Source: Hydrocarboniphaga daqingensis
GTDB taxonomy: Bacteria; Pseudomonadota; Gammaproteobacteria; Nevskiales; Nevskiaceae
NCBI RefSeq assembly: GCF_900129825.1
Contig: NZ_FQWZ01000001.1
Span: 434,001-498,000, forward strand
Length of the DNA stretch: 64,000 nucleotides
Direction of reading: 5' to 3'
Shown: piece by piece, positions 1 to 64,000 of the stretch
Position numbering within the stretch: position 1 is the first letter of the stretch
Layout: each line of letters begins with the position of its first letter
Position numbers and translations under genes: made by a program
Notes under the pieces: generated by a model
Seen by the model: only the letters and a program-made list of their open reading frames with translations
Told to the model about the DNA's origin: nothing
The model's database searches: none

Positions 1-501
1 CCGATCGGCCTAACAACCAGCGTCGAATTCCTTGCACCGGCGCGTCGCACAGCTGCCGTGCAAACCACCGGCATCGCACTCCAGGCATCCACGACGGCCT
101 CAGCGGCCGCGTCATCACCTACCGTCGCGACAGACGACGAACCGTACGCTCAACCAGCGCCGGCATCAGGGCTACGGGCCTACCCCGCGGGGCGCTACAT
201 CGCCTGCGACGCAACTCGTTACAACGCCAAGCAGTGGATCAAGATCCCGGCCGAAATACTAAGAACGACGGCAGGCCCGCAGATGATGGCTGCACTTTCG
301 CCAACTTCGTCACACTTTCAGCCTGCTTGTCGTGCTATCCCGATAACCGCTTATCCCGTTAACGCGCGTCACTCCGGTTCGCACGTTTAATGCAACAAAG
401 TGGATCCGGTAACGTAGTTGATCCTTTCATTGCGCAACGGGGACTTTGACGCTTTCGTCAGCCCGGCACAGGAATCGCTTCAAGGACTAGAGAAGGGAAA
501 T
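1..501. other. Unassigned left-edge stretch upstream of the first clear cassette
   Basis: I see no gene I can defend here. A + strand open frame at 58-390 (110 codons) resembles no family and has no ribosome binding site, so it may be a remnant or chance. A GCCTAAC box at 8-14 looks like the R'' end of an attC, and a TTGCAC/GTGCAA inverted repeat follows, but no matching R' box closes the site. No minus-strand frame long enough for an integrase exists, so intI is not here. The stretch may be eroded cassette DNA or part of the attI side of the array. Confidence 0.3.
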
Positions 502-567
502 CATGGAGACGAGCAACAACCTGAATAAGAACGGCACAGGGTGGCGGCGTGACAGCCGTCATTTTTG
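502..567 (+). CDS. Possible 21-residue small ORF before the first 18-bp core site
   Basis: An ATG frame of 21 codons is preceded at a good distance by AGAAGGGA, a convincing Shine-Dalgarno sequence, and ends three bases before the 18-bp inverted site at 570-587. The peptide is polar, begins METSNN and has no recognisable motif. It could be a small cassette gene, a leader peptide whose translation feeds the cassettes downstream, or chance. The ribosome binding site is the only real support. Confidence 0.25.
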
Positions 568-569
568 AG

Positions 570-587
570 GCCGAATACTAGTTGGGC
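570..587 (+). other. 18-bp minimal core-site pair (attC- or attI-like), copy 1
   Basis: GCCGAAT, then ACTA, then GTTGGGC: an R''-like box and a perfect R' box (GTTRRRY) separated by only 4 bp, with no L boxes or variable stem. The last 14 bp (AATACTAGTTGGGC) recur exactly at 908-921. The close inverted pair resembles the simple site of attI1 more than a full attC. Confidence 0.5.
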
Positions 588-590
588 CTC

Positions 591-902
591 GTGAAGAAGG
601 CTTCCACTGCTCGTGGCATCGCGAAGCTGATCGCGGGTGTTGTTTTACTTTTTGGCGGTTACGTTGCATGGCTCATTCACGATACTTTGTCCTCCGCTAT
701 GCGGGCAGAGGACCTATGCAATGGCTTCAAGCTCGGGCTTCCCGAAGCAAAGGTTATTGAAGGAATCAACAGCGCGCGTGGGGCGCGTCTCCAGCGCTAT
801 CCGGACATGCTGGAAGCTAAGTTTGGGTCGTGTAGCTGTTACGTCGCCATTGCAGCCAAGGGGCAAACCGTTGAGAAAGCAGTCTCTGGCTGTCGTGAAT
901 AA
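591..902 (+). CDS. Cassette protein with one membrane segment, unknown function
   Basis: The 103-residue protein has a basic N-terminus (MKKAST) and one hydrophobic segment at about residues 12-31, followed by a soluble domain with three cysteines near the C-terminus (GSCSCY and SGC). This suggests an anchored protein facing the periplasm, possibly with a disulfide. I do not recognise the family. The gene lies between two 18-bp core-site pairs (570-587 and 904-921) rather than being followed by a full attC. A GTG at 591 is used as start; a TTG at 582 lies inside the R' box and would add three residues. Neither has a clear ribosome binding site. Confidence 0.55.
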   Translation: MKKASTARGIAKLIAGVVLLFGGYVAWLIHDTLSSAMRAEDLCNGFKLGLPEAKVIEGINSARGARLQRYPDMLEAKFGSCSCYVAIAAKGQTVEKAVSGCRE

Positions 903-903
903 G

Positions 904-921
904 GCCCAATACTAGTTGGGC
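904..921 (+). other. 18-bp minimal core-site pair (attC- or attI-like), copy 2
   Basis: GCCCAAT, then ACTA, then GTTGGGC, with a 6-bp perfect inverted repeat GCCCAA/TTGGGC. It overlaps nothing coding: the upstream gene stops at 902 and the next ATG is at 922. It occupies the place where a full-length attC would be expected and shares 14 bp with the site at 570-587. Confidence 0.5.
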
Positions 922-1257
922 ATGACAAAACAGCGCACACCCTTAGAGCGAGCTGCAGGTAAGTTGATCTTGGCTGTTCAGCAACAGTGGGACGCCGAGT
1001 TGGGTGAGCCAAGTGCCGGCGTCAGCGAAGAAGTCATGCACAACAGCCACGATCTTCTTAGCAGCGCCAAAGATGGCTCTTTGCAGTCCGTGCTTCGGGG
1101 CAGTTCCGTTACAGACTTTCTAGGAAAAGCCTGGGTGCGGGCGCATCCGCAGGTTCAGCCCGCAATAAAAGCATTCGAGGAGCAGATGGCTAACAGCGGT
1201 CATGCCCAACCAACGGTTCAAGCCGACGGCCCCGCCTCCGGCGGGTCCGCGGCTTAA
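922..1257 (+). CDS. Cassette protein, unknown, soluble, 111 aa
   Basis: A small soluble protein of unknown family. Residues 1-90 look helical and charged, without a signal peptide or membrane segment. The last 18 or so residues are encoded by the attC itself (Pro, Ala, Gly and Ser rich), because the stop codon falls inside the attC hairpin at 1255-1257. That tail is therefore probably not conserved as protein. The ATG directly follows the R' box at 915-921, leaving almost no 5' untranslated region and no Shine-Dalgarno sequence. This is common in this array and implies translation coupled to, or initiated from, upstream transcripts. Confidence 0.6.
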   Translation: MTKQRTPLERAAGKLILAVQQQWDAELGEPSAGVSEEVMHNSHDLLSSAKDGSLQSVLRGSSVTDFLGKAWVRAHPQVQPAIKAFEEQMANSGHAQPTVQADGPASGGSAA

Positions 1258-1271
1258 CCTGGGCGTTGGGC
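1204..1271 (+). other. attC site 1 (68 bp)
   Basis: R'' GCCCAAC at 1204-1210 and R' GTTGGGC at 1265-1271 are perfect complements. Internal L-type arms TTCAAGCCG and CGGCTTAA and a GC-rich stem lie between them. The recombination point is expected between G1265 and T1266. Confidence 0.9.
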
Positions 1272-1648
1272 GTAAAGAAATGAGCCCCCGAACGGTGCAC
1301 CAGTTGATGTTGCGTAGGTTCTCTCAAGAGACTCCCGCGCAGTGGTTTTACTTCTGTGATGGCTCGGGTTCCGATGAAACAAAAGCGATCGAGTCTTACC
1401 TCAAAACTCATTTCGAGGCCGAGCCATTACTGGTTGAGGTCCATCGTTCCATTGGCGGCTGCCTTAGCTTCAGCGAAGCATCGGCACTCATTGCCAAGCA
1501 CCTGTGCAGATCAAACATCAAGGTCGCAAACAGAGCGTTTACTTCCTTTGCCATCTTCGCGTCTAGCGGCGTCACAACTGCTTGGCAAAGTCGCGCCCAA
1601 CAAAACATTCAAGCGGACGCGGCTTCGCCGCGCCGCTTAACTTAGGCG
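1266..1648 (+). repeat. Duplicated cassette, copy A
   Basis: This 383-bp cassette, from the R' crossover of attC 1 to that of attC 2, recurs at 5927-6309 with about seven base differences. Three of these lie in or beside the R'' box of the attC. The repeat ends exactly at the crossover points, as expected of integron-mediated copying or capture of the same cassette twice. Confidence 0.9.
1280..1645 (+). CDS. Cassette protein, unknown, 121 aa (duplicate A)
   Basis: A soluble protein of unknown function beginning MSPRTVHQLM and rich in aromatic and small residues, with no signal peptide or membrane helix. Codons after about residue 106 lie in the attC. The second copy at 5941-6306 is nearly identical, differing at five positions, all after residue 95. 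The ATG lies 8 nt after the R' box with only a weak AAAG upstream. Two maintained copies suggest either selection for dosage or simply repeated capture. No homologous family is evident to me. Confidence 0.65.
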   Translation: MSPRTVHQLMLRRFSQETPAQWFYFCDGSGSDETKAIESYLKTHFEAEPLLVEVHRSIGGCLSFSEASALIAKHLCRSNIKVANRAFTSFAIFASSGVTTAWQSRAQQNIQADAASPRRLT

Positions 1649-1654
1649 TTAGGC
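1595..1654 (+). other. attC site 2 (60 bp)
   Basis: R'' GCCCAAC at 1595-1601 and R' GTTAGGC at 1648-1654. The internal arms CATTCAAGCGG and CCGCTTAA flank a GGCTTCGCC hairpin. Intact copy of the attC that is damaged at 6256-6315. Confidence 0.9.
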
Positions 1655-1667
1655 GCTCAAAAGCTCT

Positions 1668-2228
1668 ATGAATCTACCTTCCGAACCAATTAAGAAAGAG
1701 CTTGGCCCAGGAGAGCGTATTCTCTGGTCGGGTCAGCCCCGGCAGGGTGTTTATCTGCGTGGCGCAGACATCATGCTTGTTCCCTTTAGTGTTCTTTGGG
1801 GCGGCTTCGCTATCTTCTGGGAGTATTCGGTTATTACTTCACCCAATGCTCCATTGTTCATGGCTTTTTTCGGCATACCTTTTGTCGTCATTGGCCTCTA
1901 CCTCATCTTTGGCCGCTTTGTCGTAGAGGCAAAGCAGCGAGCCAGCACCCATTACGCAGTTACAACCCAAAGAATCATCATCGTTTCAGGGTTGTTCTCT
2001 CGTGGCGTCAAGTCACTCAATCTGCGCACGCTTTCAGACCTTTCGCTGTCGGAGGGTAGTTCCGACTACGGTTCCATCTTCTTTGGCGGCGGCTCGCCCT
2101 TCTCGTTCATGTTTCGGGGCTTCTCAAGCTCGCCCGGCATGGGCAGTCAGCTTGGCCCGCACTTTGACCAAATCCAAGGGGCGCGCAGCGTCTATGAAAC
2201 CATCCGTAATGCACAGCAAGCGGCATAA
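1668..2228 (+). CDS. Cassette-borne membrane protein with PH-like domain
   Basis: 186 residues. The N-terminal part contains GERILWSGQPRQG, typical of bacterial PH-domain (bPH2/DUF304-like) membrane proteins. Two transmembrane helices follow at about residues 33-55 and 63-82, then HYAVTTQRIIIVSG near 94-107, which is the usual second half of the domain. The C-terminal region is Gly/Ser/Phe-rich and may be flexible. These proteins are inner-membrane proteins of mostly unknown function and are frequent integron cargo. The ATG is 14 nt after the R' box, and the gene ends 9 bp before its attC. Confidence 0.7.
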   Translation: MNLPSEPIKKELGPGERILWSGQPRQGVYLRGADIMLVPFSVLWGGFAIFWEYSVITSPNAPLFMAFFGIPFVVIGLYLIFGRFVVEAKQRASTHYAVTTQRIIIVSGLFSRGVKSLNLRTLSDLSLSEGSSDYGSIFFGGGSPFSFMFRGFSSSPGMGSQLGPHFDQIQGARSVYETIRNAQQAA

Positions 2229-2237
2229 CAGCAGCGC

Positions 2238-2315
2238 GTCTAACAAGGCGCTGCACCCGACCCCCACGCCTTCGCTTCGCTTCGGCGCGGGGTCGGGTGA
2301 GCTTCGGCGTTGGGC
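2238..2315 (+). other. attC site 3 (78 bp)
   Basis: R'' GTCTAAC at 2238-2244 and R' GTTGGGC at 2309-2315. The long stem comes from CACCCGACCCC pairing with GGGGTCGGGTG around a TTCGCTTCGCTTCGG loop. Confidence 0.9.
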
Positions 2316-2326
2316 GTCATAAACAC

Positions 2327-2635
2327 ATGAGCGCGTTTGTCAGAGTGGGAAGCGTCATTTTCTGGGGCGCAATTGCTTGGCTATTTGTTGCCGTTTTGCT
2401 CGCGCTTCAATTTTGGCCGCACCTGCCAGAGTCAAAAGCTGGCTGGGTGGCATTCATCGCTTTCGGTCCGCCCCTCTATGTTCTTGGTGAGTCCGCAGCA
2501 GAGTGGCTCTGGTCGTCGCGCATCGGGCGTGCGCTGTCGCGTCCATCACCAACTATGCAAGCAGTTTTTGTCGTCTTGAGTCTGGTCGTAGGCGGGGCAT
2601 TTGCTTGGGGGCTGTGGTGGCTCTGCTCGCACTAG
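2327..2635 (+). CDS. Cassette-borne small membrane protein, 102 aa
   Basis: A hydrophobic protein with three likely membrane helices, near residues 8-27, 40-58 and 78-100. A short basic loop before the third reads SRIGRALSRPS. No conserved motif is recognised. The ATG lies 11 nt after the R' box; the in-frame upstream codons belong to the previous attC and are excluded. Such small integral membrane proteins are the commonest unknown class in this array. The role is unknown and the location is presumably the inner membrane. Confidence 0.6.
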   Translation: MSAFVRVGSVIFWGAIAWLFVAVLLALQFWPHLPESKAGWVAFIAFGPPLYVLGESAAEWLWSSRIGRALSRPSPTMQAVFVVLSLVVGGAFAWGLWWLCSH

Positions 2636-2642
2636 CAATGTC

Positions 2643-2700
2643 GCCCAACCAGGCATTCAAGCGGACGGGCTTCGCCCGCCGCTTAACTTAAGCGTTGGGC
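2643..2700 (+). other. attC site 4 (58 bp)
   Basis: R'' GCCCAAC at 2643-2649 and R' GTTGGGC at 2694-2700, with GGGCTTCGCCC as the apical stem. It is close in sequence to attC 2, showing that cassettes share an attC subfamily. Confidence 0.92.
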
Positions 2701-2703
2701 ACT

Positions 2704-3108
2704 ATGAAACGAATGTCATCGTTGCTGTTGCTTCTTCTACCGAGCGTTGCGGTAGCGGAAGTTTCAGACAAAATGGCAACCATTCCTGAGGTTCTCATTC
2801 AAGGTGCAATTGCGGCCGCAATCGCCTTCGCCGTTTCAAGGCTCCGCTGGTGGCTCGCCCTCATTGCGGCAGGCTGGGCTCTCTTGCTAGCTGTTGGTGT
2901 GTATGGGCTTTGGGAGGAAAGGCATATGAGAGAGGCAGTGCTACATCAGCAAGGCATCAAGTATTTTGCCGCTCTCTTGGCAGAGGTCGGCTGTGTGGTC
3001 GCGGGCGGCGCGTTCGGAGCGGTTCTCAATAGGAGAGCCTGGCGCGCCCAACAGGCGGTTCCAGCCGACGTCTCTGCCTCCGCTGCGCTCCGGCAGAGCC
3101 GCGGCTGA
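2704..3108 (+). CDS. Cassette-borne exported/membrane protein, 134 aa
   Basis: A basic start (MKR) and a hydrophobic run ending at VAVAEV look like a cleavable signal peptide of about 18 residues. Two membrane helices follow, around residues 33-68, with a third near 90-107. The last 20 or so residues fall in the attC and are low-complexity. I recognise no family. The ATG sits 3 nt after the R' box, so the start is set by the cassette boundary rather than by a Shine-Dalgarno sequence. A TTG nine bases upstream lies in the attC and was rejected. Confidence 0.6.
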   Translation: MKRMSSLLLLLLPSVAVAEVSDKMATIPEVLIQGAIAAAIAFAVSRLRWWLALIAAGWALLLAVGVYGLWEERHMREAVLHQQGIKYFAALLAEVGCVVAGGAFGAVLNRRAWRAQQAVPADVSASAALRQSRG

Positions 3109-3124
3109 ACCACGGCGTTGGGGC
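3046..3124 (+). other. attC site 5 (79 bp)
   Basis: R'' GCCCAAC at 3046-3052. The R' box at 3117 reads GTTGGGGC, with one extra G relative to GTTGGGC. The arms CCAGCCGACGTCTCTG and CGGCAGAGCCGCGGCTGA give the stem. Confidence 0.82.
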
Positions 3125-3126
3125 AC

Positions 3127-3447
3127 ATGAAACAGCAGCTCAAAACTGCGTTCGCACCTTGGTCTCTGCGCCTGTGGCTCGTCGCACTAGCTCTATTCGT
3201 GCTTGGCTTGGTGTCGCTGTTCATCAAGCTCAGTTATGCAGGCGAGCTTTACTATCGCTACGGTGGCTCGCTACTCGGAGAGGCAAGCCTCTGGGTCGGT
3301 ATGCTTGCCATCGCTACTCAAGCGGTCTATCTGGTCCGAGTCCGCACAGCTAAAAGTGGTTTGGCTTTTGCTGGCAGTATCATTCTCGGTGCGGCTCTGC
3401 TCTCTGCTGCTTGGTTCCTGTATGTCATCACGCATAGCGGTGTGTAG
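3127..3447 (+). CDS. Cassette-borne membrane protein, 106 aa
   Basis: Three predicted membrane helices, at about residues 14-34, 49-68 and 78-101, with a basic segment (VRVRTAK) between the last two. This topology is typical of small inner-membrane proteins. No family is recognised. The ATG lies 2 nt after the R' box. The gene ends 3 nt before its attC, so its whole protein is encoded by cassette body sequence. Confidence 0.6.
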   Translation: MKQQLKTAFAPWSLRLWLVALALFVLGLVSLFIKLSYAGELYYRYGGSLLGEASLWVGMLAIATQAVYLVRVRTAKSGLAFAGSIILGAALLSAAWFLYVITHSGV

Positions 3448-3450
3448 CCG

Positions 3451-3513
3451 CCCCAACCAGGCATTCAACGCGACGGCCCGTAAACGGGCCGCGCGTTAGC
3501 TCCGGCGTTGGGC
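3451..3513 (+). other. attC site 6 (63 bp)
   Basis: R'' CCCCAAC at 3451-3457, with an extra C (GCCCCAAC) that mirrors the extra G of the preceding R' box. R' GTTGGGC is at 3507-3513. The apical stem is GGCCCGTAAACGGGCC. Confidence 0.88.
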
Positions 3514-3525
3514 GTAAAAGCGCGC

Positions 3526-3792
3526 ATGCCTAGTTTCAAGCCCATATATGGCTGGGGATGGTTCCAGGGTCCAGGCAAAACATCAGTTGCAGTGCCGGAG
3601 CCGTTCTCAGTCCTAGTGCTGCGGGCTTCCGAATCTGAGGTTGTCGGAGTAATTGATCAGCCACATGAATATGCGGGCTTCAATGTGCGACTCGGAATCC
3701 GCAGCATCGAGCCGAGTGGTGCCAAGCATTGGAACGTGTGCCTCTCAACGGATGGGCAAGGCCAGATCACCGGGTTCGCTGAGTCCCTATGA
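3526..3792 (+). CDS. Cassette protein, unknown, 88 aa
   Basis: A soluble beta-rich protein without signal peptide or membrane segment. It starts MPSFKPIYGWGWFQG and alternates hydrophobic and polar residues (VLVLRASESEVVGVI), which suggests a small beta-sheet domain. No family is recognised. The ATG lies 12 nt after the R' box. The stop is 9 nt before the attC, so the reading frame is complete within the cassette body. Confidence 0.55.
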   Translation: MPSFKPIYGWGWFQGPGKTSVAVPEPFSVLVLRASESEVVGVIDQPHEYAGFNVRLGIRSIEPSGAKHWNVCLSTDGQGQITGFAESL

Positions 3793-3800
3793 TCAATTGC

Positions 3801-3856
3801 GTCCAACAAGGGGCTGCAGGCGACGGCTTCGCCGCGCCTGAGCACAAGCGTTGGGC
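3801..3856 (+). other. attC site 7 (56 bp)
   Basis: R'' GTCCAAC at 3801-3807 and R' GTTGGGC at 3850-3856. This is the shortest regular attC in the array, with GGCGACGGCTTCGCCGCGCC as its apical stem. Confidence 0.88.
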
Positions 3857-3874
3857 ATTTTGGAGAGAGTGACA

Positions 3875-4606
3875 ATGAGTTCTGCAGAAAAGTCCGCTGT
3901 TGTTTCTATGAGCGGCAGCCCGATCCTTCGCCACAGCGAAGCTGCTCCTTTTGAGGGTCCGCAGGGCGAAGAGTGCATCGAACAAATCTCAGACCACATT
4001 GAAGCGCACCTCGGACAAATTGAAACTGTATTTCATGAGATCGTGTCCGACACCGTTCATATCGATGTCCATTTCGTAAAAGCGACTGAGACTTTTCCGT
4101 TCGTCAGATTGGTGACATCCGGCATGAGCGACCTACCAATGTCGGCGCCAGAAGATTCCGATGTGCCAAAGTTCGTTGAGGTGTTAATGACCCTTCCTGG
4201 GAACTGGAAACTCGATCAAGACTCTTTAAGTGATGAGCATTGGTATTGGCCGATACGGCTAATGAAAGGGCTTGCCAGGCTACCTCACAAGCACAAGACA
4301 TGGCTGGGTTGGGGACATACAGTTCCCAACGGAGACCCAGCTGAGCCGTACGCGTCGAGTACAAAGCTTTGCGGAGCAATCCTGCTGCCCTCTGTCACAG
4401 TTCCGGAGGGCTTTCACAAGCTACGCATCGACCAAGATAAGGAGATCACCTTCTTTTCTATCGTCCCTCTTTACGAAGAGGAGATGAGATTGAAGTTGCG
4501 GTCAGGATCAGATGCGTTACTGAACAGATTCGACAAAACCAACGTAAATGACATAGTCGACCCATCGCGGCGAAACTCGGCAAAGAAGAACTTCGGCCTA
4601 TTTTAG
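3875..4606 (+). CDS. Suppressor-of-fused (SUFU) domain protein
   Basis: 243 residues with the SUFU domain across nearly the whole length. Recognisable segments are FPFVRLVTSGMSDLPM (about 71-86), TLPGNWKL (about 106-113), WYWPIRLMKGLARLP, TWLGWGHTVPNGDP (about 147-160) and NVNDIVDP near the C-terminus. In animals SUFU restrains Gli factors. Bacterial members have been proposed by comparative genomics as immunity proteins in polymorphic-toxin systems, and many have no known role. The ATG at 3875 has a good GGAGAG upstream, better than most cassettes here. It is among the largest and most clearly conserved genes in the array. Confidence 0.88.
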   Translation: MSSAEKSAVVSMSGSPILRHSEAAPFEGPQGEECIEQISDHIEAHLGQIETVFHEIVSDTVHIDVHFVKATETFPFVRLVTSGMSDLPMSAPEDSDVPKFVEVLMTLPGNWKLDQDSLSDEHWYWPIRLMKGLARLPHKHKTWLGWGHTVPNGDPAEPYASSTKLCGAILLPSVTVPEGFHKLRIDQDKEITFFSIVPLYEEEMRLKLRSGSDALLNRFDKTNVNDIVDPSRRNSAKKNFGLF

Positions 4607-4610
4607 AAAT

Positions 4611-4688
4611 GCCCAACAAGCGCTTCCAGCCGACGTCCACGCCTCCGCTGCGCTCCGGCGCGGCCGCGGCTGAAGCTAGGCGTTAGGC
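4611..4688 (+). other. attC site 8 (78 bp)
   Basis: R'' GCCCAAC at 4611-4617 and R' GTTAGGC at 4682-4688. The arms TTCCAGCCGACG and CGCGGCTGAAGC surround a long CG-rich stem. Confidence 0.9.
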
Positions 4689-4716
4689 TTTTCGCAAATA
4701 CGCGCCTTTTCAATTC

Positions 4717-4723
4717 GTTAGGC
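4717..4723 (+). other. Orphan R' core (GTTAGGC) 35 bp after attC 8
   Basis: The R' box and its T-rich flank (GTTAGGCTTTT) at 4682-4692 repeat at 4717-4727 with no R'' or stem before the second copy. The 35-bp spacer holds no gene. It may be the scar of a deleted cassette, a short tandem duplication, or integration at a secondary GTT site. Confidence 0.55.
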
Positions 4724-4737
4724 TTTTTAAAAACCAT

Positions 4738-5376
4738 ATGTACTGCCCTGCACACTTCCAAGAAGACAGGCTCCCACAGCTAATCACCCTGATTGAACAG
4801 TTCCCCTTGGCAACCATCATTTGCAATGGGCCTTCTGGCTTAGTGGCAGATCACATACCTCTGATGTACGAGGGTGAGTTGGGCGCTTCGGGCAAGCTTG
4901 TTGGCCATGTCGCCAAGAACAATCCTCTGTGGCAACTCTCCGCTGGTCAAGAACTGCTTGTCGTCTTTCAAGGCCCGTCAACCTACATTTCGCCGAATTG
5001 GTATGCCACCAAACGTGATGCCGGCAAGGTTGTGCCGACCTGGAACTACGCAGTCGTTCATGCCTCCTGCACACTTGAAGCAATTCATGATCCTCAGCAG
5101 GCGCTGGAAATCATTACAAAACTGACTGACCAGCACGAAGCATCTCAGTCCCACCCTTGGCGCGTCACTGATGCGCCGATCGAGTTCACCGATAGGCTTG
5201 TCGGCAACATCGTTGGCATTGAGCTCAAGATAAATCGCATGCACGGGAAGTGGAAGGTCAGCCAGAACCAACCAACGCAGAATCAGCAATCGGTAGCACA
5301 AGGTCTTCTAGCTGAAGGCTCAGATGCACAGACGCAAATGGCGTTGCTGGTTGGCGCTAATGGAGCCAAGTTATGA
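4738..5376 (+). CDS. PaiB-type FMN-binding (negative transcriptional regulator family) protein
   Basis: 212 residues matching the length and order of the PaiB/FMN_bind_2 family: MYCPAHFQEDR at the N-terminus, a flavin-fold barrel with GHVAKNNPLW (about 57-66), VVFQGPSTYISPNWYATK (about 76-93) and VPTWNYAVVHASC (about 99-111). Bacillus PaiB was described as a negative regulator of sporulation and protease genes; the fold is that of FMN-binding split barrels. The catalytic or regulatory role here is unknown. The protein is cytoplasmic. The ATG lies about 15 nt after the orphan R' box without a clear Shine-Dalgarno sequence. Confidence 0.88.
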   Translation: MYCPAHFQEDRLPQLITLIEQFPLATIICNGPSGLVADHIPLMYEGELGASGKLVGHVAKNNPLWQLSAGQELLVVFQGPSTYISPNWYATKRDAGKVVPTWNYAVVHASCTLEAIHDPQQALEIITKLTDQHEASQSHPWRVTDAPIEFTDRLVGNIVGIELKINRMHGKWKVSQNQPTQNQQSVAQGLLAEGSDAQTQMALLVGANGAKL

Positions 5377-5406
5377 AAGACTCAACGTTTTCCGCATCTG
5401 TCACCA

Positions 5407-5473
5407 GCCTAACTGTAGGTTCAACGCGGACAAAAATGCTCCGCATTTTTGCCGGTTAACCCGGGCGTTGGGC
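5407..5473 (+). other. attC site 9 (67 bp)
   Basis: R'' GCCTAAC at 5407-5413 and R' GTTGGGC at 5467-5473. The apical hairpin CAAAAATGCTCCGCATTTTTG is AT-rich, unlike the GC-rich stems of the other sites. Confidence 0.88.
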
Positions 5474-5476
5474 TTC

Positions 5477-5866
5477 ATGAAACTCTCTATCCGCGACCTC
5501 TGGATTGTTCTCATTCTTTTTTCAGCGACGGCAGCCGGCCAGCCGCAGGCAGATTTAACGGCGAGCAGCTGCAATGAGTATCGGCAGGCTGAAAGTCGGC
5601 TGGCCGAACTCTACGCAAAGGCTCTAAAGTTCAATGAAGGCGATCAAAAGCTAGTTGCTGCAATCAAGCGATCACAAGCCGCTTGGCTGTCCTATGTTCA
5701 AGCCGAGTTGGGCGCCATTTACCCGGAGGACTATCAACGAGGTTCAGCAGAGCCGATGTGTCGGTGCGGAGAGCAACTGGCTCTCGTTAACGCTCGCATA
5801 GAGCAACTTGCACGCTGGGTATACGTCCAGCAAGGCGACGTATGTGCAGGAAGCCGGTCAAGCTAG
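5477..5866 (+). CDS. Exported LprI/DUF1311 family protein
   Basis: 129 residues: a signal peptide of about 20 residues (hydrophobic WIVLILFSATAA, then GQ), followed by a helical domain with AESRLAELYAKALK, IKRSQAAWLSYVQAEL and CGEQLALVNARIEQL. This is the layout of the DUF1311/LprI family, whose mycobacterial member LprI inhibits lysozyme. Three cysteines (SSC and MCRC) could form disulfides in the periplasm. Function in this organism is inferred only from family. The ATG lies 3 nt after the R' box; longer in-frame starts run back through the attC and were rejected. Confidence 0.78.
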   Translation: MKLSIRDLWIVLILFSATAAGQPQADLTASSCNEYRQAESRLAELYAKALKFNEGDQKLVAAIKRSQAAWLSYVQAELGAIYPEDYQRGSAEPMCRCGEQLALVNARIEQLARWVYVQQGDVCAGSRSS

Positions 5867-5932
5867 TCCAACTAGTGGTTCAACCCGAAGTCCCGGCCTC
5901 CTGCCGGTCCTCGAGTTAGCCGGGCGTTGGGC
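5866..5932 (+). other. attC site 10 (67 bp)
   Basis: R'' GTCCAAC at 5866-5872 and R' GTTGGGC at 5926-5932, with the apical stem CCGGCCTCCTGCCGG. It directly precedes the second copy of the duplicated cassette. Confidence 0.88.
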
Positions 5933-6309
5933 GTAAAGAAATGAGCCCCCGAACGGTGCACCAATTGATGTTGCGTAGGTTCTCTCAAGAGACTCCCGCG
6001 CAGTGGTTTTACTTCTGTGATGGCTCGGGTTCCGATGAAACAAAAGCGATCGAGTCTTACCTCAAAACTCATTTCGAGGCCGAGCCATTACTGGTTGAGG
6101 TCCATCGTTCCATTGGCGGCTGCCTTAGCTTCAGCGAAGCATCGGCACTCATTGCCAAGCACCTGTGCAGATCAAACATCAAGGTCGCAAACAGAGCGTT
6201 TACTTCCTTTGCCATCTTCGCGTCTAACGGCGTCACGACTGCTTGGCAACGTCGCGCCCCAAAATACATTCAAGCGGACGCGGCTTCGCCGCGCCGCTTA
6301 ACTTAGGCG
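5927..6309 (+). repeat. Duplicated cassette, copy B
   Basis: 383 bp, about 98% identical to 1266-1648 and of the same length, bounded exactly at the attC crossover points. Most differences cluster at the 3' end, where the R'' box is changed. Confidence 0.9.
5941..6306 (+). CDS. Cassette protein, unknown, 121 aa (duplicate B)
   Basis: Nearly identical to the protein at 1280-1645. The five replacements (S to N, S to R, Q to P, Q to K, N to Y) are all in the last quarter, in or next to sequence that doubles as attC. The rest of the protein is unchanged. The 5' context, including the 8 nt between R' and ATG, is the same in both copies. The function is unknown and no motif is recognised. Its attC has lost a normal R'' box, so this copy is probably less mobile than copy A. 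Confidence 0.65.
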   Translation: MSPRTVHQLMLRRFSQETPAQWFYFCDGSGSDETKAIESYLKTHFEAEPLLVEVHRSIGGCLSFSEASALIAKHLCRSNIKVANRAFTSFAIFASNGVTTAWQRRAPKYIQADAASPRRLT

Positions 6310-6315
6310 TTAGCC
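6256..6315 (+). other. attC site 11, degenerate (60 bp)
   Basis: It corresponds base for base to attC 2, but R'' reads GCCCCAA instead of GCCCAAC and R' reads GTTAGCC instead of GTTAGGC. The central stem is intact. Both core boxes depart from consensus, so recombination is expected to be impaired. Confidence 0.75.
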
Positions 6316-6317
6316 AT

Positions 6318-6641
6318 ATGACACCAGAGCAACTCACAGCCCGTAAGAGAAGGCTCGCGTCTTCGGCGCGGGCGCTCGTTACTGGTGATCTCGGGCTTGT
6401 TCCTGCATCGAGAAATATTAGCCAAGCGCTGCGGGTCATGGAGAACGAGGCGCCGGCCGGGTATGAGGTGTTCGAGCAGTTCTATGATGCAATCTCCAAA
6501 GACATCCCGCTTGGCATAGCACGTCTCAGATGGCCTATCGAGTTATTGCTCAACTTCGATGCTCGGTTGGTGGAGTTAGAGGCACGGTTCCGTCCTGCTC
6601 TTCTAAGGGCATCAATGGCGTTAGCTGAAACATATGGCTAA
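6318..6641 (+). CDS. Cassette protein, unknown, 107 aa
   Basis: A soluble, strongly helical protein (MTPEQLTARKRRLASSARALVTGDLGL) with no signal or membrane segment. The middle contains EVFEQFYDAISKDIPLG and the end is LEARFRPALLRASMALAETYG. It resembles small helical cassette proteins but matches no family I can name. The ATG is 2 nt after the damaged R' box. The stop overlaps the R'' box of the next attC (TAAC shared). Confidence 0.55.
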   Translation: MTPEQLTARKRRLASSARALVTGDLGLVPASRNISQALRVMENEAPAGYEVFEQFYDAISKDIPLGIARLRWPIELLLNFDARLVELEARFRPALLRASMALAETYG

Positions 6642-6701
6642 CCCGGCGCTCAACCGGAAGCACCCGAAAAGCCGGTCACTCCGGTTAGCTCAGCGTTAGG
6701 C
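6636..6701 (+). other. attC site 12 (66 bp)
   Basis: R'' GGCTAAC at 6636-6642 has one mismatch to RYYYAAC. R' GTTAGGC at 6695-6701 is perfect. The stem is CTCAACCGG with CCGGTTAG. Confidence 0.78.
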
Positions 6702-6708
6702 CTCTCAA

Positions 6709-7314
6709 ATGAGCGCGTTCGAACGATCTTGGACACAAGCCTGGGCAGACCTTGGTTTAACTGCGCCGCCGGACCTATTCGACGCACTGCTTAGTGCCTA
6801 CAGCGAACCTCAGCGCCACTACCACTCACAGCAGCACCTAGCTGAATGCCTGGATCACTTCGGTCAGACCCGACATCTAGCGGAGCACCCCGGAGAAGTC
6901 GCAATTGCTTTGTGGTTTCACGATGCAATCTACGACGTGCGGGGCAAATCGAACGAACAGCAAAGTGCAGACTGGGCTCTTCGAGTGCTGCAAGCGAGTA
7001 GTGGCCACGAAGTCACTCAACAGCGAGTTAAACAGTTGATCATGGCCACCAAGCATGACGCCACGCCAACACGTAGCGACGAACAACTGCTCGTTGACAT
7101 CGACCTTTCGATCCTGGGTGCCAAGCCCGAGCGTTTTGCTGAGTACGACCGGCAGGTGCGTGCAGAGTACAGTTGGGTGCCAGGTTTCTTGTACAACATG
7201 AAGCGTAAAGACGTGCTCCGGTCATTCCTGAATCGGCCCTACATTTATAGCACCAGACATTTCAATGAGCGCTATGAAACACAAGCGCGCACAAACCTTG
7301 CCGCAATTGTCTGA
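6709..7314 (+). CDS. HD-superfamily predicted metal-dependent phosphohydrolase
   Basis: 201 residues of the COG4339 type: YSEPQRHYHSQQHLAECLDHF (about 31-51), the metal-binding ALWFHDAIYD (about 67-76) and TKHDATP (about 111-117), then LLVDIDLSILGA (about 124-135) and a conserved C-terminal half with VLRSFLNRPYIYSTRHF. The His and Asp residues needed for metal binding are visible, so it may be active. The substrate is unknown; HD proteins commonly hydrolyse phosphate esters or nucleotides. Cytoplasmic. The ATG is 7 nt after the R' box. Confidence 0.85.
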   Translation: MSAFERSWTQAWADLGLTAPPDLFDALLSAYSEPQRHYHSQQHLAECLDHFGQTRHLAEHPGEVAIALWFHDAIYDVRGKSNEQQSADWALRVLQASSGHEVTQQRVKQLIMATKHDATPTRSDEQLLVDIDLSILGAKPERFAEYDRQVRAEYSWVPGFLYNMKRKDVLRSFLNRPYIYSTRHFNERYETQARTNLAAIV

Positions 7315-7371
7315 ACTCACGCAACAGGTACGAAACCGTGACTCGCTCATCCAAGCAATCATCTATCCCTC

Positions 7372-7441
7372 GCCCAACTCGGCGTTCAACTGGACATCGA
7401 CGTGCTGCGCACGTCGATGTCAGTTAGCTGGGGCGTTAGGT
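7372..7441 (+). other. attC site 13 (70 bp)
   Basis: R'' GCCCAAC at 7372-7378 and R' GTTAGGT at 7435-7441. The apical stem ACATCGACGTGCTGCGCACGTCGATGT is nearly perfect. It follows the HD gene by 57 bp. Confidence 0.88.
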
Positions 7442-7447
7442 TTCGCG

Positions 7448-8029
7448 ATGCACATCGAAAGCGAGGAAATATTGCCCGAAGAGGAGGTGCGCGACGCGTC
7501 TGAGATTGCCAGACGAGCGCTCGCGTTATTCGCGGTTGTTGGCCTCGCGTTAGGCGCGCCCAAGGAGACAACTCTCACGTGATTACGTGACGAATCACTG
7601 TGGGATGAGCTTTCACCCGAAGAGCTGAAGTTCGTCTCTACTTTGGAACCGACCGAGCGGCAGCGGACTAACGGATCTTGGCGTAGCGAGGCATTGCTCA
7701 TGCTCCTTTGGTCGATCGGTGTCGTTAATGAACTTCCGGGCTTAGCAGAGCACTGCGATGTGGGAGCTTTCCAGAGGGTCTTGCCACCCTTCGCGACTGT
7801 GACTGTCAATGAGTTCATTTCATCTGCACAGCGCCGCTCAGATGATGAGCTGTTCGAAATGGCGAACGAATTGCTGGATTCTCATTGGGAAGCGCGCGAT
7901 GCGCGCATTAATAGCAAACCTATGCCTGCAAACCTCGATATCGGAATAATTCATGAGAGGCATCATGCGATCAACTGGATCATCGGCTATGGCGGCTTAC
8001 CGTGGGATGACGTTACCACCGACACCTAA
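7448..8029 (+). pseudogene. DUF4272-family gene interrupted by an in-frame TGA
   Basis: One continuous frame runs from ATG 7448 to TAA 8029 (193 codons) except for TGA at codon 45 (7580-7582). Before it is ARRALALFAVVGLALGAP and after it LWDELSPEELKF, then SWRSEALLMLLWSIGVV, all in the order typical of DUF4272 proteins. Family members usually carry Trp at the stop position (…WL), so one TGG to TGA change explains the break. The result is a 44-residue peptide plus a possible downstream fragment from the TTG at 7643. Readthrough cannot be excluded, but no selenocysteine context is seen. The rest of the frame is intact, so the mutation is recent or tolerated. Confidence 0.8.
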
Positions 8030-8081
8030 CAATTCATCCCACCGGACCGCCTCCGGCGGCCGGTGACTTCAAACGTTCGGC
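8024..8081 (+). other. attC site 14 (58 bp)
   Basis: R'' ACCTAAC at 8024-8030. The R' at 8075-8081 is GTTCGGC, one base off GTTRRRY. The stem is CACCGGACCGCC with GGCGGCCGGTG. The stop codon of the upstream gene overlaps R''. Confidence 0.8.
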
Positions 8082-8094
8082 TCAAAGGAATCCC

Positions 8095-8544
8095 GTGATT
8101 GAGATAGCCAAGTTCGGGACGCTCTTCTTGCTTGCAAAGCTCGTGGGCTGTGCCTGTGTACTGGTCCCGGCAGCTTACGAGGCGCCTATACGCGCCATCC
8201 AGCTAAGCATGTACTACAAAGTTTTAACTCAGGGTCCCGGCGGCTTTGATGACGCAGTGCAAATATCCATCGTCGATGCTCCAGCGCAGTACGCGTCTGG
8301 CGTTGGGCGGCTGCTCCGCGCGAACGATGGCACTGGGGGGCAAGAAGCGGGTCTGTACTTTGCGGAGTACGTCGCAAACGATGCTGCGGTCAGGGCGGGA
8401 CTTATGTCACTCGCTGAGCGTAACCCCGATCAAGCAACCAAAGAATTTGTTCGCCGTCTCTTAGATGGCACGGACCAGGCCGAACAAGGCATTCAACCCG
8501 ACGGCCCCGCCTCCGGCTGGTCCGCGCGTTACTTTTGGCGTTAG
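8095..8544 (+). CDS. Cassette protein, unknown, possible N-terminal anchor, 149 aa
   Basis: The N-terminus (IAKFGTLFLLAKLVGCACVLVPAA) is hydrophobic and could be a membrane anchor or a lipoprotein-like signal. The remainder is soluble and helical, with EFVRRLLDGTDQAEQ near the end of the cassette body. The last 20 or so residues come from the attC. The start is GTG at 8095 because AAAGGA lies at a good distance upstream, one of the few real ribosome binding sites in the array. No family is recognised. Confidence 0.55.
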   Translation: MIEIAKFGTLFLLAKLVGCACVLVPAAYEAPIRAIQLSMYYKVLTQGPGGFDDAVQISIVDAPAQYASGVGRLLRANDGTGGQEAGLYFAEYVANDAAVRAGLMSLAERNPDQATKEFVRRLLDGTDQAEQGIQPDGPASGWSARYFWR

Positions 8545-8546
8545 GC
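8479..8546 (+). other. attC site 15 (68 bp)
   Basis: R' GTTAGGC at 8540-8546 is perfect. R'' at 8479-8485 reads GCCGAAC, with one mismatch (G for Y). The arms ATTCAACCCGACGG and CCGCGCGTTA give a weaker stem than attC 1. Confidence 0.78.
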
Positions 8547-8549
8547 CTG

Positions 8550-8993
8550 ATGGAAACAGTCGACGTGATTGCGGTGCCAGAAGGGGAAGAACACTTAAGT
8601 TCATGCTCCTGCTGTGGCCGCCCGATCTACAGTGGCTACGGTGAGCTTAAAGCTGAGAGTGTCGGCATCGCCGACTACTGGTATCGCTGGCCCGCGGGCC
8701 ATCAAGGGCTTTTCAATCTGGCTATCGCATTCCGAGACGGCGAAGGCGAACCAGTCGAAGACGGCGGCGTTGTGGCTGTTTCCGTACGCATTGATAGCGG
8801 AAACATCATCTACACGGTGCAAGAGCCTGAGGAGGCGCCTTGGTCCGACTTCGGCGCTTACGGCAAGGTGGTAAGCAGAGCTTTGGCGCTCGAAGAAGCT
8901 CAGGCAAACAATCTCTTCAATATTGTCGGCGCGATAAGCGCAAACGAGCGCCGTATATCCACACGAGTCCTTGGCAGTGGGCTACAGGTATAG
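8550..8993 (+). CDS. Cassette protein with CxCCG motif, unknown, 147 aa
   Basis: A soluble, acidic protein. Near the N-terminus SSCSCCGRPIYSGYG (about residues 17-31) has three closely spaced cysteines and resembles half of a zinc ribbon, but no second cysteine pair is present. The middle (GHQGLFNLAIAFRDGEGEPVEDGGVVAVSVRID) looks beta-rich. No family is recognised. The ATG is 3 nt after the R' box. Metal binding is only a suggestion from the cysteine spacing. Confidence 0.58.
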   Translation: METVDVIAVPEGEEHLSSCSCCGRPIYSGYGELKAESVGIADYWYRWPAGHQGLFNLAIAFRDGEGEPVEDGGVVAVSVRIDSGNIIYTVQEPEEAPWSDFGAYGKVVSRALALEEAQANNLFNIVGAISANERRISTRVLGSGLQV

Positions 8994-9065
8994 CTATCGC
9001 TTCAAGGCCGACGTCCCCACCGCCGCTTCGCTGCGGCAGGGACGCCGCTTAAGCTGGCGTTAGGA
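8991..9065 (+). other. attC site 16, R'' box lost (about 75 bp)
   Basis: The interior is attC-like (TTCAAGGCCGACGTCCC and GGGACGCCGCTTAAGC) and R' is GTTAGGA at 9059-9065, off consensus in the last base. At the expected R'' position the sequence is TATAGCTATCGC, with no RYYYAAC. Confidence 0.65.
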
Positions 9066-9074
9066 CTTAAGAAT

Positions 9075-9383
9075 ATGTCGAAACATAAGTGGATTCCGGT
9101 CTTGCCAAAGAACTACCGGAGCATTGCGCTTCACGCCATTGGAATAGCTTCTGCGCCTGTCGTCCTCATGAACCGAAAGCCGGTGACCGATTTTTCAGAG
9201 CAGGGGCCGCTGACACAACAGAGTATTCGGTCCTGCATTGATTTCGAGATTCGCGACGGATCGGAGTCAATACTAGGCTTCCACGATCACCCCAACGAAA
9301 TGTGGGTAACAGAACCCTATGCAGCCGTCGCTGCGTACTGCGCCGAAAAAGGCTGGCTAACGATTGAGGGTCGTGCGTCCTAG
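9075..9383 (+). CDS. Cassette protein, unknown, 102 aa
   Basis: A soluble protein starting MSKHKWIPVLPKNYRS, without signal or membrane segment. Notable features are FEIRDGSESILGFHDHPNEMWV (about 57-78), with two close His residues, and a C-terminal helix AAVAAYCAEKGWL. I recognise no family. The ATG is 9 nt after the degenerate R' box. GC content and codon use are lower than in the core genes, as throughout the array. Confidence 0.55.
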   Translation: MSKHKWIPVLPKNYRSIALHAIGIASAPVVLMNRKPVTDFSEQGPLTQQSIRSCIDFEIRDGSESILGFHDHPNEMWVTEPYAAVAAYCAEKGWLTIEGRAS

Positions 9384-9387
9384 CTAC

Positions 9388-9435
9388 GTGCTCCAGTGCG
9401 ACGTCTCCGCCTCCGGCGAAGCCGCGACGGCCCTG
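9388..9435 (+). other. Degenerate attC-like hairpin at the distal end of the array
   Basis: CTCCAGTGCGACG at the left and GCCGCGACGG at the right surround CTCCGCCTCCGGCG, resembling the interior of attC 1 and attC 8. Neither an R'' nor an R' core can be found, so it is probably a dead last attC. Confidence 0.4.
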
Positions 9436-9469
9436 CACCCCGGCGAGTCTCCACATTAATCCGTGCATT

Positions 9470-9907
9470 ATGCCTCGAGATAAAACATGCACTTCACCGG
9501 CTCCTCGCTACCTGCGGGCGACAGCCATTTCAACTTTGGCTGCCTCGGCCATTCCGGCAGCCTTTATGCTCTACGCTATATACGACGTTCAGCATGGACC
9601 TCCGGTCGATGCGTCAGAGGCCCAAGGCTTGGCCATGATCCTCGCTCACCTGCTTGCCGCCATCGCGTTCGTAGCCATCGCATTTCCCCTGGTCGGATGG
9701 CATCTCTACAAAAGGCAGGGTCTAACGCGGCAGCGCTTCTATAAAGCGCTTTTCGTGATGCTTGCGGTCGCCTCGCTCATTCCGGCGGCGTTGCTGGCAG
9801 CCATGGGTTTTGGCGCCAGTGCGTTTGTACTTGCGCCCGCCAGTTTCACTATCTTGGCTACCCTCACTTTGCCGCTCCGTCCGCTGTGGCTTACGGTGGC
9901 CCTATGA
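9470..9907 (+). CDS. Four-helix membrane protein at the end of the array, 145 aa
   Basis: Four likely membrane helices (about residues 20-38, 54-76, 89-108 and 113-135) with basic connecting loops (HLYKRQGLTRQR). No family is recognised. There is no attC after it; the next feature is the end of rmuC on the other strand, 56 bp away. It may be a terminal cassette that lost its attC or a chromosomal gene outside the integron. The ATG at 9470 is the first start after the degenerate attC. Confidence 0.55.
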   Translation: MPRDKTCTSPAPRYLRATAISTLAASAIPAAFMLYAIYDVQHGPPVDASEAQGLAMILAHLLAAIAFVAIAFPLVGWHLYKRQGLTRQRFYKALFVMLAVASLIPAALLAAMGFGASAFVLAPASFTILATLTLPLRPLWLTVAL

Positions 9908-9963
9908 GGCAGCAGCACGATGACGGCCCGCTGACTCGCAGCCCTCATACTGCGCTTCATCAC

Positions 9964-11358
9964 TCAACCCCGCGGCAGATCACCCGCAACCAGCTCCGGT
10001 GCCTGCAGTTGCCGAGTCGCTTGCTGCAGGCTGTCGAGTGGGCTGATGTCGCCAGTACCGGCGCCCAGTTCCTTGAAGCGGCGTGCAGCGGGCAGCACGC
10101 GCGACTCGAGTGTGCCGACCGCGTCGTTGTAGGTGTTGACGGCGGTACCGAGGTTTTTGCCGAGTTTGGCGAAGTGTTCGGCGAGCTTGCCGACGCGCTC
10201 GTACAGATCGCGACCCAGAGTGGCGATCGCTTGCGCGTTTTCGGCGAGTTTTTCCTGGCGCCAGCCGTAGGACACAGCGCGCAGCAGCGCGATCAGCGTG
10301 GTGGGCGTGGCGACGATCACGCCCTGCTTGACGCCGTCTTCGATCAAGCCCGGTTGCTGTTCGAGCGCCGCGCTGAAGAACGATTCGCCAGGCAAAAACA
10401 TCACGACGAATTCCGGCGTTGGCTCAAACTGCTGCCAGTAGCTCTTGGCGCTGAGCTTGTTGACGTGGTCGCGCAGCTGCCGCGCGTGGCCGGCGAGGTG
10501 CGTCAGCCGCAGCGCGTCGTCCGTGGTTTCGACTGCGTCCAGATAGGCTTGCAGCGGCGCCTTGGCGTCGACGACCACGCGCTTGCCGCCCGGCAGGCGC
10601 ACGACTAGGTCGGGCCGCAGGCGGCCGTCGTCGGTGGTCATCGACACCTGTTGCTCGAAGTCGCAGTAGTCGAGCATGCCGGCCATTTCGACGACGCGCT
10701 TGAGCTGGATTTCGCCCCAGCGGCCGCGCGTCTGCGGCGCGCGCAGCGCCTTGACGAGGTTGCCGGCTTCGAGCCGCAGCTGGTCTTGCGTGACGATCAT
10801 CGAGCGCACTTGAGCGCTGAGCGAGCCGTAGGCTTCGGCGCGCGACTTTTCCAGCTCGTCGATCTTGGTGCGCACGCCGTCAAGCGATTTGCTGATCGGC
10901 TCGACCAGGGCTTTGACCGCCTGCTCGCGCTGTTCGAGCTTACCGTCGGTCTGCGCCTGCAGCTTTTCGAACGTGGCACCGGCCAGCCGCATGAACGCCT
11001 CCTGGCTGGCTTGCAGCGCATCGGCCGACAGCGCCTTGAACGATTCTTCGAGCTTGTGCCGCGCCTCTTCGAAGCTGGCGAGCCGCTCCTGGCCTTGGCG
11101 ACGTTCCTCGGCAAGCTGCGTCTGCAGTTCGGCGACGCGCACCTGCTGCTCGCCCAAGCTGCGTGCCTGCGCGGCCAGGTCGGCGTCGCGCTGCTGCGTC
11201 AGCTTTTGCTGCTCAGCGAGTTGCTGCTGCAAGTGGGCGTTGCGGGTCTGTTCGACCGCCAGCAGCGCGCGCGAGCGCGCTTGGGCGATCAGCCAGGCCA
11301 GGGCGGCGCCGGCCATCAGGGCCAGCAGCGTGGATGCGATCAGCGTCGTCGGGGTCAT
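9964..11358 (-). CDS. rmuC: DNA recombination protein RmuC
   Basis: 464 residues: an N-terminal membrane anchor (about 5-25), a long coiled coil rich in Gln, Glu and Arg (about 35-190), and the conserved RmuC nuclease-like domain with RGRWGEIQLKRVVEMAGM (about 212-229), VVDAKAPLQAYLDA and FVVMFLPGESFFSAAL. In E. coli RmuC limits recombination at inverted repeats and has been proposed as a structure-specific nuclease. This is suggestive next to an array of hairpin-forming attC sites, though the adjacency may be chance. It lies 7 bp downstream of pspF on the same strand. Confidence 0.92.
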   Translation of the reverse strand: MTPTTLIASTLLALMAGAALAWLIAQARSRALLAVEQTRNAHLQQQLAEQQKLTQQRDADLAAQARSLGEQQVRVAELQTQLAEERRQGQERLASFEEARHKLEESFKALSADALQASQEAFMRLAGATFEKLQAQTDGKLEQREQAVKALVEPISKSLDGVRTKIDELEKSRAEAYGSLSAQVRSMIVTQDQLRLEAGNLVKALRAPQTRGRWGEIQLKRVVEMAGMLDYCDFEQQVSMTTDDGRLRPDLVVRLPGGKRVVVDAKAPLQAYLDAVETTDDALRLTHLAGHARQLRDHVNKLSAKSYWQQFEPTPEFVVMFLPGESFFSAALEQQPGLIEDGVKQGVIVATPTTLIALLRAVSYGWRQEKLAENAQAIATLGRDLYERVGKLAEHFAKLGKNLGTAVNTYNDAVGTLESRVLPAARRFKELGAGTGDISPLDSLQQATRQLQAPELVAGDLPRG

Positions 11359-11365
11359 GGTCGGG

Positions 11366-12445
11366 TCAGGCGTTGGTGTCGTCGGCGCGCAGCAGGCCGT
11401 ATTTGCGCAGCTGCCCGCGATACTGGTGATAGGTCAGGCCGAGCAACTCGGCCGCGCGCTTCTGGTTGTAGCGCGCCGCATCGAGCGCACCCTTGAGCAG
11501 CCGCGTTTCGAACTCGGCCACTTCGCGCTCGAAGTCCAGCGGGTAGCGCGGCTCGTCGGCACCTGCCGATGCCGTCGGCGCCGCTGCGGCCGCGGTCGTG
11601 GCGACCAGCGTCGGCAACACGCCGGCTTCGACAGCGCCGGTCGGCAGCACGCCGCGTGGCCGGTACGGTGACGCGAACGGGTCCAGCTCCAGCTGCTCGA
11701 CGACGCGGCGCGCGTGTTCGAGCCGGTAGACCGAGCGCTCAACGACGTTGCGCAGTTCGCGGACATTGCCGGGCCAGTCGTGCGCCAGCATCTGCCGCTC
11801 CGCGGCCGGCGAGAAGCCGGCGAAGTATTCGCGGCCCAGCTCCTTGGCCATGTTCTCGGCAAACTTCTGCGCCAGCAGCACGATGTCGTCGCGCCGCTCG
11901 CGCAGCGGCGGCACCGTCACCACGTCGAACGACAGCCGGTCGAGCAGGTCTTCGCGAAAGCGCCCGGCCCGCGCCAGCGCCGGCAGGTCCTGATTGGCGG
12001 CGCCGACCAGCCGCACGTCGACGCTGATCGTCTCGCTGGACCCCAGGCGCTCGAACTCGCCGTATTCGATCACGCGCAGCAGTTTTTCCTGCAGCCGCAG
12101 GCTCATGCTGGCCAACTCGTCGAGAAACAGCGTGCCGCCATGGGCTAGCTCGAAGCGGCCGACGCGCGCTCGCGTGGCGCCGGTGTAGGCGCCGGATACG
12201 TGCCCAAACAGCTCGGATTCGAGCAGCTCCTCATTCAAGGCCGCGCAATTGAACTTCACGTACGGCCGCTGCCAGCGCTCCGACAGAAAATGCAGCCGCG
12301 CGGCGATCAGCTCCTTGCCGGAACCGCGCTCACCGATGATCAGCACCGGCTTGCTCAGCGGCGCCACGCGCGACACTTTTTCGAGGACGGCCAGGAAGTT
12401 GTCGGACTGGCCGAGGATCGGATCGGGGATGTCGCGCTGGGCCAT
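11366..12445 (-). CDS. pspF: PspF-type sigma-54 enhancer-binding activator
   Basis: 359 residues with an AAA+ domain and no N-terminal receiver, as in PspF: GERGSGKE Walker A (about 38-45), GAYTGA sigma-54 contact loop (about 85-90), GGTLFLDELA Walker B (about 106-115) and PGNVRELRNVVERSVYR. A Fis-type helix-turn-helix (QKRAAELLGLTYHQYRGQLRKYG) lies at the C-terminus. It would activate the divergent psp operon from the -24/-12 promoter at 12586-12603. In E. coli its activity is held by PspA. An Ala-rich linker of about 40 residues before the DNA-binding domain is longer than in E. coli. Confidence 0.92.
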   Translation of the reverse strand: MAQRDIPDPILGQSDNFLAVLEKVSRVAPLSKPVLIIGERGSGKELIAARLHFLSERWQRPYVKFNCAALNEELLESELFGHVSGAYTGATRARVGRFELAHGGTLFLDELASMSLRLQEKLLRVIEYGEFERLGSSETISVDVRLVGAANQDLPALARAGRFREDLLDRLSFDVVTVPPLRERRDDIVLLAQKFAENMAKELGREYFAGFSPAAERQMLAHDWPGNVRELRNVVERSVYRLEHARRVVEQLELDPFASPYRPRGVLPTGAVEAGVLPTLVATTAAAAAPTASAGADEPRYPLDFEREVAEFETRLLKGALDAARYNQKRAAELLGLTYHQYRGQLRKYGLLRADDTNA

Positions 12446-12585
12446 TCGGGCGGATTTCGTCGGTCAGGTCACTCGGTGGCGTTTTCTACCACAAGTTTGC
12501 GGAGGTCGCCGACGCGGCTCGACAGCGCCACTGTGGCCCCGACATTATTTCTCTATATTTCATGTACTTGCGATGAGCCAGCAAC

Positions 12586-12603
12586 TTGGCACAAGGCTGG
12601 CAA
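12586..12603 (+). promoter_or_regulatory. Sigma-54 (-24/-12) promoter of the psp operon
   Basis: TTGGCAC-N5-TGGCAA has GG and GC twelve bases apart, as required for RpoN holoenzyme. It lies 46 bp before the ATG at 12649 and 140 bp from the divergent pspF start, which is the expected context. Confidence 0.85.
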
Positions 12604-12648
12604 TAGGACTGGGGCACCAATCGAACATCGAACATCAAGGAGAGACCC

Positions 12649-12957
12649 ATGAACCAGCACCGCCCCCTCGCCCAGGCTCTGATCGCGCTGACGCTGATCG
12701 CCGCCAGCACTGGAGCGGCGCAGGCCGCCGACGGCATCGGCAGCCGTGTCGGCAGCAACGTCGGCCGCTGGATCGCCGCCCAGGGCAACGCCGCGCTGCA
12801 GGAACTGCAGCAGGACCTCAAGCGTGACCTGGTCGACCGCCTCAAGCCGCTGTTGCCGGCCGGCGACGCGCCGATGGCCGCCGAGTCGCCCGCACACAAG
12901 GTCGGCAACGACCTGGCGCCGGCCCCGGCCGCCGGCGCGCCGAAGCAGTCGCTGTAG
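12649..12957 (+). CDS. Small exported protein heading the psp operon, 102 aa
   Basis: A clear signal peptide (basic start, hydrophobic ALIALTLIAASTGA, cleavage near AQAAD at about residue 27) leads into a short mature region. A helix NAALQELQQDLKRDLVDRLKPLL is followed by a Pro/Ala-rich tail. There is no lipobox. The ATG follows AAGGAGAG. It is the first gene behind the sigma-54 promoter and 51 bp before pspA, so it should be induced with the phage-shock genes. It belongs to no canonical Psp family I know. A periplasmic partner in envelope-stress sensing is a plausible but untested role. Confidence 0.75.
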   Translation: MNQHRPLAQALIALTLIAASTGAAQAADGIGSRVGSNVGRWIAAQGNAALQELQQDLKRDLVDRLKPLLPAGDAPMAAESPAHKVGNDLAPAPAAGAPKQSL

Positions 12958-13008
12958 TACGCCCACCCCATCCCCAACGCCGCACGCTCACCGAACCGGA
13001 GTCTTTTC

Positions 13009-13695
13009 ATGGGCATCTTTTCGCGCCTTTCCGACGTCATCAACTCCAACATCCACGCCATGCTCGACAAGGCGGAGGACCCGGAGAAGATGGTTCGCCT
13101 CATCATCCAGGAAATGGAAGACACGCTCGTCGAAGTGCGCTCGACCAGCGTCCGAACGATCGCCCGCAAGAAGGAACTGCAGCGCCTGCTGGGCCAATTG
13201 CAGAACGAAGCCAACGACTGGGGCAGCAAGGCCGAGCTGGCCCTGAGCAAGGACCGCGAAGACCTGGCGCGTGGTGCGCTCGGCGCCAAGAACCGCGCGC
13301 TGGAACAGTTCGCGATGTACGAAAAGGAGCTGCTGCACGTCGAAGACGAGATCGGCAAGCTCGACGAGGACACCGGCAAGCTCAAGGCCAAGCTGGCCGA
13401 TGCGCGCCAGCGTCAGAAGGCCATCGTGTTGCGGTCGCAGTCGATCAGCTCGCGTCTGCGGGTCAAGTCGACGATCCACGATACGAAGATGAACGACGCC
13501 ATGCTTAAAATGGAGCAGTACGAGGGCAAGATCGACCGCATGGAAGCCGAACTGGAAGCCTACGATCTGGGCACCCGCTCGCTGCAGGACGAGTTCGCGC
13601 AACTGGCCAGCAACGACAAGGTGGAAGACGAACTGAGCCGGCTGCGTGCCAAGCTCGGCAAGACGCCCGCCGCCGGCGAGCCAGGCAAGGAATAG
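13009..13695 (+). CDS. pspA: Phage shock protein A
   Basis: 228 residues of the PspA/IM30 family: FSRLSDVINSNIHAMLDKAEDPEKMVRLIIQEMEDTLVEVR at the N-terminus, then almost continuous coiled coil to the end. PspA is a peripheral inner-membrane protein of the ESCRT-III superfamily that stabilises damaged membrane and inhibits PspF. It is the second gene of the operon here and is followed by pspB and pspC. A Shine-Dalgarno-like GGAG precedes the ATG. Confidence 0.95.
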   Translation: MGIFSRLSDVINSNIHAMLDKAEDPEKMVRLIIQEMEDTLVEVRSTSVRTIARKKELQRLLGQLQNEANDWGSKAELALSKDREDLARGALGAKNRALEQFAMYEKELLHVEDEIGKLDEDTGKLKAKLADARQRQKAIVLRSQSISSRLRVKSTIHDTKMNDAMLKMEQYEGKIDRMEAELEAYDLGTRSLQDEFAQLASNDKVEDELSRLRAKLGKTPAAGEPGKE

Positions 13696-13762
13696 CAAGG
13701 CCCAGGGGCGCGCCGCGATCGGTGCGTATCGATTTGTCAGGAAGGTCTAAGGGGATCCTTTC

Positions 13763-13996
13763 GTGGAAGAACTGGTTCCGCTGCTAGCGATCGTCTGCCT
13801 GTTCGTGATCCTGCCCGGCATGGGCATGTGGTTCGCGGACCGGCAGCGGCGCTGGAAAGCACAACAAAACCTCAGCAGCCATGAGGCCGACGCCGATCTG
13901 TTGCGTCTGGCCGACCGGCTGGAGCGGCGCGTCGAGGCGCTGGAAAAAATCCTCGACGCCGAAGCACCCAATTGGAGGAGCCGTCACCATGGCTAA
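13763..13996 (+). CDS. pspB: Phage shock protein B
   Basis: 77 residues: one membrane helix (about 5-23) and a helical cytoplasmic domain, DADLLRLADRLERRVEALEKILDAEAPNWR, typical of PspB. With PspC it passes the membrane-stress signal to PspA. The start is GTG at 13763, with AAGGGG upstream. The end overlaps pspC by 8 bp (ATGGCTAA), so translation is coupled. Confidence 0.92.
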   Translation: MEELVPLLAIVCLFVILPGMGMWFADRQRRWKAQQNLSSHEADADLLRLADRLERRVEALEKILDAEAPNWRSRHHG

Positions 13997-14462
13997 GCTG
14001 TCGTCATTTCATTCGTCGCGCTTCCGCCGCTATCCGGACGATGGCTACATCGGCGGCGTCTGCGCCGGCGTGGCCGACTTCCTGGGCTGGAACGTCCGGC
14101 TGATCCGCGCGCTGGCGGTGCTGACCTTCATCTTCGGCGGCTTTTTTCCGATCGTGTTGGTCTACGGCCTGCTGTGGTACGTGATGGAAGAAACCCGCGG
14201 CAAGCCGTCGCTGCTGCCACCATCGGACGACGGTGCGTATCGCAGCCGCTATCGCGGCAACGGTGGCGGTGATGGCAGCGGTGGTGCCTACGCTGACCGC
14301 GCCTATCACGACGCTGGCGCCCCGCGCGGGCCGATGTCCAGTGCCGACCTAAAAGCCCGGTTCTCGAGGCTCGACCAGCGGCTGAGCAGCATGGAAGACT
14401 GCGTCACTTCCAACGATTACGAGCTGCGCCGCGAGCTGCGCAAACTCGAGGGCCAAGCCTGA
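13989..14462 (+). CDS. pspC: Phage shock protein C with C-terminal coiled-coil extension
   Basis: 157 residues. The PspC domain occupies about 8-70: FRRYPDDGYIGGVCAGVADFLGWNVRLIRALAVL, then a membrane helix through IFGGFFPIVLVYGLLWYVM. A Gly-rich linker (about 80-115) follows, and then a helix PMSSADLKARFSRLDQRLSSMEDCVTSNDYELRRELRKLEG resembling the cytoplasmic part of PspB. E. coli PspC is about 119 residues, so the tail is an addition. The ATG follows GGAGGAG within pspB. It senses envelope stress together with PspB. Confidence 0.92.
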   Translation: MAKLSSFHSSRFRRYPDDGYIGGVCAGVADFLGWNVRLIRALAVLTFIFGGFFPIVLVYGLLWYVMEETRGKPSLLPPSDDGAYRSRYRGNGGGDGSGGAYADRAYHDAGAPRGPMSSADLKARFSRLDQRLSSMEDCVTSNDYELRRELRKLEGQA

Positions 14463-14504
14463 GCAGAACGCCCGCCGGGACAGCGCGGCCCACGGTGAAA
14501 GCCG

Positions 14505-14527
14505 CATAATCGGGTCTTCCCGACCCG
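14505..14527 (+). promoter_or_regulatory. Candidate -10 and inverted repeat before the TetR gene
   Basis: CATAAT (14505-14510) is directly followed by CGGGTC-N5-GACCCG, an inverted repeat ending 10 bp before the ATG. It could be the autoregulatory operator of the TetR-type repressor. The evidence is the symmetry and position only. Confidence 0.3.
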
Positions 14528-14537
14528 CAGACGCCGC

Positions 14538-15197
14538 ATGCCGCGCAAACCCGCACACGAGCAGTTCGACACCTTGTCCGCGCTGCAGGACCGCGCCTTC
14601 GAACTGTTCGGCCGTTACGGCTACGAAGGCGTGTCGATCGGTGACATATCCAAGGCCGCGCGCCTCTCCAAGGGGGCGCTGTACTGGCACTTTGCCGGCA
14701 AGGAGGAGCTGTTTCTCGAATGCCTGCGCCGCCTGCATGCGATCTTCACCGAGCATGTGATCGAGCCGATGCGCGCGCAGAACGACTCGATGATGGCGAT
14801 CCTGGCGATGTTCAGCGGGCTCGAAAAACTGCTGCGCGACCCCCGCGTGCAGAACGGCGTCGCCGGCTATTGGCTGGTACCGTCAACGCCGGAAACACAG
14901 CGCTTGGTCGCCGAACAGCGCGCATTCGAAGTCGCGTCGCAAGCCACGATCCGCGACGTGCTGGCGGCGGGCTCGCGCCAAGGTCATTTCGACCTCGGCG
15001 AAGATCTTGAAGACATGTCGCAAGCCATCATTTCGCTGATGGAAGCGGCGATCCTGCCGCTGCGTCATCAGGAGCCCGACGAGGTGCACAGCATGACCCG
15101 CGTACTCGCGAGAACGCTGTTCCGTGCGTACGCCACGCCCGAGGCGCTGCGCACATTCGCGCCACTGCTGCAGAAGGGCGCCGCGCTTCCGGCCTGA
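14538..15197 (+). CDS. TetR/AcrR-family transcriptional regulator
   Basis: 219 residues with a TetR N-terminal DNA-binding domain: ALQDRAFELFGRYGYEGVSIGDISKAARLSKGALYWHFAGKEELF (about 15-59). The C-terminal ligand domain is not assigned. There is no divergent transporter, so the regulon is not evident; the genes downstream (AIM24-like, M48 protease) may be co-transcribed. It is likely a repressor acting on its own promoter. Confidence 0.85.
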   Translation: MPRKPAHEQFDTLSALQDRAFELFGRYGYEGVSIGDISKAARLSKGALYWHFAGKEELFLECLRRLHAIFTEHVIEPMRAQNDSMMAILAMFSGLEKLLRDPRVQNGVAGYWLVPSTPETQRLVAEQRAFEVASQATIRDVLAAGSRQGHFDLGEDLEDMSQAIISLMEAAILPLRHQEPDEVHSMTRVLARTLFRAYATPEALRTFAPLLQKGAALPA

Positions 15198-15237
15198 CAC
15201 CCAATCCACCCGATTCGAATCACGAAGGAGCGGTTCC

Positions 15238-16050
15238 ATGGCGATGGACATCATCGACTACAAGATCTTTGGTAACGACACGCAGTTCGTCGAAGTCGAG
15301 CTGGACCCAGGCGAAGCGGCCGTCGGCGAAGCCGGCGCGATGATGTACATGGAAGACGGCATTGCGATGGACACCGTCTTTGGTGACGGCTCGTCGCAGC
15401 AGCGCGGCTTTTGGGGCAAGTTGGTCGGCGCCGGCAAGCGTCTGGTGACCGGCGAAAGCCTGTTTACGACGGTGTTCAGCAATCAGGGCAACGGCAAGCG
15501 CAAGCTCGCGTTCGCGGCGCCCTACCCCGGCACGCTGATCCCGGTGCACCTGCCCGACGTCGGCGGCACGCTGATCTGCCAGAAGGATTCGTTCCTGTGC
15601 GCCGCCAAGGGCGTGTCGCTGGGCATCGAGTTCCAGCGCAAGCTCGGCGTCGGTTTGTTCGGCGGCGAAGGCTTCGTGATGCAGCGCCTCGAAGGCGACG
15701 GCCTGGCGTTCATCCACGCCGGCGGCACCTTGTACGAGCGCGACTTGCAGCCGGGTGAAATCCTGCGCGTCGATACCGGTTGCATCGTCGCGCTGACGCG
15801 CAGCGTCAGCTACGACATCCAGTACGTCGGCGGCCTGAAGTCGGCGCTGTTCTCCGGCGAAGGCTTGTTCTTCGCCGTGCTACAGGGGCCGGGCAAGGTC
15901 TGGCTGCAATCGCTGCCGCTGTCGCGGATGGCCAACCGCATCGTCATGGCGGCGCCGGCCATCGGCGGACGCAGCAGCGAGCAAGGCTCCTTGCTCGGTG
16001 GTGTCGCGGCCGGCGGTCTGCTCGGCGGCATCCTCGGTGACGACGAGTAA
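15238..16050 (+). CDS. TIGR00266/AIM24-family protein
   Basis: 270 residues. A beta-helix type AIM24 domain covers most of the protein: VEVELDPGEAAVGEAGAMMYMEDGI, FLCAAKGVSLGIEF and FIHAGGTLYERDLQPGEILRVDTGCIVALT. A Gly-rich hydrophobic C-terminus (LLGGVAAGGLLGGILGDD) could associate with membrane. The family is widespread and its biochemical role is unknown; the mitochondrial relative AIM24 affects inner-membrane organisation. ATG 15238 has GAAGGAG upstream. The M48 gene begins 3 bp after the stop, so they form an operon. Confidence 0.88.
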   Translation: MAMDIIDYKIFGNDTQFVEVELDPGEAAVGEAGAMMYMEDGIAMDTVFGDGSSQQRGFWGKLVGAGKRLVTGESLFTTVFSNQGNGKRKLAFAAPYPGTLIPVHLPDVGGTLICQKDSFLCAAKGVSLGIEFQRKLGVGLFGGEGFVMQRLEGDGLAFIHAGGTLYERDLQPGEILRVDTGCIVALTRSVSYDIQYVGGLKSALFSGEGLFFAVLQGPGKVWLQSLPLSRMANRIVMAAPAIGGRSSEQGSLLGGVAAGGLLGGILGDDE

Positions 16051-16056
16051 GCCGTG

Positions 16057-17184
16057 ATGCTGTCGCTGCCGGGCCGGCTGTACGGTCCGGGCCTGCCCGG
16101 CGCCGGCGTTCCCGTCGAAGCCCGGCTCGATGCGCTGCAGCTGCGCATCGGCAGCGGCGACGACACGCGTTCGGCGTTGCTGTCACAGCTGAGCCTGCGC
16201 CGCGCGGGCTTCGATCAACGGCAGCTCGAAATCAGCTGGACCGAGGGCGCAGGCCGCTTCGCGCTGCTGGTCGAGGATCCGGCCGCCGTCGAAACACTGC
16301 TGACCCAAGCACCCGCGTCGCTGCGTGGCCAGGGTGAAGCCGTGCACCGGCAGCGGCGCCGTGACGGCCTCTACCAGCGGATCGCTGTGTCGGCGGTCGT
16401 GCTGTGGGTCGCTTTGGCACTGATCGCGCTGTTGCTGCTGCTGGCGGCAGCACGACCGATCGCAGGCTGGGTCGCCGGCTGGGTTCCTGTGCGCTACGAG
16501 CAGCAACTCGGCGAAGCCGTGTTCGCCCACCAGCAGCGGCAATTGCAGCTGCTGGACGACGGCGCCGCGCAACACGCCGTGCAGCAGATCGGCGAACGGC
16601 TGACTCGCGGATCCCGCTATCGCTACCAATGGCATGTCGCACGCGACCCGAGCCTGAACGCGTTCGCGATTCCCGGCGGCATCGTCGTCGTTCACAGCGG
16701 CCTGATCAGCGCGGCCGCCGATGCCAGCGAACTGGCCGGCGTGCTGGCACACGAAGTCGAGCACGTCGAACAGCGCCACAGCCTCAAGGCGTTGGTGCAG
16801 CAAACGGGGCTGCGTCTGCTGCTGTCGACCGTGGTCGGCGACGTGGGCGTAATCGGCGACTGGGCCGGGCAACTGGGTGGGCTGAAGTTCTCGCGCGACA
16901 GCGAGCGCCAAGCCGACGAACAGGGCCTGGACCGCTTGCTGGCCGCCGGGTTCGACGCCGACGGCATGCTGCGGTTGTTCGCCAAACTCGACGCCAGCCC
17001 CGGCAACGGAGCCGCACCGCCGGGCTGGTTATCGAGCCACCCCGCAACGCCGGAGCGGATCGCCCGTCTGCGTCAACGACTGGAAGGTCGACCGGCCACG
17101 CCGATGTCGGACCGGGCTCCGGCGATCGACTGGCCATCAGTGCAGCGGGACCTTGCCGCCGATCGCCGCCCCAGCACCGACTAG
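16057..17184 (+). CDS. M48-family membrane metallopeptidase
   Basis: 375 residues. The N-terminal 105 residues are soluble; a membrane helix follows at about 112-137 (VSAVVLWVALALIALLLLLAAA). The peptidase domain has VLAHEVEHVEQRHS (HExxH, about 229-242) and a downstream zinc ligand in SERQADEQG. SSHPATPERIARL near the end is typical of M48 proteases such as YcaL/BepA-like enzymes. It may act in envelope quality control. ATG 16057 directly follows a GTG in frame at 16054. It is placed in an operon with the AIM24-like gene. Confidence 0.85.
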   Translation: MLSLPGRLYGPGLPGAGVPVEARLDALQLRIGSGDDTRSALLSQLSLRRAGFDQRQLEISWTEGAGRFALLVEDPAAVETLLTQAPASLRGQGEAVHRQRRRDGLYQRIAVSAVVLWVALALIALLLLLAAARPIAGWVAGWVPVRYEQQLGEAVFAHQQRQLQLLDDGAAQHAVQQIGERLTRGSRYRYQWHVARDPSLNAFAIPGGIVVVHSGLISAAADASELAGVLAHEVEHVEQRHSLKALVQQTGLRLLLSTVVGDVGVIGDWAGQLGGLKFSRDSERQADEQGLDRLLAAGFDADGMLRLFAKLDASPGNGAAPPGWLSSHPATPERIARLRQRLEGRPATPMSDRAPAIDWPSVQRDLAADRRPSTD

Positions 17185-17284
17185 CTCCCGAGATTCAAAA
17201 AGTTAAGGGCGAATTCAGGTATCGCCCCTAATCTGAACGCACGCCATCCGACGTGGTGGTCGCGTTGCTCTTAAGGAGAGCCTC

Positions 17285-17935
17285 ATGCGTGAACCGGCGC
17301 CTTCCCCTGCCGTCAGTCAGCGTCGTATCTGGATCCGAACCGCGGTCGCCGCTTCAGCTGCGATCGGCGCACTGTTGGTCGCTGCACCGGCCTCGGCCGG
17401 CCATCACGATCGCTACGAGCGCTACAGCGAATACGAGCGGGACGACGACAGCCCTCGGACCGATTTTGCAGACGTGGTCGACGTACGCCCGATCTACAGC
17501 CAGGTTGCCGTTAACGAGCCGCGTCGTGAGTGCTACGACCAGCCGGTTCAGTACCGCGAACGCACGCGCCGTGCCGGTGACAACACGGCGGGCGCCGTGG
17601 TGGGCGCGATCATCGGCGGCGTCGTCGGCAACCAGTTTGGTGGTGGCACTGGCCGCGCCGTGGCCACCGGCGTCGGCGCCGTGGTCGGCGCCAACATCGG
17701 CAGCCGTGCCGGCGACTACAGCTATGACGGCTATGGCGGCTACGATGGCGGCCGCAGCATCCGCACCGGCTATGAGCGCCAATGCCAGAACTACGACGAT
17801 GTACGTTACGAGCGCCGGATCGACGGCTACGACGTGACCTATCGCTACCAGGGTCGCACCTATCACACGACGATGCCCTACGACCCGGGCGAACGCATCG
17901 CCGTGGACGTCAGCATCCGTCCGATCCGTTACTGA
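17285..17935 (+). CDS. Exported glycine-zipper 2TM protein
   Basis: 216 residues with a signal peptide ending near ASAGHH (about 39), a Tyr/Arg/Asp-rich region, then a glycine zipper AGAVVGAIIGGVVGNQFGGGTGRAVATGVGAVVGANIGSRAG (about 100-141), typical of outer-membrane Rick_17kDa/2TM proteins. The C-terminal part is again Tyr-rich, with VTYRYQGRTYHTTMPYDPGERIAVDV, a repeated ending of this family. It probably sits in the cell envelope. AAGGAGAG precedes the ATG. It is followed by another exported protein and a two-component system. Confidence 0.85.
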   Translation: MREPAPSPAVSQRRIWIRTAVAASAAIGALLVAAPASAGHHDRYERYSEYERDDDSPRTDFADVVDVRPIYSQVAVNEPRRECYDQPVQYRERTRRAGDNTAGAVVGAIIGGVVGNQFGGGTGRAVATGVGAVVGANIGSRAGDYSYDGYGGYDGGRSIRTGYERQCQNYDDVRYERRIDGYDVTYRYQGRTYHTTMPYDPGERIAVDVSIRPIRY

Positions 17936-17957
17936 TCGGAGCACTCGGACGTCCACC

Positions 17958-18251
17958 ATGCGGCTGACGGCGGCACGCTTGTCGATGGGGGTCGCGGCCG
18001 CTGTGTTGCTCGCAGGCGCCAGCGCCGCCGATGCGCGCGACCGCGGCTTGGGCGCCCAGCTCGGCCTTCCGCCAGCCGGACTCACGGCACGGCCCTACGA
18101 CCGGGGCCTGTCGCCAAGCGACGCCGCCCGCGTGGCGCAGCAGCAAAACGGCGGTGGCCGCGTGTTGTCGGTCGACCCCGGTGATCGAGGGTATCGCGTC
18201 AAGCTGCTCAAGGACGGCAACGTCCGGATTGTTTACGTGCCGCGCGACTAG
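17958..18251 (+). CDS. Small exported PepSY-like protein, 97 aa
   Basis: A signal peptide (LSMGVAAAVLLAGASAADA, cleavage near 26) precedes a mature domain ending GGGRVLSVDPGDRGYRVKLLKDGNVRIVYVPRD, which resembles the C-terminal half of PepSY-type modules. Small proteins of this kind often precede PhoP/PhoQ-like systems in related genomes and may modulate the sensor in the periplasm. That role is inferred from gene order. It lies 34 bp upstream of the response regulator. Confidence 0.7.
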   Translation: MRLTAARLSMGVAAAVLLAGASAADARDRGLGAQLGLPPAGLTARPYDRGLSPSDAARVAQQQNGGGRVLSVDPGDRGYRVKLLKDGNVRIVYVPRD

Positions 18252-18285
18252 CCGGCGCCCCTGACCCGACCATAAAAGGATTTCA

Positions 18286-18987
18286 ATGCGCGCTCTCGTG
18301 ATCGAGGATGATCCGCATCTGCGGGGACTGGTATCCCAGTACTTCGCCGATGAAGGGTTTGCCGTGGACGTTGCTGGTGACGGCGAGAACGGCTTGTACA
18401 TGGCCGAGGAATTTCCGGTCGATATCGCGATCGTCGACCTGGGGCTGCCCGGCATCAGCGGCGTGGAAATCATCCGCCGCGCCCGCAAGGCGGGCCGCAA
18501 GTACCCGATTCTGATCTTGACCGCCCGCGATGGTTGGCAGACCAAGGTTGAAGGGCTGGAAGCCGGCGCCGACGACTACTTGGTCAAGCCGTTCCACCGC
18601 GAAGAGCTGCTGGCCCGCGTCAGGGCCTTGCTGCGCCGATCCGGCGGATGGGCCCAGCCACGGCTTGAATGCGGCCCGATCGCGGTCGACACCACGGCCA
18701 AAACCGTGTTCGTGCGCGACAACAGCGTCGATCTGACGGCTTACGAATACAAAGTGCTGGAGTACCTGATTCTGCACGCGGGACAAGTGGTGTCCAAGGC
18801 CACGCTGGCCGAGCACCTGTATGCCGAAGACGAGGAGCGCGACAGCAACGTGATCGAAGTCTTCATCCGCCGCTTGCGCAGCAAGCTCGATCCCGACGCC
18901 ACGCTCAATCCGATCACCACCTTGCGTGGCAGCGGCTATCGCTGGGATCTGCCGCGTGGGCCGTCGCCGGCTCCCTCCGACAACTGA
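18286..18987 (+). CDS. OmpR/PhoP-family response regulator
   Basis: 233 residues. Receiver domain 1-116 has the acidic pair EDD (7-9), the phosphoacceptor Asp51 in IVDLGLPG and Lys in VKPF (about 101). The winged-helix domain covers about 125-225 with SNVIEVFIRRLRSKLD and GSGYRWD. It acts with the kinase encoded immediately downstream. The PhoP subgroup is suggested by sequence and by the PhoQ-like partner, so it may respond to cations or envelope stress. AAAAGGA precedes the ATG. Confidence 0.92.
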   Translation: MRALVIEDDPHLRGLVSQYFADEGFAVDVAGDGENGLYMAEEFPVDIAIVDLGLPGISGVEIIRRARKAGRKYPILILTARDGWQTKVEGLEAGADDYLVKPFHREELLARVRALLRRSGGWAQPRLECGPIAVDTTAKTVFVRDNSVDLTAYEYKVLEYLILHAGQVVSKATLAEHLYAEDEERDSNVIEVFIRRLRSKLDPDATLNPITTLRGSGYRWDLPRGPSPAPSDN

Positions 18988-19058
18988 CACGGGCGTCCCC
19001 ACTGGGCGCGCCGTTGCCGCCGCAGCGTTGGCTGGAACAGGGCGCACGGCGCGTCCGG

Positions 19059-20429
19059 ATGCTGGCTGCGCCCGGCGTGGGCCCGCTTTACACGCGGCTG
19101 CGTCCGCAGTCGCTGCGCACGCGCCTGCTGCTGGCCGCGTCGGTCGTGTTGACCGCGTTCTTCGTCATCACCGGTTTTGCGCTGGAGAGCGCCTTCGGTG
19201 ACAGCGCCCAGCAGGCACAGCGCGACAAGCTCGAAGGCATCGTCTATTCGTTGCTGAGCGCGCTCGGACCCAGTGCCAGCGGTGAGCTGACCATTGCAAC
19301 GGCGACGGTCCCCGACGCGCGGCTCAAGAGCGCCGCGTCGAGCCTGCAAGCCGCGCTGTTCAACGAAGACGGCGTCGCCGTCTGGCGATCAGTGAACTAT
19401 GTCGACCTGCCGACGCCACAGATGCCGGCCGTCGGCGAATGGAACTTCCAGTACCTGGACGAGCCCGACGCATTCGCGATGAGCTTCGGCCTGCGCTGGA
19501 TCGACTTGGCCGACGACCCACGGCGCTACACGGTAATGGTCATCGAGGACGCATCGAGCTATCGGGCCCAGCTGCAGGCGTACCGGCGCGCACTGTGGAC
19601 CTGGATGCTGGTCTGCGGCCTGGGCCTGCTTGGTGTGCAGGTACTGGTACTGCAATGGGGACTGTCGCCGCTGCGCAAGCTGATCGCCGAGCTGCGCCGG
19701 ATCGAGCTGGGTGAACAGCAGGATATCCGCGCCGATTATCCAGACGAGCTGCGACCGCTGACGCAAGGCTTGAACGCGATGATCCAGAACGAGCGCAATC
19801 AGCAGACTCGCTACCGCAACGCGCTCGGCGACCTTGCGCATAGCCTCAAGACGCCGCTGGCCGTCGTACAGGGCATCACCGAAGACCACGACATGCCGCC
19901 GCAACTGCGCAGCACGCTCGGCGAACAAGTGCAGTCGATGCAGCAGATCACCGGCTACCAGTTGCGCAAGGCGGCGGCAGCGGGCCGACGCACGCTGGCA
20001 GAGCCGGTGCTGATCCGGCCGCTATGCGAAAAACTGGTCAATGCACTGGTCAAGGTCTACGCCGACAAGAACGCCCGCTTCGAACTGCTGATCGATCCGC
20101 GTCTGCGGCTTCGCGCCGAGAGCGGCGACATGTTCGAGCTGATCGGCAACCTGCTCGACAACGCGGCCAAGTACGGCAACGGGCTGGTGCGCCTGTCGGT
20201 GCATCACGAAGGCCGCACGGCCCTGATCGAAGTCGCCGACAACGGGCCCGGCTTTCCGGACGATGCCGAAGAACTACTGGAACGCGGCGTGCGCGCCGAC
20301 ATGAAAAAGCCCGGTCAAGGCATCGGCTTGGCGGCGGTCTACGACCTGGTGCGCGCCTATGAGGGGCAACTGCTGCTCGGCGCGTCTGATCTTGGCGGCG
20401 CCCGCGTCACCGTCCGTTTGCCTGGCTAA
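19059..20429 (+). CDS. PhoQ-like sensor histidine kinase
   Basis: About 456 residues from the ATG at 19059; an earlier CTG or TTG start overlapping the regulator stop is possible and would add a short basic N-terminus. It has a first membrane helix (about 24-46), a periplasmic sensor, a second helix (about 182-203), a HAMP-like segment, an H-box ALGDLAHSLKTPLAVVQG, an N-box LIGNLLDNAAKYGNG, and G-boxes in DNGPGFPDDAEELL and GQGIGLAAVYDLVRAY. It should phosphorylate the regulator at 18286-18987. The two genes nearly abut. Confidence 0.9.
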   Translation: MLAAPGVGPLYTRLRPQSLRTRLLLAASVVLTAFFVITGFALESAFGDSAQQAQRDKLEGIVYSLLSALGPSASGELTIATATVPDARLKSAASSLQAALFNEDGVAVWRSVNYVDLPTPQMPAVGEWNFQYLDEPDAFAMSFGLRWIDLADDPRRYTVMVIEDASSYRAQLQAYRRALWTWMLVCGLGLLGVQVLVLQWGLSPLRKLIAELRRIELGEQQDIRADYPDELRPLTQGLNAMIQNERNQQTRYRNALGDLAHSLKTPLAVVQGITEDHDMPPQLRSTLGEQVQSMQQITGYQLRKAAAAGRRTLAEPVLIRPLCEKLVNALVKVYADKNARFELLIDPRLRLRAESGDMFELIGNLLDNAAKYGNGLVRLSVHHEGRTALIEVADNGPGFPDDAEELLERGVRADMKKPGQGIGLAAVYDLVRAYEGQLLLGASDLGGARVTVRLPG

Positions 20430-20469
20430 CAGGCCCCACCCTATTTCCACCTGCTGCAGGTCTGCTGAT

Positions 20470-21486
20470 ATGCGCCCACGTAATGCCTTGAGCCGCTTCC
20501 CGATGACGCTGTTCCGCTGTGCTGCGCTGGTCATGCTTTCCACAAGCCTCGCCGGATGCTTGGTGGCACGCGTGCCATTGATGATCGAGGCCCATCAGGC
20601 CGAACAACGCTTTCCGGCAAAAGGCGAGATCGACAGCGCACAGCCACGCACCTTGATATCGGGCGGCCTGCAGCGGCGCTACTGGGTCCAAGTACCGGCT
20701 GCCGCCCGCAAGCCGCTGCCGGTGGTGCTGGTGTTGCACGGTGGCACCGAAACAGCCGAGGCGGTCTGGGGACAAACCAGCCTGCCGACGCTCGGCGCGC
20801 GCGACGGTTTCATCGTCGCGGCACCGCAAGGCGTCAACAAGCACTGGAATGATGGCCGGGGCAGCACCCTCGCAGGCGATGCGCCGTCGACAGCCGATGA
20901 CGTGGCCTTTCTTCGGGCGGTGATTGCCGACCTGGTGCTGCGCGACGGCGCCGATGCGCGGTCGGTGTTTGTGATCGGCGCGTCCAACGGCGGCTTCATG
21001 GCGCTGCATTTCGCCTGCCAGGCGCCCGACGCGCTGCGGGCTGGTGCCAACGTGATCTCGACACTGCCCACCGCCGAGGCTCGTCGGTGCAAGCCGGCAC
21101 CCAAGCCGCTGCCGTGGATGTCGATGAATGGGGTTCGCGACCCGCTGGTGCCGTTCGCCGGCATGGCCGAGGGCGAGGAGCGACGCGGCGAACCACAGCC
21201 GGCGCTGCTGTCGGCCGATGCCACGTTCCAATTCCTGGCTCAGCGCGCCGGCTGCACCCCCGAGGCGCAGATCAGCCGGATCGGCGGCAGCGTCGAGAAG
21301 CGCGTGCGCCGCTGCAATGGCGGCGCCACGGCCGAACAGTACGTGTTCAGCGAGGCCGGTCATGTCTGGCCGGGACTGCCGATCAAAAGCCCGATGCTGT
21401 CGATGTATCTGGGCGGCGCCAATCTCGACGTCGACACCGGCGAGGCCGCCTGGGACTTCTTCCGCCGCACGCTGGCCGCGCGATAA
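20470..21486 (+). CDS. Lipoprotein esterase of the PHB depolymerase/LpqC type
   Basis: 338 residues with a lipobox (STSLAGC, about residues 22-28), then an alpha/beta-hydrolase domain: PLPVVLVLHGGTETAEAVWGQTSL (oxyanion region), GASNGGFMALHFAC (nucleophile Ser in GxSxG-like context, Ser at about 175) and SEAGHVWPG (catalytic His). This resembles polyhydroxybutyrate depolymerase/feruloyl-esterase-like LpqC proteins. It is anchored in the envelope. The substrate is unknown. The start is ATG 20470; a second ATG at 20506 would give a shorter signal peptide. Confidence 0.82.
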   Translation: MRPRNALSRFPMTLFRCAALVMLSTSLAGCLVARVPLMIEAHQAEQRFPAKGEIDSAQPRTLISGGLQRRYWVQVPAAARKPLPVVLVLHGGTETAEAVWGQTSLPTLGARDGFIVAAPQGVNKHWNDGRGSTLAGDAPSTADDVAFLRAVIADLVLRDGADARSVFVIGASNGGFMALHFACQAPDALRAGANVISTLPTAEARRCKPAPKPLPWMSMNGVRDPLVPFAGMAEGEERRGEPQPALLSADATFQFLAQRAGCTPEAQISRIGGSVEKRVRRCNGGATAEQYVFSEAGHVWPGLPIKSPMLSMYLGGANLDVDTGEAAWDFFRRTLAAR

Positions 21487-21529
21487 GCGGATCGGCGACG
21501 ACCGCGGCCCGCTTACGAACCGAGCCCGC

Positions 21530-22081
21530 TTAGCTGGGCAGGCGCAGAAAGTGGTCGCGGTAGTAGCGCAGTTCGGCGATCGAGTCGCGGATGTCGCTCA
21601 TTGCCAGATGCGAGGACTCCTTGTTGAAGCCCCTCGCCAGATCGGGCGACCAGCGCTGGCACAGCTCCTTGAGCGTGCTGACGTCGAGATTGCGGTAGTG
21701 AAAGAAGCGCTCGAGTTGCGGCATGTAGCGCGCCAGGAATCGCCGATCCTGGCAGATTGAGTTGCCGCACATCGGCGACTTGCCCGGCACCACCCAGTCG
21801 CTCAAGAAGCTCAGCGTCAGACGCTCGGCCTCGGCTTCGGTGATGCGGCTGTCGCGGACACGCTGGGTCAGCCCTGACTTGCCGTGCTGCTTGGTGTTCC
21901 AGTCGTCCATCGCCGACAACTCGTCATGGCTCTGCTGCACCGCCAGCACCGGACCCTCGGCCAGCACGTTCAGATGCACGTCGGTGACGACGGTCGCAAT
22001 CTCGATGATGCGATGCCGTTCGGGCACCAGCCCGGTCATTTCGAGATCGATCCAGATGAGGTTGCTGGGACTGACGGTCAT
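21530..22081 (-). CDS. orn: Oligoribonuclease
   Basis: 183 residues, the usual length. DEDDh exonuclease motifs: [19 protein letters not shown] (about 11-29), [13 protein letters not shown] (about 108-120), and [12 protein letters not shown] with the H/D pair in [20 protein letters not shown]. It degrades 2-5-nt RNAs and the linear dinucleotides released from cyclic dinucleotides, such as pGpG. ATG at 22079-22081 is chosen from the conserved N-terminus; upstream in-frame sequence is non-coding. Confidence 0.96.
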
Positions 22082-22336
22082 GGTGTGCGCCGGGAACGGG
22101 GCCGCAGAGCCTACACCTGCGCAGCCTCCAAACGACAGGCTTGCCCGCTTGGGCTGATTCTCCCAGCGGCCTCTGGGTGGAATCCGGTCTTGTTGGCGGC
22201 CGGGCCCACACCGAAGATGACGCTTCGTTCGGGACGCGTGCGCAGACGGCGCAGCGACCCGGCGTACGACCGAGCGGCCCAGGGGTGGGCCGACGGCTCG
22301 CCAGCCGGCCACCGTGCCGACCAAGGGGATCACTGC

Positions 22337-22732
22337 ATGCAGTTCAAGGCATTGGCCAGCGTACTGGCCGGCATCAGTTGGGTGTGTCTGAGCGCTTGTG
22401 CAGCGCAGCAATCGTCGACGGGCCACATCCGGGCCCGATCGGTCCCGGCGACCGTGCACGGCGCGCTGGAGCCCTGGCAAGTTCAGGCCAGCATCGAGCG
22501 CCAGATGGAAGCGCTGGTCATGCTCGCCAATCAGCAGTGGCCGGGCGCCGGCAACGTCCAGGTGAGCTTCATCGTCACGCCGGACGGGCTGCCGCAGTCG
22601 GTACGGCTGGTCCGCAGCGACTTCGACAACCCGGCCTTCGCGCAGGCACTGACGCGGGTGATCGAGCGCCTGAGCTTTCCAGCCTCCAAGGCCACCACGG
22701 TCGTATCGGCCTATCCGGTTTACTTTCGCTGA
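22337..22732 (+). CDS. Small lipoprotein with TonB-C/AgmX-like domain, 131 aa
   Basis: A lipobox (VCLSAC, about residues 16-21) precedes a C-terminal domain [43 protein letters not shown], whose pattern matches TonB C-terminal/AgmX-like modules, which bind envelope proteins. There is no membrane anchor besides the lipid. Its partner is unknown. The ATG is preceded by AAGGGGA. It is divergent from orn. Confidence 0.7.
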
Positions 22733-22817
22733 GCCCGCAGCGCCGAGGCCGCGCGGGGTTTACATCGGCGCGGCATCGGGCCAGCATCCGCGCCCGCACC
22801 GTGGATGAGAAGCGTCG

Positions 22818-23159
22818 ATGAGCACCTTGGCCGAGAAAACCTGCAGCCCGTGCGAAGGCGGAATCCCAGCACTGGACGCGACCGCCGCTGAAGCACTGAT
22901 GGCCAAGCTGGAGTCGCGCTGGACCCTGTCAGCCGATGCCCGACAGATCAGCGCCCAGTTCGCGTTCCGCGATTACTTCCGGACGATGGCCTTCATCAAT
23001 GCCGTCGCCTACGTGGCCGCGCAGGAAGACCACCACCCGGACATCAGCTTTGGCTACAACGCGTGCACGATCACGTGGTGGACCCACGCAGTCGATGGTC
23101 TAAGCGAAAACGACTTCATCTGCGCCGCCAAGGTCGACCGACTGGCAGACGGCAAGTAG
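22818..23159 (+). CDS. phhB: Pterin-4a-carbinolamine dehydratase
   Basis: 113 residues, with the family signature EDHHPDISFGYNACTITWWTHAVDGLSENDF (about 70-100), including the catalytic histidines. It dehydrates 4a-hydroxytetrahydropterin to recycle the cofactor of phenylalanine hydroxylase; no phhA is next to it. Some bacteria keep it for other pterin chemistry. The end is 17 bp from the convergent recR stop. Confidence 0.92.
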   Translation: MSTLAEKTCSPCEGGIPALDATAAEALMAKLESRWTLSADARQISAQFAFRDYFRTMAFINAVAYVAAQEDHHPDISFGYNACTITWWTHAVDGLSENDFICAAKVDRLADGK

Positions 23160-23176
23160 CCGGCCGGCAATGGCGC

Positions 23177-23776
23177 TCAGACCTGGCGTCGCCCGCTGAG
23201 CGCGTGGGCCAGCGTGCCGCCATCGACATACTCCAGCTCGCCCCCGACCGGCACGCCGTGCGCAATACGGCTGACCGCAACGTTTTGCGCGCGCGCGATC
23301 TCGGCCAGGCAATGCGCGGTGGCCTCGCCTTCGACGGTGGGATTGGTGGCGATGATCAGTTCGCGCACGTCCCCTGTAGCCAACTGCGCCTGCAACTGAT
23401 CCAGACCCAGTTCGTCCGGGCCGATGCCGTCGAGCGGCGACAGCCGACCCATCAGCACGAAATAGCGGCCGCGATACGGCGTGCCCGCTTCGATCGCCAT
23501 CAGGTCGGCCGGACCTTCGACCACGCAAAGATGGCCGCTGGCGGTACGCGCCGGCGTGCAATACCGGCAGTCGCCACCTTCGCAGAACATGCGGCAACTC
23601 GGGCAGCGGCCGATATGTTCGAGTGCATCCGTCAGTGCCTGGGCCAACGTGCGCGCGGCGCCGCGCTCGCGGTCGAGCAGCTGGAACGCCATGCGCTGAG
23701 CCGATTTGGGACCGACACCCGGCAGGCGGCGCAACGCATCGATCAATCGGGCCAGGCGGGGCGAATAAACGGACAT
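23177..23776 (-). CDS. recR: Recombination mediator RecR
   Basis: 199 residues: helix-hairpin-helix [16 protein letters not shown] (about 19-34), a zinc finger with CPSCRMFC and CRYC (about 57-75), and a Toprim domain with [12 protein letters not shown] and [18 protein letters not shown]. It works with RecF and RecO to load RecA at gaps. In many gammaproteobacteria it lies in dnaX-ybaB-recR; here dnaX and ybaB are about 17 kb away, so the operon is split. Confidence 0.95.
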
Positions 23777-23838
23777 GGGTTCGAACGTCTCGGTACGGAC
23801 TTGGCATGCAGCGATCCGCCCATTCTACTGGTGATGCC

Positions 23839-24612
23839 ATGACGCCCGAGCTGATTGCCGCGCTATGCGGCTTTGCCTTCCTGGCCGGCTTTGTCGATGC
23901 CGTGGTCGGCGGTGGTGGTTTGATCCAGGTGCCAGCGCTGCTGGTGCTGCTGCCGCAGTACCCGGTCGCGACGCTGTTCGGCACCAACAAGGCCGCGTCG
24001 ATCTGGGGCACGGCCGTGGCCACCTGGCGCTATGCGCGGCACATCCAGACGCCATGGCGCAGCGTGCTGCCGATGGCGCTGGCGGCGCTGGTCGCCGGCT
24101 TTGCCGGCGCCGCGGCGGTCAGTCACCTCGACAACGCGCTGCTCAAGCCCGTGATTCTGGTCGTGCTGGTCGTCGTGCTGGCCTACACCTTGTGGAAGAA
24201 AGACTTCGGCAAGCTGCATGCACCCAAGCTGTCGACGACGCAGCAGGTGCTGGTCGGCTTGATCGCCGGCACCGGCATCGGTTTCTACGACGGATTTCTG
24301 GGGCCCGGTACCGGCAGCTTTCTGGTGCTGGCCTTCGTCGGGCTGTTCGGGTTTTCGTTCCTGCATGCGTCGGCGTCGGCCAAGGCGGTCAACGTGATCA
24401 CCAACTTCGCCGCGCTGGCCTACTTCCTGAGCCACGGCTCGGTGCTGTGGCAGTTCGCGCTGCCGATGGCAGCGTGCAACGTCGGCGGGTCGCTGCTCGG
24501 CACGCGGATGGCCATCGCGCGCGGCGCCGGCTTCGTCCGCGGCATGTTCATCGTCGTCGTCGGCCTGCTGATCCTGCGGCTGGGCTACGACGTGTGGAGT
24601 ACGCGCGGCTAG
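23839..24612 (+). CDS. TSUP-family (TauE/SafE-like) membrane transporter
   Basis: 257 residues with about eight membrane helices. The N-terminal half carries GFVDAVVGGGGLIQVPALL and LFGTNKAASIWGTAVATWRY. The duplicated half carries GFYDGFLGPGTGSFLVLAFV and SASAKAVNVITNFAAL. This pair is typical of YfcA-type proteins. TSUP members export or import sulfite, sulfoacetate or related small anions; the substrate is unknown. The gene stands alone between recR and epmA. Confidence 0.88.
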   Translation: MTPELIAALCGFAFLAGFVDAVVGGGGLIQVPALLVLLPQYPVATLFGTNKAASIWGTAVATWRYARHIQTPWRSVLPMALAALVAGFAGAAAVSHLDNALLKPVILVVLVVVLAYTLWKKDFGKLHAPKLSTTQQVLVGLIAGTGIGFYDGFLGPGTGSFLVLAFVGLFGFSFLHASASAKAVNVITNFAALAYFLSHGSVLWQFALPMAACNVGGSLLGTRMAIARGAGFVRGMFIVVVGLLILRLGYDVWSTRG

Positions 24613-24621
24613 CCGGCGCGC

Positions 24622-25571
<950 letters not shown>

Positions 25572-25572
<1 letters not shown>

Positions 25573-26141
25573 TACTTGCCGACGCGACCCAGGTATTCGC
25601 CGGTGCGCGTATCGACCTTGATCGTCTCGCCCAGCTGCACGAACAGCGGCACGCGAACCACGGCACCGGTTTCCAGCGTCGCCGGCTTGCCGCCGCTGCC
25701 GCTGGTGTCGCCGCGCAGGCCCGGATCGGTGTCGGTGATCGTCAGGATCACGTAGTTCGGCGGCGTCACCGACAGCGGCACGCCATTGAAGAACAACACC
25801 TTGCAGGCTTCTTCACCCTTGAGCCACTTGGAGCACTCGGCCACGGCGGTCGCGCTGGCCTGGACCTGCTCGAAGCTCTCGGGGTTCATGAAGTGCCAGA
25901 ACTCGCCGTCGTTATACAGGTACTGCATATCGACTTCTTCGATGTCCGCGACTTCCCAGGTGTCGCCGGACTTGAGCGTCCGGTCGATCACGCGACCGTT
26001 CTTCAGGTTGCGGATCTTGATCGTGTTGGTCGCCTGGCCCTTGCCGGGCTTACGGTACTCGTTGTCGACGACGGAATAGGGTTCGCCGTCCACCAGTACC
26101 TTGGTGCCGGACTTCATTTCGTTGGTGCTGACAGTGGCCAT
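25572..26141 (-). CDS. efp: Elongation factor P
   Basis: 189 residues with three beta-barrel domains. The N-terminal loop ending [13 protein letters not shown] holds the Lys (about 34) modified by EpmA. The C-terminal signature is [23 protein letters not shown]. It relieves ribosome stalling at consecutive prolines. It is followed by epmA on the same strand and lies divergent to epmB, so substrate and both modification enzymes are together. EpmC, the hydroxylase, is not in the window. Confidence 0.97.
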
Positions 26142-26236
26142 TGTCGGATCTATTGGATTGAGGGGTTGTTTCGGGGCGTGGAACGGTGGCTAATAGGTTT
26201 GCCCCGCCACCGATCGCCCAGCGAAAATGGGCGCAG

Positions 26237-27256
26237 ATGATAACCCCTAGCCCTAAAACCCAACAGGCCCGCCAAGCACGAGCCTGGCAACACGCTCTAC
26301 GCGAGGCGTTCAAGCAGCCAGCCGATCTGTTGGCCTACCTAGGCCTGGACCCGGCGACGCCGCATCTGGAGGCCGCCGTATTGGGCAACTTTCCGCTGCG
26401 GGTGCCGCGGGGCTTTGCGGCGCGGATGCGCAAGGGTGACGCGGCCGACCCGCTGCTGCTGCAGGTCTGGCCGGCTGGAGCCGAGGCGCTCAATGTCGAT
26501 GGCTTCGGCCTGGATGCGGTGGGCGACAAGCTCAAGCTCAAGCCCGGCGGCATCGTTCACAAGTACCAGCATCGCGTGCTGGTGATGGCCACCGGCGCCT
26601 GCGGCGTCCATTGCCGCTACTGCTTCCGCCGACATTTTCCGTATTCGGACGCGCTGGCCGGCCGCGATCACTGGCGCGAAGCCCTGGCGCAAATCGCAGC
26701 CGACGGCAGCATCAGCGAGGTGATTCTGTCCGGCGGCGATCCGCTGTCGCTGTCCGACGACAAGCTCGGCGAACTGCTCGACGGGCTCGACGGTATCGCC
26801 CATGTGCGCCGGCTGCGCATCCACACGCGCCAGCCGATCGTGCTGCCCGAGCGGGTCGATGATGGGCTGCTCGCCTTGCTGCAGCGCACGCGGCTGCGCA
26901 CCGCGATGGTGTTGCACGCCAACCATGCCAACGAATTGGACGGCAGCGTCGCGATGGCGCTGGGCGCGCTGCGCGAGGCCGGCGTCAGCCTGCTGAATCA
27001 GGCGGTGCTGCTGCGCCGTGTCAACGACGATGTCGACACCTTGCAGGCCCTGTCGGAGCGGCTGTTCGACTGCGGCGTGCTGCCCTACTACCTGCATCTG
27101 CTCGACCGCGTCGCAGGCAGTGCGCATTTCGAAGTCGACGAGGACACGGCGCGGCGGTTGATGCGCGAGCTGTCGACGCGACTGCCGGGCTATCTGCTGC
27201 CGCGCCTGGCGCGCGAGACGGCCGGGCAGCCGGCCAAAGAGATCGTGGCGTGGTAG
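26237..27256 (+). CDS. epmB: EF-P beta-lysylation protein (lysine 2,3-aminomutase family)
   Basis: 339 residues, a radical-SAM enzyme: CGVHCRYCFRRHFPY carries the CxxxCxxC cluster motif, followed by SGGDPLSLSDDKL and a PLP-binding region. It isomerises (S)-alpha-lysine to (R)-beta-lysine for EpmA. The frame is open upstream to a GTG at 26186, but ATG 26237 gives the family length. It is divergent from efp with about 95 bp between the starts. Confidence 0.94.
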   Translation: MITPSPKTQQARQARAWQHALREAFKQPADLLAYLGLDPATPHLEAAVLGNFPLRVPRGFAARMRKGDAADPLLLQVWPAGAEALNVDGFGLDAVGDKLKLKPGGIVHKYQHRVLVMATGACGVHCRYCFRRHFPYSDALAGRDHWREALAQIAADGSISEVILSGGDPLSLSDDKLGELLDGLDGIAHVRRLRIHTRQPIVLPERVDDGLLALLQRTRLRTAMVLHANHANELDGSVAMALGALREAGVSLLNQAVLLRRVNDDVDTLQALSERLFDCGVLPYYLHLLDRVAGSAHFEVDEDTARRLMRELSTRLPGYLLPRLARETAGQPAKEIVAW

Positions 27257-27271
27257 CGCCGTGGTGAGCCC

Positions 27272-29413
27272 TTGCTAGCCGACGCCCCCGATACGGTCGC
27301 AGCCGGCAGCCTGCTGCTGCTGATCGGCGGCAGCGAAGACCGCGCGCGCGGTCTGGAAACGGCGCTGCGACAGTCCGGTTTCGCCGCGCGGGCGGCGTGG
27401 ATCGCCGACCTCGAAGAGCTCGACGAGGCACTGCGTCGCGGCGGCGCCGACCTGATCGTCTGTGCCGCCGAGACCGGCAGCCGCGCGTCGCTGGCCGCCG
27501 TGCTGGCGGTATGCAGCTCGGTCGCACCCGAACTGCCGGTGCTGGAATTGGGCGCCACGCACGATCTGGCCGCGACCAATCTGGCGCTGAGACTGGGCGC
27601 CCGCGACCGGATCTGCGCCGGCACCGAGGCGGATCTTCATCACTTGTGTCACGTCGTGCGCCGCGAGAGCAGCCGCCTGCGCAGCGAGCGCGAACTGATC
27701 CAGGCGCGGACACGGATGGCCGCGTTCGAGACCCGCCACCGCGAGCGGCTCGACGACATCAGCGACGCAGTGATCCACGTACAAGACGGCGTTGTATCGC
27801 GCGCCAATCACGCTTTTGCTGCGCTGCTGCAGAAGCCGGCCGACCTGCTGGTCGGCAGTTCCTTGATGGACTTGGTCGCGCCCGACCAGCAGCCGCGCAT
27901 CAAGGACCAGCTGCGCCAGCTGGCACGCGGCAAGGCCAGCGACGGCCCATTCCCGACCGTGCTGTTGCGCGCCGACGGGCAGCCGGTGGCGGTCGACGTG
28001 CACCTGACGCAGGGCACGGTGGGGCGTCAGTCGTTCGTCGAATGGCTGATCCGGGTCGAAGCGGAGGCGGCAACCACCGAACCCGCCGCCGATGCAGGCA
28101 GCCGGGTCGCGGCCGACGCGGGCGGCGGCGCGTTGCAGGATCGCCTGGCACTGTTCCGCGCGCTGGCACAGCCGGCTGCCGACGCCCGCCCACGCGCTGT
28201 GATGCTGTTCATCGCCGATGGCTTTGCGTCATTGGAAGCGCGGGTCGGGCTTGAAGACGCCGAGCTGCTGATGACCCAGGTCGCCGCGGCGATCCAGACG
28301 CGCATCGGGGCCCCGCCGGCGACCGGCAGCACGGTCGCGCCGGTCGCGGCCGCTGCGCTGTATCGCTTTTCGACCGACGAATGGGTTGCCGTCGTGTCAC
28401 GCGCCACCGCGGCTGAGTTCGAAGCGCTGGCCGATCGGCTGTGCCGCGAACTGGCGCAGCAGGTGTTCACCGCCGGCACGCACGAAACCCGCGTCAGCCT
28501 GACGGTGGCCGCCTACCCGATCGGTGCCAGCGAAGCGGCAACCCAGGCGATCGACCCGCTGGTGCGCGAAGCACGGCGCGCATCGGCCGAGGGTGGCGGC
28601 CGCGCGCTGGTCACCGGCCCGACGGCACAGGCACAGGCCGACGCGCGCGAAAACGCACGCCGCGCGGCGCAACTCAAGCGCGCACTGGACCACGACCGCA
28701 TGCATCTGGCGTATCAGTCGATCGCCAGCCTCGAAGGTGAGGCGCGACAGCATTTCGACGTGCTGGTGCGGATGGTCGACGAATCGGGGCAAGAGCGGCA
28801 TGCCGGCGAATTCATCGACGCGGCCGTGCAGTTCGGCCTGATGCGAGCCGTCGACCGCTGGGTGCTGGGCCAAGCGATCAAGGTGCTCGCCAAGCGCGAG
28901 CGCAGCGACGAACCACCGGTGTTGTTCGTCAAGATCTCGGAAGACAGCCTGCGCGACACCGAACGGCTGCTGGCGACACTGCGCGAACAGCTCGCCACCC
29001 ATCCGCTACGGCAGCGCGAGTTGTGTTTGGCCGTCCAGGAACTGTCGGTGCAAAACCATCTGCGCAAGACGCTGGCGCTGGCCCAAGCACTGGAACAGCT
29101 CGGCGTTGGGCTGGCGATCGAGCACTTCGGCATCGGCACGCATTCGAGTGCATTGCTCGAACAACTACCAGCGCGCTTCGTGAAGTTCCACGCCAGCTAC
29201 ACGCGCAACTTCAGCGACGCTGCCACGCAGCGCAAGATGGCCGATCTGTTGTCGATCACCCGGCGCCGCGGCATCCGCACGATCGCCAGCCACGTCGAGG
29301 ATGCCAACGTGATGGCGCGGATGTGGCAGCTGGGCATCAACTACATTCAGGGCTATCACGTGCAGGAGCCCGAAGCGGTGCTGCTGTCGACGACGCCGAT
29401 CCGCGGCAACTGA
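27272..29413 (+). CDS. FimX-like PAS-GGDEF-EAL protein with degenerate catalytic motifs
   Basis: 713 residues: an N-terminal receiver-like domain (about 10-130) without a clear phosphoacceptor, a PAS domain (about 155-270), a GGDEF-like domain (about 290-450) with no GGDEF motif, and an EAL domain from about 470. The EAL signature is DVLVRM rather than ExLxR, and the substrate helix reads AYQSI. This matches FimX, which binds c-di-GMP without cleaving it and controls type IV pili. The TTG start follows epmB by 15 bp; no in-frame ATG or GTG precedes it. Confidence 0.8.
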   Translation: MLADAPDTVAAGSLLLLIGGSEDRARGLETALRQSGFAARAAWIADLEELDEALRRGGADLIVCAAETGSRASLAAVLAVCSSVAPELPVLELGATHDLAATNLALRLGARDRICAGTEADLHHLCHVVRRESSRLRSERELIQARTRMAAFETRHRERLDDISDAVIHVQDGVVSRANHAFAALLQKPADLLVGSSLMDLVAPDQQPRIKDQLRQLARGKASDGPFPTVLLRADGQPVAVDVHLTQGTVGRQSFVEWLIRVEAEAATTEPAADAGSRVAADAGGGALQDRLALFRALAQPAADARPRAVMLFIADGFASLEARVGLEDAELLMTQVAAAIQTRIGAPPATGSTVAPVAAAALYRFSTDEWVAVVSRATAAEFEALADRLCRELAQQVFTAGTHETRVSLTVAAYPIGASEAATQAIDPLVREARRASAEGGGRALVTGPTAQAQADARENARRAAQLKRALDHDRMHLAYQSIASLEGEARQHFDVLVRMVDESGQERHAGEFIDAAVQFGLMRAVDRWVLGQAIKVLAKRERSDEPPVLFVKISEDSLRDTERLLATLREQLATHPLRQRELCLAVQELSVQNHLRKTLALAQALEQLGVGLAIEHFGIGTHSSALLEQLPARFVKFHASYTRNFSDAATQRKMADLLSITRRRGIRTIASHVEDANVMARMWQLGINYIQGYHVQEPEAVLLSTTPIRGN

Positions 29414-29525
29414 GTGCAATGCGGGCATCGGCCTGCAGCGCATGGCGGCACAAGATTCGCTACGGAATGCGCCGCGTGTCGGTCCGAGCGTGACCCGAGC
29501 CCCATCCTCCGAGGAGATCCACCCG

Positions 29526-30020
29526 ATGAAAAAAGCCCTGATGCTGCTGACCACCGCCGCCGTCCTGACCGGCAGCGCCACGCTGGCCCAGGCCGACGTC
29601 ACGCGCCACGCCTTGGTCGGCTCGACGTTTCCGATCGCACGCGCGGTCGAAGTCCCCGGCAAGCAGACGCTGGTGTTTCACAGCGGCATGACGCCCGACC
29701 CGGCCAAGCCCGACGCACCCAAGTTCAGCCCCGAATACTGGGGCGACACCAAGGCGCAGACCTTGTCGGTACTGGCCAAGACCAAGGCCTCGGTCGAGAG
29801 CATGGGGCTGAGCATGGGCGACGCCGTCAAGATGACCGTGTTCCTGGTCGGTCCGACGCCGGGCGCGCCGATGGACTTCGCCGGCATGATGGAGGGCTAC
29901 ACGCAGTTCTTCGGCACCAAGGATCAGCCCAAGCTGCCGGCACGTTCGGCCGTGCAGGTCGCAGGCCTGGCGGCGCCGGGCATGCTGGTTGAAATCGAGA
30001 TCGTGTTCGCCCGGCCGTAG
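29526..30020 (+). CDS. Exported RidA-family protein
   Basis: 164 residues: a signal peptide (MKKALMLLTTAAVLTGSATLAQA, about 1-23) followed by a RidA/YjgF domain with SVLAKTKASVESMGLSMGDAVKMTVFLVG and ARSAVQVAGLAAPGMLVEIEIVF. The Arg at ARSAVQV corresponds to the RidA arginine that binds imine or enamine intermediates. Cytosolic RidA deaminates reactive enamines; an exported version should act in the periplasm on an unknown substrate. GAGGAGAT precedes the ATG. A strong terminator follows. Confidence 0.85.
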   Translation: MKKALMLLTTAAVLTGSATLAQADVTRHALVGSTFPIARAVEVPGKQTLVFHSGMTPDPAKPDAPKFSPEYWGDTKAQTLSVLAKTKASVESMGLSMGDAVKMTVFLVGPTPGAPMDFAGMMEGYTQFFGTKDQPKLPARSAVQVAGLAAPGMLVEIEIVFARP

Positions 30021-30035
30021 GCTGCTGCGCGCATG

Positions 30036-30068
30036 AAAAAGGGCAGGCCCATGGGCCTGCCCTTTTTT
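30036..30068. terminator. Bidirectional intrinsic terminator
   Basis: A perfect 22-bp palindrome, GGGCAGGCCCA and its complement, is flanked by AAAAA on the left and TTTTTTT on the right. It can end both the RidA-like gene (+) and htpX (-). Confidence 0.95.
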
Positions 30069-30109
30069 TGCGTCCGGACCGCTACACCGGCCCGGACCTG
30101 ATGCCATAG

Positions 30110-30979
30110 TTACTTGCCGGCCTGCAGCGCCGCGATGCGCGCTTCGATCGGCGGATGCGTCGAGAACCATTCACGCGCGCCGCCCGCGATACCGAAGGCC
30201 ATCTGCTGCGGCGGCAGCGACGACGCGGCTTGCGCGCCGCCCAGGCGCTGCAGCGCGGCGATCATCTTGCGCTTGCCGGCCAAGTGAGCGGCACCGGCGT
30301 CGGCGCGGAATTCACGCTGGCGCGAGAACCAGGCGACGATCATCGACGCGCCGATGCCGAACACGATCTGCAGCACCATCACGCTGATGAAATAGCCCAT
30401 GCCGGGCTCGTCGCGCTCGCTGCGGAACACGGCCTTGTCGATCGCATAGCCGACCACGCGCGACAGAAACATCACGAAGGTGTTCACCACGCCCTGGATC
30501 AGCGTCAGCGTGACCATGTCGCCGTTGGCGACGTGGCTGACTTCGTGAGCGAGCACGGCTTCGATTTCGTCCTGGCTCATGCTGCGCATCAAGCCGGTGC
30601 TGACCGCGACCAGCGAGTTGTTCTTGCTCGGGCCGGTGGCAAACGCGTTGGGCTCGGGTGCGTCGTAGACGGCGACTTCCGGCATCGCGATGCCCGCTGC
30701 GCGCGCCTGACGCTCCACGGTGTTCAGCAGCCACATTTCGGCCGAATTGCGCGGCTCGGTGATGACGTGGGCGCCGGTCGAGCGCTTGGCCATCCACTTG
30801 GACATCTGCAGGCTGATGAACGAGCCGCCGAAGCCGAAGATCGCCGAAAATGCCAGCAGCGCGCCGAGGTTGAGTCCGTTGGCCGTCAGGAAGCGGTCGA
30901 CGCCGAGCAGCGAGGCGACGATCGACAGCACCAGCATCACGGCAATGTTGGTCAGCAGGAACAGAAAGATGCGTTTCAT
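30110..30979 (-). CDS. htpX: Membrane protease HtpX
   Basis: 289 residues of M48B type: two N-terminal helices (about 5-25 and 35-55), zinc motif [13 protein letters not shown] with HExxH (about 139-151), two more helices, and a third zinc ligand in [25 protein letters not shown] ends the protein. It cleaves misfolded membrane proteins together with FtsH in heat or envelope stress. It is the second M48 enzyme in the window, besides the one at 16057. Confidence 0.95.
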
Positions 30980-31057
30980 CGGAAGGCAGGTTCAGGTCGG
31001 TGACAGACGAATTCTGGGGCTGACGCGGTCGAAATCAAGCGGCACGCCGCCGGCCGA

Positions 31058-33292
31058 TCAAGCCAGTGGCGCGATCCGGTCGACGGTCTGGTAACCGCGC
31101 GGCAGATGGTTGCCACGTCCGGCTCGCGCGGCCGTGTAGGCCGCGACGTCGGACGGCTTGAGCGTCAGCGTGCGCTTGCCGCAGGTCAGCACCAGCGCCG
31201 TACCCTCGGCGGCGACGCAGCTGGCGACGATGCGGTCTTGGCCCTTGAGCGCGACCAGCTTGTTGCCCTTGCCCTTGGCCAGCTCCGGCAGCTCGGCCAC
31301 CGGAAACACCAGAAGCCGGCCCTCGGCCGTGACCAGCGCCAGCCGGTCGCTGGCGGCGCGCGTCAGCGCCGGCGGCAGCGGCGCGCCGTCGAGCGTGATC
31401 ATCGCCTTGCCGCTCTTGTTGCGAGCCTGCATGTCGCCGAGGCGGGTCTGGAAGCCATAGCCTTCGGTCGACCCGAGGACATAGCGATCGGCCTCGTCGC
31501 CCATCAGCAGCGCGACGATCCGCGCACCGTCCTGCAAGTCGAGCTTGGTGGTCACCGGCTCGCCCTGCGAGCGCGCCGACGGCAGCTCGCGTGGGTTGAG
31601 CGTGTAGCAGCGGCCCTTGCTGTCGAGCAGGATCAGCAGCTGATTGGTCTTGCCGATCGCGTGCGCAAAGTATTCGTCGCCGCTCTTGTACGACAGCGCC
31701 GTGGGGTCCAGCTCGTGGCCCTTGCCGGCGCGGATCCAGCCCGCCTTCGATAGCACCACGGTGATCGGCTCGGCCGGCAGGATCTCGGAAGCTTCGAGCG
31801 CCACGGCCGCCGCACGCGCGACGATCGGGCAACGCCGCGCGTCGCCGAACTTCTTGGCGTCTTCGTCCAACTCCTTGCCGACCAGCTTCTTGAGCTTGGC
31901 TTCGGATGCGAGCAGGTCCTGCAGCTGATCGCGCTCGGCGGCCAGCTCGGCTTGCTCGCCGCGAATCTGCATCTCTTCGATCTTTTGCAAGTGACGCAGC
32001 TTCAGGTCGAGGATCGCATTGGCCTGAATCTCCGACAGGCCAAAGCGGCGCATCAGTTCGGCGTGCGGATCATCCTCGAAGCGGATGATGCGGATCACCT
32101 CGTCGATGTTCAGATACGCGATCAACAAGCCGTCGAGGATATGCAGGCGTTCGTTGACCTTGCCGAGCCGGTGTTCGAGCCGGCGACGCACGGTGGCACC
32201 GCGATACACCAGCCATTCGGCCAAGATTTCGCGCAGGTTCTTGACCCGCGGCCGGCCGTCGAGGCCGATCATGTTGAGGTTCACGCGCGCCGACTTTTCG
32301 AGGTCGGTCGTGGCGAACAGATGCGCCATCAGCGCCTCGACATCGATGCGGTTGCTGCGCGGAATGATCACGATCCGCGTCGGGTGCTCGTGGTCGGACT
32401 CGTCGCGCAAGTCGTCGACCAGCGGCAGCTTCTTGGCGCGCATCTGCTCGGCGATCTGCTCCTGGATCTTGGCCGGCGACACTTGCTGCGGCAAATGCGT
32501 GACCACGATCTGCAAGCCGCTGGGGCCGTCGTCCTCACGCTCCCAGCGAGCGCGCATCCGCACCATGCCGTTGCCGGTTTCATACAGCTTCCGCAGCTCG
32601 GTCGGGTCGCTGATGATCTCGCAGCCGGTGGCGAAATCCGGCGCCGGCACTTTCTCGATGACCTCGGCCAGCGTCGCGTCGGGGTTCTTCAGCAGCACCT
32701 GGCAGGCCGCCACCAGCTCGCGCAAGTTGTGCGGCGGGATGTCGGTGGCCATGCCGACGGCAATGCCGGTCGTGCCATTGACCAGGATGTTCGGCAAGCG
32801 CGCCGGTAGCAGCCGCGGCTCGGTCATCGTGCCGTCGAAGTTGGGCACCCAGTCCGAAGTGCCCATTTCCAGCTCGGTCAGCAGCGTCGAGGCATACGGC
32901 GTCAGCTTGGCCTCGGTGTAGCGCATCGCGGCGAAGCTCTTGGGGTCGTCGGCCGAACCCCAGTTGCCCTGGCCGTCGACCAGCGGATAGCGATAGCTGA
33001 ACGGCTGCGCCATCGTCACCATCGCTTCGTAGCAAGCGGTATCGCCGTGCGGATGGAACTTGCCGATCACGTCGCCGACGGTGCGCGCCGACTTTTTCGG
33101 CTTGCTGGTCGACGACAAGCCCAGCTCGCTCATCGCATAGATGATGCGGCGCTGCACCGGCTTCAAGCCGTCGGCGATGTTCGGCAATGCACGGTCGAGC
33201 ACGACGTACATCGAATAATCGAGGTAGGCCTTCTCGGCAAAAACGCGCAGCGGCAGGCGTTCGGTTTCGGTGATTTCCACGGGGTTCATCAA
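31058..33292 (-). CDS. parC: DNA topoisomerase IV subunit A
   Basis: 744 residues. [19 protein letters not shown] starts the breakage domain; the catalytic Tyr125 lies in AMRYTEAKL. The quinolone-resistance region reads [12 protein letters not shown], with Thr85 where E. coli ParC has Ser80. The C-terminal half is a partial beta-pinwheel typical of ParC. With ParE it decatenates daughter chromosomes. It lies 138 bp downstream of parE on the same strand. Confidence 0.96.
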
Positions 33293-33430
33293 ATTCCCAG
33301 AATCAGGTGGTCGAGGGCCGCGACGAGTGGCTCGCGGTCCAAAGATCGGTTGGCATCCGCCGCGCCGCGGACGCGTCGCAGCAGGCAGCGGCGCTCAGAC
33401 ACGGGCGGCGCAGCGCCGGCGATATCGGCG

Positions 33431-35386
33431 TCAAACCTCGGCGCGGTCGCCCTTTTCCTCCAGCCAGGCTTTGCGGTCGCCAGCGCGCTTCTTGGCCAGC
33501 AGCATGTCCATCAGCATATCGGTGGTGACGGCCGCCGGCGCCGTGTCGCCCTCGGCGACGACGGCGACGGGCGCTTCGTCCAACGTTAGCTGCACCAGGC
33601 GGCGCGTATCGCGGCTCATCGTGGTTTCGCGCAGCTGCATCGGGTTCATCTCACCCAAGCCCTTGAAGCGCGTCACCGAAATTTTGGCCTTGTTGCCCTC
33701 GGCCTGCAGCCGGTCAAGGATGCCGATGCGCTCGGAGTCGTCGAGCGCGTAAAACACTTGCTTGCCGGCATCGATGCGGAACAGCGGCGGCATCGCGATG
33801 TAGACATGGCCGGCGGCGACCAGCGGCCGGAAGTGGCGCAGAAACAGCGCGCACAACAGCGTGGCGATATGCAGTCCATCGGAGTCGGCGTCGGCCAGCA
33901 CACAGATCTTGCCGTAGCGCAGGCCGGTCAAGTCCGGGCTGCCAGCATCAACACCGATGGCCACCGAAATGTTGTGGATTTCGTCGGAGGCCAGCGCTTC
34001 ATTGGCGTCGACTTCCCAGCTGTTCAGGATCTTGCCGCGCAGCGGCATGATCGCCTGCGTGTCGCGGTCGCGCGCCTGCTTGGCGCTGCCGCCGGCCGAA
34101 TCGCCTTCCACCAGAAACAGCTCGGTCTGGTTCAAGTCGGTCAGCACGCAGTCGGCGAGCTTGCCGGGCAGCGCCGGGCCGCTGGTGATCTTCTTGCGGA
34201 CGACTTGCTTGGCCAGCTTCATCCGCGCGTTGGCGTTGGCGATCACCAACTGCGCCAGCTGTTCGCCTTCGGTCGGATGCTGGTTCAGCCACAAACTGAA
34301 GCTGTCGTGGACCACGCCTTGGACGAAGGCCGCGGTTTCACGCGACGACAGCCGTTCTTTGGTCTGGCCGGCAAACTGCGGGTCGAGCATCTTGACGCTG
34401 AGCACGTAGCTGCAGCCCTGCCAGACATCTTCAGGCGCCAGCTTCATGCCGCGCGGCAGCAGATTGCGGAACTCGCAGAATTCGCGGATCGCTTCGGTCA
34501 GGCCGGTGCGCAAGCCGTTGACGTGGGTGCCGCCCTGCGCGGTCGGAATCAGGTTGACGTAGGACTCGGCCACCGCCTCGCCGCCGCCGTTGAGCCAGAC
34601 CAGCGCCCACTCGGCTTCTTCGCGCTTGGCGGCGAACTTGCCCACGAAGGGCTCGGCCGGCACCGTTTCGGCGCCGCCCAGCGCGTCCTTCAAGTAATCG
34701 ACCAAGCCGTTTTCGTACTGCCAGACGGTCTGCTCGCCGGCGATCTGGTCGTCGAGCGTGACCCGCAGGTTCGGGCACAGCACGGCCTTGGCGCGCAGCA
34801 CCTGCTTGAGCTTGGTGACCGACACCTTGGGCGAATCGAAATACTTCTCATCGGGCCAGAAATGCACCGTGGTGCCGCTGCGCGACTTCGGCAGCGTGCC
34901 GATCGGACGCAAGTCGACGCTCTTTTCGCCGTCGGCGAAGTCGATCGCGTACTCGGTGCCACCGCGGGCCACGCGCACTTCCAGCCTTTTGGACAGCGCG
35001 TTGACGACCGACACGCCGACGCCGTGCAAGCCGCCGCTGAAGCCGTAGGCCTTGTTCGAGAACTTGGCGCCCGAATGCAGCTTGGTCAGGATCAGCTCGA
35101 CACCGCTAACACCGTGCTCGGGGTGGATGTCGACCGGCATGCCGCGGCCGTCGTCGGACACCTGGACCGAGCCGTCGGCGAACACGATCACGTCGATCTT
35201 CTTGGCGTGGCCGGCCAGCGCCTCGTCGACCGAGTTGTCGATGACTTCCTGGGCCAGGTGATTCGGCCGCGTCGTGTCGGTGTACATGCCGGGCCGCTTG
35301 CGCACCGGGTCCAAGCCGCTGAGCACCTCGATCTGGGCGGCGTTGTAACTGGAGTCGTTCGGCGTTCTGGATTGAGGAGCGGCCAT
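33431..35386 (-). CDS. parE: DNA topoisomerase IV subunit B
   Basis: 651 residues, a GHKL ATPase plus Toprim: GLDPVRKRPGMYTDT, VIDNSVDEALAGHA, DDGRGMPVDIHPEHGVSGVELILTKLHSGAKF and GFSGGLHGVGVSVVNALS in the ATPase; EGDSAGGSAKQARDRDTQAIMPLRGKILN in the Toprim domain. The ATG at 35384-35386 fits the family N-terminus; longer in-frame extension upstream is Arg/Ser-rich and not conserved-looking. It partners with ParC downstream. Confidence 0.96.
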   Translation of the reverse strand: MAAPQSRTPNDSSYNAAQIEVLSGLDPVRKRPGMYTDTTRPNHLAQEVIDNSVDEALAGHAKKIDVIVFADGSVQVSDDGRGMPVDIHPEHGVSGVELILTKLHSGAKFSNKAYGFSGGLHGVGVSVVNALSKRLEVRVARGGTEYAIDFADGEKSVDLRPIGTLPKSRSGTTVHFWPDEKYFDSPKVSVTKLKQVLRAKAVLCPNLRVTLDDQIAGEQTVWQYENGLVDYLKDALGGAETVPAEPFVGKFAAKREEAEWALVWLNGGGEAVAESYVNLIPTAQGGTHVNGLRTGLTEAIREFCEFRNLLPRGMKLAPEDVWQGCSYVLSVKMLDPQFAGQTKERLSSRETAAFVQGVVHDSFSLWLNQHPTEGEQLAQLVIANANARMKLAKQVVRKKITSGPALPGKLADCVLTDLNQTELFLVEGDSAGGSAKQARDRDTQAIMPLRGKILNSWEVDANEALASDEIHNISVAIGVDAGSPDLTGLRYGKICVLADADSDGLHIATLLCALFLRHFRPLVAAGHVYIAMPPLFRIDAGKQVFYALDDSERIGILDRLQAEGNKAKISVTRFKGLGEMNPMQLRETTMSRDTRRLVQLTLDEAPVAVVAEGDTAPAAVTTDMLMDMLLAKKRAGDRKAWLEEKGDRAEV

Positions 35387-35540
35387 GGAAGCTCGGCTTG
35401 ACGGGCAATGGACAAAGCAAGGGAGCGGCCAGGATCGCGATCGGACCCGGCGCGGAGAGCGGCGCGAAGGTAGCGGATGAACCGCAGCGCCGCAACCGCG
35501 ATAGACTGCGGCTCCGTTTGCTGCTGAATGCCGCTCCGAA

Positions 35541-35834
35541 ATGCCAAAAACCACTGACAAATCAGGGCTCTTCGCCAGCGACGCGAGCACTGCCGATGCC
35601 GTGCAGGCCGCGCCGCCGGGCGACGACGTGGCGCGCTTCGAAGATGCGCTCGGCGAGCTCGAAAGCATTGTCGAAAAAATGGAACGCGGTGACCTGAAGC
35701 TGGAAGAGTCGCTGGCGCTGTTCGAGCGCGGCGTCGGCCTGACCCGTCAGTGCCGCAGCTCGCTGGACACGGCCGAGCTGAAGGTCAAAAACCTGCTGGC
35801 GGCCGACGCGGCTGCCGACGACGCCGGCCGCTGA
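35541..35834 (+). CDS. xseB: Exodeoxyribonuclease VII small subunit
   Basis: 97 residues. The XseB domain is FEDALGELESIVEKMERGDLKLEESLALFERGVGLTRQCRSSLDTAELKV (about 33-82). The N-terminal 30 residues are an unconserved tail. It binds XseA to form a nuclease that degrades single-stranded DNA. It is the first gene of xseB-ispA-dxs, a common gammaproteobacterial cluster. Confidence 0.94.
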   Translation: MPKTTDKSGLFASDASTADAVQAAPPGDDVARFEDALGELESIVEKMERGDLKLEESLALFERGVGLTRQCRSSLDTAELKVKNLLAADAAADDAGR

Positions 35835-35844
35835 ACGCCGCCGC

Positions 35845-36732
35845 GTGAGCATCGACTTTTCGCATCGCCTGGAGTTCTACCGCCGCCGGCTGCAGGCGGC
35901 ACTCGACCGCTGCCTGCCGCCCGCCGACGCCTACCCCGCCCGGCTGCACGAGGCGATGCGCTACAGCTGCGATGGCGGCAAACGGCTGCGCGCGCTGCTG
36001 ATCTATGGCGCCGGCGAAGTGCTGGGCTTGCCGGCCGACGCGCTAGACGCGCCGGCCTGCGCGATCGAACTGATCCACGCCTATTCGCTGGTGCATGACG
36101 ACTTGCCGGCAATGGACGATGACGACCTGCGCCGCGGCCGGCCGACCTGCCACCGGCAGTACGACGAAGCGACGGCGATTCTGGTCGGCGATGCGCTGCA
36201 GGCGCTGGCGTTCGGCGTACTGGCCCACGCCGAGGCACTGCCCGAAGGCGCGCGGCTGAAGATGATCCAGCGGCTGGCCGACGCCTCAGGCTCTCGCGGC
36301 ATGGTCGGCGGCCAGGCGGTCGATCTGGCGTCCGAAGGCCAGACGCTGAGCCTGCCGGAGCTCGAATCACTGCATATCCACAAGACCGGTGCGCTGATCC
36401 GCGCCTGCCTGCTGATGGCCTGCGACGCCAGCCCCGAGCTGACGCCGGATCAGCAGTACGCGCTGGACCGCTACGGCAAGCTGATCGGTCTGGCCTACCA
36501 GATCCAGGACGACGTACTCGATATCGAAGGCGCCGCTGGCGAGCTGGGCAAGACCGCCGGCAAGGATCTGGTCGCGCAAAAGTCGACCTACCCGGCCGTG
36601 ATGGGCTTGCAGGCCGCCAAACAACGGGCGATCGAACTGTTCGACGAGGCGCGCGCGGTGCTGGCGCCGTTCGGCGACCGCGCCCCGCCGCTGCTGTGGC
36701 TGGCCGACCACATTCAGGGCCGTCGGCATTGA
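35845..36732 (+). CDS. ispA: Farnesyl diphosphate synthase
   Basis: 295 residues. The first Asp-rich motif is LVHDDLPAMDDDDLRRGRPTCH (about 84-105) and the second is YQIQDDVLDIEG (about 219-230). It condenses IPP with DMAPP and GPP to give farnesyl diphosphate for quinones and undecaprenyl phosphate. The start is GTG at 35845, 10 bp after xseB. It is followed by dxs, which supplies the pathway. Confidence 0.96.
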   Translation: MSIDFSHRLEFYRRRLQAALDRCLPPADAYPARLHEAMRYSCDGGKRLRALLIYGAGEVLGLPADALDAPACAIELIHAYSLVHDDLPAMDDDDLRRGRPTCHRQYDEATAILVGDALQALAFGVLAHAEALPEGARLKMIQRLADASGSRGMVGGQAVDLASEGQTLSLPELESLHIHKTGALIRACLLMACDASPELTPDQQYALDRYGKLIGLAYQIQDDVLDIEGAAGELGKTAGKDLVAQKSTYPAVMGLQAAKQRAIELFDEARAVLAPFGDRAPPLLWLADHIQGRRH

Positions 36733-36819
36733 CGAGCCCGCCAGCGACAACGGGCGCGCGCAACATGACCGCCCTGTCCAGTTGGCCGATAATCATGAAC
36801 AATTTTTGAAGCCATCCCC

Positions 36820-38703
36820 ATGACCGACATTCCGGGCTACTCCTTGCTCGGCGGTGTGAACACACCGTCCGACCTGCGGAACCTGCGCAGCGAAGACCTG
36901 CCGCATCTGGCGGTGGAACTGCGTCGTTTCCTGATCGAAACCCTCGGCCGCATCGGCGGGCACTTTGCCGCCAACCTCGGCACCGTCGAGCTGACGCTGG
37001 CACTGCACCGCTGCCTGAACACGCCGGACGACCGCATCGTCTGGGACGTCGGCCATCAAGCGTATCCGCACAAAATCATCACGGGCCGCCGCGCCGGGCT
37101 CGAAACGATCCGCAAGCTGGGTGGGCTGGCGCCGTTCAACCACCGCGCCGAAAGCGAATACGACGCCTTCGGCGTCGGTCACAGCAGCACCTCGATCTCG
37201 GCCGCGGCCGGCATGGCCGCCGCGTTTCGCGTGCAGCAGCGCAAGCGCCGCGCGGTCGCGGTGATCGGCGACGGTGGCATGACCGGCGGCATGGCCTTCG
37301 AAGCGCTGAACCATGCCGGCCACGCCGGGCTCGACATGCTGGTGGTTTATAACGACAACGACATGTCGATCAGCGAGAACGTCGGCGGCCTGCGTGATCA
37401 TTCGGCACGGCTGGTTCAGAAGCTCGGTCTGGTCGCGCCGCACTTGGTGCGGCTGCCACAGGACGGCGAAGAGGCGGTCGAAACACACCTGGACAACCCG
37501 GGCGCGCTGTTCCGCACGTTCGGCTTCACGTATCACGGACCGGTCGACGGCCACGACCTCGACGCGCTGACGCAGATCCTCGACGCGATCAAGGACGCGC
37601 GCGGCCCGCAGCTGCTGCACGTGATCACGACCAAGGGCAAGGGCTTCGAGCCGGCCGAGGCCGACCCGATCAAGTATCACGGCGTGACCCAGTTCGACCC
37701 GGTCACTGGCGCGTTCCCGGCCAAGAAAGCGGCCGGCGCACCGACCTACACCCAAGTGTTCGGCGACTGGCTGTGCGAGGCCGCCGAGCGCGATCCGCGC
37801 GTCGTGGCGATCACGCCGGCGATGCGTGAAGGCTCAGGTCTGGTCGATTATGCGCGGCGCTTCCCGCAGCGTTACTACGACGTCGGCATCGCCGAACAGC
37901 ATGCGGTGACCTTCGCCGCCGGCTTGGCCTGCGAAGGTCTCAAGCCGGTCTGCGCGATCTACTCGACGTTCCTGCAGCGCGGCTACGACCAGCTGATCCA
38001 CGACGTGGCGATCCAGAATCTGCCGGTGCTGTTTGCGATCGATCGCGGCGGCCTGGTCGGCGCCGACGGCGCCACGCACCACGGCGCGTTCGACCTCAGC
38101 TATCTGCGCTGCATCCCGAACCTGGTGGTGATGGCGCCGAGCGACGAAAACGAATGCCGCCGGATGTTCGCCACTGGCATGGCGTTAAACGGCCCGAGCG
38201 CGGTGCGCTACCCGCGCGGCAACGGCCTGGGGCTCGCGATTGAGCCCGAATACAAGCCGCTGCCGATCGGTCGCGGCCGCATCGTCCGCGATGCGCGCGG
38301 CCGGCGCCGTCCGCGCGTGGCGCTGCTGGCGTTCGGCTGCATGGTGCAGCCAGCGCTGAGCGCCGCCGACATCCTCGACGCCGTGGTCGCCGATATGCGC
38401 TTCGTCAAGCCGATCGACGCCGAACTGGTGCTGGAACTGGCCAACGAAAACGATCTGCTGGTCACGCTGGAAGACAACGCCCGGATGGGCGGCGCCGGCA
38501 GTGCGGTCAATGAAGTGCTGGTCGCGCAGCACCACAAGGTGCAGGTGCTGAACCTGGGCCTGCCCGATGCGTTCATCGAGCACGGCACGCGCGAGGAGTT
38601 GCTGACGCAGTGCGGCCTGGATGTCGCCGGCATCCTGCGCTCGGTACAGAAGCGGCTGCGCGCACGCGACCTGGACATCAACGAGTCGGCGCGCAAGGCC
38701 TGA
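36820..38703 (+). CDS. dxs: 1-deoxy-D-xylulose-5-phosphate synthase
   Basis: 627 residues, a thiamine-diphosphate enzyme: [16 protein letters not shown], the TPP/Mg motif [19 protein letters not shown] to YNDNDMSIS (about 149-187), and in the second half [19 protein letters not shown] and [21 protein letters not shown]. It makes DXP from pyruvate and glyceraldehyde 3-phosphate, the first step of the MEP pathway. It is convergent with cysG. Confidence 0.97.
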
Positions 38704-38724
38704 GCCGGCGCGCCGCTGCGCCGC

Positions 38725-40113
38725 TCAGCCGCGCCAGCGCAACTGGTCGCGCAGCGTCACCACGCTGCCGACGATCACCAGGCTAGGGCCGCCGACCGCG
38801 GCATCGACCACCGCTGACGGCAAGCTCGCCAGCGTGCCGACGATGACGCGCTGCTGCGGCGAGGTGCCCTGCTCGATCACCGCTGCCGGCCAGTCCGGCG
38901 ACAAGCCATGCTCGATCAACTGCGCGCACAAGTGCGGCAGCGTGGCCAAGCCCATGTAGATCACCACGGTCTGGCCGGGCCGCGCCAGCGCATCCCAGTG
39001 CAAGGCCAGCGTGCCGTCGGCGCGCTGATGCCCGGTGACGAAGATGCAGGCCTGAGCATGGTCGCGGTGCGTCAACGGAATGCCGGCATACGCGGCGCAG
39101 CCGTTGGCAGCGCTGATGCCGGGCACGACCTGAAATGGAATGCCGGCTGCCGCCAGCTCTTGAATCTCCTCGCCGCCGCGGCCGAACACGAATGGATCGC
39201 CGCCTTTGAGCCTGAGGACGCGCTTGCCTTCGCGCGCCAGACGTACCAGTTCGGCGTTGATCTGCTCTTGCGCCAGCGTGTGCCGCGCGCGGCGCTTGCC
39301 GACATAGATGCGCTCGGCGTCGCGCCGCACCAGATCGAGAATCGCGTCGGGCAGCAGTGCGTCGTACAGCACCACGTCGCACTGCTGCATCAGCCGCAGC
39401 GCGCGAAACGTCAGCAGATCGGGATCACCGGGACCGGCGCCGACCAGATAGACCTCGCCGCGACGCGGGTCGCCGTCGAGCAGTGCTTGCAACTGCGCAT
39501 CAGCAGCCGCTTCGTTGCCGCTGAAGATCGCCTCGGCGCCAGGGCCGTCGAGAAAGCCTTCCCACAAGCCGCGCCGCGCCGCTTGCGGCAGCCGCTGCTG
39601 CACCTGCTCGCGGCGGCTGCCCATGAACGCCGCCAGCCGGCCGTAAGCCGCTGGCAGCAGCGTTTCGATCCGCTCACGCAAGCGGCGACCGAGTACCGGC
39701 GCTTGGCCGCCGGTGGCGATGGCGACGATCAGCGGGAAACGATCGACGATCGACGGCGTGACGAAGCTGCTCGGCGCCGGATCGTCGACGACGTTGACCG
39801 CGATGCCGCGCGCATCGGCCGCAGCGGCGACCTGCCGGTTCAGTGCGGCGTCGTCGGTGGCAGCGATGCACAGCGTGCAGCCATCGAGCTGGGCGGGTTC
39901 GAACGCCGTGGCGAGATGGCGGATCAAGCCCGCTTGCGCGGCCTGCGTCAGCTCGTCGTTGAGGTCGCGCGCGACGACGTCGAGCTGCGCTTCAGTCTTG
40001 CCCAGCAGGCGCAGCTTGCGCGCGGCGACTTCACCGCCGCCGACGACCAGCACGCGACGGCCGGTCAGGCGCAGAAATACCGGGAAATAAGGCCACTTCG
40101 CCGTCGGCGTCAT
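38725..40113 (-). CDS. cysG: Siroheme synthase (fused CysG)
   Basis: 462 residues. The N-terminal part is precorrin-2 dehydrogenase/ferrochelatase (VLVVGGGEVAARKLRLL, about 18-34). The C-terminal part is uroporphyrinogen-III C-methyltransferase (VYLVGAGPGDPDLLTFRALRLMQQCDVVLYDALL, about 219-252; LKGGDPFVFGRGGEE). It makes siroheme from uroporphyrinogen III. The sulfite reductase encoded at 59826-61490 needs this cofactor. Confidence 0.96.
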   Translation of the reverse strand: MTPTAKWPYFPVFLRLTGRRVLVVGGGEVAARKLRLLGKTEAQLDVVARDLNDELTQAAQAGLIRHLATAFEPAQLDGCTLCIAATDDAALNRQVAAAADARGIAVNVVDDPAPSSFVTPSIVDRFPLIVAIATGGQAPVLGRRLRERIETLLPAAYGRLAAFMGSRREQVQQRLPQAARRGLWEGFLDGPGAEAIFSGNEAAADAQLQALLDGDPRRGEVYLVGAGPGDPDLLTFRALRLMQQCDVVLYDALLPDAILDLVRRDAERIYVGKRRARHTLAQEQINAELVRLAREGKRVLRLKGGDPFVFGRGGEEIQELAAAGIPFQVVPGISAANGCAAYAGIPLTHRDHAQACIFVTGHQRADGTLALHWDALARPGQTVVIYMGLATLPHLCAQLIEHGLSPDWPAAVIEQGTSPQQRVIVGTLASLPSAVVDAAVGGPSLVIVGSVVTLRDQLRWRG

Positions 40114-40127
40114 GGCGCGTACCCGGC

Positions 40128-40451
40128 TTACAGGCCGAGGTTCAGACCGGGTGGCAACTGCATGCCGCCGGTCGCCGCGGCCATCTTTTCCTTGCTGAGC
40201 ACGTCGAGCTTCTGCGAGGCATCGTTGATCGCCGCGGCGATCAGGTCTTCGAGGAACTCTTTGTCTTCCTGCATCGCGGCCGGTGCGATTTCGACACGAC
40301 GCGCCTGGTGCTTGCCGTCGAGTGTGACCTTGACCATGCCGGCGCCGGATTCGCCGGTGACTTCGAGCTTGGCGACTTCGTCCTGCGCACGCTTGAGGTT
40401 GTCCTGCACCTGCTGCGCCTGGCGCATCAGTTGTCCGAGGGGACCTTTCAT
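40128..40451 (-). CDS. YbaB/EbfC nucleoid-associated protein
   Basis: 107 residues: [55 protein letters not shown] is the conserved dimeric core, followed by [17 protein letters not shown]. It binds DNA as a dimer and compacts the nucleoid. It lies 9 bp after dnaX on the same strand, as in many bacteria, but recR does not follow here. Confidence 0.93.
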
Positions 40452-40460
40452 TGCTGACTC

Positions 40461-42113
40461 CTAGGAATCGAGAGATTGGATGGAATTGGGCCGCACGGTG
40501 GCGCCGAACTGTTCTTTGAACGCACGCACGACCGGGTCGGTTTCGATCGCGTCGATCGCGCCGCGGATGCGGTCGCGCGCGGCTTGTGCATCGAGCTGCG
40601 CCGGCGTCTGCGTCGCTTCGGCGGTCAACTCGATCTGCACCTGCAGCGGCTCGCCGAAGACGCGGCTCAGGGCCGCTTCCAGCGCCGCGCGGCGGCTGTC
40701 GTGATTCAAAAACGCCGCGTCCATCGCCAGGCCCAAATGGATCGTGTTACCGGCGCGCTGCTTCCAGGTGCACTGACGTGCCAGCTGCTTGCTGGCACCT
40801 TCGAGGCCGAGTTGATCCATCAACTGCGGCCACGGCAGATGCTTGAGCTGCGGATCGACGGCGGCGCGCGGCGGCGCTGGCGTGACGGCGATCGACGGCG
40901 CAGCCGGACTCGCGGCGGACGCTGTGGTTGGCGTGATCGGCGCCGCACTCGCAGCGCCAATCGGGCTGCCGCGGCCAGTGGAACCACTGGCGCTGGTCGT
41001 CGCACGCGGCGGTGGTGATTCGCTGCCGCCGTCGGCCGGCCGGAACGCGAGCATCCGCAGCAGCGTCATCTCGAAACCAAGGCGCGGATCGGGCGACCAT
41101 GGCAAGTCGCGGCGGCCGCCGACGGCGATCTGATACCAAAGCTGCACGTCTTCGACGCTGACGGTGGGCACCAGTGCGACGAGGTCTTCGTCGTCATCGT
41201 CGTCGCGCGCACCCGGCAGCATCTGCAACACCGCGATCCGCTGCAGCTGCGCCGCAAGGTCGTTGAGCATCGAAGCGTAATCCGGCGCCTGGGTTTCGAT
41301 TTTGCGGAATGCGTCGAGCAGCGAGGCGGCGTCGGCGGCCGCCAGTGCGCGCAGCAATTCGATCAGCAACTGGCGCGAACCCGTGCCGAGCATTTCGGCG
41401 ATCGGCTCGCGCCGCAGCGTGTCGCCTCCAGCGAACGCGATCGCTTGGTCCAGCAGCGACAAGCCATCTCGCATCGAGCCGTCAGCGGCACGTGCCAATT
41501 CGAGCACGGCGCCCGGCTCAAACTCGATGCTCTCGTTGCCGAGCACCAGCGCCAGCTGATCGCGAATGATCGAGATCGGCAGCCGCTTCAGATTGAACTG
41601 CAGACAACGCGACAGCACGGTGATCGGCAGCTTCTGCGGATCGGTGGTCGCGAGGATGAACTTGACGTGCGACGGCGGCTCTTCGAGCGTCTTCAGCAGC
41701 GCATTGAATGCGCTCTTGGACAGCATGTGCACTTCGTCGATCAGATAAACCTTGTAGCGCCCGCGCGCCGGCGCATAGGCGCTGTTGTCGATCAACTCGC
41801 GCACGTTGTCGACGCCGGTGTTGCTGGCGGCGTCGATTTCCAGCAGGTCGACGAAGCGGCCACTGTCGACTTCCTTGCAGGCGGTGCACAAGCCGCAAGG
41901 CTGTGCCGACACGCCGGTTTCGCAGTTCAAGCCCTTGGCGATGATGCGCGCCAGCGTCGTCTTGCCGACGCCGCGCGTGCCGGTCAGCAGAATCGCCGGA
42001 TGCAGCTTGTCGCCGTCGAGCGCATGACTGAGCGCTTTGACGACATGGTTCTGGCCCATCACGTCGTCGAAGCGACGCGGGCGCCATTTGCGGGCGAGGG
42101 CGAGATAGCTCAT
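40461..42113 (-). CDS. dnaX: DNA polymerase III subunits gamma/tau
   Basis: 550 residues: YLALARKWRPRRFDDVMGQNHVV at the start, Walker A GTRGVGKTT (about 45-53), a zinc module with Cys residues in CETGVSAQPCGLCTACKEV (about 64-82), and DEVHMLSKSAFNALLKTLEEPP. A Pro/Ala/Thr-rich linker (about 365-410) precedes the tau-like C-terminus. It is the clamp-loader ATPase. It is shorter than the 643-residue E. coli tau; no programmed frameshift site was identified. Confidence 0.95.
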   Translation of the reverse strand: MSYLALARKWRPRRFDDVMGQNHVVKALSHALDGDKLHPAILLTGTRGVGKTTLARIIAKGLNCETGVSAQPCGLCTACKEVDSGRFVDLLEIDAASNTGVDNVRELIDNSAYAPARGRYKVYLIDEVHMLSKSAFNALLKTLEEPPSHVKFILATTDPQKLPITVLSRCLQFNLKRLPISIIRDQLALVLGNESIEFEPGAVLELARAADGSMRDGLSLLDQAIAFAGGDTLRREPIAEMLGTGSRQLLIELLRALAAADAASLLDAFRKIETQAPDYASMLNDLAAQLQRIAVLQMLPGARDDDDDEDLVALVPTVSVEDVQLWYQIAVGGRRDLPWSPDPRLGFEMTLLRMLAFRPADGGSESPPPRATTSASGSTGRGSPIGAASAAPITPTTASAASPAAPSIAVTPAPPRAAVDPQLKHLPWPQLMDQLGLEGASKQLARQCTWKQRAGNTIHLGLAMDAAFLNHDSRRAALEAALSRVFGEPLQVQIELTAEATQTPAQLDAQAARDRIRGAIDAIETDPVVRAFKEQFGATVRPNSIQSLDS

Positions 42114-42196
42114 GGAATATCGCGGCGGAAGCGGGCGTGCATTGTCGCGGAATCGCCCGGCAGCCGAAAGGCAGCCGTCGCCCGTGGCGGCGTGGA

Positions 42197-42562
42197 CTAC
42201 TGGCGCTGCAGCTCGTGCGAGCCGATGCCGGGCAACAGCAGCATCATGCGGCCGTCACGCACTTCGGCGCGGCCTTCGCCCATTGCGCGGCCATCGGGTG
42301 CGCGCACGACGACGGCCCAACCGTCGCCGGAGCGTTGATAGAGCACGTCGAGCCGCTGCGGTTCGGCCATCGGCCGGCCTTGCGCATCGATCGGCGTGAC
42401 CGCGATCGAGTCCGGGCCTAAGTCCCAGCGGATCGAGCCGCTGATGCCGCGCTCGACCCAGCGACCCATCAACTGCATCGGTGTGTCAGCAGCCAGCGCC
42501 GACGGCGCCGCGACAGCCAAGCCCGCCATCAAACCCCAGCACAGCAGCAATACGTTGCGCAT
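42197..42562 (-). CDS. Exported protein of unknown function, 121 aa
   Basis: A signal peptide (LLLCWGLMAGLAVAAPSALA, cleavage near 25) is followed by a beta-rich mature domain: MGRWVERGISGSIRWDLGPDSIAVTPID, then WAVVVRAPDGRAMGEGRAEVRDGRMMLLLPG. It resembles small periplasmic proteins of about 100 residues but matches no family I can name. It lies 71 bp after the AAA+ gene and upstream of dnaX on the same strand. Confidence 0.65.
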   Translation of the reverse strand: MRNVLLLCWGLMAGLAVAAPSALAADTPMQLMGRWVERGISGSIRWDLGPDSIAVTPIDAQGRPMAEPQRLDVLYQRSGDGWAVVVRAPDGRAMGEGRAEVRDGRMMLLLPGIGSHELQRQ

Positions 42563-42633
42563 CGACGGTCCTTGTCCGGTGTAGCGAGCCTGCGGCGGCC
42601 GGGCAGCCGGCCGACCGTGCTCGATCGAGTGGG

Positions 42634-44658
42634 TTAATTCAGCCGCGTATTGAAGCCCATCGGCTTGCGCGCGTGCGGCTTCACGGCAACTTCGGCTTCC
42701 AGCATTTTCTTCAGTTCGGCTGCGTTTTCGAGTTCGCCCAGCAGCCGCGCGCGATTGCGCACCACCGCGTAGTCGCCCGGCGTCAGCGAGTCGATCTCGC
42801 GCACGCCGGCCGGCGGTGCCACGCCGAAGTAATGCTGAAACGCCAGTTCGCGCTGGTCGGGCTTCAAGAAGTCGAACTTCACCTTGAACGAGAAGCGACG
42901 CAGCGCCGCCTCGTCGAGATGGCTCATCAGGTTGGTGATGCAGGCAAACGGATACTCATGGCTTTCCATCCAGGTCAGCATTTCATTGACCTGGCTGATC
43001 TCCCAGCCCTGGCTGGCCGACTTGCGATCGCCAAGCAGCGAGTCCGCTTCGTCGAACACCAGAAACGCGCCGGTGTCGCGTGCTTCGGCAAACGCGGCGG
43101 CAATGTTGCGCTCGTTTTCACCAACCCACTTCGACAGCAGGTCGGAGGCGCGCTTCTGGATCACTTCAAGGCCCATCTCGCGCGCCAGCCAGCGCACGTA
43201 GGCGCTCTTGCCGGTGCCCGGCGGGCCATACAGGCACAGCGAAAAGGCACGCGTATCCAAGCCGCTGAGGCGCGTCGCGAGCTTGGCAAGATCGAGGTCG
43301 GCATTGATCAGACGCGGGTCGTACAACACGCTGTTGACCGGACGCGGCGGCGATTCGGCGCCGCGCATCACCTTGGCGATCGACGTAACCGCACGGCGGA
43401 TTTCCTGCGACCCGCCCGAGGTCAGCCGCGCCGACCGGACCGCGCCGGCCGCGATCGCCGGTGCCGCGTCGAAGTCTTCGGCCAGACGCCGCACGTCTTC
43501 GGCCGGGATCGACACCTGCTCGCGATCGAGCAGCCGTTGCCAGACGCGCTCGCGGACCTTGGCCGGCGGCACTTTCATCTCGATGGCGAAGGTCATCCGC
43601 CGCAGCACCGACGGGCCGAGCGCGGACGGGTCGTTGACCGTCCACAGCGTTGGCACGCGCGACTCCTCGAACATCTTGTGCATGAACACGCGCGATCCGT
43701 AGCCGCCGGGGCGCTCGGCCAGATACTCGTCGTAGCCGTCGGCGCGCAACAGGTCTTCGGCTTCGTCGAACAGCAGCAGCGCGTCGTTCTGGTTTTCGAG
43801 CAGTTTCTGGCTGAGCCGGAAGCTGCCGACGCGCTCGTCGCGCGACGGCTCCTGGCCGCGTTCGTCGGCCTGGCCGACGCCGTACAGCTTCAGGCCCAGC
43901 TGCGCAGCCAGGGTTTTGCAGAATTCGGTCTTGCCGGTGCCCGGCGGGCCGTACAGCAGCACGTGGATGCCGCGCTCCTGGCGGCTGGCGGCCTGCTGCA
44001 GCAGCGTCGCCGCCAGATCGCGGTCGGCGCGCAGGTGATCGTAGTCCTCCCATTCCAGCGACTTCAGCAGCGGATCGCCGAGCAGCGCGGCGCGCACGTC
44101 GCTCAGCGGCTCGGCCTGAGCCTGCAGGAAGCGCGTCAGTGCCGGCAGCGGCTGGCAGTCGGAGCGGTAGTCGATCGTGAACAGGCCGCTGGCCAGCAGC
44201 CGGCCGCGCGGCGACATCGCGTCGAGCAGCTCGCCGCGGGTCAGGCCCAGCAGCGTCGCCAGCACGCCCATCGTCGTGCTGTCACCGGCGCGGATCTCGT
44301 CGAGTTCGAGCATCTCGAACAGTTCTTCGACCAGCGGTAGCACCTTGGCGCGGACCAACGCGCCCATCAACAGCTGCTCTTGCTCGGACAGCCGCAGCAG
44401 TTCGCCGACGGCCAGCAGGTTCTGTTCGAGCACGCTGGGTTCGGCGCCGGCCAGTTGCTCGTCGCGGATGCGCAGCGCCTCGGCGATGATGTCGCCCGTG
44501 ATCGTGCGGCTTTCATCGCCCAGGTCGACCCCGAGCGGCTCGGCTTCGTCGATGACGAAGCGCGTGAATCCGTCTTGCGCCCAGCGGTAGCGGTCGACCT
44601 TGACCGAGAAATTGCGGAGCCAGCCGACCAGCAGGCCTTGCTCGAAGGGTTCCATCAT
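42634..44658 (-). CDS. Tandem AAA+ ATPase
   Basis: 674 residues with two AAA+ modules. An N-terminal helical region (1-230) with repeated LLE/ELL segments leads to AAA1 (Walker A YGPPGTGKTEF, about 236-246; Walker B LLLFDEAEDLL) and AAA2 (Walker A YGPPGTGKSAY, about 477-487; Walker B FLVFDEADSLLGDR). Both retain key residues, so both may hydrolyse ATP. It is of the COG0464 (Spo0VK/Cdc48-like) type; the substrate is unknown. ATG codons at 44656-44658 and 44653-44655 are adjacent. A role as unfoldase or remodeller is inferred. Confidence 0.8.
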   Translation of the reverse strand: MMEPFEQGLLVGWLRNFSVKVDRYRWAQDGFTRFVIDEAEPLGVDLGDESRTITGDIIAEALRIRDEQLAGAEPSVLEQNLLAVGELLRLSEQEQLLMGALVRAKVLPLVEELFEMLELDEIRAGDSTTMGVLATLLGLTRGELLDAMSPRGRLLASGLFTIDYRSDCQPLPALTRFLQAQAEPLSDVRAALLGDPLLKSLEWEDYDHLRADRDLAATLLQQAASRQERGIHVLLYGPPGTGKTEFCKTLAAQLGLKLYGVGQADERGQEPSRDERVGSFRLSQKLLENQNDALLLFDEAEDLLRADGYDEYLAERPGGYGSRVFMHKMFEESRVPTLWTVNDPSALGPSVLRRMTFAIEMKVPPAKVRERVWQRLLDREQVSIPAEDVRRLAEDFDAAPAIAAGAVRSARLTSGGSQEIRRAVTSIAKVMRGAESPPRPVNSVLYDPRLINADLDLAKLATRLSGLDTRAFSLCLYGPPGTGKSAYVRWLAREMGLEVIQKRASDLLSKWVGENERNIAAAFAEARDTGAFLVFDEADSLLGDRKSASQGWEISQVNEMLTWMESHEYPFACITNLMSHLDEAALRRFSFKVKFDFLKPDQRELAFQHYFGVAPPAGVREIDSLTPGDYAVVRNRARLLGELENAAELKKMLEAEVAVKPHARKPMGFNTRLN

Positions 44659-44866
44659 CAGACTGCCTCGTTCACACCCGCCGTACCGCGATGATGGGGC
44701 CGCAGTCCCAGCATGCAAATCGGGGTGGTGTTACAAAAGATGCGCAAATTGATTCCGTTGCAAAGCCAACGCAACAACCAAACCATCTGTACCAGCGCAT
44801 TGCACGCTGGAAGAAGCAGGGTCGATTGATTCAAGGCTGGTACAACGCCTTGAAAAATAATGAGAA
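44659..44866. other. Intergenic stretch between the AAA+ gene and the SRP RNA
   Basis: No gene is supported. It should hold the minus-strand promoter of the AAA+ gene and the 3' side of the SRP RNA. An inverted repeat TTCAAGGC-N9-GCCTTGAA (44830-44854) lies just downstream of the RNA and could help end it, but no U-tract follows on the minus strand. A 63-codon plus-strand frame here has no ribosome binding site and runs into the RNA. Confidence 0.5.
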
Positions 44867-44970
<104 letters not shown>

Positions 44971-44976
44971 AGCCGC

Positions 44977-44982
44977 ATTATC
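44977..44982 (-). promoter_or_regulatory. Candidate -10 of the SRP RNA promoter
   Basis: On the minus strand, GATAAT sits 6 nt before the first base of the SRP RNA (44970), the right distance for a -10 box. No clear -35 box was found. Confidence 0.5.
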
Positions 44983-45011
44983 GCTGATCGCCGCTGGTTT
45001 TGCCGAGTCGC

Positions 45012-45737
45012 TCAGCCGCTGGATCGTGCCGCACGCGCCGCTTGCTGCTCGACCAAGGTCAACGCGACCCGATCACGCAGGTATGCAGGGGCCAGGTCAT
45101 CGGCCGACCCGGCCTCGCCTCGCGCAAACACCGGCAGCGCCAGCGTCAGCGCGTGGCGCGCCCGCGGCAGCGCCGCGCCGTCGACGCTCAGCAGCCGATG
45201 CGGCAGCCGTGGCGTCAGCACGTCGGCATAGGTGCCCCAGCCGGTGCCGACCGCCGACCAGTCCCCGCCCGGCAGCGCCGAAAAATCGACCGCGCCGGGC
45301 GGCACGACTTGATCGGCGCACAACGGCGACGCCAATCCGGCCGCATCCCGGCCGTAAGCGCCCCAGTAGATCTCGCTCATCCGGGCATCGATGCAGGGCA
45401 GCACCCGCTCGGCGCCCTGATCCAGCGCGGCTTGGGCGAGCATGGCCAGCGACGTGATGCCGACCACCGGACGGTCCAGCCCCAGCGCCATGCCCTTGAC
45501 CAGGCCGACGCCGATGCGCACGCCCGCGAAGCTACCGGGGCCAATGCTGGCGATCAGGCCGTCGAGTTGCGCCGGCCGCAGCCCCGCATCGGCGAGCAGC
45601 GCGTGCACCAACGGCAGCAGGCGTTCAGTGTGCGTGCGCCCGACAACCTCGTGGCGCTCGACGATGGCGCCGTCGATCCACAGCGCGGCGGAACAGGCTT
45701 CGGTGGCAGTGTCGATCGCAAGCAGACGCAGCGTCAT
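45012..45737 (-). CDS. tsaB: tRNA threonylcarbamoyladenosine biosynthesis protein TsaB
   Basis: 241 residues of the ASKHA-type TsaB: LLAIDTATEACSAALW (about 4-19), HTERLLPLVHALL, IASIGPGSFAGVRIGVGLVKGMALGLD (about 63-89) and IDARMSEIYWG. It supports TsaD in making t6A37 in ANN-decoding tRNAs. The ATG at 45735-45737 fits the conserved start; the frame upstream is not conserved. It follows the helicase gene at a short distance on the same strand. Confidence 0.94.
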   Translation of the reverse strand: MTLRLLAIDTATEACSAALWIDGAIVERHEVVGRTHTERLLPLVHALLADAGLRPAQLDGLIASIGPGSFAGVRIGVGLVKGMALGLDRPVVGITSLAMLAQAALDQGAERVLPCIDARMSEIYWGAYGRDAAGLASPLCADQVVPPGAVDFSALPGGDWSAVGTGWGTYADVLTPRLPHRLLSVDGAALPRARHALTLALPVFARGEAGSADDLAPAYLRDRVALTLVEQQAARAARSSG

Positions 45738-45759
45738 CGGGATCTCGGCAGCAGCAGGT

Positions 45760-47658
45760 TCAAAGGTCGGCGGCCCAGGCCAGCGCCGCGTCGCGGTCGA
45801 CGCGCGGCATCGGCGGCAACGCATCCAGCACTTTGCGGCCGTACGGCTTGGTCCGCAGTCGCGGGTCGCCGATCACCAGCAAGCCGCGATCGCCGACGTC
45901 GCGGATCAGCCGGCCGGCGCCCTGGCGCAGCATCATCACTGCCTCGGGCAACTGGTAGTCGAAGAACGCATTGCCGCCGCGCTGGCGGATCGCGTTCAAG
46001 CGCGCTTCGAACACCGGGTCGCCCGGCGCTGCGAACGGCAGCCGATCGATCAGTACCAGCCGCAACGCCCGGCCGCGCACATCGACGCCTTCCCAAAAGC
46101 TGCTGGTGCCGACCAGCACGCCGTTGCCATCGCTGGTGAAGCGCTCCAGCAGCCGAGCGCGATCGTCGTCGCCCTGCACGTACAAGGCTTGCGTCAGACG
46201 CTGTTTGAGCGTCTGCGCAACCAGCTTGAGCGCGCGATGGCTGGTACACAGCACGAACGCGCCGCCACGAGACGCTTCGATCAGCGGCACGATCGCGTCA
46301 ATGAAAGCGGCCGTGTAGTACGGGTCGTTGGGTTCGGGCAGACCGGCCGGCAAATGCAGGCGCGCCTGCTCGGCGTAATCGAATGGGCTGTCCAGCGCCA
46401 GCGTCTGCGCGTCGGCCAAGCCGAGCTGGCGCTGGAAGTGACCGAAGTCGCCGTTGGCCGACAAGGTCGCCGACGTGAACACCCAGGCGCCAGCATGGGT
46501 CTGTCGCAGGCGCGCGAAGCTGTCGGCGACTTCGATCGGCGTCTGGTGAAAGCTGCCGCCGCGGCCGCGCGTCTCGACCCAGCGCACCAGTCCGGTGTCG
46601 GCCGTCGGCGCCGTCAGCTGGGTCCAGCGGTCGTACAACTGGGCTGCGCGCTCGAACACCGACGCCAGCACCGGCGAGCGGTCCTCGTAGGCTTTCAGCG
46701 CCTGACGCAGCGCGAACAACTGCTCGTCGAGCGTTTGCAGAATGGAACCGACCATCGGCCGCTGCAACAGGTCTTCGAAGCGCAAGCGGCCGTTGATCGA
46801 CGCCACCACGGCCTCGACCGGCAGCACGGCGGCGGTCATCGATTCGGCTGCCGCCACCAAGTCGGGCAAGTCGCCCCATTCCTCGGCTTCGGCTTGGGCG
46901 TCGCTGGCGATGTCGCGGAACTGGCGCGTCGACACGCGCACGCCAAAGAACTGCGTCGCCAGTTCCGGCAGCTGGTGGGCTTCGTCGACGACGACCGCGT
47001 CGGAGCCCGGCAGGATTTCGCCGAACCCTTCTTCCTTCAGCAGAAAGTCGGCGAACAGCAGGTGATGGTTGACCACGACCAGATCCGCCGCCAGCGCGGC
47101 GCGGCGCGCCTTGACCACGTGGCATTCGCCGAAGTCCGGGCATTTGGCGCCCAGGCAGTTGTCGGCCGTCGAGCTGACGCGCGCATACAGCGGATCGTCC
47201 GTGTTTAGATCGCCGATCTCGGACAGCTCGCCGCTGTCGGTGGCGCGCGACCAAGCGCGGATGCGCGTCAGTCGCTCGTCATAACGCCAGCCCGGCGTCT
47301 GCAGGGCACGGTCGAGGCGATGCAGGCAAACGTAGTTGGAGCGGCCCTTGAGCAAGGCGGTGCGGGCCGGCACCTTCAATGCCGTCAGCAAGCGCGGCAG
47401 GTCGCGCCGGTACAGCTGGTCCTGCAGATTCTTGGTGCCGGTGGAGACGACGATGCGCTTGCCGGCCATCAGCGCCGGCACCAGATACGCGTAGGTCTTG
47501 CCGGTGCCGGTGCCGGCTTCGACGATCAGCGTGCCGGCGGACTCGACCGTGCCGGCGACCGCCTCGGCCATCGTCTGCTGCGCGGCGCGCGGCACGAAGC
47601 CCGGCAAGCCCCGGGCGAGGACGCCGCCGTCGCCGAGCAGTTCGTCGACCTCATTCAC
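45760..47658 (-). CDS. DinG-family ATP-dependent DNA helicase (YoaA type)
   Basis: 632 residues, an XPD-like superfamily 2 helicase: FVPRAAQQTMAEAVAGT, Walker A VEAGTGTGKTYAYLVPAL (about 46-63), four cysteines of an iron-sulfur domain (C in NYVCLHR, and CLGAKCPDFGECH), DEAHQ box VVVDEAHQLPELA, and C-terminal QGAGRLIRDVGDRGLLVIGDPRL. The length fits YoaA rather than DinG (about 700). The start is GTG (47656-47658) at VNEVDELL; upstream frame is Arg/Ser-rich. It helps repair replication blocks. Confidence 0.9.
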   Translation of the reverse strand: MNEVDELLGDGGVLARGLPGFVPRAAQQTMAEAVAGTVESAGTLIVEAGTGTGKTYAYLVPALMAGKRIVVSTGTKNLQDQLYRRDLPRLLTALKVPARTALLKGRSNYVCLHRLDRALQTPGWRYDERLTRIRAWSRATDSGELSEIGDLNTDDPLYARVSSTADNCLGAKCPDFGECHVVKARRAALAADLVVVNHHLLFADFLLKEEGFGEILPGSDAVVVDEAHQLPELATQFFGVRVSTRQFRDIASDAQAEAEEWGDLPDLVAAAESMTAAVLPVEAVVASINGRLRFEDLLQRPMVGSILQTLDEQLFALRQALKAYEDRSPVLASVFERAAQLYDRWTQLTAPTADTGLVRWVETRGRGGSFHQTPIEVADSFARLRQTHAGAWVFTSATLSANGDFGHFQRQLGLADAQTLALDSPFDYAEQARLHLPAGLPEPNDPYYTAAFIDAIVPLIEASRGGAFVLCTSHRALKLVAQTLKQRLTQALYVQGDDDRARLLERFTSDGNGVLVGTSSFWEGVDVRGRALRLVLIDRLPFAAPGDPVFEARLNAIRQRGGNAFFDYQLPEAVMMLRQGAGRLIRDVGDRGLLVIGDPRLRTKPYGRKVLDALPPMPRVDRDAALAWAADL

Positions 47659-47671
47659 GACGGCCAGCGGC

Positions 47672-48301
47672 TCAGCCGCCCGCGAGGTCGCGTTGGATCT
47701 CGTCGACCTTGACCTGCGCCTGCAGGGCGCCGATCGCATCCCCCTGCGCCTGGCGTGCCGCTGCGATGACCTTCCAGTTTTCGAGCTCGACGTAGACGTT
47801 GCCGCGCGCCAGGCTGTTGGACTTCATCGCAACGCTTTCGGCGTTGTCGTACAGCTTTTTGTCCAGATACACGCGGCCCAGCGCCGACCAGACGAAGTAG
47901 TTGCGCGGCTCGATGCGTTGCGCGCGTTCCAATGCACCGCTGGCCTGGTCGTACTGACCCGCCGCGCGAGCACTGCGCGCCTGCTTCATCAGCGACAGGA
48001 CCGCCTGACTGCTGATCTCGTCGGCCGACTTCGGATACGCCGGCAGCACCTTGGGCGGCGGTGCCACCGCGACCGGCGGCGAGTACAGCGGCGTCGGTGT
48101 GTGGGCCGTGCTCGCACCCGGCGTCGGGTTCTGCCCCGGGCCGGGCGCCGTCGGCGCCGGGATCGTGCGCCCGATGTTGTCGGGCCAGGACGAAGTGCGC
48201 TGAGCGGTGGGCGTCACGCAAGCGGACAGCCCCAATGATGCTGCCAGCACCACCGGCAGCGCCGAGCGCGCCGGAAAACAGGCCTTGTAGCCAATCCTCA
48301 T
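47672..48301 (-). CDS. TPR lipoprotein, candidate PBP1b activator (LpoP-like)
   Basis: 209 residues: a signal peptide with lipobox LGLSAC (Cys28), a Pro/Thr/Ala-rich linker of about 70 residues, then TPR helices (MKQARSARAAGQYDQASGALERAQRIEPRNYFVWSALGRVYLDKKLYDNAESVAMKSN, about 123-180). The architecture and its place directly after mrcB match LpoP of Pseudomonas aeruginosa, an outer-membrane lipoprotein that activates PBP1b. Its ATG overlaps the mrcB stop by four bases (ATGA type). The role is inferred from architecture and gene order. Confidence 0.82.
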   Translation of the reverse strand: MRIGYKACFPARSALPVVLAASLGLSACVTPTAQRTSSWPDNIGRTIPAPTAPGPGQNPTPGASTAHTPTPLYSPPVAVAPPPKVLPAYPKSADEISSQAVLSLMKQARSARAAGQYDQASGALERAQRIEPRNYFVWSALGRVYLDKKLYDNAESVAMKSNSLARGNVYVELENWKVIAAARQAQGDAIGALQAQVKVDEIQRDLAGG

Positions 48302-50637
48302 TCGAAGATCTCGCGCAACCATTGCATGGGCTGGGATTCTGCAGCGCGTGCACACGGCGCCCAAGACTGCGGCGCATAGCCGCGCAGGTAGGGTATCAGC
48401 AGGCGACTGTCACAGCCCTCGTCGGCCTTAAGCCCGGTGACGGTATCGGCCAACTGCTCTTCGACATCAGGCGGCGGAATCAGGTCGAGCGGCTTGGCCT
48501 TCAGGTCTCGGATCAAGCGAGACCAGATATACAGCGCCCCGCTGGACCCGGTCAGGCCCATCGGCTTGTAGTCATCGCGGCCGACCCAGACCACCGCAAC
48601 CCGGTCGCCGGTAAAGCCGCTGAACCAGGAATCGCGCAGGTCGTCGGTGGTACCCGACTTGCCCGCCAGCGTCATCGTGTCGGGCACGATGCCGTAAGCG
48701 CTGCGGCCGGTGCCCAGGCGCATCACCTGCGTCATCGCCCAGGTCACCAGGTAGACCGGACCTTCGGGCAGCGTCTGCTTGACCCGGATCGGATAGCGGT
48801 TCAGCGGCTCGCCTTCCTTGGTGGTCACTTCGCGGATCGCCGACAGCGGGCTCTGGAAGCCGCCGGCCGCAATCGTGCCGTACATCTGCGCGACTTCCAC
48901 CGGCGCCACGTCGACGGCGCCCAGAAACATCGATGGCACCAGCGCCGGGTTGCCGGTGTAGCCGGCCTGCTTGAGCGTGTTGGCGACCGCTTTTTCGCCC
49001 ACTTCCAGCCCGAGCCGGACCGTCGGCAGGTTGTAGGACTGCGCCAGCGCCATGTACAGCGGCTGCGGGCCGTGCAGCTTGCGGTCGTAGTTCATCGGCG
49101 ACCAGATCTGCTTGGTCGGCAGCCGCAACTCGATCGGCTCGTCGTCGATCATCGAATGCAGGTTGTAGCGGTCGCCCTGTTCGAGAGCGGTCAGGTAGAC
49201 GAACGGCTTGGCCAGCGAGCCGATCGACCGCCGTGAATCCAGCGCCCGGTTGAACCCGGAGTAGCGCACGTCGCGGCCGCCGACGATGCCCAGCACGTCA
49301 CCCCCGCCGACGCTGGTGACCACGCCCGCCGACTCCAGCGTGCCGGCCGGCAGCTTGCGCGATTTCTCGATCTCGGCCAGCCCCTGCGCGATGTTGCGTT
49401 CCAGCGCCTCCTGCGAGCGCGGATCGAGCGTCGTGAAGATGCGCAGGCCCTCGTCGGTCAGATCGGAGTCTTTGTACTGCCCGCGCAGCTGGCGCTTGAC
49501 CAAGTCGACGAACGCCGGGTAACGCTCGACCCCGCCCTGCTTGGTGCCCGCCACCGACAGCGGCCGCTCGATGGCGGCGCGCATCTCGGCCTCGTCGATC
49601 AGGCCGCGTTCCTTGAACACGCGCAACACCAGATCACGACGGTCTTTGGCGCGGACCGGGTTGCGACGCGGGTTGTAGTACGACGCGCCTTTGACCACGC
49701 CGACCAGCAGTGCGACTTCGTGGTCGCGCAGCTCGCCCAGCGGCTTGTTGAAATAGAACCAGCTGGCCAGTCCGAAGCCATGGATCGCCCGGTTGCCGTC
49801 CTGGCCCAGGTAAATCTCGTTGATGTAGGCCTCGAGAATGTCGTCCTTGCTGTAGTGACGCTCCAGCAGGATCGACATGAACATCTCGTTGAACTTGCGC
49901 GTCCAGGTCCTATCGAGCGTCAGGAAGAAGTTGCGTACCAGCTGCTGGGTGACCGTGCTGGCGCCCTGCACCGCATGGCCGGCACGCAGGTTGACGAACA
50001 TCGCGCGCAATACGCCGCGGATGCTGATGCCGAAGTGGTCGTAAAAGTCGCGATCCTCGACGGCCAGCAGACCGTCGCGCAGCAGCTCGGGCACTTCTTC
50101 GAGCTTGACCAGTACGCGGTCCTCGCCCTGCTGCTGCGGGTAGATGCTGCCGATCAGCATCGGGTCCATGCGGACGATGTCGCGCGACTCGCCGCTGTCG
50201 GCGTCGGAAACGCTGGCGACACCGGCGCCGTCGAACTTGAGGCTGATTCGGTTTTCGGCGCGCGGGCCGTCCCAGAAGTGGAACGCGCGGACGTAAATGT
50301 CGGCGCCCTGACGATTCAGGCTGAACGTGCCCGGTCCTTCTAGGCTGCCCGAATCACGGTAGCCGAGGCGCTCCAGCTCGTGCTTCAGGTCGCCGGCGTC
50401 GAGGTTGAGCCCGGCATAAAGCTCCAGCGGAGCGGCGAACACCTGCGCCGGCAAGGCCCAGCGCACGCCGGCGAACCGCGTGCGGATGTCCTTGTCGAGC
50501 GACACCAGGTAGAACGAGAACACGATCAGGCCGATGCTGCCGAGCACCAGAACGACGGCAGCAGCCCCGTAAACGAACGAACGGGGAATGACCAGACGGG
50601 ATTTTCGGGCAGGGGGCGCCATATGGCGCGCCATCAT
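48298..50637 (-). CDS. mrcB: Penicillin-binding protein 1b
   Basis: 779 residues: a short cytoplasmic tail, a membrane helix (about 21-44), a UB2H-like region, then the glycosyltransferase domain with EDRDFYDHFGISIRG and GASTVTQQLVRNFFL (about 192-245). The transpeptidase domain has SIGSLAKP (SxxK, Ser at about 467), an SxN-type motif in SYN, and KSGTTDD (KSG). It polymerises and cross-links peptidoglycan. It overlaps the LpoP-like gene by 4 bp, so the two are translated together. Confidence 0.94.
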   Translation of the reverse strand: MMARHMAPPARKSRLVIPRSFVYGAAAVVLVLGSIGLIVFSFYLVSLDKDIRTRFAGVRWALPAQVFAAPLELYAGLNLDAGDLKHELERLGYRDSGSLEGPGTFSLNRQGADIYVRAFHFWDGPRAENRISLKFDGAGVASVSDADSGESRDIVRMDPMLIGSIYPQQQGEDRVLVKLEEVPELLRDGLLAVEDRDFYDHFGISIRGVLRAMFVNLRAGHAVQGASTVTQQLVRNFFLTLDRTWTRKFNEMFMSILLERHYSKDDILEAYINEIYLGQDGNRAIHGFGLASWFYFNKPLGELRDHEVALLVGVVKGASYYNPRRNPVRAKDRRDLVLRVFKERGLIDEAEMRAAIERPLSVAGTKQGGVERYPAFVDLVKRQLRGQYKDSDLTDEGLRIFTTLDPRSQEALERNIAQGLAEIEKSRKLPAGTLESAGVVTSVGGGDVLGIVGGRDVRYSGFNRALDSRRSIGSLAKPFVYLTALEQGDRYNLHSMIDDEPIELRLPTKQIWSPMNYDRKLHGPQPLYMALAQSYNLPTVRLGLEVGEKAVANTLKQAGYTGNPALVPSMFLGAVDVAPVEVAQMYGTIAAGGFQSPLSAIREVTTKEGEPLNRYPIRVKQTLPEGPVYLVTWAMTQVMRLGTGRSAYGIVPDTMTLAGKSGTTDDLRDSWFSGFTGDRVAVVWVGRDDYKPMGLTGSSGALYIWSRLIRDLKAKPLDLIPPPDVEEQLADTVTGLKADEGCDSRLLIPYLRGYAPQSWAPCARAAESQPMQWLREIFE

Positions 50638-50705
50638 ACCGGCTTGGCGCCGGATGCGGACGTCGGAGGGCGGCTAAACCCCGGCGACGTCGGCGTCGAC
50701 GGCGC

Positions 50706-51422
50706 TTATTCGCCGCGCACTTCGCGCTCGACCTGCTCCAGCGGCGTGTGGCGAACGTCCTTGCCCTTGACGAAGTAGATCACGTACTCGGCGATGTTCT
50801 TGGCGTGGTCGCCGATGCGCTCGATGGCCCGTACCGCCCAGATCAAGTCAATCACCCGGCCGATCGTGCGCGGTTCTTCCATCATGTAGGTGATGCACTG
50901 GCGCAACAGCGCCTCGTATTCGCGGTCGATGACGGCGTCTTCGCGGACCACCGCCAGTGCGGCGTCGGCGTCCATCCGCGCAAACGCGTCGAGCGCGCCA
51001 CGGACCATCTGCGAGACCTGCCGAGACAGATGCTGCGTCTCGACCATGTTCTCGTACATCCGCTCCTGCGTGGACAGCTCATGGGCCATCTTGGCGATCT
51101 TGTGCGACTCGTCGCCAATGCGTTCCAGGTCGGTGATCGTCTTGATCACCGCATGCACCAGACGCAGGTCGCTCGCCGTCGGCTGGCGACGCGCCAGAAT
51201 CCGCGAGCATTCCTCGTCGATGTACATTTCCAGCTGATCGACCTTGTCGTCAGTGCGGAACACGACTTCGGCCAACTCGGTGTCGAGTTCCATCAACGCC
51301 TTGGTCGCATCGATCAGCTGTTGCTCGACCAAGCCGCCCATTGCCAGCACGCGCTGGCGTACGTCTTCCAATTCAGCGTTGAACTGGCTGGAGATATGCG
51401 ACTTGTATCCGGTCGTATTCAT
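50706..51422 (-). CDS. phoU: Phosphate signalling regulator PhoU
   Basis: 238 residues with two homologous three-helix PhoU repeats, each with metal-binding EDAVIDREYEALL/TDDKVDQLEMYIDEEC segments. It contacts PstB and PhoR to keep the Pho regulon off when phosphate is plentiful. It is the last gene of pstSCAB-phoU on the minus strand. phoB and phoR are not in the window. Confidence 0.96.
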   Translation of the reverse strand: MNTTGYKSHISSQFNAELEDVRQRVLAMGGLVEQQLIDATKALMELDTELAEVVFRTDDKVDQLEMYIDEECSRILARRQPTASDLRLVHAVIKTITDLERIGDESHKIAKMAHELSTQERMYENMVETQHLSRQVSQMVRGALDAFARMDADAALAVVREDAVIDREYEALLRQCITYMMEEPRTIGRVIDLIWAVRAIERIGDHAKNIAEYVIYFVKGKDVRHTPLEQVEREVRGE

Positions 51423-51543
51423 CTGTCGCTCTTACCTTGGAACATCAAGCTGCGAAGTCGCTGCGTGTATTGCCGTTCTGTAGCCGCCATCGTTGGCCGG
51501 GCTTTCGCCACTGCGGAACGTCCACCGGACATTCCGCAACGAC

Positions 51544-52404
51544 TCAACCGTATCGACCGGTGATGTAATCCTCGGTCTGCTTCTTGGTCGGCTTGGTGAA
51601 CAACTGGTCGGTGTTGCCGAACTCGATCAGATCACCAACATACATGAATGCCGTGTAGTCGCTGACGCGAGCGGCCTGCTGCATGTTGTGGGTGACGATC
51701 ACGATCGTGTAGTTGTTCTTCAACTCGGTGATCAGCTCTTCGACCTTCAGCGTCGAGATCGGGTCAAGCGCCGAGCACGGCTCGTCGAGCAGGATCACGT
51801 CAGGCTGAATGGCGATGGCACGGGCGATCACCAAACGCTGTTGCTGGCCACCGGACAATCCCAGTGCCGAATCGTCGAGGCGGTCTTTGACCTCATCCCA
51901 CAGCGCGGCACCCTTGAGTGCCCACTCCACGGTTTCGTCGATGACGCGCTTCTTGTTGATGCCCGCGAGGCGCAGGCCGTAGGCCACGTTCTCGTAGATC
52001 GACTTCGGAAACGGATTGGCCTTCTGGAACACCATGCCGACGCGACGACGCAGCATCGCAATATCGACGTCGCGGTCGTAGATGTTCTTGCCGTCGAGCC
52101 GCAAGCCGCCTTCGACATGGCAGCCGTCGATCAGGTCGTTCATTCGGTTGAAGCAGCGCAACAGCGTCGACTTGCCGCAGCCCGAAGGGCCAATGAAGGC
52201 AGTGACCTTCTTGTGCGGGATCTTCATCGACACGTTATGCAGCGCGCGCTTCTGGCCGTAGTACAGGTTGAGCGCATCGACTTCGATGGCGATCGACTCG
52301 TCTTCGATCCGCGTCGGGGTCTGCGAGCGCTCCATCGACGAGATGTCGATGCCGTGGCTCAACTGGGTCTTGGTTTGCACGCTGGTCATGGTTTGATGGT
52401 CCAA
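51544..52404 (-). CDS. pstB: Phosphate ABC transporter ATPase PstB
   Basis: 286 residues. Walker [10 protein letters not shown] (about 72-80), signature LSGGQQQR, Walker [13 protein letters not shown], and H-loop VTHNMQQA are intact. The N-terminal 40 residues precede the ABC domain and are longer than in E. coli (257 residues); a second ATG at 52389 is possible. It energises uptake through PstC/PstA. Confidence 0.96.
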
Positions 52405-52435
52405 GTTGAATCCTCGGCGCGAAAGCCCCGGGTGT

Positions 52436-54166
52436 CTAGCCCTCGAGGGCCTTGTAGCGTTCGCGCAGCCGGTTGCGGATGCTGATGGCGGTCAGGTTCA
52501 GCGCCAGGATCACCAACACCAGCAGAAACGCCGTGGCGTAAACCAAGGGGCGCGCCGCTTCAACGTTGGGTGACTGGAAGCCGACGTCGTAGATGTGGAA
52601 GCCCAAGTGCATGAACTTGCGCTCGAGATGCAGGTACGGAAAGTCGCCGTCCAGCGGCAGCGACGGTGCCAGCTTGACGACACCGACGAGCATCAGCGGC
52701 GCAACTTCGCCGGCGGCTCGGGCGATCGCCAGAATCAGTCCGGTCATCATCGCCGGCGATGCCATCGGCAGCACGACGCGCCACAGCGTTTCAGCCTTGG
52801 TCGCCCCCAGGGCCAGCGAGGCCTCGCGCAGCGAGCGCGGGATACGCGCCAGACCCTCTTCGGTGGCCACGATCACCACCGGCAGCGTCAGCAGTGCCAG
52901 CGTCAGCGATGACCAGAGAATGCCGGGCGTACCGAACGTCGGGGCCGGCAGCGACTCGGAATACAAGGCCCGGTCGATGTTGCCACCGACGAAGTAGACG
53001 AAGAAGCCCAAACCGAACATGCCGTAGACGATCGATGGCACACCAGCCAGATTGTTGACGGCGATACGGATCGACTGGGTCACCACGCCCTGCCGGGCGT
53101 ACTCGCGCAGGTACAACGCAGCCAACACACCGAACGGCATCACCACGACCGACATCAGCAGCACCATCAAAACCGTGCCGAAAATCGCGGGAAAGATGCC
53201 GCCTTCAGTATTGGCTTCGCGCGGCTCCTCGGAGACGAACTTCCACAGACGGTGGAAGAAGTAGCCGGTCTTCTGCAGCAAGTTCATCGCATTAGGGCGA
53301 TAGGCGTCGAGGATCTTGGCCAGCGGCAGCGTCACCTCGCTACCGTCGACGGTGCGCACTCGCACCGTGTCACGCGCCAACTCGGCCTTGATCAGATCGA
53401 GTTCACCGCGCAGTCCCTGATAAGCGGCCTCCTGCTCTTTGCGACGCTGATCGAGCTCGGCATAGGCCGCCGGGTCGTTCTCGGGCGTGCGGCCATCGAG
53501 TTGCAGCCGGCGCTGGTCGAGACGGACGCGCTCGATCGCGTAATTGATGCTGCCAATCCGACCTTTCTCGATCGCGCGAAGCTTGGATCGAAGTTCGTTG
53601 GCGCGGTCGACGCGTTGTTGGAACAACGCCCACAGGTCAGCACCCGAATCGACCGGCTTGCCGTCCTCGTCGATTCCGGCAAGAAACCCGTGGAAGTTGC
53701 CCCACTCGGTGCGCTCCAGCACGACCGCGTCGGCCGGCTCGCTACGCTCGACCAGCCAGTCCGACAACAAGTAGCGGAAATCGACACCGTTGACGTCGCG
53801 ATTGGCTTGCTTGACCAGCAGTCGCTGATGCAGTGGCTTGTCATCGGTCACGGCCAAGCCGGCATCACGCAGTCGCGCGGTCGTGATCTCTTCGGCGCTG
53901 CGAATCTCGACCAGCAGCGACTCGGCGTCGCGCTCCGGTTGCTGGTACCGGCCCTGCACCAGATCGGCCGGCCAGAAGTGCGGCAGACCGCGTGTGGCCG
54001 TCAGGACCAGCAACGCCAGCGTAATGATGAACGCAACCGATATCGCGGCCGCCGTAACCCACACGTAGGGCGCGCCCGACTTGATGTAAGCGTTGACGCC
54101 GCGCGTGTCCTGCGCGACCAGCGTCTTGGGCATTGCAGCGGCGATTTCCTGCTGGGCAGTGGCCAT
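52436..54166 (-). CDS. pstA: Phosphate ABC transporter permease PstA (long form)
   Basis: 576 residues, nearly twice the 296 of E. coli PstA. A first membrane helix (about 35-58) is followed by a periplasmic/coiled region to about 300 (DUF3333-type). The permease domain then has about five helices, with EAA loop [31 protein letters not shown]. It forms the phosphate channel with PstC. The long N-terminal part occurs in several proteobacterial groups and may tune sensing. Confidence 0.93.
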
Positions 54167-54184
54167 GTTGTCGTCGTCGCCAGA

Positions 54185-56461
54185 TTAGAGGCTGCTGTAC
54201 TTGCGGCGCAGGCGCGAGCGCACCACTTCCGCCACGGTATTGAAGAAGAACGTGAACAAGAACAGCACCAGGCCCGATAGGAACAGCATGCGGAAGTGGG
54301 TGCTGCCGACTTCGGATTCCGGCATTTCGACGGCGACGTTGGCCGCCAAGGTGCGCATGCCGGAGAACAGACTGAAGTCGGTGACCGGCGTGTTGCCGGT
54401 GGCCATCAGCACAATCATCGTCTCGCCGACGGCGCGACCCAAGCCGATCATGATCGCCGAGAAAATGCCGGGGCTTGCCGTCGGCAGCACGACGCCGATC
54501 AGCGTCTGCCACGGCGTCGCACCCAGCGCCAGTGAGCCGAGCGACAGATGCTTGGGCACCGAGAAGATCGCATCTTCGGCGATCGAGAAAACTACCGGAA
54601 TCACCGCCACACCCATCGCGATGCCGACCACCAGCGCATTGCGCTGGTCGTAACCGATGCCCAGCACATGGTCCATCCAGGCCTGCATGTTGCCGCCGAA
54701 GGCCAGCGCTTCGATCGGCTTGGCGACAAGGAAACAAAACCAGACGATCAGCGCAATCACCGGCATCAGCAGAGCAGCTTCCCAGCCCATCGGCACGCTC
54801 TGGCGCACGCGCTGTGGTGCGCGCATCCACAGATACCCGAAGGTCGGCACCGCTAGAGGCAACAGCAATAACGCCAGGAACATGCCCGGTAGATTGCTTT
54901 CGACGAACGGCGCCAGCCACAAGCCCGCAAGGAATCCGAGGATGACCGACGGCAGTGCGGCGAGGACTTCGACCGCCGGCTTGACCACCTGACGCATCTC
55001 GGGCGACATGAAATTGGCGGTGAAAATCGCGCCGAGGACCGCGATCGGAACGGCAAAGATCATTGCGTAGAACGCGCCCTTAAGCGTGCCCAGCGCCAGC
55101 GGTGCCATGCTGAACTTGGGCTCGAAATCAGCGCTGGCCGATGACGATTGCCACAGCAACTTGGGCTCGTCGTAGCTCTCGTACCAAACCTTGCCCCAGA
55201 GTGCGCTCAGCGAAATCTCCGGATGCTCGTTGTGTACATCGGTCGCAACGAGTCGGCCGTCGGTGCCCAAGGCCAACAACAACTGCGCACGCGGATTGAA
55301 TGCCAGGGCCGCCACCGACGTGTCGAGCAGCTTCTGCTGGTGGATCAAGCGGCCCGACGTCGCGTAGAACAGCGAAACGCGACCCTGGTCGTCGCCCACG
55401 GCAAAACCGCGACGACGCGGCTCGGCACCGATCGCGGTCGGCGTGGCGCCGTTCTCCAGCTGGAAGTCGCGCACGTGGGCAAGGTAGGTCTCGCCTTCAT
55501 TGGCGCCGCCCTGCTGCCGCGCCGGGAACCATTGCGACAGGCGGCCGTCGCGATGCGCCACGATGATGGAGATGCCGCCCGCGAGGTAGTGAGCATCGAC
55601 GATCGGCGCGTCGGCATCGGCGACTTCGATCAGCTTGGGTGCTTCGCTGCCATTGACGCGGTAGAAAGCGATCTTGCCGGCCGCTTTGTCGATCGCATAC
55701 AGCCAGCGCATTTCAGGTTCGAGCAGCAGCAGGTCAGGCTTGACCGGCGCCGGCAGCTTCTGCACCGCCGACTCGGTGACTTCACTGTCGCCCATCAGCG
55801 AGGTCGTGACTTCGAACGATTTCAGATACAGATTGCCGTCGGCGTCAGCGCCGGCCAGCATCAAGGCGTCGTCGCTGCTTCTCACGGCCAGATGAACCGG
55901 CGCCTGCGGCATGAAGGGCAACGGCGCCTCGCCACGCGGATAAACCACGCTAGGAGTAATCAAACGCTTGTCGTCGGGATAGGTCACTTTGTAGTCGAGC
56001 TGGAAGATCAGCACCGACCCATCGACCAGTCCGCCGGCCAATACCGAGCGCTCAGGCGCGACGTCGACCACACGCTGCAGTGCAATACCTCCTACCGGCA
56101 GCGCAACCTGTGCCCGCAGCGCGCCCGAGTGAAGATCGAAAAAGTTGAGAACACCGGATTGTCCGATCCGGGTACCCACTTCGCCCTGCTCTTCGGCCGC
56201 CACATACAAGGCCGGGCTGCCGTCGTCGGGGACCGTGATCGCCGGGCGCGCCTCGAAGGCCGCGCCAGCAAACAGCGGCGCGACTTCGGTCAACAGATAG
56301 ACAAAGATCAGCAGCAGAGCGGCGATGACGCCGATGCCGCCGATCAGCACCACGATCTTGGCCAGCCGATCCTTGAGGTAGCGCGGCTGATAGCCAGCAC
56401 TGCCGGCGACAATGGAGCGCGGCTTCCGGTCGGGGGCTTCGGCTGGGGAGACTTGGGTCAT
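54185..56461 (-). CDS. pstC: Phosphate ABC transporter permease PstC (long form with propeller-like domain)
   Basis: 758 residues against 319 in E. coli. After helix 1 (about 34-58), a periplasmic region to about 440 shows repeated beta blades of WD/PQQ-like spacing (LYAIDKAAGKIAFYRV, FAVGDDQGRVSLFYATSGRLI, LLALGTDGRLVATDV). The permease domain follows with EAA loop AEDAIFSVPKHLSLGSLALGATPWQTLIGVVLP. It pairs with PstA. The large sensor-like domain suggests interaction with PstS or a periplasmic signal. Confidence 0.92.
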   Translation of the reverse strand: MTQVSPAEAPDRKPRSIVAGSAGYQPRYLKDRLAKIVVLIGGIGVIAALLLIFVYLLTEVAPLFAGAAFEARPAITVPDDGSPALYVAAEEQGEVGTRIGQSGVLNFFDLHSGALRAQVALPVGGIALQRVVDVAPERSVLAGGLVDGSVLIFQLDYKVTYPDDKRLITPSVVYPRGEAPLPFMPQAPVHLAVRSSDDALMLAGADADGNLYLKSFEVTTSLMGDSEVTESAVQKLPAPVKPDLLLLEPEMRWLYAIDKAAGKIAFYRVNGSEAPKLIEVADADAPIVDAHYLAGGISIIVAHRDGRLSQWFPARQQGGANEGETYLAHVRDFQLENGATPTAIGAEPRRRGFAVGDDQGRVSLFYATSGRLIHQQKLLDTSVAALAFNPRAQLLLALGTDGRLVATDVHNEHPEISLSALWGKVWYESYDEPKLLWQSSSASADFEPKFSMAPLALGTLKGAFYAMIFAVPIAVLGAIFTANFMSPEMRQVVKPAVEVLAALPSVILGFLAGLWLAPFVESNLPGMFLALLLLPLAVPTFGYLWMRAPQRVRQSVPMGWEAALLMPVIALIVWFCFLVAKPIEALAFGGNMQAWMDHVLGIGYDQRNALVVGIAMGVAVIPVVFSIAEDAIFSVPKHLSLGSLALGATPWQTLIGVVLPTASPGIFSAIMIGLGRAVGETMIVLMATGNTPVTDFSLFSGMRTLAANVAVEMPESEVGSTHFRMLFLSGLVLFLFTFFFNTVAEVVRSRLRRKYSSL

Positions 56462-56545
56462 GAGCTCAGTTCGGCATCAAGTGACGGGCGGGCGCCCGCA
56501 GCCGGTTATTCCGCAGCGCTTTCTACGCGAAAACGCCGACTGACA

Positions 56546-56582
56546 AAAGTCCGATGCGACAGAACCACTGTCGCACCGGACT
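56546..56582 (-). terminator. Terminator/attenuator between pstS and pstC
   Basis: On the minus strand a 14-bp stem (GTCCGGTGCGACAG with CTGTCGCATCGGAC, one G-U pair) and 5-nt loop are followed by TTTT. It lies 58 bp after the pstS stop and 85 bp before pstC. Partial termination here would make PstS more abundant than the membrane subunits. Confidence 0.75.
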
Positions 56583-56586
56583 GGCG

Positions 56587-56602
56587 CTCAGCCGGCTGAG
56601 CG
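56587..56602. repeat. 16-bp perfect palindrome downstream of pstS
   Basis: GCTCAGCCGGCTGAGC lies directly after the pstS stop and before the attenuator hairpin. It may stabilise the 3' end of pstS mRNA. Confidence 0.5.
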
Positions 56603-56640
56603 GCTGGTCGATGGCGGCCGCTGCCGCCCACCGGCGTGGC

Positions 56641-57606
56641 CTAGTCGAGCTTCGCGAGTTCCTTGGCAGCGAGCTTGGCCGGCAAGGCAATGTAGCCGTC
56701 CTTCTCAACCACACTCTGGCCCGACTTGGAGAGCACCATGCGGAAGAATTCGCGCTCGAGCGGGCTCAATGGCTTGTTCGGCGCCTTGTTGACGTAGACG
56801 TACAGCACGCGCGCCAGCGGGTACTTGCCCGAAACCGCATTTTCTTCGGTCGCTTCTTCCAACTCTCCGCCATCCTTGGACGAGATCGGTAGAGCGCGCA
56901 CGCCGGAGGTCTTGTAGCCGATGCCGGAATAGCCAACCGCATTCAAGCCAGTGGAAACCGACTGCACGACCGAGGCTGAGCCCGGCTGTTCGTTGACGTT
57001 GTTCTTGAAGTCACCCTTGCACAGGGCGTGCTCCTTGAAATAACCGTAGGTGCCTGAAACCGAGTTGCGACCGTACAACTGCAACGGCTTCTGCACCCAT
57101 GCGCCGGTGAGGCCGAGGTCGCCCCAGCGGGCAATGTCCTTTTCGCCGCCACACTTGCGAGTGGCCGAAAAGATCGCATCGACCTGCGACAGGCTCAGGC
57201 CCTTGACGGGGTTGTCCTTGTTGACGAACACGGCGAGCGCGTCGATCGCCACGCCGATGGCCGTGGGCTTGTAGCCGTACTTCTGTTCGAAGGCCTGGAT
57301 TTCCTGGTCCTTCATCAGTCGCGACATCGGCCCGAAGTTGGCCGTGCCTTCGGTCAATGCCGGCGGCGCGGTCGACGAGCCAGCACCCTGGATCTGGATA
57401 TTGACGTTCGGATACAGGCGCTTGTATTCCTCGGCCCACAAGGTCATCAGATTGTTCAGCGTGTCGGATCCGACACTGCTGAAGTTACCGGATACGCCGG
57501 AAGCCGCTTTGTAGTCCGGGAGCGTCGGGTCGATCTTCGCGGTGGCCGTACCGACAGCACAACCAAGCGATGCGGTGACGACGGCGACGAGAGTCTTGAG
57601 TTTCAT
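56641..57606 (-). CDS. pstS: Phosphate-binding protein PstS
   Basis: 321 residues: a signal peptide ([18 protein letters not shown], about 5-22), then a periplasmic binding fold with [39 protein letters not shown] (phosphate-loop segments), [26 protein letters not shown] and [17 protein letters not shown]. It captures phosphate for PstCAB. ATG at 57604-57606. Expression is expected from the Pho box promoter upstream. Confidence 0.96.
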
Positions 57607-57662
57607 TGCGTACCCGGGCGGTAAATGTTGCGCGATCAGCATGACGCTGGCAGGTTCACAGC

Positions 57663-57693
57663 GTATTACCGGATTATGACAGTTAGATGACAG
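57663..57693 (-). promoter_or_regulatory. Pho box and -10 of the pst operon
   Basis: On the minus strand CTGTCAT-CTAA-CTGTCAT (57693 to 57676) is a perfect tandem PhoB-binding repeat with 11-bp period. TAATAC (57668 to 57663) lies downstream as the -10. No separate -35 is needed, as is usual for PhoB-activated promoters. Confidence 0.92.
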
Positions 57694-57716
57694 CGGCCGC
57701 GACACTGTCATCTAAC
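57682..57716. repeat. 12-bp inverted repeat joining the Pho box to an upstream half site
   Basis: GTTAGATGACAG (57682-57693) and CTGTCATCTAAC (57705-57716) are exact complements with an 11-nt GC-rich spacer. The right arm is an extra CTGTCAT in opposite orientation. It may be an added PhoB site or end transcripts from the TSUP gene upstream. Confidence 0.65.
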
Positions 57717-57737
57717 GAGTCCCGGCAACCACGCCTG

Positions 57738-58529
57738 TCAGCTCAGCGCTTTCCAAAGCATTGTCGCGCCTACAAAAATCAGCAGGGCCGAGATCACCCG
57801 CTTGAGTACGCGGGGATTGAGCCGGAAACCGATACGCGTTCCGACGTAGATGCCGGGCAGCGCGCCAACCAGCAGCGACGCCAGCATCGGCCAGTCCACC
57901 TTGCCCAGCCCGGCATGGCCGGCACCGGCGATCGCGGTGATCAGCACGGCATGCGCCAGGTCGCTGCCGACCAGCCGGATCGGCTCGTGCCGAGGGTAGA
58001 GCAGCAACAGCATCATCATGCCGATGACGCCGGCACCGACCGACGATATCGTCACCAGCGCTCCGATCAGCGCGCCACAGACGACGGTGAGCGTGCGCTG
58101 ACCGCGAAATGATCCATCGCCGGCCAGCGTCACCGGAGGACGCGGCAGCAGGCGGGTGATCGGCTCCTGGAAGATCGTGAAGGCCGCGGTCAGCACGATG
58201 GCGATCGACAGCGTCATCTTGATCAGTTGGTCGACCTGCGGCCCGGCCGGCAACTGATGCAGCAATACCAAGGTCAGCAGAGCGGCTGGAACGCTACCCG
58301 CCGACATCCACCCCACCAGTTTCCAATCGAGCGAGCCATTGCGGCTGTGCAGCCCGACGCCGAAGGCTTTGCTGATGGAGGCGTAGATCAGGTCGGACCC
58401 GACCGCCACCGATGGGCTGACGCCATAGAAGAGGATCAGGATCGGCGTCATCAGGGAGCCGCCGCCAACGCCCGTAGCGCCCACGGCGATGCCGACGACC
58501 AAGCCGGCCAGAGAGAAAGCAAAGTCCAT
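57738..58529 (-). CDS. TSUP-family sulfite exporter-like protein
   Basis: 263 residues with about eight membrane helices: GIAVGATGVGGGSLMTPILILFYGVSPSVAVGSDLIYASISKAFG at the N-terminus and GALVTISSVGAGVIGMMMLLLLYPRHEPIRLVGSDLAHAVL in the second repeat, typical of TauE/SafE. It lies beside cysB and the sulfite reductase genes, so sulfite or sulfate is the likely substrate. The start is ATG 58527-58529, divergent from cysB. Confidence 0.87.
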   Translation of the reverse strand: MDFAFSLAGLVVGIAVGATGVGGGSLMTPILILFYGVSPSVAVGSDLIYASISKAFGVGLHSRNGSLDWKLVGWMSAGSVPAALLTLVLLHQLPAGPQVDQLIKMTLSIAIVLTAAFTIFQEPITRLLPRPPVTLAGDGSFRGQRTLTVVCGALIGALVTISSVGAGVIGMMMLLLLYPRHEPIRLVGSDLAHAVLITAIAGAGHAGLGKVDWPMLASLLVGALPGIYVGTRIGFRLNPRVLKRVISALLIFVGATMLWKALS

Positions 58530-58732
58530 GTCGTGTGACGTAGGAACGGAGGACCGCACCCTAACAAGGACGCTTAAGACCTGCGTGGACCGTTATCGCA
58601 TAACTTAATTCCACAAACGAATAAAGCGGACAACATATGAGAATAACCAACTAGTCTTTTTAAGCCTTACGCGTATATGGCAAATTGATCGCGTCGGAAG
58701 CCCGCCCGAACAACGACCGCACCGGTGACTGT
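58530..58732. promoter_or_regulatory. AT-rich divergent regulatory region between the TSUP gene and cysB
   Basis: It is clearly more AT-rich than its surroundings. It contains the inverted repeat GTTAT-CGC-ATAAC (58592-58604) and a second ATAAC at about 58645, of the kind bound by LysR-type regulators. CysB could act here on itself and on the TSUP gene. Confidence 0.4.
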
Positions 58733-59713
58733 ATGAAACTGCGTCAACTCAGCTACATCCACGAAGTGGCGCGCCGCGGCCTCAACGTCACTGCTGCGGC
58801 CGACGCGCTGTACACCTCCCAGCCTGGCGTCAGCAAGCAGATCCGGATGCTGGAAGAGGAACTGGGCGTCGACATCTTCGTCCGCAATGGCAAGCATCTG
58901 TCCGAGATCACGCCGGCCGGCAAGCGCATCCTCGAGTACACCGACCGGGTGCTCAACGAGGTCGAGAACATCAAGAGCATCGCCGAGGAGTTCCGCGACA
59001 CCGACCGGGGCGATCTATCGATCGCCACCACTCACACCCAGGCCCGTTACGCGCTGCCTCCGGTAATACAGCGATTCAAAGCCCGGTTTCCGCGCGTGTC
59101 GCTGCACTTGCATCAAGGCTCACCCCAGCAAATCGCCAAAATGGCGGCTGAGGGCCAAGTGGACTTCGCCATCGCGACCGAGGCGCTGGAGCACTTCGAG
59201 CAACTGGTGATGCTGCCCTGCTACCACTGGAACCGGACCATCTTGGTCAAGCCGGGACATCCGCTGACACAGATCAGCAAGCTTCAATTGAAAGATATCG
59301 CCGATCACCCGGTGGTGACCTACACGTTTGGTTTTACCGGGCGTTCCAAGCTCGACCAGGCCTTCGCCGCTCACGGCCTGCGACCCGACGTCGTGTTGAC
59401 CGCGGCCGACGCCGACGTGATCAAGACCTATGTGCGGCTTGGGCTGGGCGTCGGCATCGTTGCCGACATGGCCTACGATCCCAAGGAGGACGCCGATCTG
59501 GTGTCTTTGCGCGCCGATCACCTGTTCGAACCGAGCACGACTCACATCGGCTTTCGCCGCGGCTTGTTCTTGCGTGGCTATATGTATGAGTTCATGCAGA
59601 CCTTCGCTTCGCACTTGTCATCCGACCTGATCGATGCGGTGGCCGCGGTCCCCGATCATGAGGACCGCTCGCGAAAGGCGCGCGAGGTCATCGATTCGAT
59701 GCATCTGCTGTGA
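58733..59713 (+). CDS. cysB: LysR-family regulator of sulfur assimilation CysB
   Basis: 326 residues: helix-turn-helix MKLRQLSYIHEVARRGLNVTAAADALYTSQPGVSKQIRMLEEELG (1-45), then the CysB ligand domain with TTHTQARYALPPVIQRFKARFP (about 100-121) and the C-terminal PSTTHIGFRRGLFLRGYMYEFMQTFA. It activates cys genes when N-acetylserine accumulates. It is followed by a sulfite reductase gene on the same strand. Confidence 0.95.
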   Translation: MKLRQLSYIHEVARRGLNVTAAADALYTSQPGVSKQIRMLEEELGVDIFVRNGKHLSEITPAGKRILEYTDRVLNEVENIKSIAEEFRDTDRGDLSIATTHTQARYALPPVIQRFKARFPRVSLHLHQGSPQQIAKMAAEGQVDFAIATEALEHFEQLVMLPCYHWNRTILVKPGHPLTQISKLQLKDIADHPVVTYTFGFTGRSKLDQAFAAHGLRPDVVLTAADADVIKTYVRLGLGVGIVADMAYDPKEDADLVSLRADHLFEPSTTHIGFRRGLFLRGYMYEFMQTFASHLSSDLIDAVAAVPDHEDRSRKAREVIDSMHLL

Positions 59714-59825
59714 GTTTTATTCTCTTTAGTTCTTAGCTTATATCGCGCCACGGCTTGGGGCGCTCCCAGCAGGCTGATAGCCTTGCGCCCCTTTCTGTTT
59801 GTGGCCTTTGCCGCCGGATCGCACG

Positions 59826-61490
59826 ATGTACCGTTACGACCAATACGATCAGACCCTCGTCGACGAGCGGGTCATCCAGTTTCGCGACCAGACTCGCCGT
59901 TACCTCGCCGGCGAGCTGCCAGCCGACGAATTTCGCGCGCTCCGGCTGCGTAACGGCCTGTATGTGCAGCGATTTGCCCCGATGCTGCGGATCGCGATTC
60001 CCTACGGCCTGCTGTCGAGCCGCCAACTGCGGATGCTGGGCCACATCGCCCGGACCTACGACAAGCATTACGGCCACTTCACGACGCGTCAGAACATCCA
60101 GTTCAACTGGCCGGCGCTGGAGCGGGTGCCCGACATCCTGGCCGATCTGGCGTCGGTGCAGATGCATGCGATCCAGACTTCGGGCAACTGCATCCGTAAC
60201 GTCACCAGTGACCACTTGGCCGGTGTGGCCGCCGACGAGCTGCTCGACCCGCGCCCGTATTGCGAGCTGACCCGCCAGTGGGCCACGTTCCACCCGGAAT
60301 TCAACTGGTTGCCGCGCAAGTTCAAGATCGCGTTTTCGGCGGCTGGCGGCGATCGCGCGGCGATTCGCGTGCATGACATCGGCGTGCAGATTGTCCGCAA
60401 CGACGCGGGCGAACTCGGCTACACGATCTATGTCGGCGGCGGGCTTGGCCGGACGCCGATCATCGGTCCGATGGTGCGCGAGTTCTTGCCAGAGGCCGAC
60501 CTGCTGTCGTACTTCGAAGCGGTGCTGCGCGTTTACAACCGACTCGGCCGGCGCGACAACATCTACAAGGCGCGGATCAAGATTCTGGTCAAGGAAACCG
60601 GCCTGGCCGCATTCCGCCAGATGGTCGAAGCCGAGTGGGAACAGATCAAGGACAGCGAACTGCGTCTGCAGCCCGGTGACCTGGATGCGATGCGCGCGCG
60701 GTTCGATACGTTCGACTACGACCCGTCCGCCGCTTCCGATACCAGCTTCGATGCGCATCTGGCAGCCGACAGCGCGTTCGCCGCGTGGGCGCGCCGCAAC
60801 TTGCAGCCGCACCGCGTGGCCGGCTACAAGGTCGCATTCGTGTCACTGAAGGCGCAGGGCATCGCGCCCGGCGACATGACCGACACGCAAATGGACGCGG
60901 TGGCCGAACTGGCCGACCGCTATGCGTTTGGCGAAGTGCGGGTGACCCACGACCAGAATCTGGTGTTGGCCGATGTGCGCCAGGGTGATCTGTATCCGCT
61001 ATGGCAGAGCCTGCGCGACCTCGGGCTGGCGACGCCGAACATCGGCCTGCTGACCGACCTGATCTGCTGCCCGGGCCTGGATTTCTGCTCGCTGGCCAAC
61101 GCCGGCTCGATCGGCGTGGCCCAGGACATCTTCGACCTGTTCGACAACCTCGACGATCAACACGACATCGGCCCGATCAAGGTCAAGATGTCGGGCTGCA
61201 TGAACGGTTGCGGCCACCATAGCGTCGGCCATATCGGCATCCTGGGCGTCGATAAGAAGGGCGAGGAGTGGTACCAGGTGACGCTCGGCGGCTCGGCCGA
61301 AAACGACGCCAGCCTCGGCGACCGTACCGGCCCCTCGTTCTCGCGCGACGAGATCGCCCCGGCCGTCCAGAAGATCATCGACGTCTACCTGCGGATGCGG
61401 AATAGCGAGGACGAAACCTTCCTCGCCTGCTACCGCCGCATTGGTATGGCGCCGTTCAAGGCCGAGCTGTACGCGACGGAGGCCGCATGA
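59826..61490 (+). CDS. cysI: Sulfite reductase hemoprotein (nitrite/sulfite reductase family)
   Basis: 554 residues with two ferredoxin-like and siroheme domains: HYGHFTTRQNIQFNWPALERVPDILADL and TSGNCIRNVTSD bind siroheme. The cluster ligands are in CCPGLDFCSLA and SGCMNGCGHH (C-x5-C, C-x3-C). It reduces sulfite to sulfide with six electrons. No cysJ flavoprotein is adjacent, so another donor is likely. Siroheme would come from CysG at 38725-40113. The stop overlaps the next start (ATGA). Confidence 0.93.
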   Translation: MYRYDQYDQTLVDERVIQFRDQTRRYLAGELPADEFRALRLRNGLYVQRFAPMLRIAIPYGLLSSRQLRMLGHIARTYDKHYGHFTTRQNIQFNWPALERVPDILADLASVQMHAIQTSGNCIRNVTSDHLAGVAADELLDPRPYCELTRQWATFHPEFNWLPRKFKIAFSAAGGDRAAIRVHDIGVQIVRNDAGELGYTIYVGGGLGRTPIIGPMVREFLPEADLLSYFEAVLRVYNRLGRRDNIYKARIKILVKETGLAAFRQMVEAEWEQIKDSELRLQPGDLDAMRARFDTFDYDPSAASDTSFDAHLAADSAFAAWARRNLQPHRVAGYKVAFVSLKAQGIAPGDMTDTQMDAVAELADRYAFGEVRVTHDQNLVLADVRQGDLYPLWQSLRDLGLATPNIGLLTDLICCPGLDFCSLANAGSIGVAQDIFDLFDNLDDQHDIGPIKVKMSGCMNGCGHHSVGHIGILGVDKKGEEWYQVTLGGSAENDASLGDRTGPSFSRDEIAPAVQKIIDVYLRMRNSEDETFLACYRRIGMAPFKAELYATEAA

Positions 61491-61996
61491 GCGCGCTGAT
61501 CCGTCCGGGCGAAGTCCTCGACAACCGCTGGATCGAAATCGCCGACGACGCTGATCTACCCGCGTCGGGACAGGTGATTCTGTCTTGGGCGCGCTGGCTG
61601 TCGCTCGACGGCCAGATTCCGACCGGCGATCTGCAGATCGGCCTGCGTCTACCCAATACGCTGGACGTGGTGGCGCACGCGTCACAGCTGCAGTCGCATC
61701 CGCTGCTGGTGCTCGATTTCCCATCGTTTGCCGATGGCCGTGCGTATTCACAGGCCCGGTTGCTGAAAGCGCGCCTGGGCTATCGTGGAGAGCTCCGCGC
61801 TGCCGGCCAGGCCGTGGTGCGCGACCAACTGCAGTCGCTGCAGAACTGCGGTTTCGACAGCTACCAGCTGCGCGGCGATCAGGACCCGGCGCTTTGCATC
61901 GGCGCCTTTGCCGACTTCAGCGCCAGCTACCAGCCGAACTTGCTGGCGATGCGCAAGCGGCTGCGTCCCGGCAGCCACGCTCCGCTAGCCCAATAG
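61487..61996 (+). CDS. DUF934 protein, sulfite reductase partner
   Basis: 169 residues of the DUF934 family: LSLDGQIPTGDLQIGLRLPNT (about 43-63), LLVLDFPSFADGRAYSQARLLKARLGYRGELRAAGQAVVRDQLQSLQNCGFDSYQL (about 74-130). The family is regularly encoded with this type of sulfite reductase and is thought to help it. The start overlaps cysI by 4 bp. The molecular role is not established. Confidence 0.88.
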   Translation: MSALIRPGEVLDNRWIEIADDADLPASGQVILSWARWLSLDGQIPTGDLQIGLRLPNTLDVVAHASQLQSHPLLVLDFPSFADGRAYSQARLLKARLGYRGELRAAGQAVVRDQLQSLQNCGFDSYQLRGDQDPALCIGAFADFSASYQPNLLAMRKRLRPGSHAPLAQ

Positions 61997-62015
61997 CGAC
62001 GTCGCCAGCACCGGG

Positions 62016-63365
<1,350 letters not shown>

Positions 63366-64000
63366 TCAGCCGGAGCGCCGGCCTTGCCGCAGCCGCGCCA
63401 GCTTTTCGCCGATCTTGGCCTCCAGGCCGCGCGGCGTCGGCTGATAGAACTCGGTGCCGATCAAGGCATCGGGCATGAATTGCTGACCAGAGGCGTGCGC
63501 GTCGGCCTCGTCGTGGTCGTAGCGATAGCCATCGCCATAGCCAAGGTCCTTCATCAAGCCGGTCGGCGCATTGCGGATCGCCATCGGCACCTCGAGCGAG
63601 CCGGTGCGGTCGACCAGCGCGCGCGCCGCTTTATAGGCGGTGTACACCGCATTGCTCTTGGGCGCGACGGCCAGGTACACCACGGCCTGCGCCAGCGCCA
63701 GTTCACCTTCCGGGCTGCCGAGACGCTCGTAGCTGTCCCAGGACTCCAGACACAGCGCTTGAGCGCGCGGATCGGCCAGGCCGATGTCTTCGACTGCCAT
63801 CCGCACCAGCCGGCGCGCCAGGTAGCCGGCATCGACGCCGCCGTCGAGCATTCTGGCGAACCAGTACAACGCGGCGTCGGGATCGCTGCCGCGCACCGAC
63901 TTGTGCAGCGCCGAAATCTGGTCGTAGAAATTTTCGCCCTGCTTGTCGAAGCGGCGGAAGCCGCGGCCGAGCAGCTTTTCGAGCAGTGCGTCGCTGGCTT
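63366..64000 (-). CDS. rarA: Replication-associated recombination protein A, C-terminal part
   Basis: The frame is open to the window edge, so the 5' end (Walker motifs) is missing. Visible are LLEKLLGRGFRRFDKQGENFYDQISALHKSVRGSDPDAALYWFARMLDGG, LVRMAVEDIGLADPRAQ and PMAIRNAPTGLMKDLGYGDGYRYDHD, all typical of the RarA/MgsA C-terminal tetramerisation region. RarA is an AAA+ ATPase acting at stalled forks. It lies 63 bp upstream of serS on the same strand. Confidence 0.93.
   Translation of the reverse strand, partial: ASDALLEKLLGRGFRRFDKQGENFYDQISALHKSVRGSDPDAALYWFARMLDGGVDAGYLARRLVRMAVEDIGLADPRAQALCLESWDSYERLGSPEGELALAQAVVYLAVAPKSNAVYTAYKAARALVDRTGSLEVPMAIRNAPTGLMKDLGYGDGYRYDHDEADAHASGQQFMPDALIGTEFYQPTPRGLEAKIGEKLARLRQGRRSG

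Follow-up and report, generated by a model that had tools for sequence, protein, structure and literature searches.

Gene organization at the mrcB locus

In the 64,000-nucleotide stretch of Hydrocarboniphaga daqingensis DNA that we analysed (the window), the gene for a TPR lipoprotein directly follows mrcB, the gene for penicillin-binding protein 1b (PBP1b), on the minus strand (Table 1). The mrcB product passes the PBP_1b equivalog model with 839.8 bits against a cut-off of 717.75 (TIGR02071). The minus-strand junction between the two genes reads TTCGAATGAGGATT, and the ATG of the lipoprotein gene and the TGA of mrcB have four bases in common. These features had been claimed in an earlier note on this DNA: its coordinates and the 4-bp overlap are borne out by the open reading frames and the junction sequence, and the lipobox, the Pro-rich linker and the TPR domain (PF07719) that it described are also present. 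An in-frame ATG located 21 bases upstream is a possible alternative start of the lipoprotein gene, which would extend the overlap with mrcB to 25 bases. The overlap makes translational coupling of mrcB and the lipoprotein gene plausible.

The gene order on the minus strand is pstC-pstA-pstB-phoU-mrcB-lpoP-yoaA-tsaB. Thus, PhoU, PstB and the Pst permeases are encoded on the upstream side of mrcB, and the gene downstream of lpoP encodes the helicase YoaA (806 bits, cut-off 680), followed by TsaB. In a scan of positions 44800-52000 for promoters and terminators, a single promoter-like site and a single terminator-like one came up at about 45 kb; shuffled sequence is expected to give 0.7 and 4.0, respectively, and the scan is uninformative. 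The phoU gene lies 68 bases upstream of mrcB (window 50638-51422), and a phoU match was found upstream of mrcB in 20 of the 40 named loci described below, some of which have little flanking sequence; the PBP1b/LpoP pair therefore often remains next to the phosphate-uptake operon. The NCBI models for PstA and PstC span 272 and 296 positions, respectively; the proteins encoded in the window (576 and 758 aa; 52439-56461) are about twice that length or more and are matched in their C-terminal halves only.

Table 1 Features of the mrcB-lpoP gene pair, with positions numbered from the first base of the window.
Feature	Position	Strand	Description and basis
mrcB	48298..50637	-	Class A penicillin-binding protein 1b, 779 aa; UB2H, glycosyltransferase and transpeptidase domains; TIGR02071, PF14814, PF00912, PF00905
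UB2H domain of PBP1b, residues 73-157	50167..50421	-	PF14814, 82.3 bits (cut-off 27); predicted docking site for the lipoprotein
lpoP-like gene	47672..48301	-	209-aa TPR lipoprotein, predicted outer-membrane PBP1b activator; open reading frame, PDB 6w5q match, fold, reciprocal search
4-base overlap ATGA (lpoP start/mrcB stop)	48298..48301	-	Sequence
Signal peptide of the lipoprotein type with the lipobox LSAC; Cys28, predicted to be lipidated	48218..48301	-	Sequence; Cys aligned in relatives
Pro-rich flexible tether (predicted), residues 29-88	48038..48217	-	60 residues with 16 Pro; residues up to 92 without predicted secondary structure
TPR domain with six helices, residues 99-208	47678..48007	-	AlphaFold2 model; 6w5q_D match
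Patch predicted to contact UB2H, residues 124-140 (last part of helix 2 through the turn into helix 3)	47882..47932	-	Low column entropy; NMR-mapped LpoP site

Architecture of the lipoprotein

The C-terminal part of the lipoprotein reaches 27.1 bits with the TPR model PF07719, whose cut-off is 27; other TPR models match more weakly and stay under their cut-offs. In the AlphaFold2 model, built with 39 sequences, residues 91-200 have block pLDDT values of 97-99 and the domain consists of six helices, and the N-terminal part has block values of 55-77 up to residue 80. For the analysis of conservation, we aligned 69 sequences gathered by whole-protein or profile search, 29 from the order-level set, which were picked for a lipobox start, and 40 from the class-wide sample; one of the 30 order-level loci (L010) was left out because its lipobox falls outside the pattern. 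A cysteine is aligned to Cys28 in all 69 sequences, 29 of which (the window sequence included) had been chosen for the lipobox start. The 40 class-wide relatives were not chosen for a lipobox, and all of them have the aligned cysteine, with 34 meeting the strict lipobox-plus-start pattern.

Several other family assignments were considered. The lipoprotein is not LpoB, as Pfam assigns it a TPR and not the LpoB domain (PF13036/TIGR02722). CpoB and NlpI gave no model match at E 1, the PilW model TIGR02521 reached 15.3 bits against a cut-off of 154, and a search of PHROGs gave no match at E 0.01.

Relationship to Pseudomonas aeruginosa LpoP

LpoP, reportedly first described by Greene et al. 2018, is the closest relative of known structure as follows: First, the best PDB sequence match of the lipoprotein is P. 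aeruginosa LpoP (6w5q, E 2.3e-11, residues 92-198), ahead of generic TPR proteins. In a profile search of the PDB with 39 sequences, LpoP scored 101.1 bits in a single stretch over the domain, and two engineered TPR repeat proteins exceeded it in total bits (159.9 and 122.9) through repeated matches. Second, the LpoP chains occupy ranks 1-7 in a Foldseek search with the lipoprotein model at 36-37% identity, with an rmsd of 0.8-1.0 Å for six of the seven and 2.2 Å for the other. In the VIA comparison, the model matched 6w5q_D with a Z of 18.9 at 0.9 Å over 105 residues; the next entry had a Z of 16.8, and many TPR chains score a high Z. Since TPR folds are common, the fold match taken by itself would be weak. 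Third, when the 107-aa domain of P. aeruginosa LpoP served as the query of a reciprocal search against the whole H. daqingensis genome, this gene alone was retrieved (E 5.6e-12, threshold E 0.001).

The earlier note had recognized in the gene pair the LpoP-PBP1b pair of Pseudomonas, and this identification is supported by sequence, fold, reciprocal search, gene neighbourhood and a conserved surface patch. The LpoP family and its mechanism are already published; the H. daqingensis gene is a well-supported new member of the family, and as such unsurprising.

A conserved patch at the helix 2-helix 3 junction

Across the 69 sequences, the 10-residue stretches of lowest entropy in the domain begin at residues 124 and 125, at 0.92 bits compared with a domain mean of 1.97. 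Within this region, R126 is conserved in 69 of 69 sequences, E125 in 66, W138 in 61, R129 in 57, N134 in 56 and R133 in 49. A further alignment (A2) was not used as evidence for conservation, as its loci had been fetched with the required motif [IL]EPRN[PYA][FW][VI][WYF]; its conservation result held when the analysis was redone on the 69 sequences, which carry no such requirement. We take A108, A120, L124, A127, P132 and W138 to be ordinary TPR consensus positions, and N134 to be common in TPRs. Because E125, R126, R129 and R133 are conserved and are not typical TPR positions, they are the best candidates for contacting UB2H and probably do so. The junction of helices 2 and 3, the most conserved part of the domain, is the same place that was mapped by NMR as the main contact of P. 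aeruginosa LpoP with UB2H (PMC7267771).

Conservation of the gene pair in the order

UB2H is present in all 41 order-level genomes (H. daqingensis and 40 relatives), and a search with the lipoprotein gave a match in 40 of them. In 38 of these 40 genomes, our own included, the lpoP match lies 2.1-2.6 kb downstream of the UB2H match on the same strand, a recurrence that is not due to chance. The lpoP and mrcB matches of G029 and G030 are on different contigs, and the G030 match contains an in-frame TGA. A protein search of the genome G028 gave no LpoP match, although a UB2H-type PBP1b is present (locus L073, G028:C195:10500-15000), and the mrcB frame there runs directly into the yoaA frame. Thus, at least one lineage can dispense with the activator or replace it.

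We also inspected 40 named loci from Hydrocarboniphaga, Panacagrimonas, Solimonas, Nevskia, Salinisphaera and others, whose genomes are partly shared with the order-level set, so that the two sets are not independent. The mrcB gene is upstream of lpoP in 39 of the 40 loci, the remaining one (L111) reaching the end of its contig, and yoaA is downstream in 39. The lipobox-start pattern is likewise met in 39 loci, the exception being L081, which has LLNAC. The loci nearest to the window gene are from Hydrocarboniphaga, with the best segment of one of them (L076) being 82% identical. Relatives do not all share the 4-base overlap: it was assigned by script in 17 of the 28 measurable order-level loci, next to one 1-base overlap and ten other spacings of up to 385 bases, and in 19 of the 38 named loci with a script-measured gap. 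L081, which is the same gene as L010 missed by the script, has the 4-base overlap too.

Distribution of LpoP and LpoB in the class

A class-wide sample of 274 genomes was searched with an LpoP profile (E 0.001) and with UB2H (E 1e-8), giving matches in 195 genomes for the former, which include other TPR proteins, and in 160 for the latter. The neighbourhood counts rest on the matches listed, namely 150 LpoP matches from 148 genomes and 150 genomes with UB2H. In 117 of these 150 UB2H genomes, a listed LpoP match follows 2.1-3.1 kb downstream on the same strand, a position in which we estimate a random match to fall with a chance of about 0.1%; in a further 12 the listed match is at another place or on a separate contig, and for the remaining 21 there is none among the matches listed. 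We fetched 40 loci with an adjacent match, comprising 20 of the 28 with an additional LpoB (see below), 19 others and G027, and every one of them contains an open reading frame matching the profile of the order-level family.

The genome of H. daqingensis gave no LpoB match at E 0.001 (PF13036, TIGR02722). LpoA (PF04348) is found in it, as in all 41 genomes searched, and therefore does not discriminate. PF13036 matches were obtained in 15 of the 41 order-level genomes; those in G024 (1.5e-20) and G011 (1.0e-17) are strong and full-length. Since both of these genomes carry an adjacent LpoP in addition to the strong LpoB match, LpoP is not just a substitute for LpoB. In the class-wide sample, a PF13036 match at E < 1e-13 was obtained in 53 genomes; 37 of them belong to the UB2H genomes listed, and 28 of these 37 have an adjacent LpoP as well. 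Seven of the 28 (G049, G111, G140, G202, G217, G235 and G241) pass the NCBI equivalog cut-off for LpoB, and each of them has one UB2H match (E 1e-8). Contamination of 0-4% in these genomes and the broad reach of PF13036 call for caution.

LpoP-type genes are thus commoner than strong LpoB matches in the class sample, which was less expected and suggests that activation of the LpoP type predominates there. As a tentative reading, which we hold to be possible but on balance doubtful, LpoP rather than LpoB would be the commoner and perhaps the older activator of UB2H-type PBP1b in Gammaproteobacteria, with many species having both for a single PBP1b. If this is true, dual activation of one synthase would be a widespread regulatory layer, with H. 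daqingensis representing the LpoP-only state, and genomes with both activators are places to probe the division of labour between LpoP and LpoB. The literature on LpoP, to the extent of its accessible text, contains no statement on the co-occurrence of LpoP and LpoB; Greene et al. 2018 was outside this search.

Proposed role of the lipoprotein

Having established which genes and domains are present, their homology and predicted fold, the synteny and the conserved patch, we consider the lipoprotein very probably to be the LpoP of H. daqingensis, which would be anchored in the outer membrane, dock on UB2H and stimulate PBP1b. After export and lipidation at Cys28, the protein would be held in the outer membrane, a location suggested by the LpoP proteins of P. 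aeruginosa and Acinetobacter baumannii. Its Pro-rich tether of about 60 residues would let the TPR domain cross the peptidoglycan mesh to the synthase in the inner membrane. By analogy with the same two proteins, the helix 2-helix 3 face would dock on the UB2H domain of PBP1b and the docking would stimulate the glycosyltransferase and transpeptidase, probably at thin or porous sites of the wall. The overlap of the genes may keep production of the synthase and its activator linked.

The conserved patch and the adjacency of the genes indicate a partnership and not its sign. An LpoP-family protein might bind PBP1b and mainly place or restrain it, for example by linking it to division or to outer-membrane constriction, with activation being minor or absent; the TPR protein CpoB of E. 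coli, whose gene lies beside tol-pal, is a negative modulator of PBP1b (PMC7267771). We regard this as improbable, as the LpoP proteins of P. aeruginosa (PMC7267771) and A. baumannii (PMC7943195) both stimulate their PBP1b. A generic TPR lipoprotein, such as a scaffold of the CpoB, PilW or NlpI kind that happens to be encoded in the mrcB operon and has another envelope role, would fit the Pfam and NCBIfam matches, which are all TPR-type with no matched model named for LpoP, and the LpoP domain itself resembles the TPR domain of CpoB in fold (PMC7267771), but it is very unlikely given that LpoP comes ahead of every PDB chain in the single-sequence search and first in the structure comparisons, that the P. 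aeruginosa domain finds this gene only, and that the gene adjoins a UB2H-type mrcB across the class.

Identified as LpoP, the lipoprotein is the likely activator of PBP1b in Hydrocarboniphaga and its kin, a lineage that has received little study, and it offers a divergent homologue with a short tether for comparison with Pseudomonas LpoP.

Comparison with known systems

CpoB differs from the H. daqingensis lipoprotein in that no CpoB model is among the family matches of the latter. E. coli LpoB, an outer-membrane lipoprotein with a disordered tether that docks on UB2H, resembles the proposed H. daqingensis LpoP in the outline of its action but has an unrelated fold (PMC7267771). A. baumannii LpoP is a TPR lipoprotein whose gene adjoins that of PBP1b, an arrangement like the one in H. 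daqingensis, and it has been shown biochemically to stimulate A. baumannii PBP1b (PMC7943195). The closest parallel is P. aeruginosa LpoP (PDB 6w5q, Caveney et al. 2020), which binds its PBP1b with a KD of 4.2 μM and raises the glycosyltransferase rate 4.5-fold and the transpeptidase products 2-fold (PMC7267771). It is longer than the H. daqingensis protein (259 vs 209 aa), whose tether of about 60 residues is roughly half of the 127 residues in P. aeruginosa (PMC7267771), whereas the lipobox, the disordered N-terminus (predicted in H. daqingensis), the six-helix TPR domain (~36% identity), the conserved helix 2-3 junction and the UB2H-type PBP1b partner are common to both.
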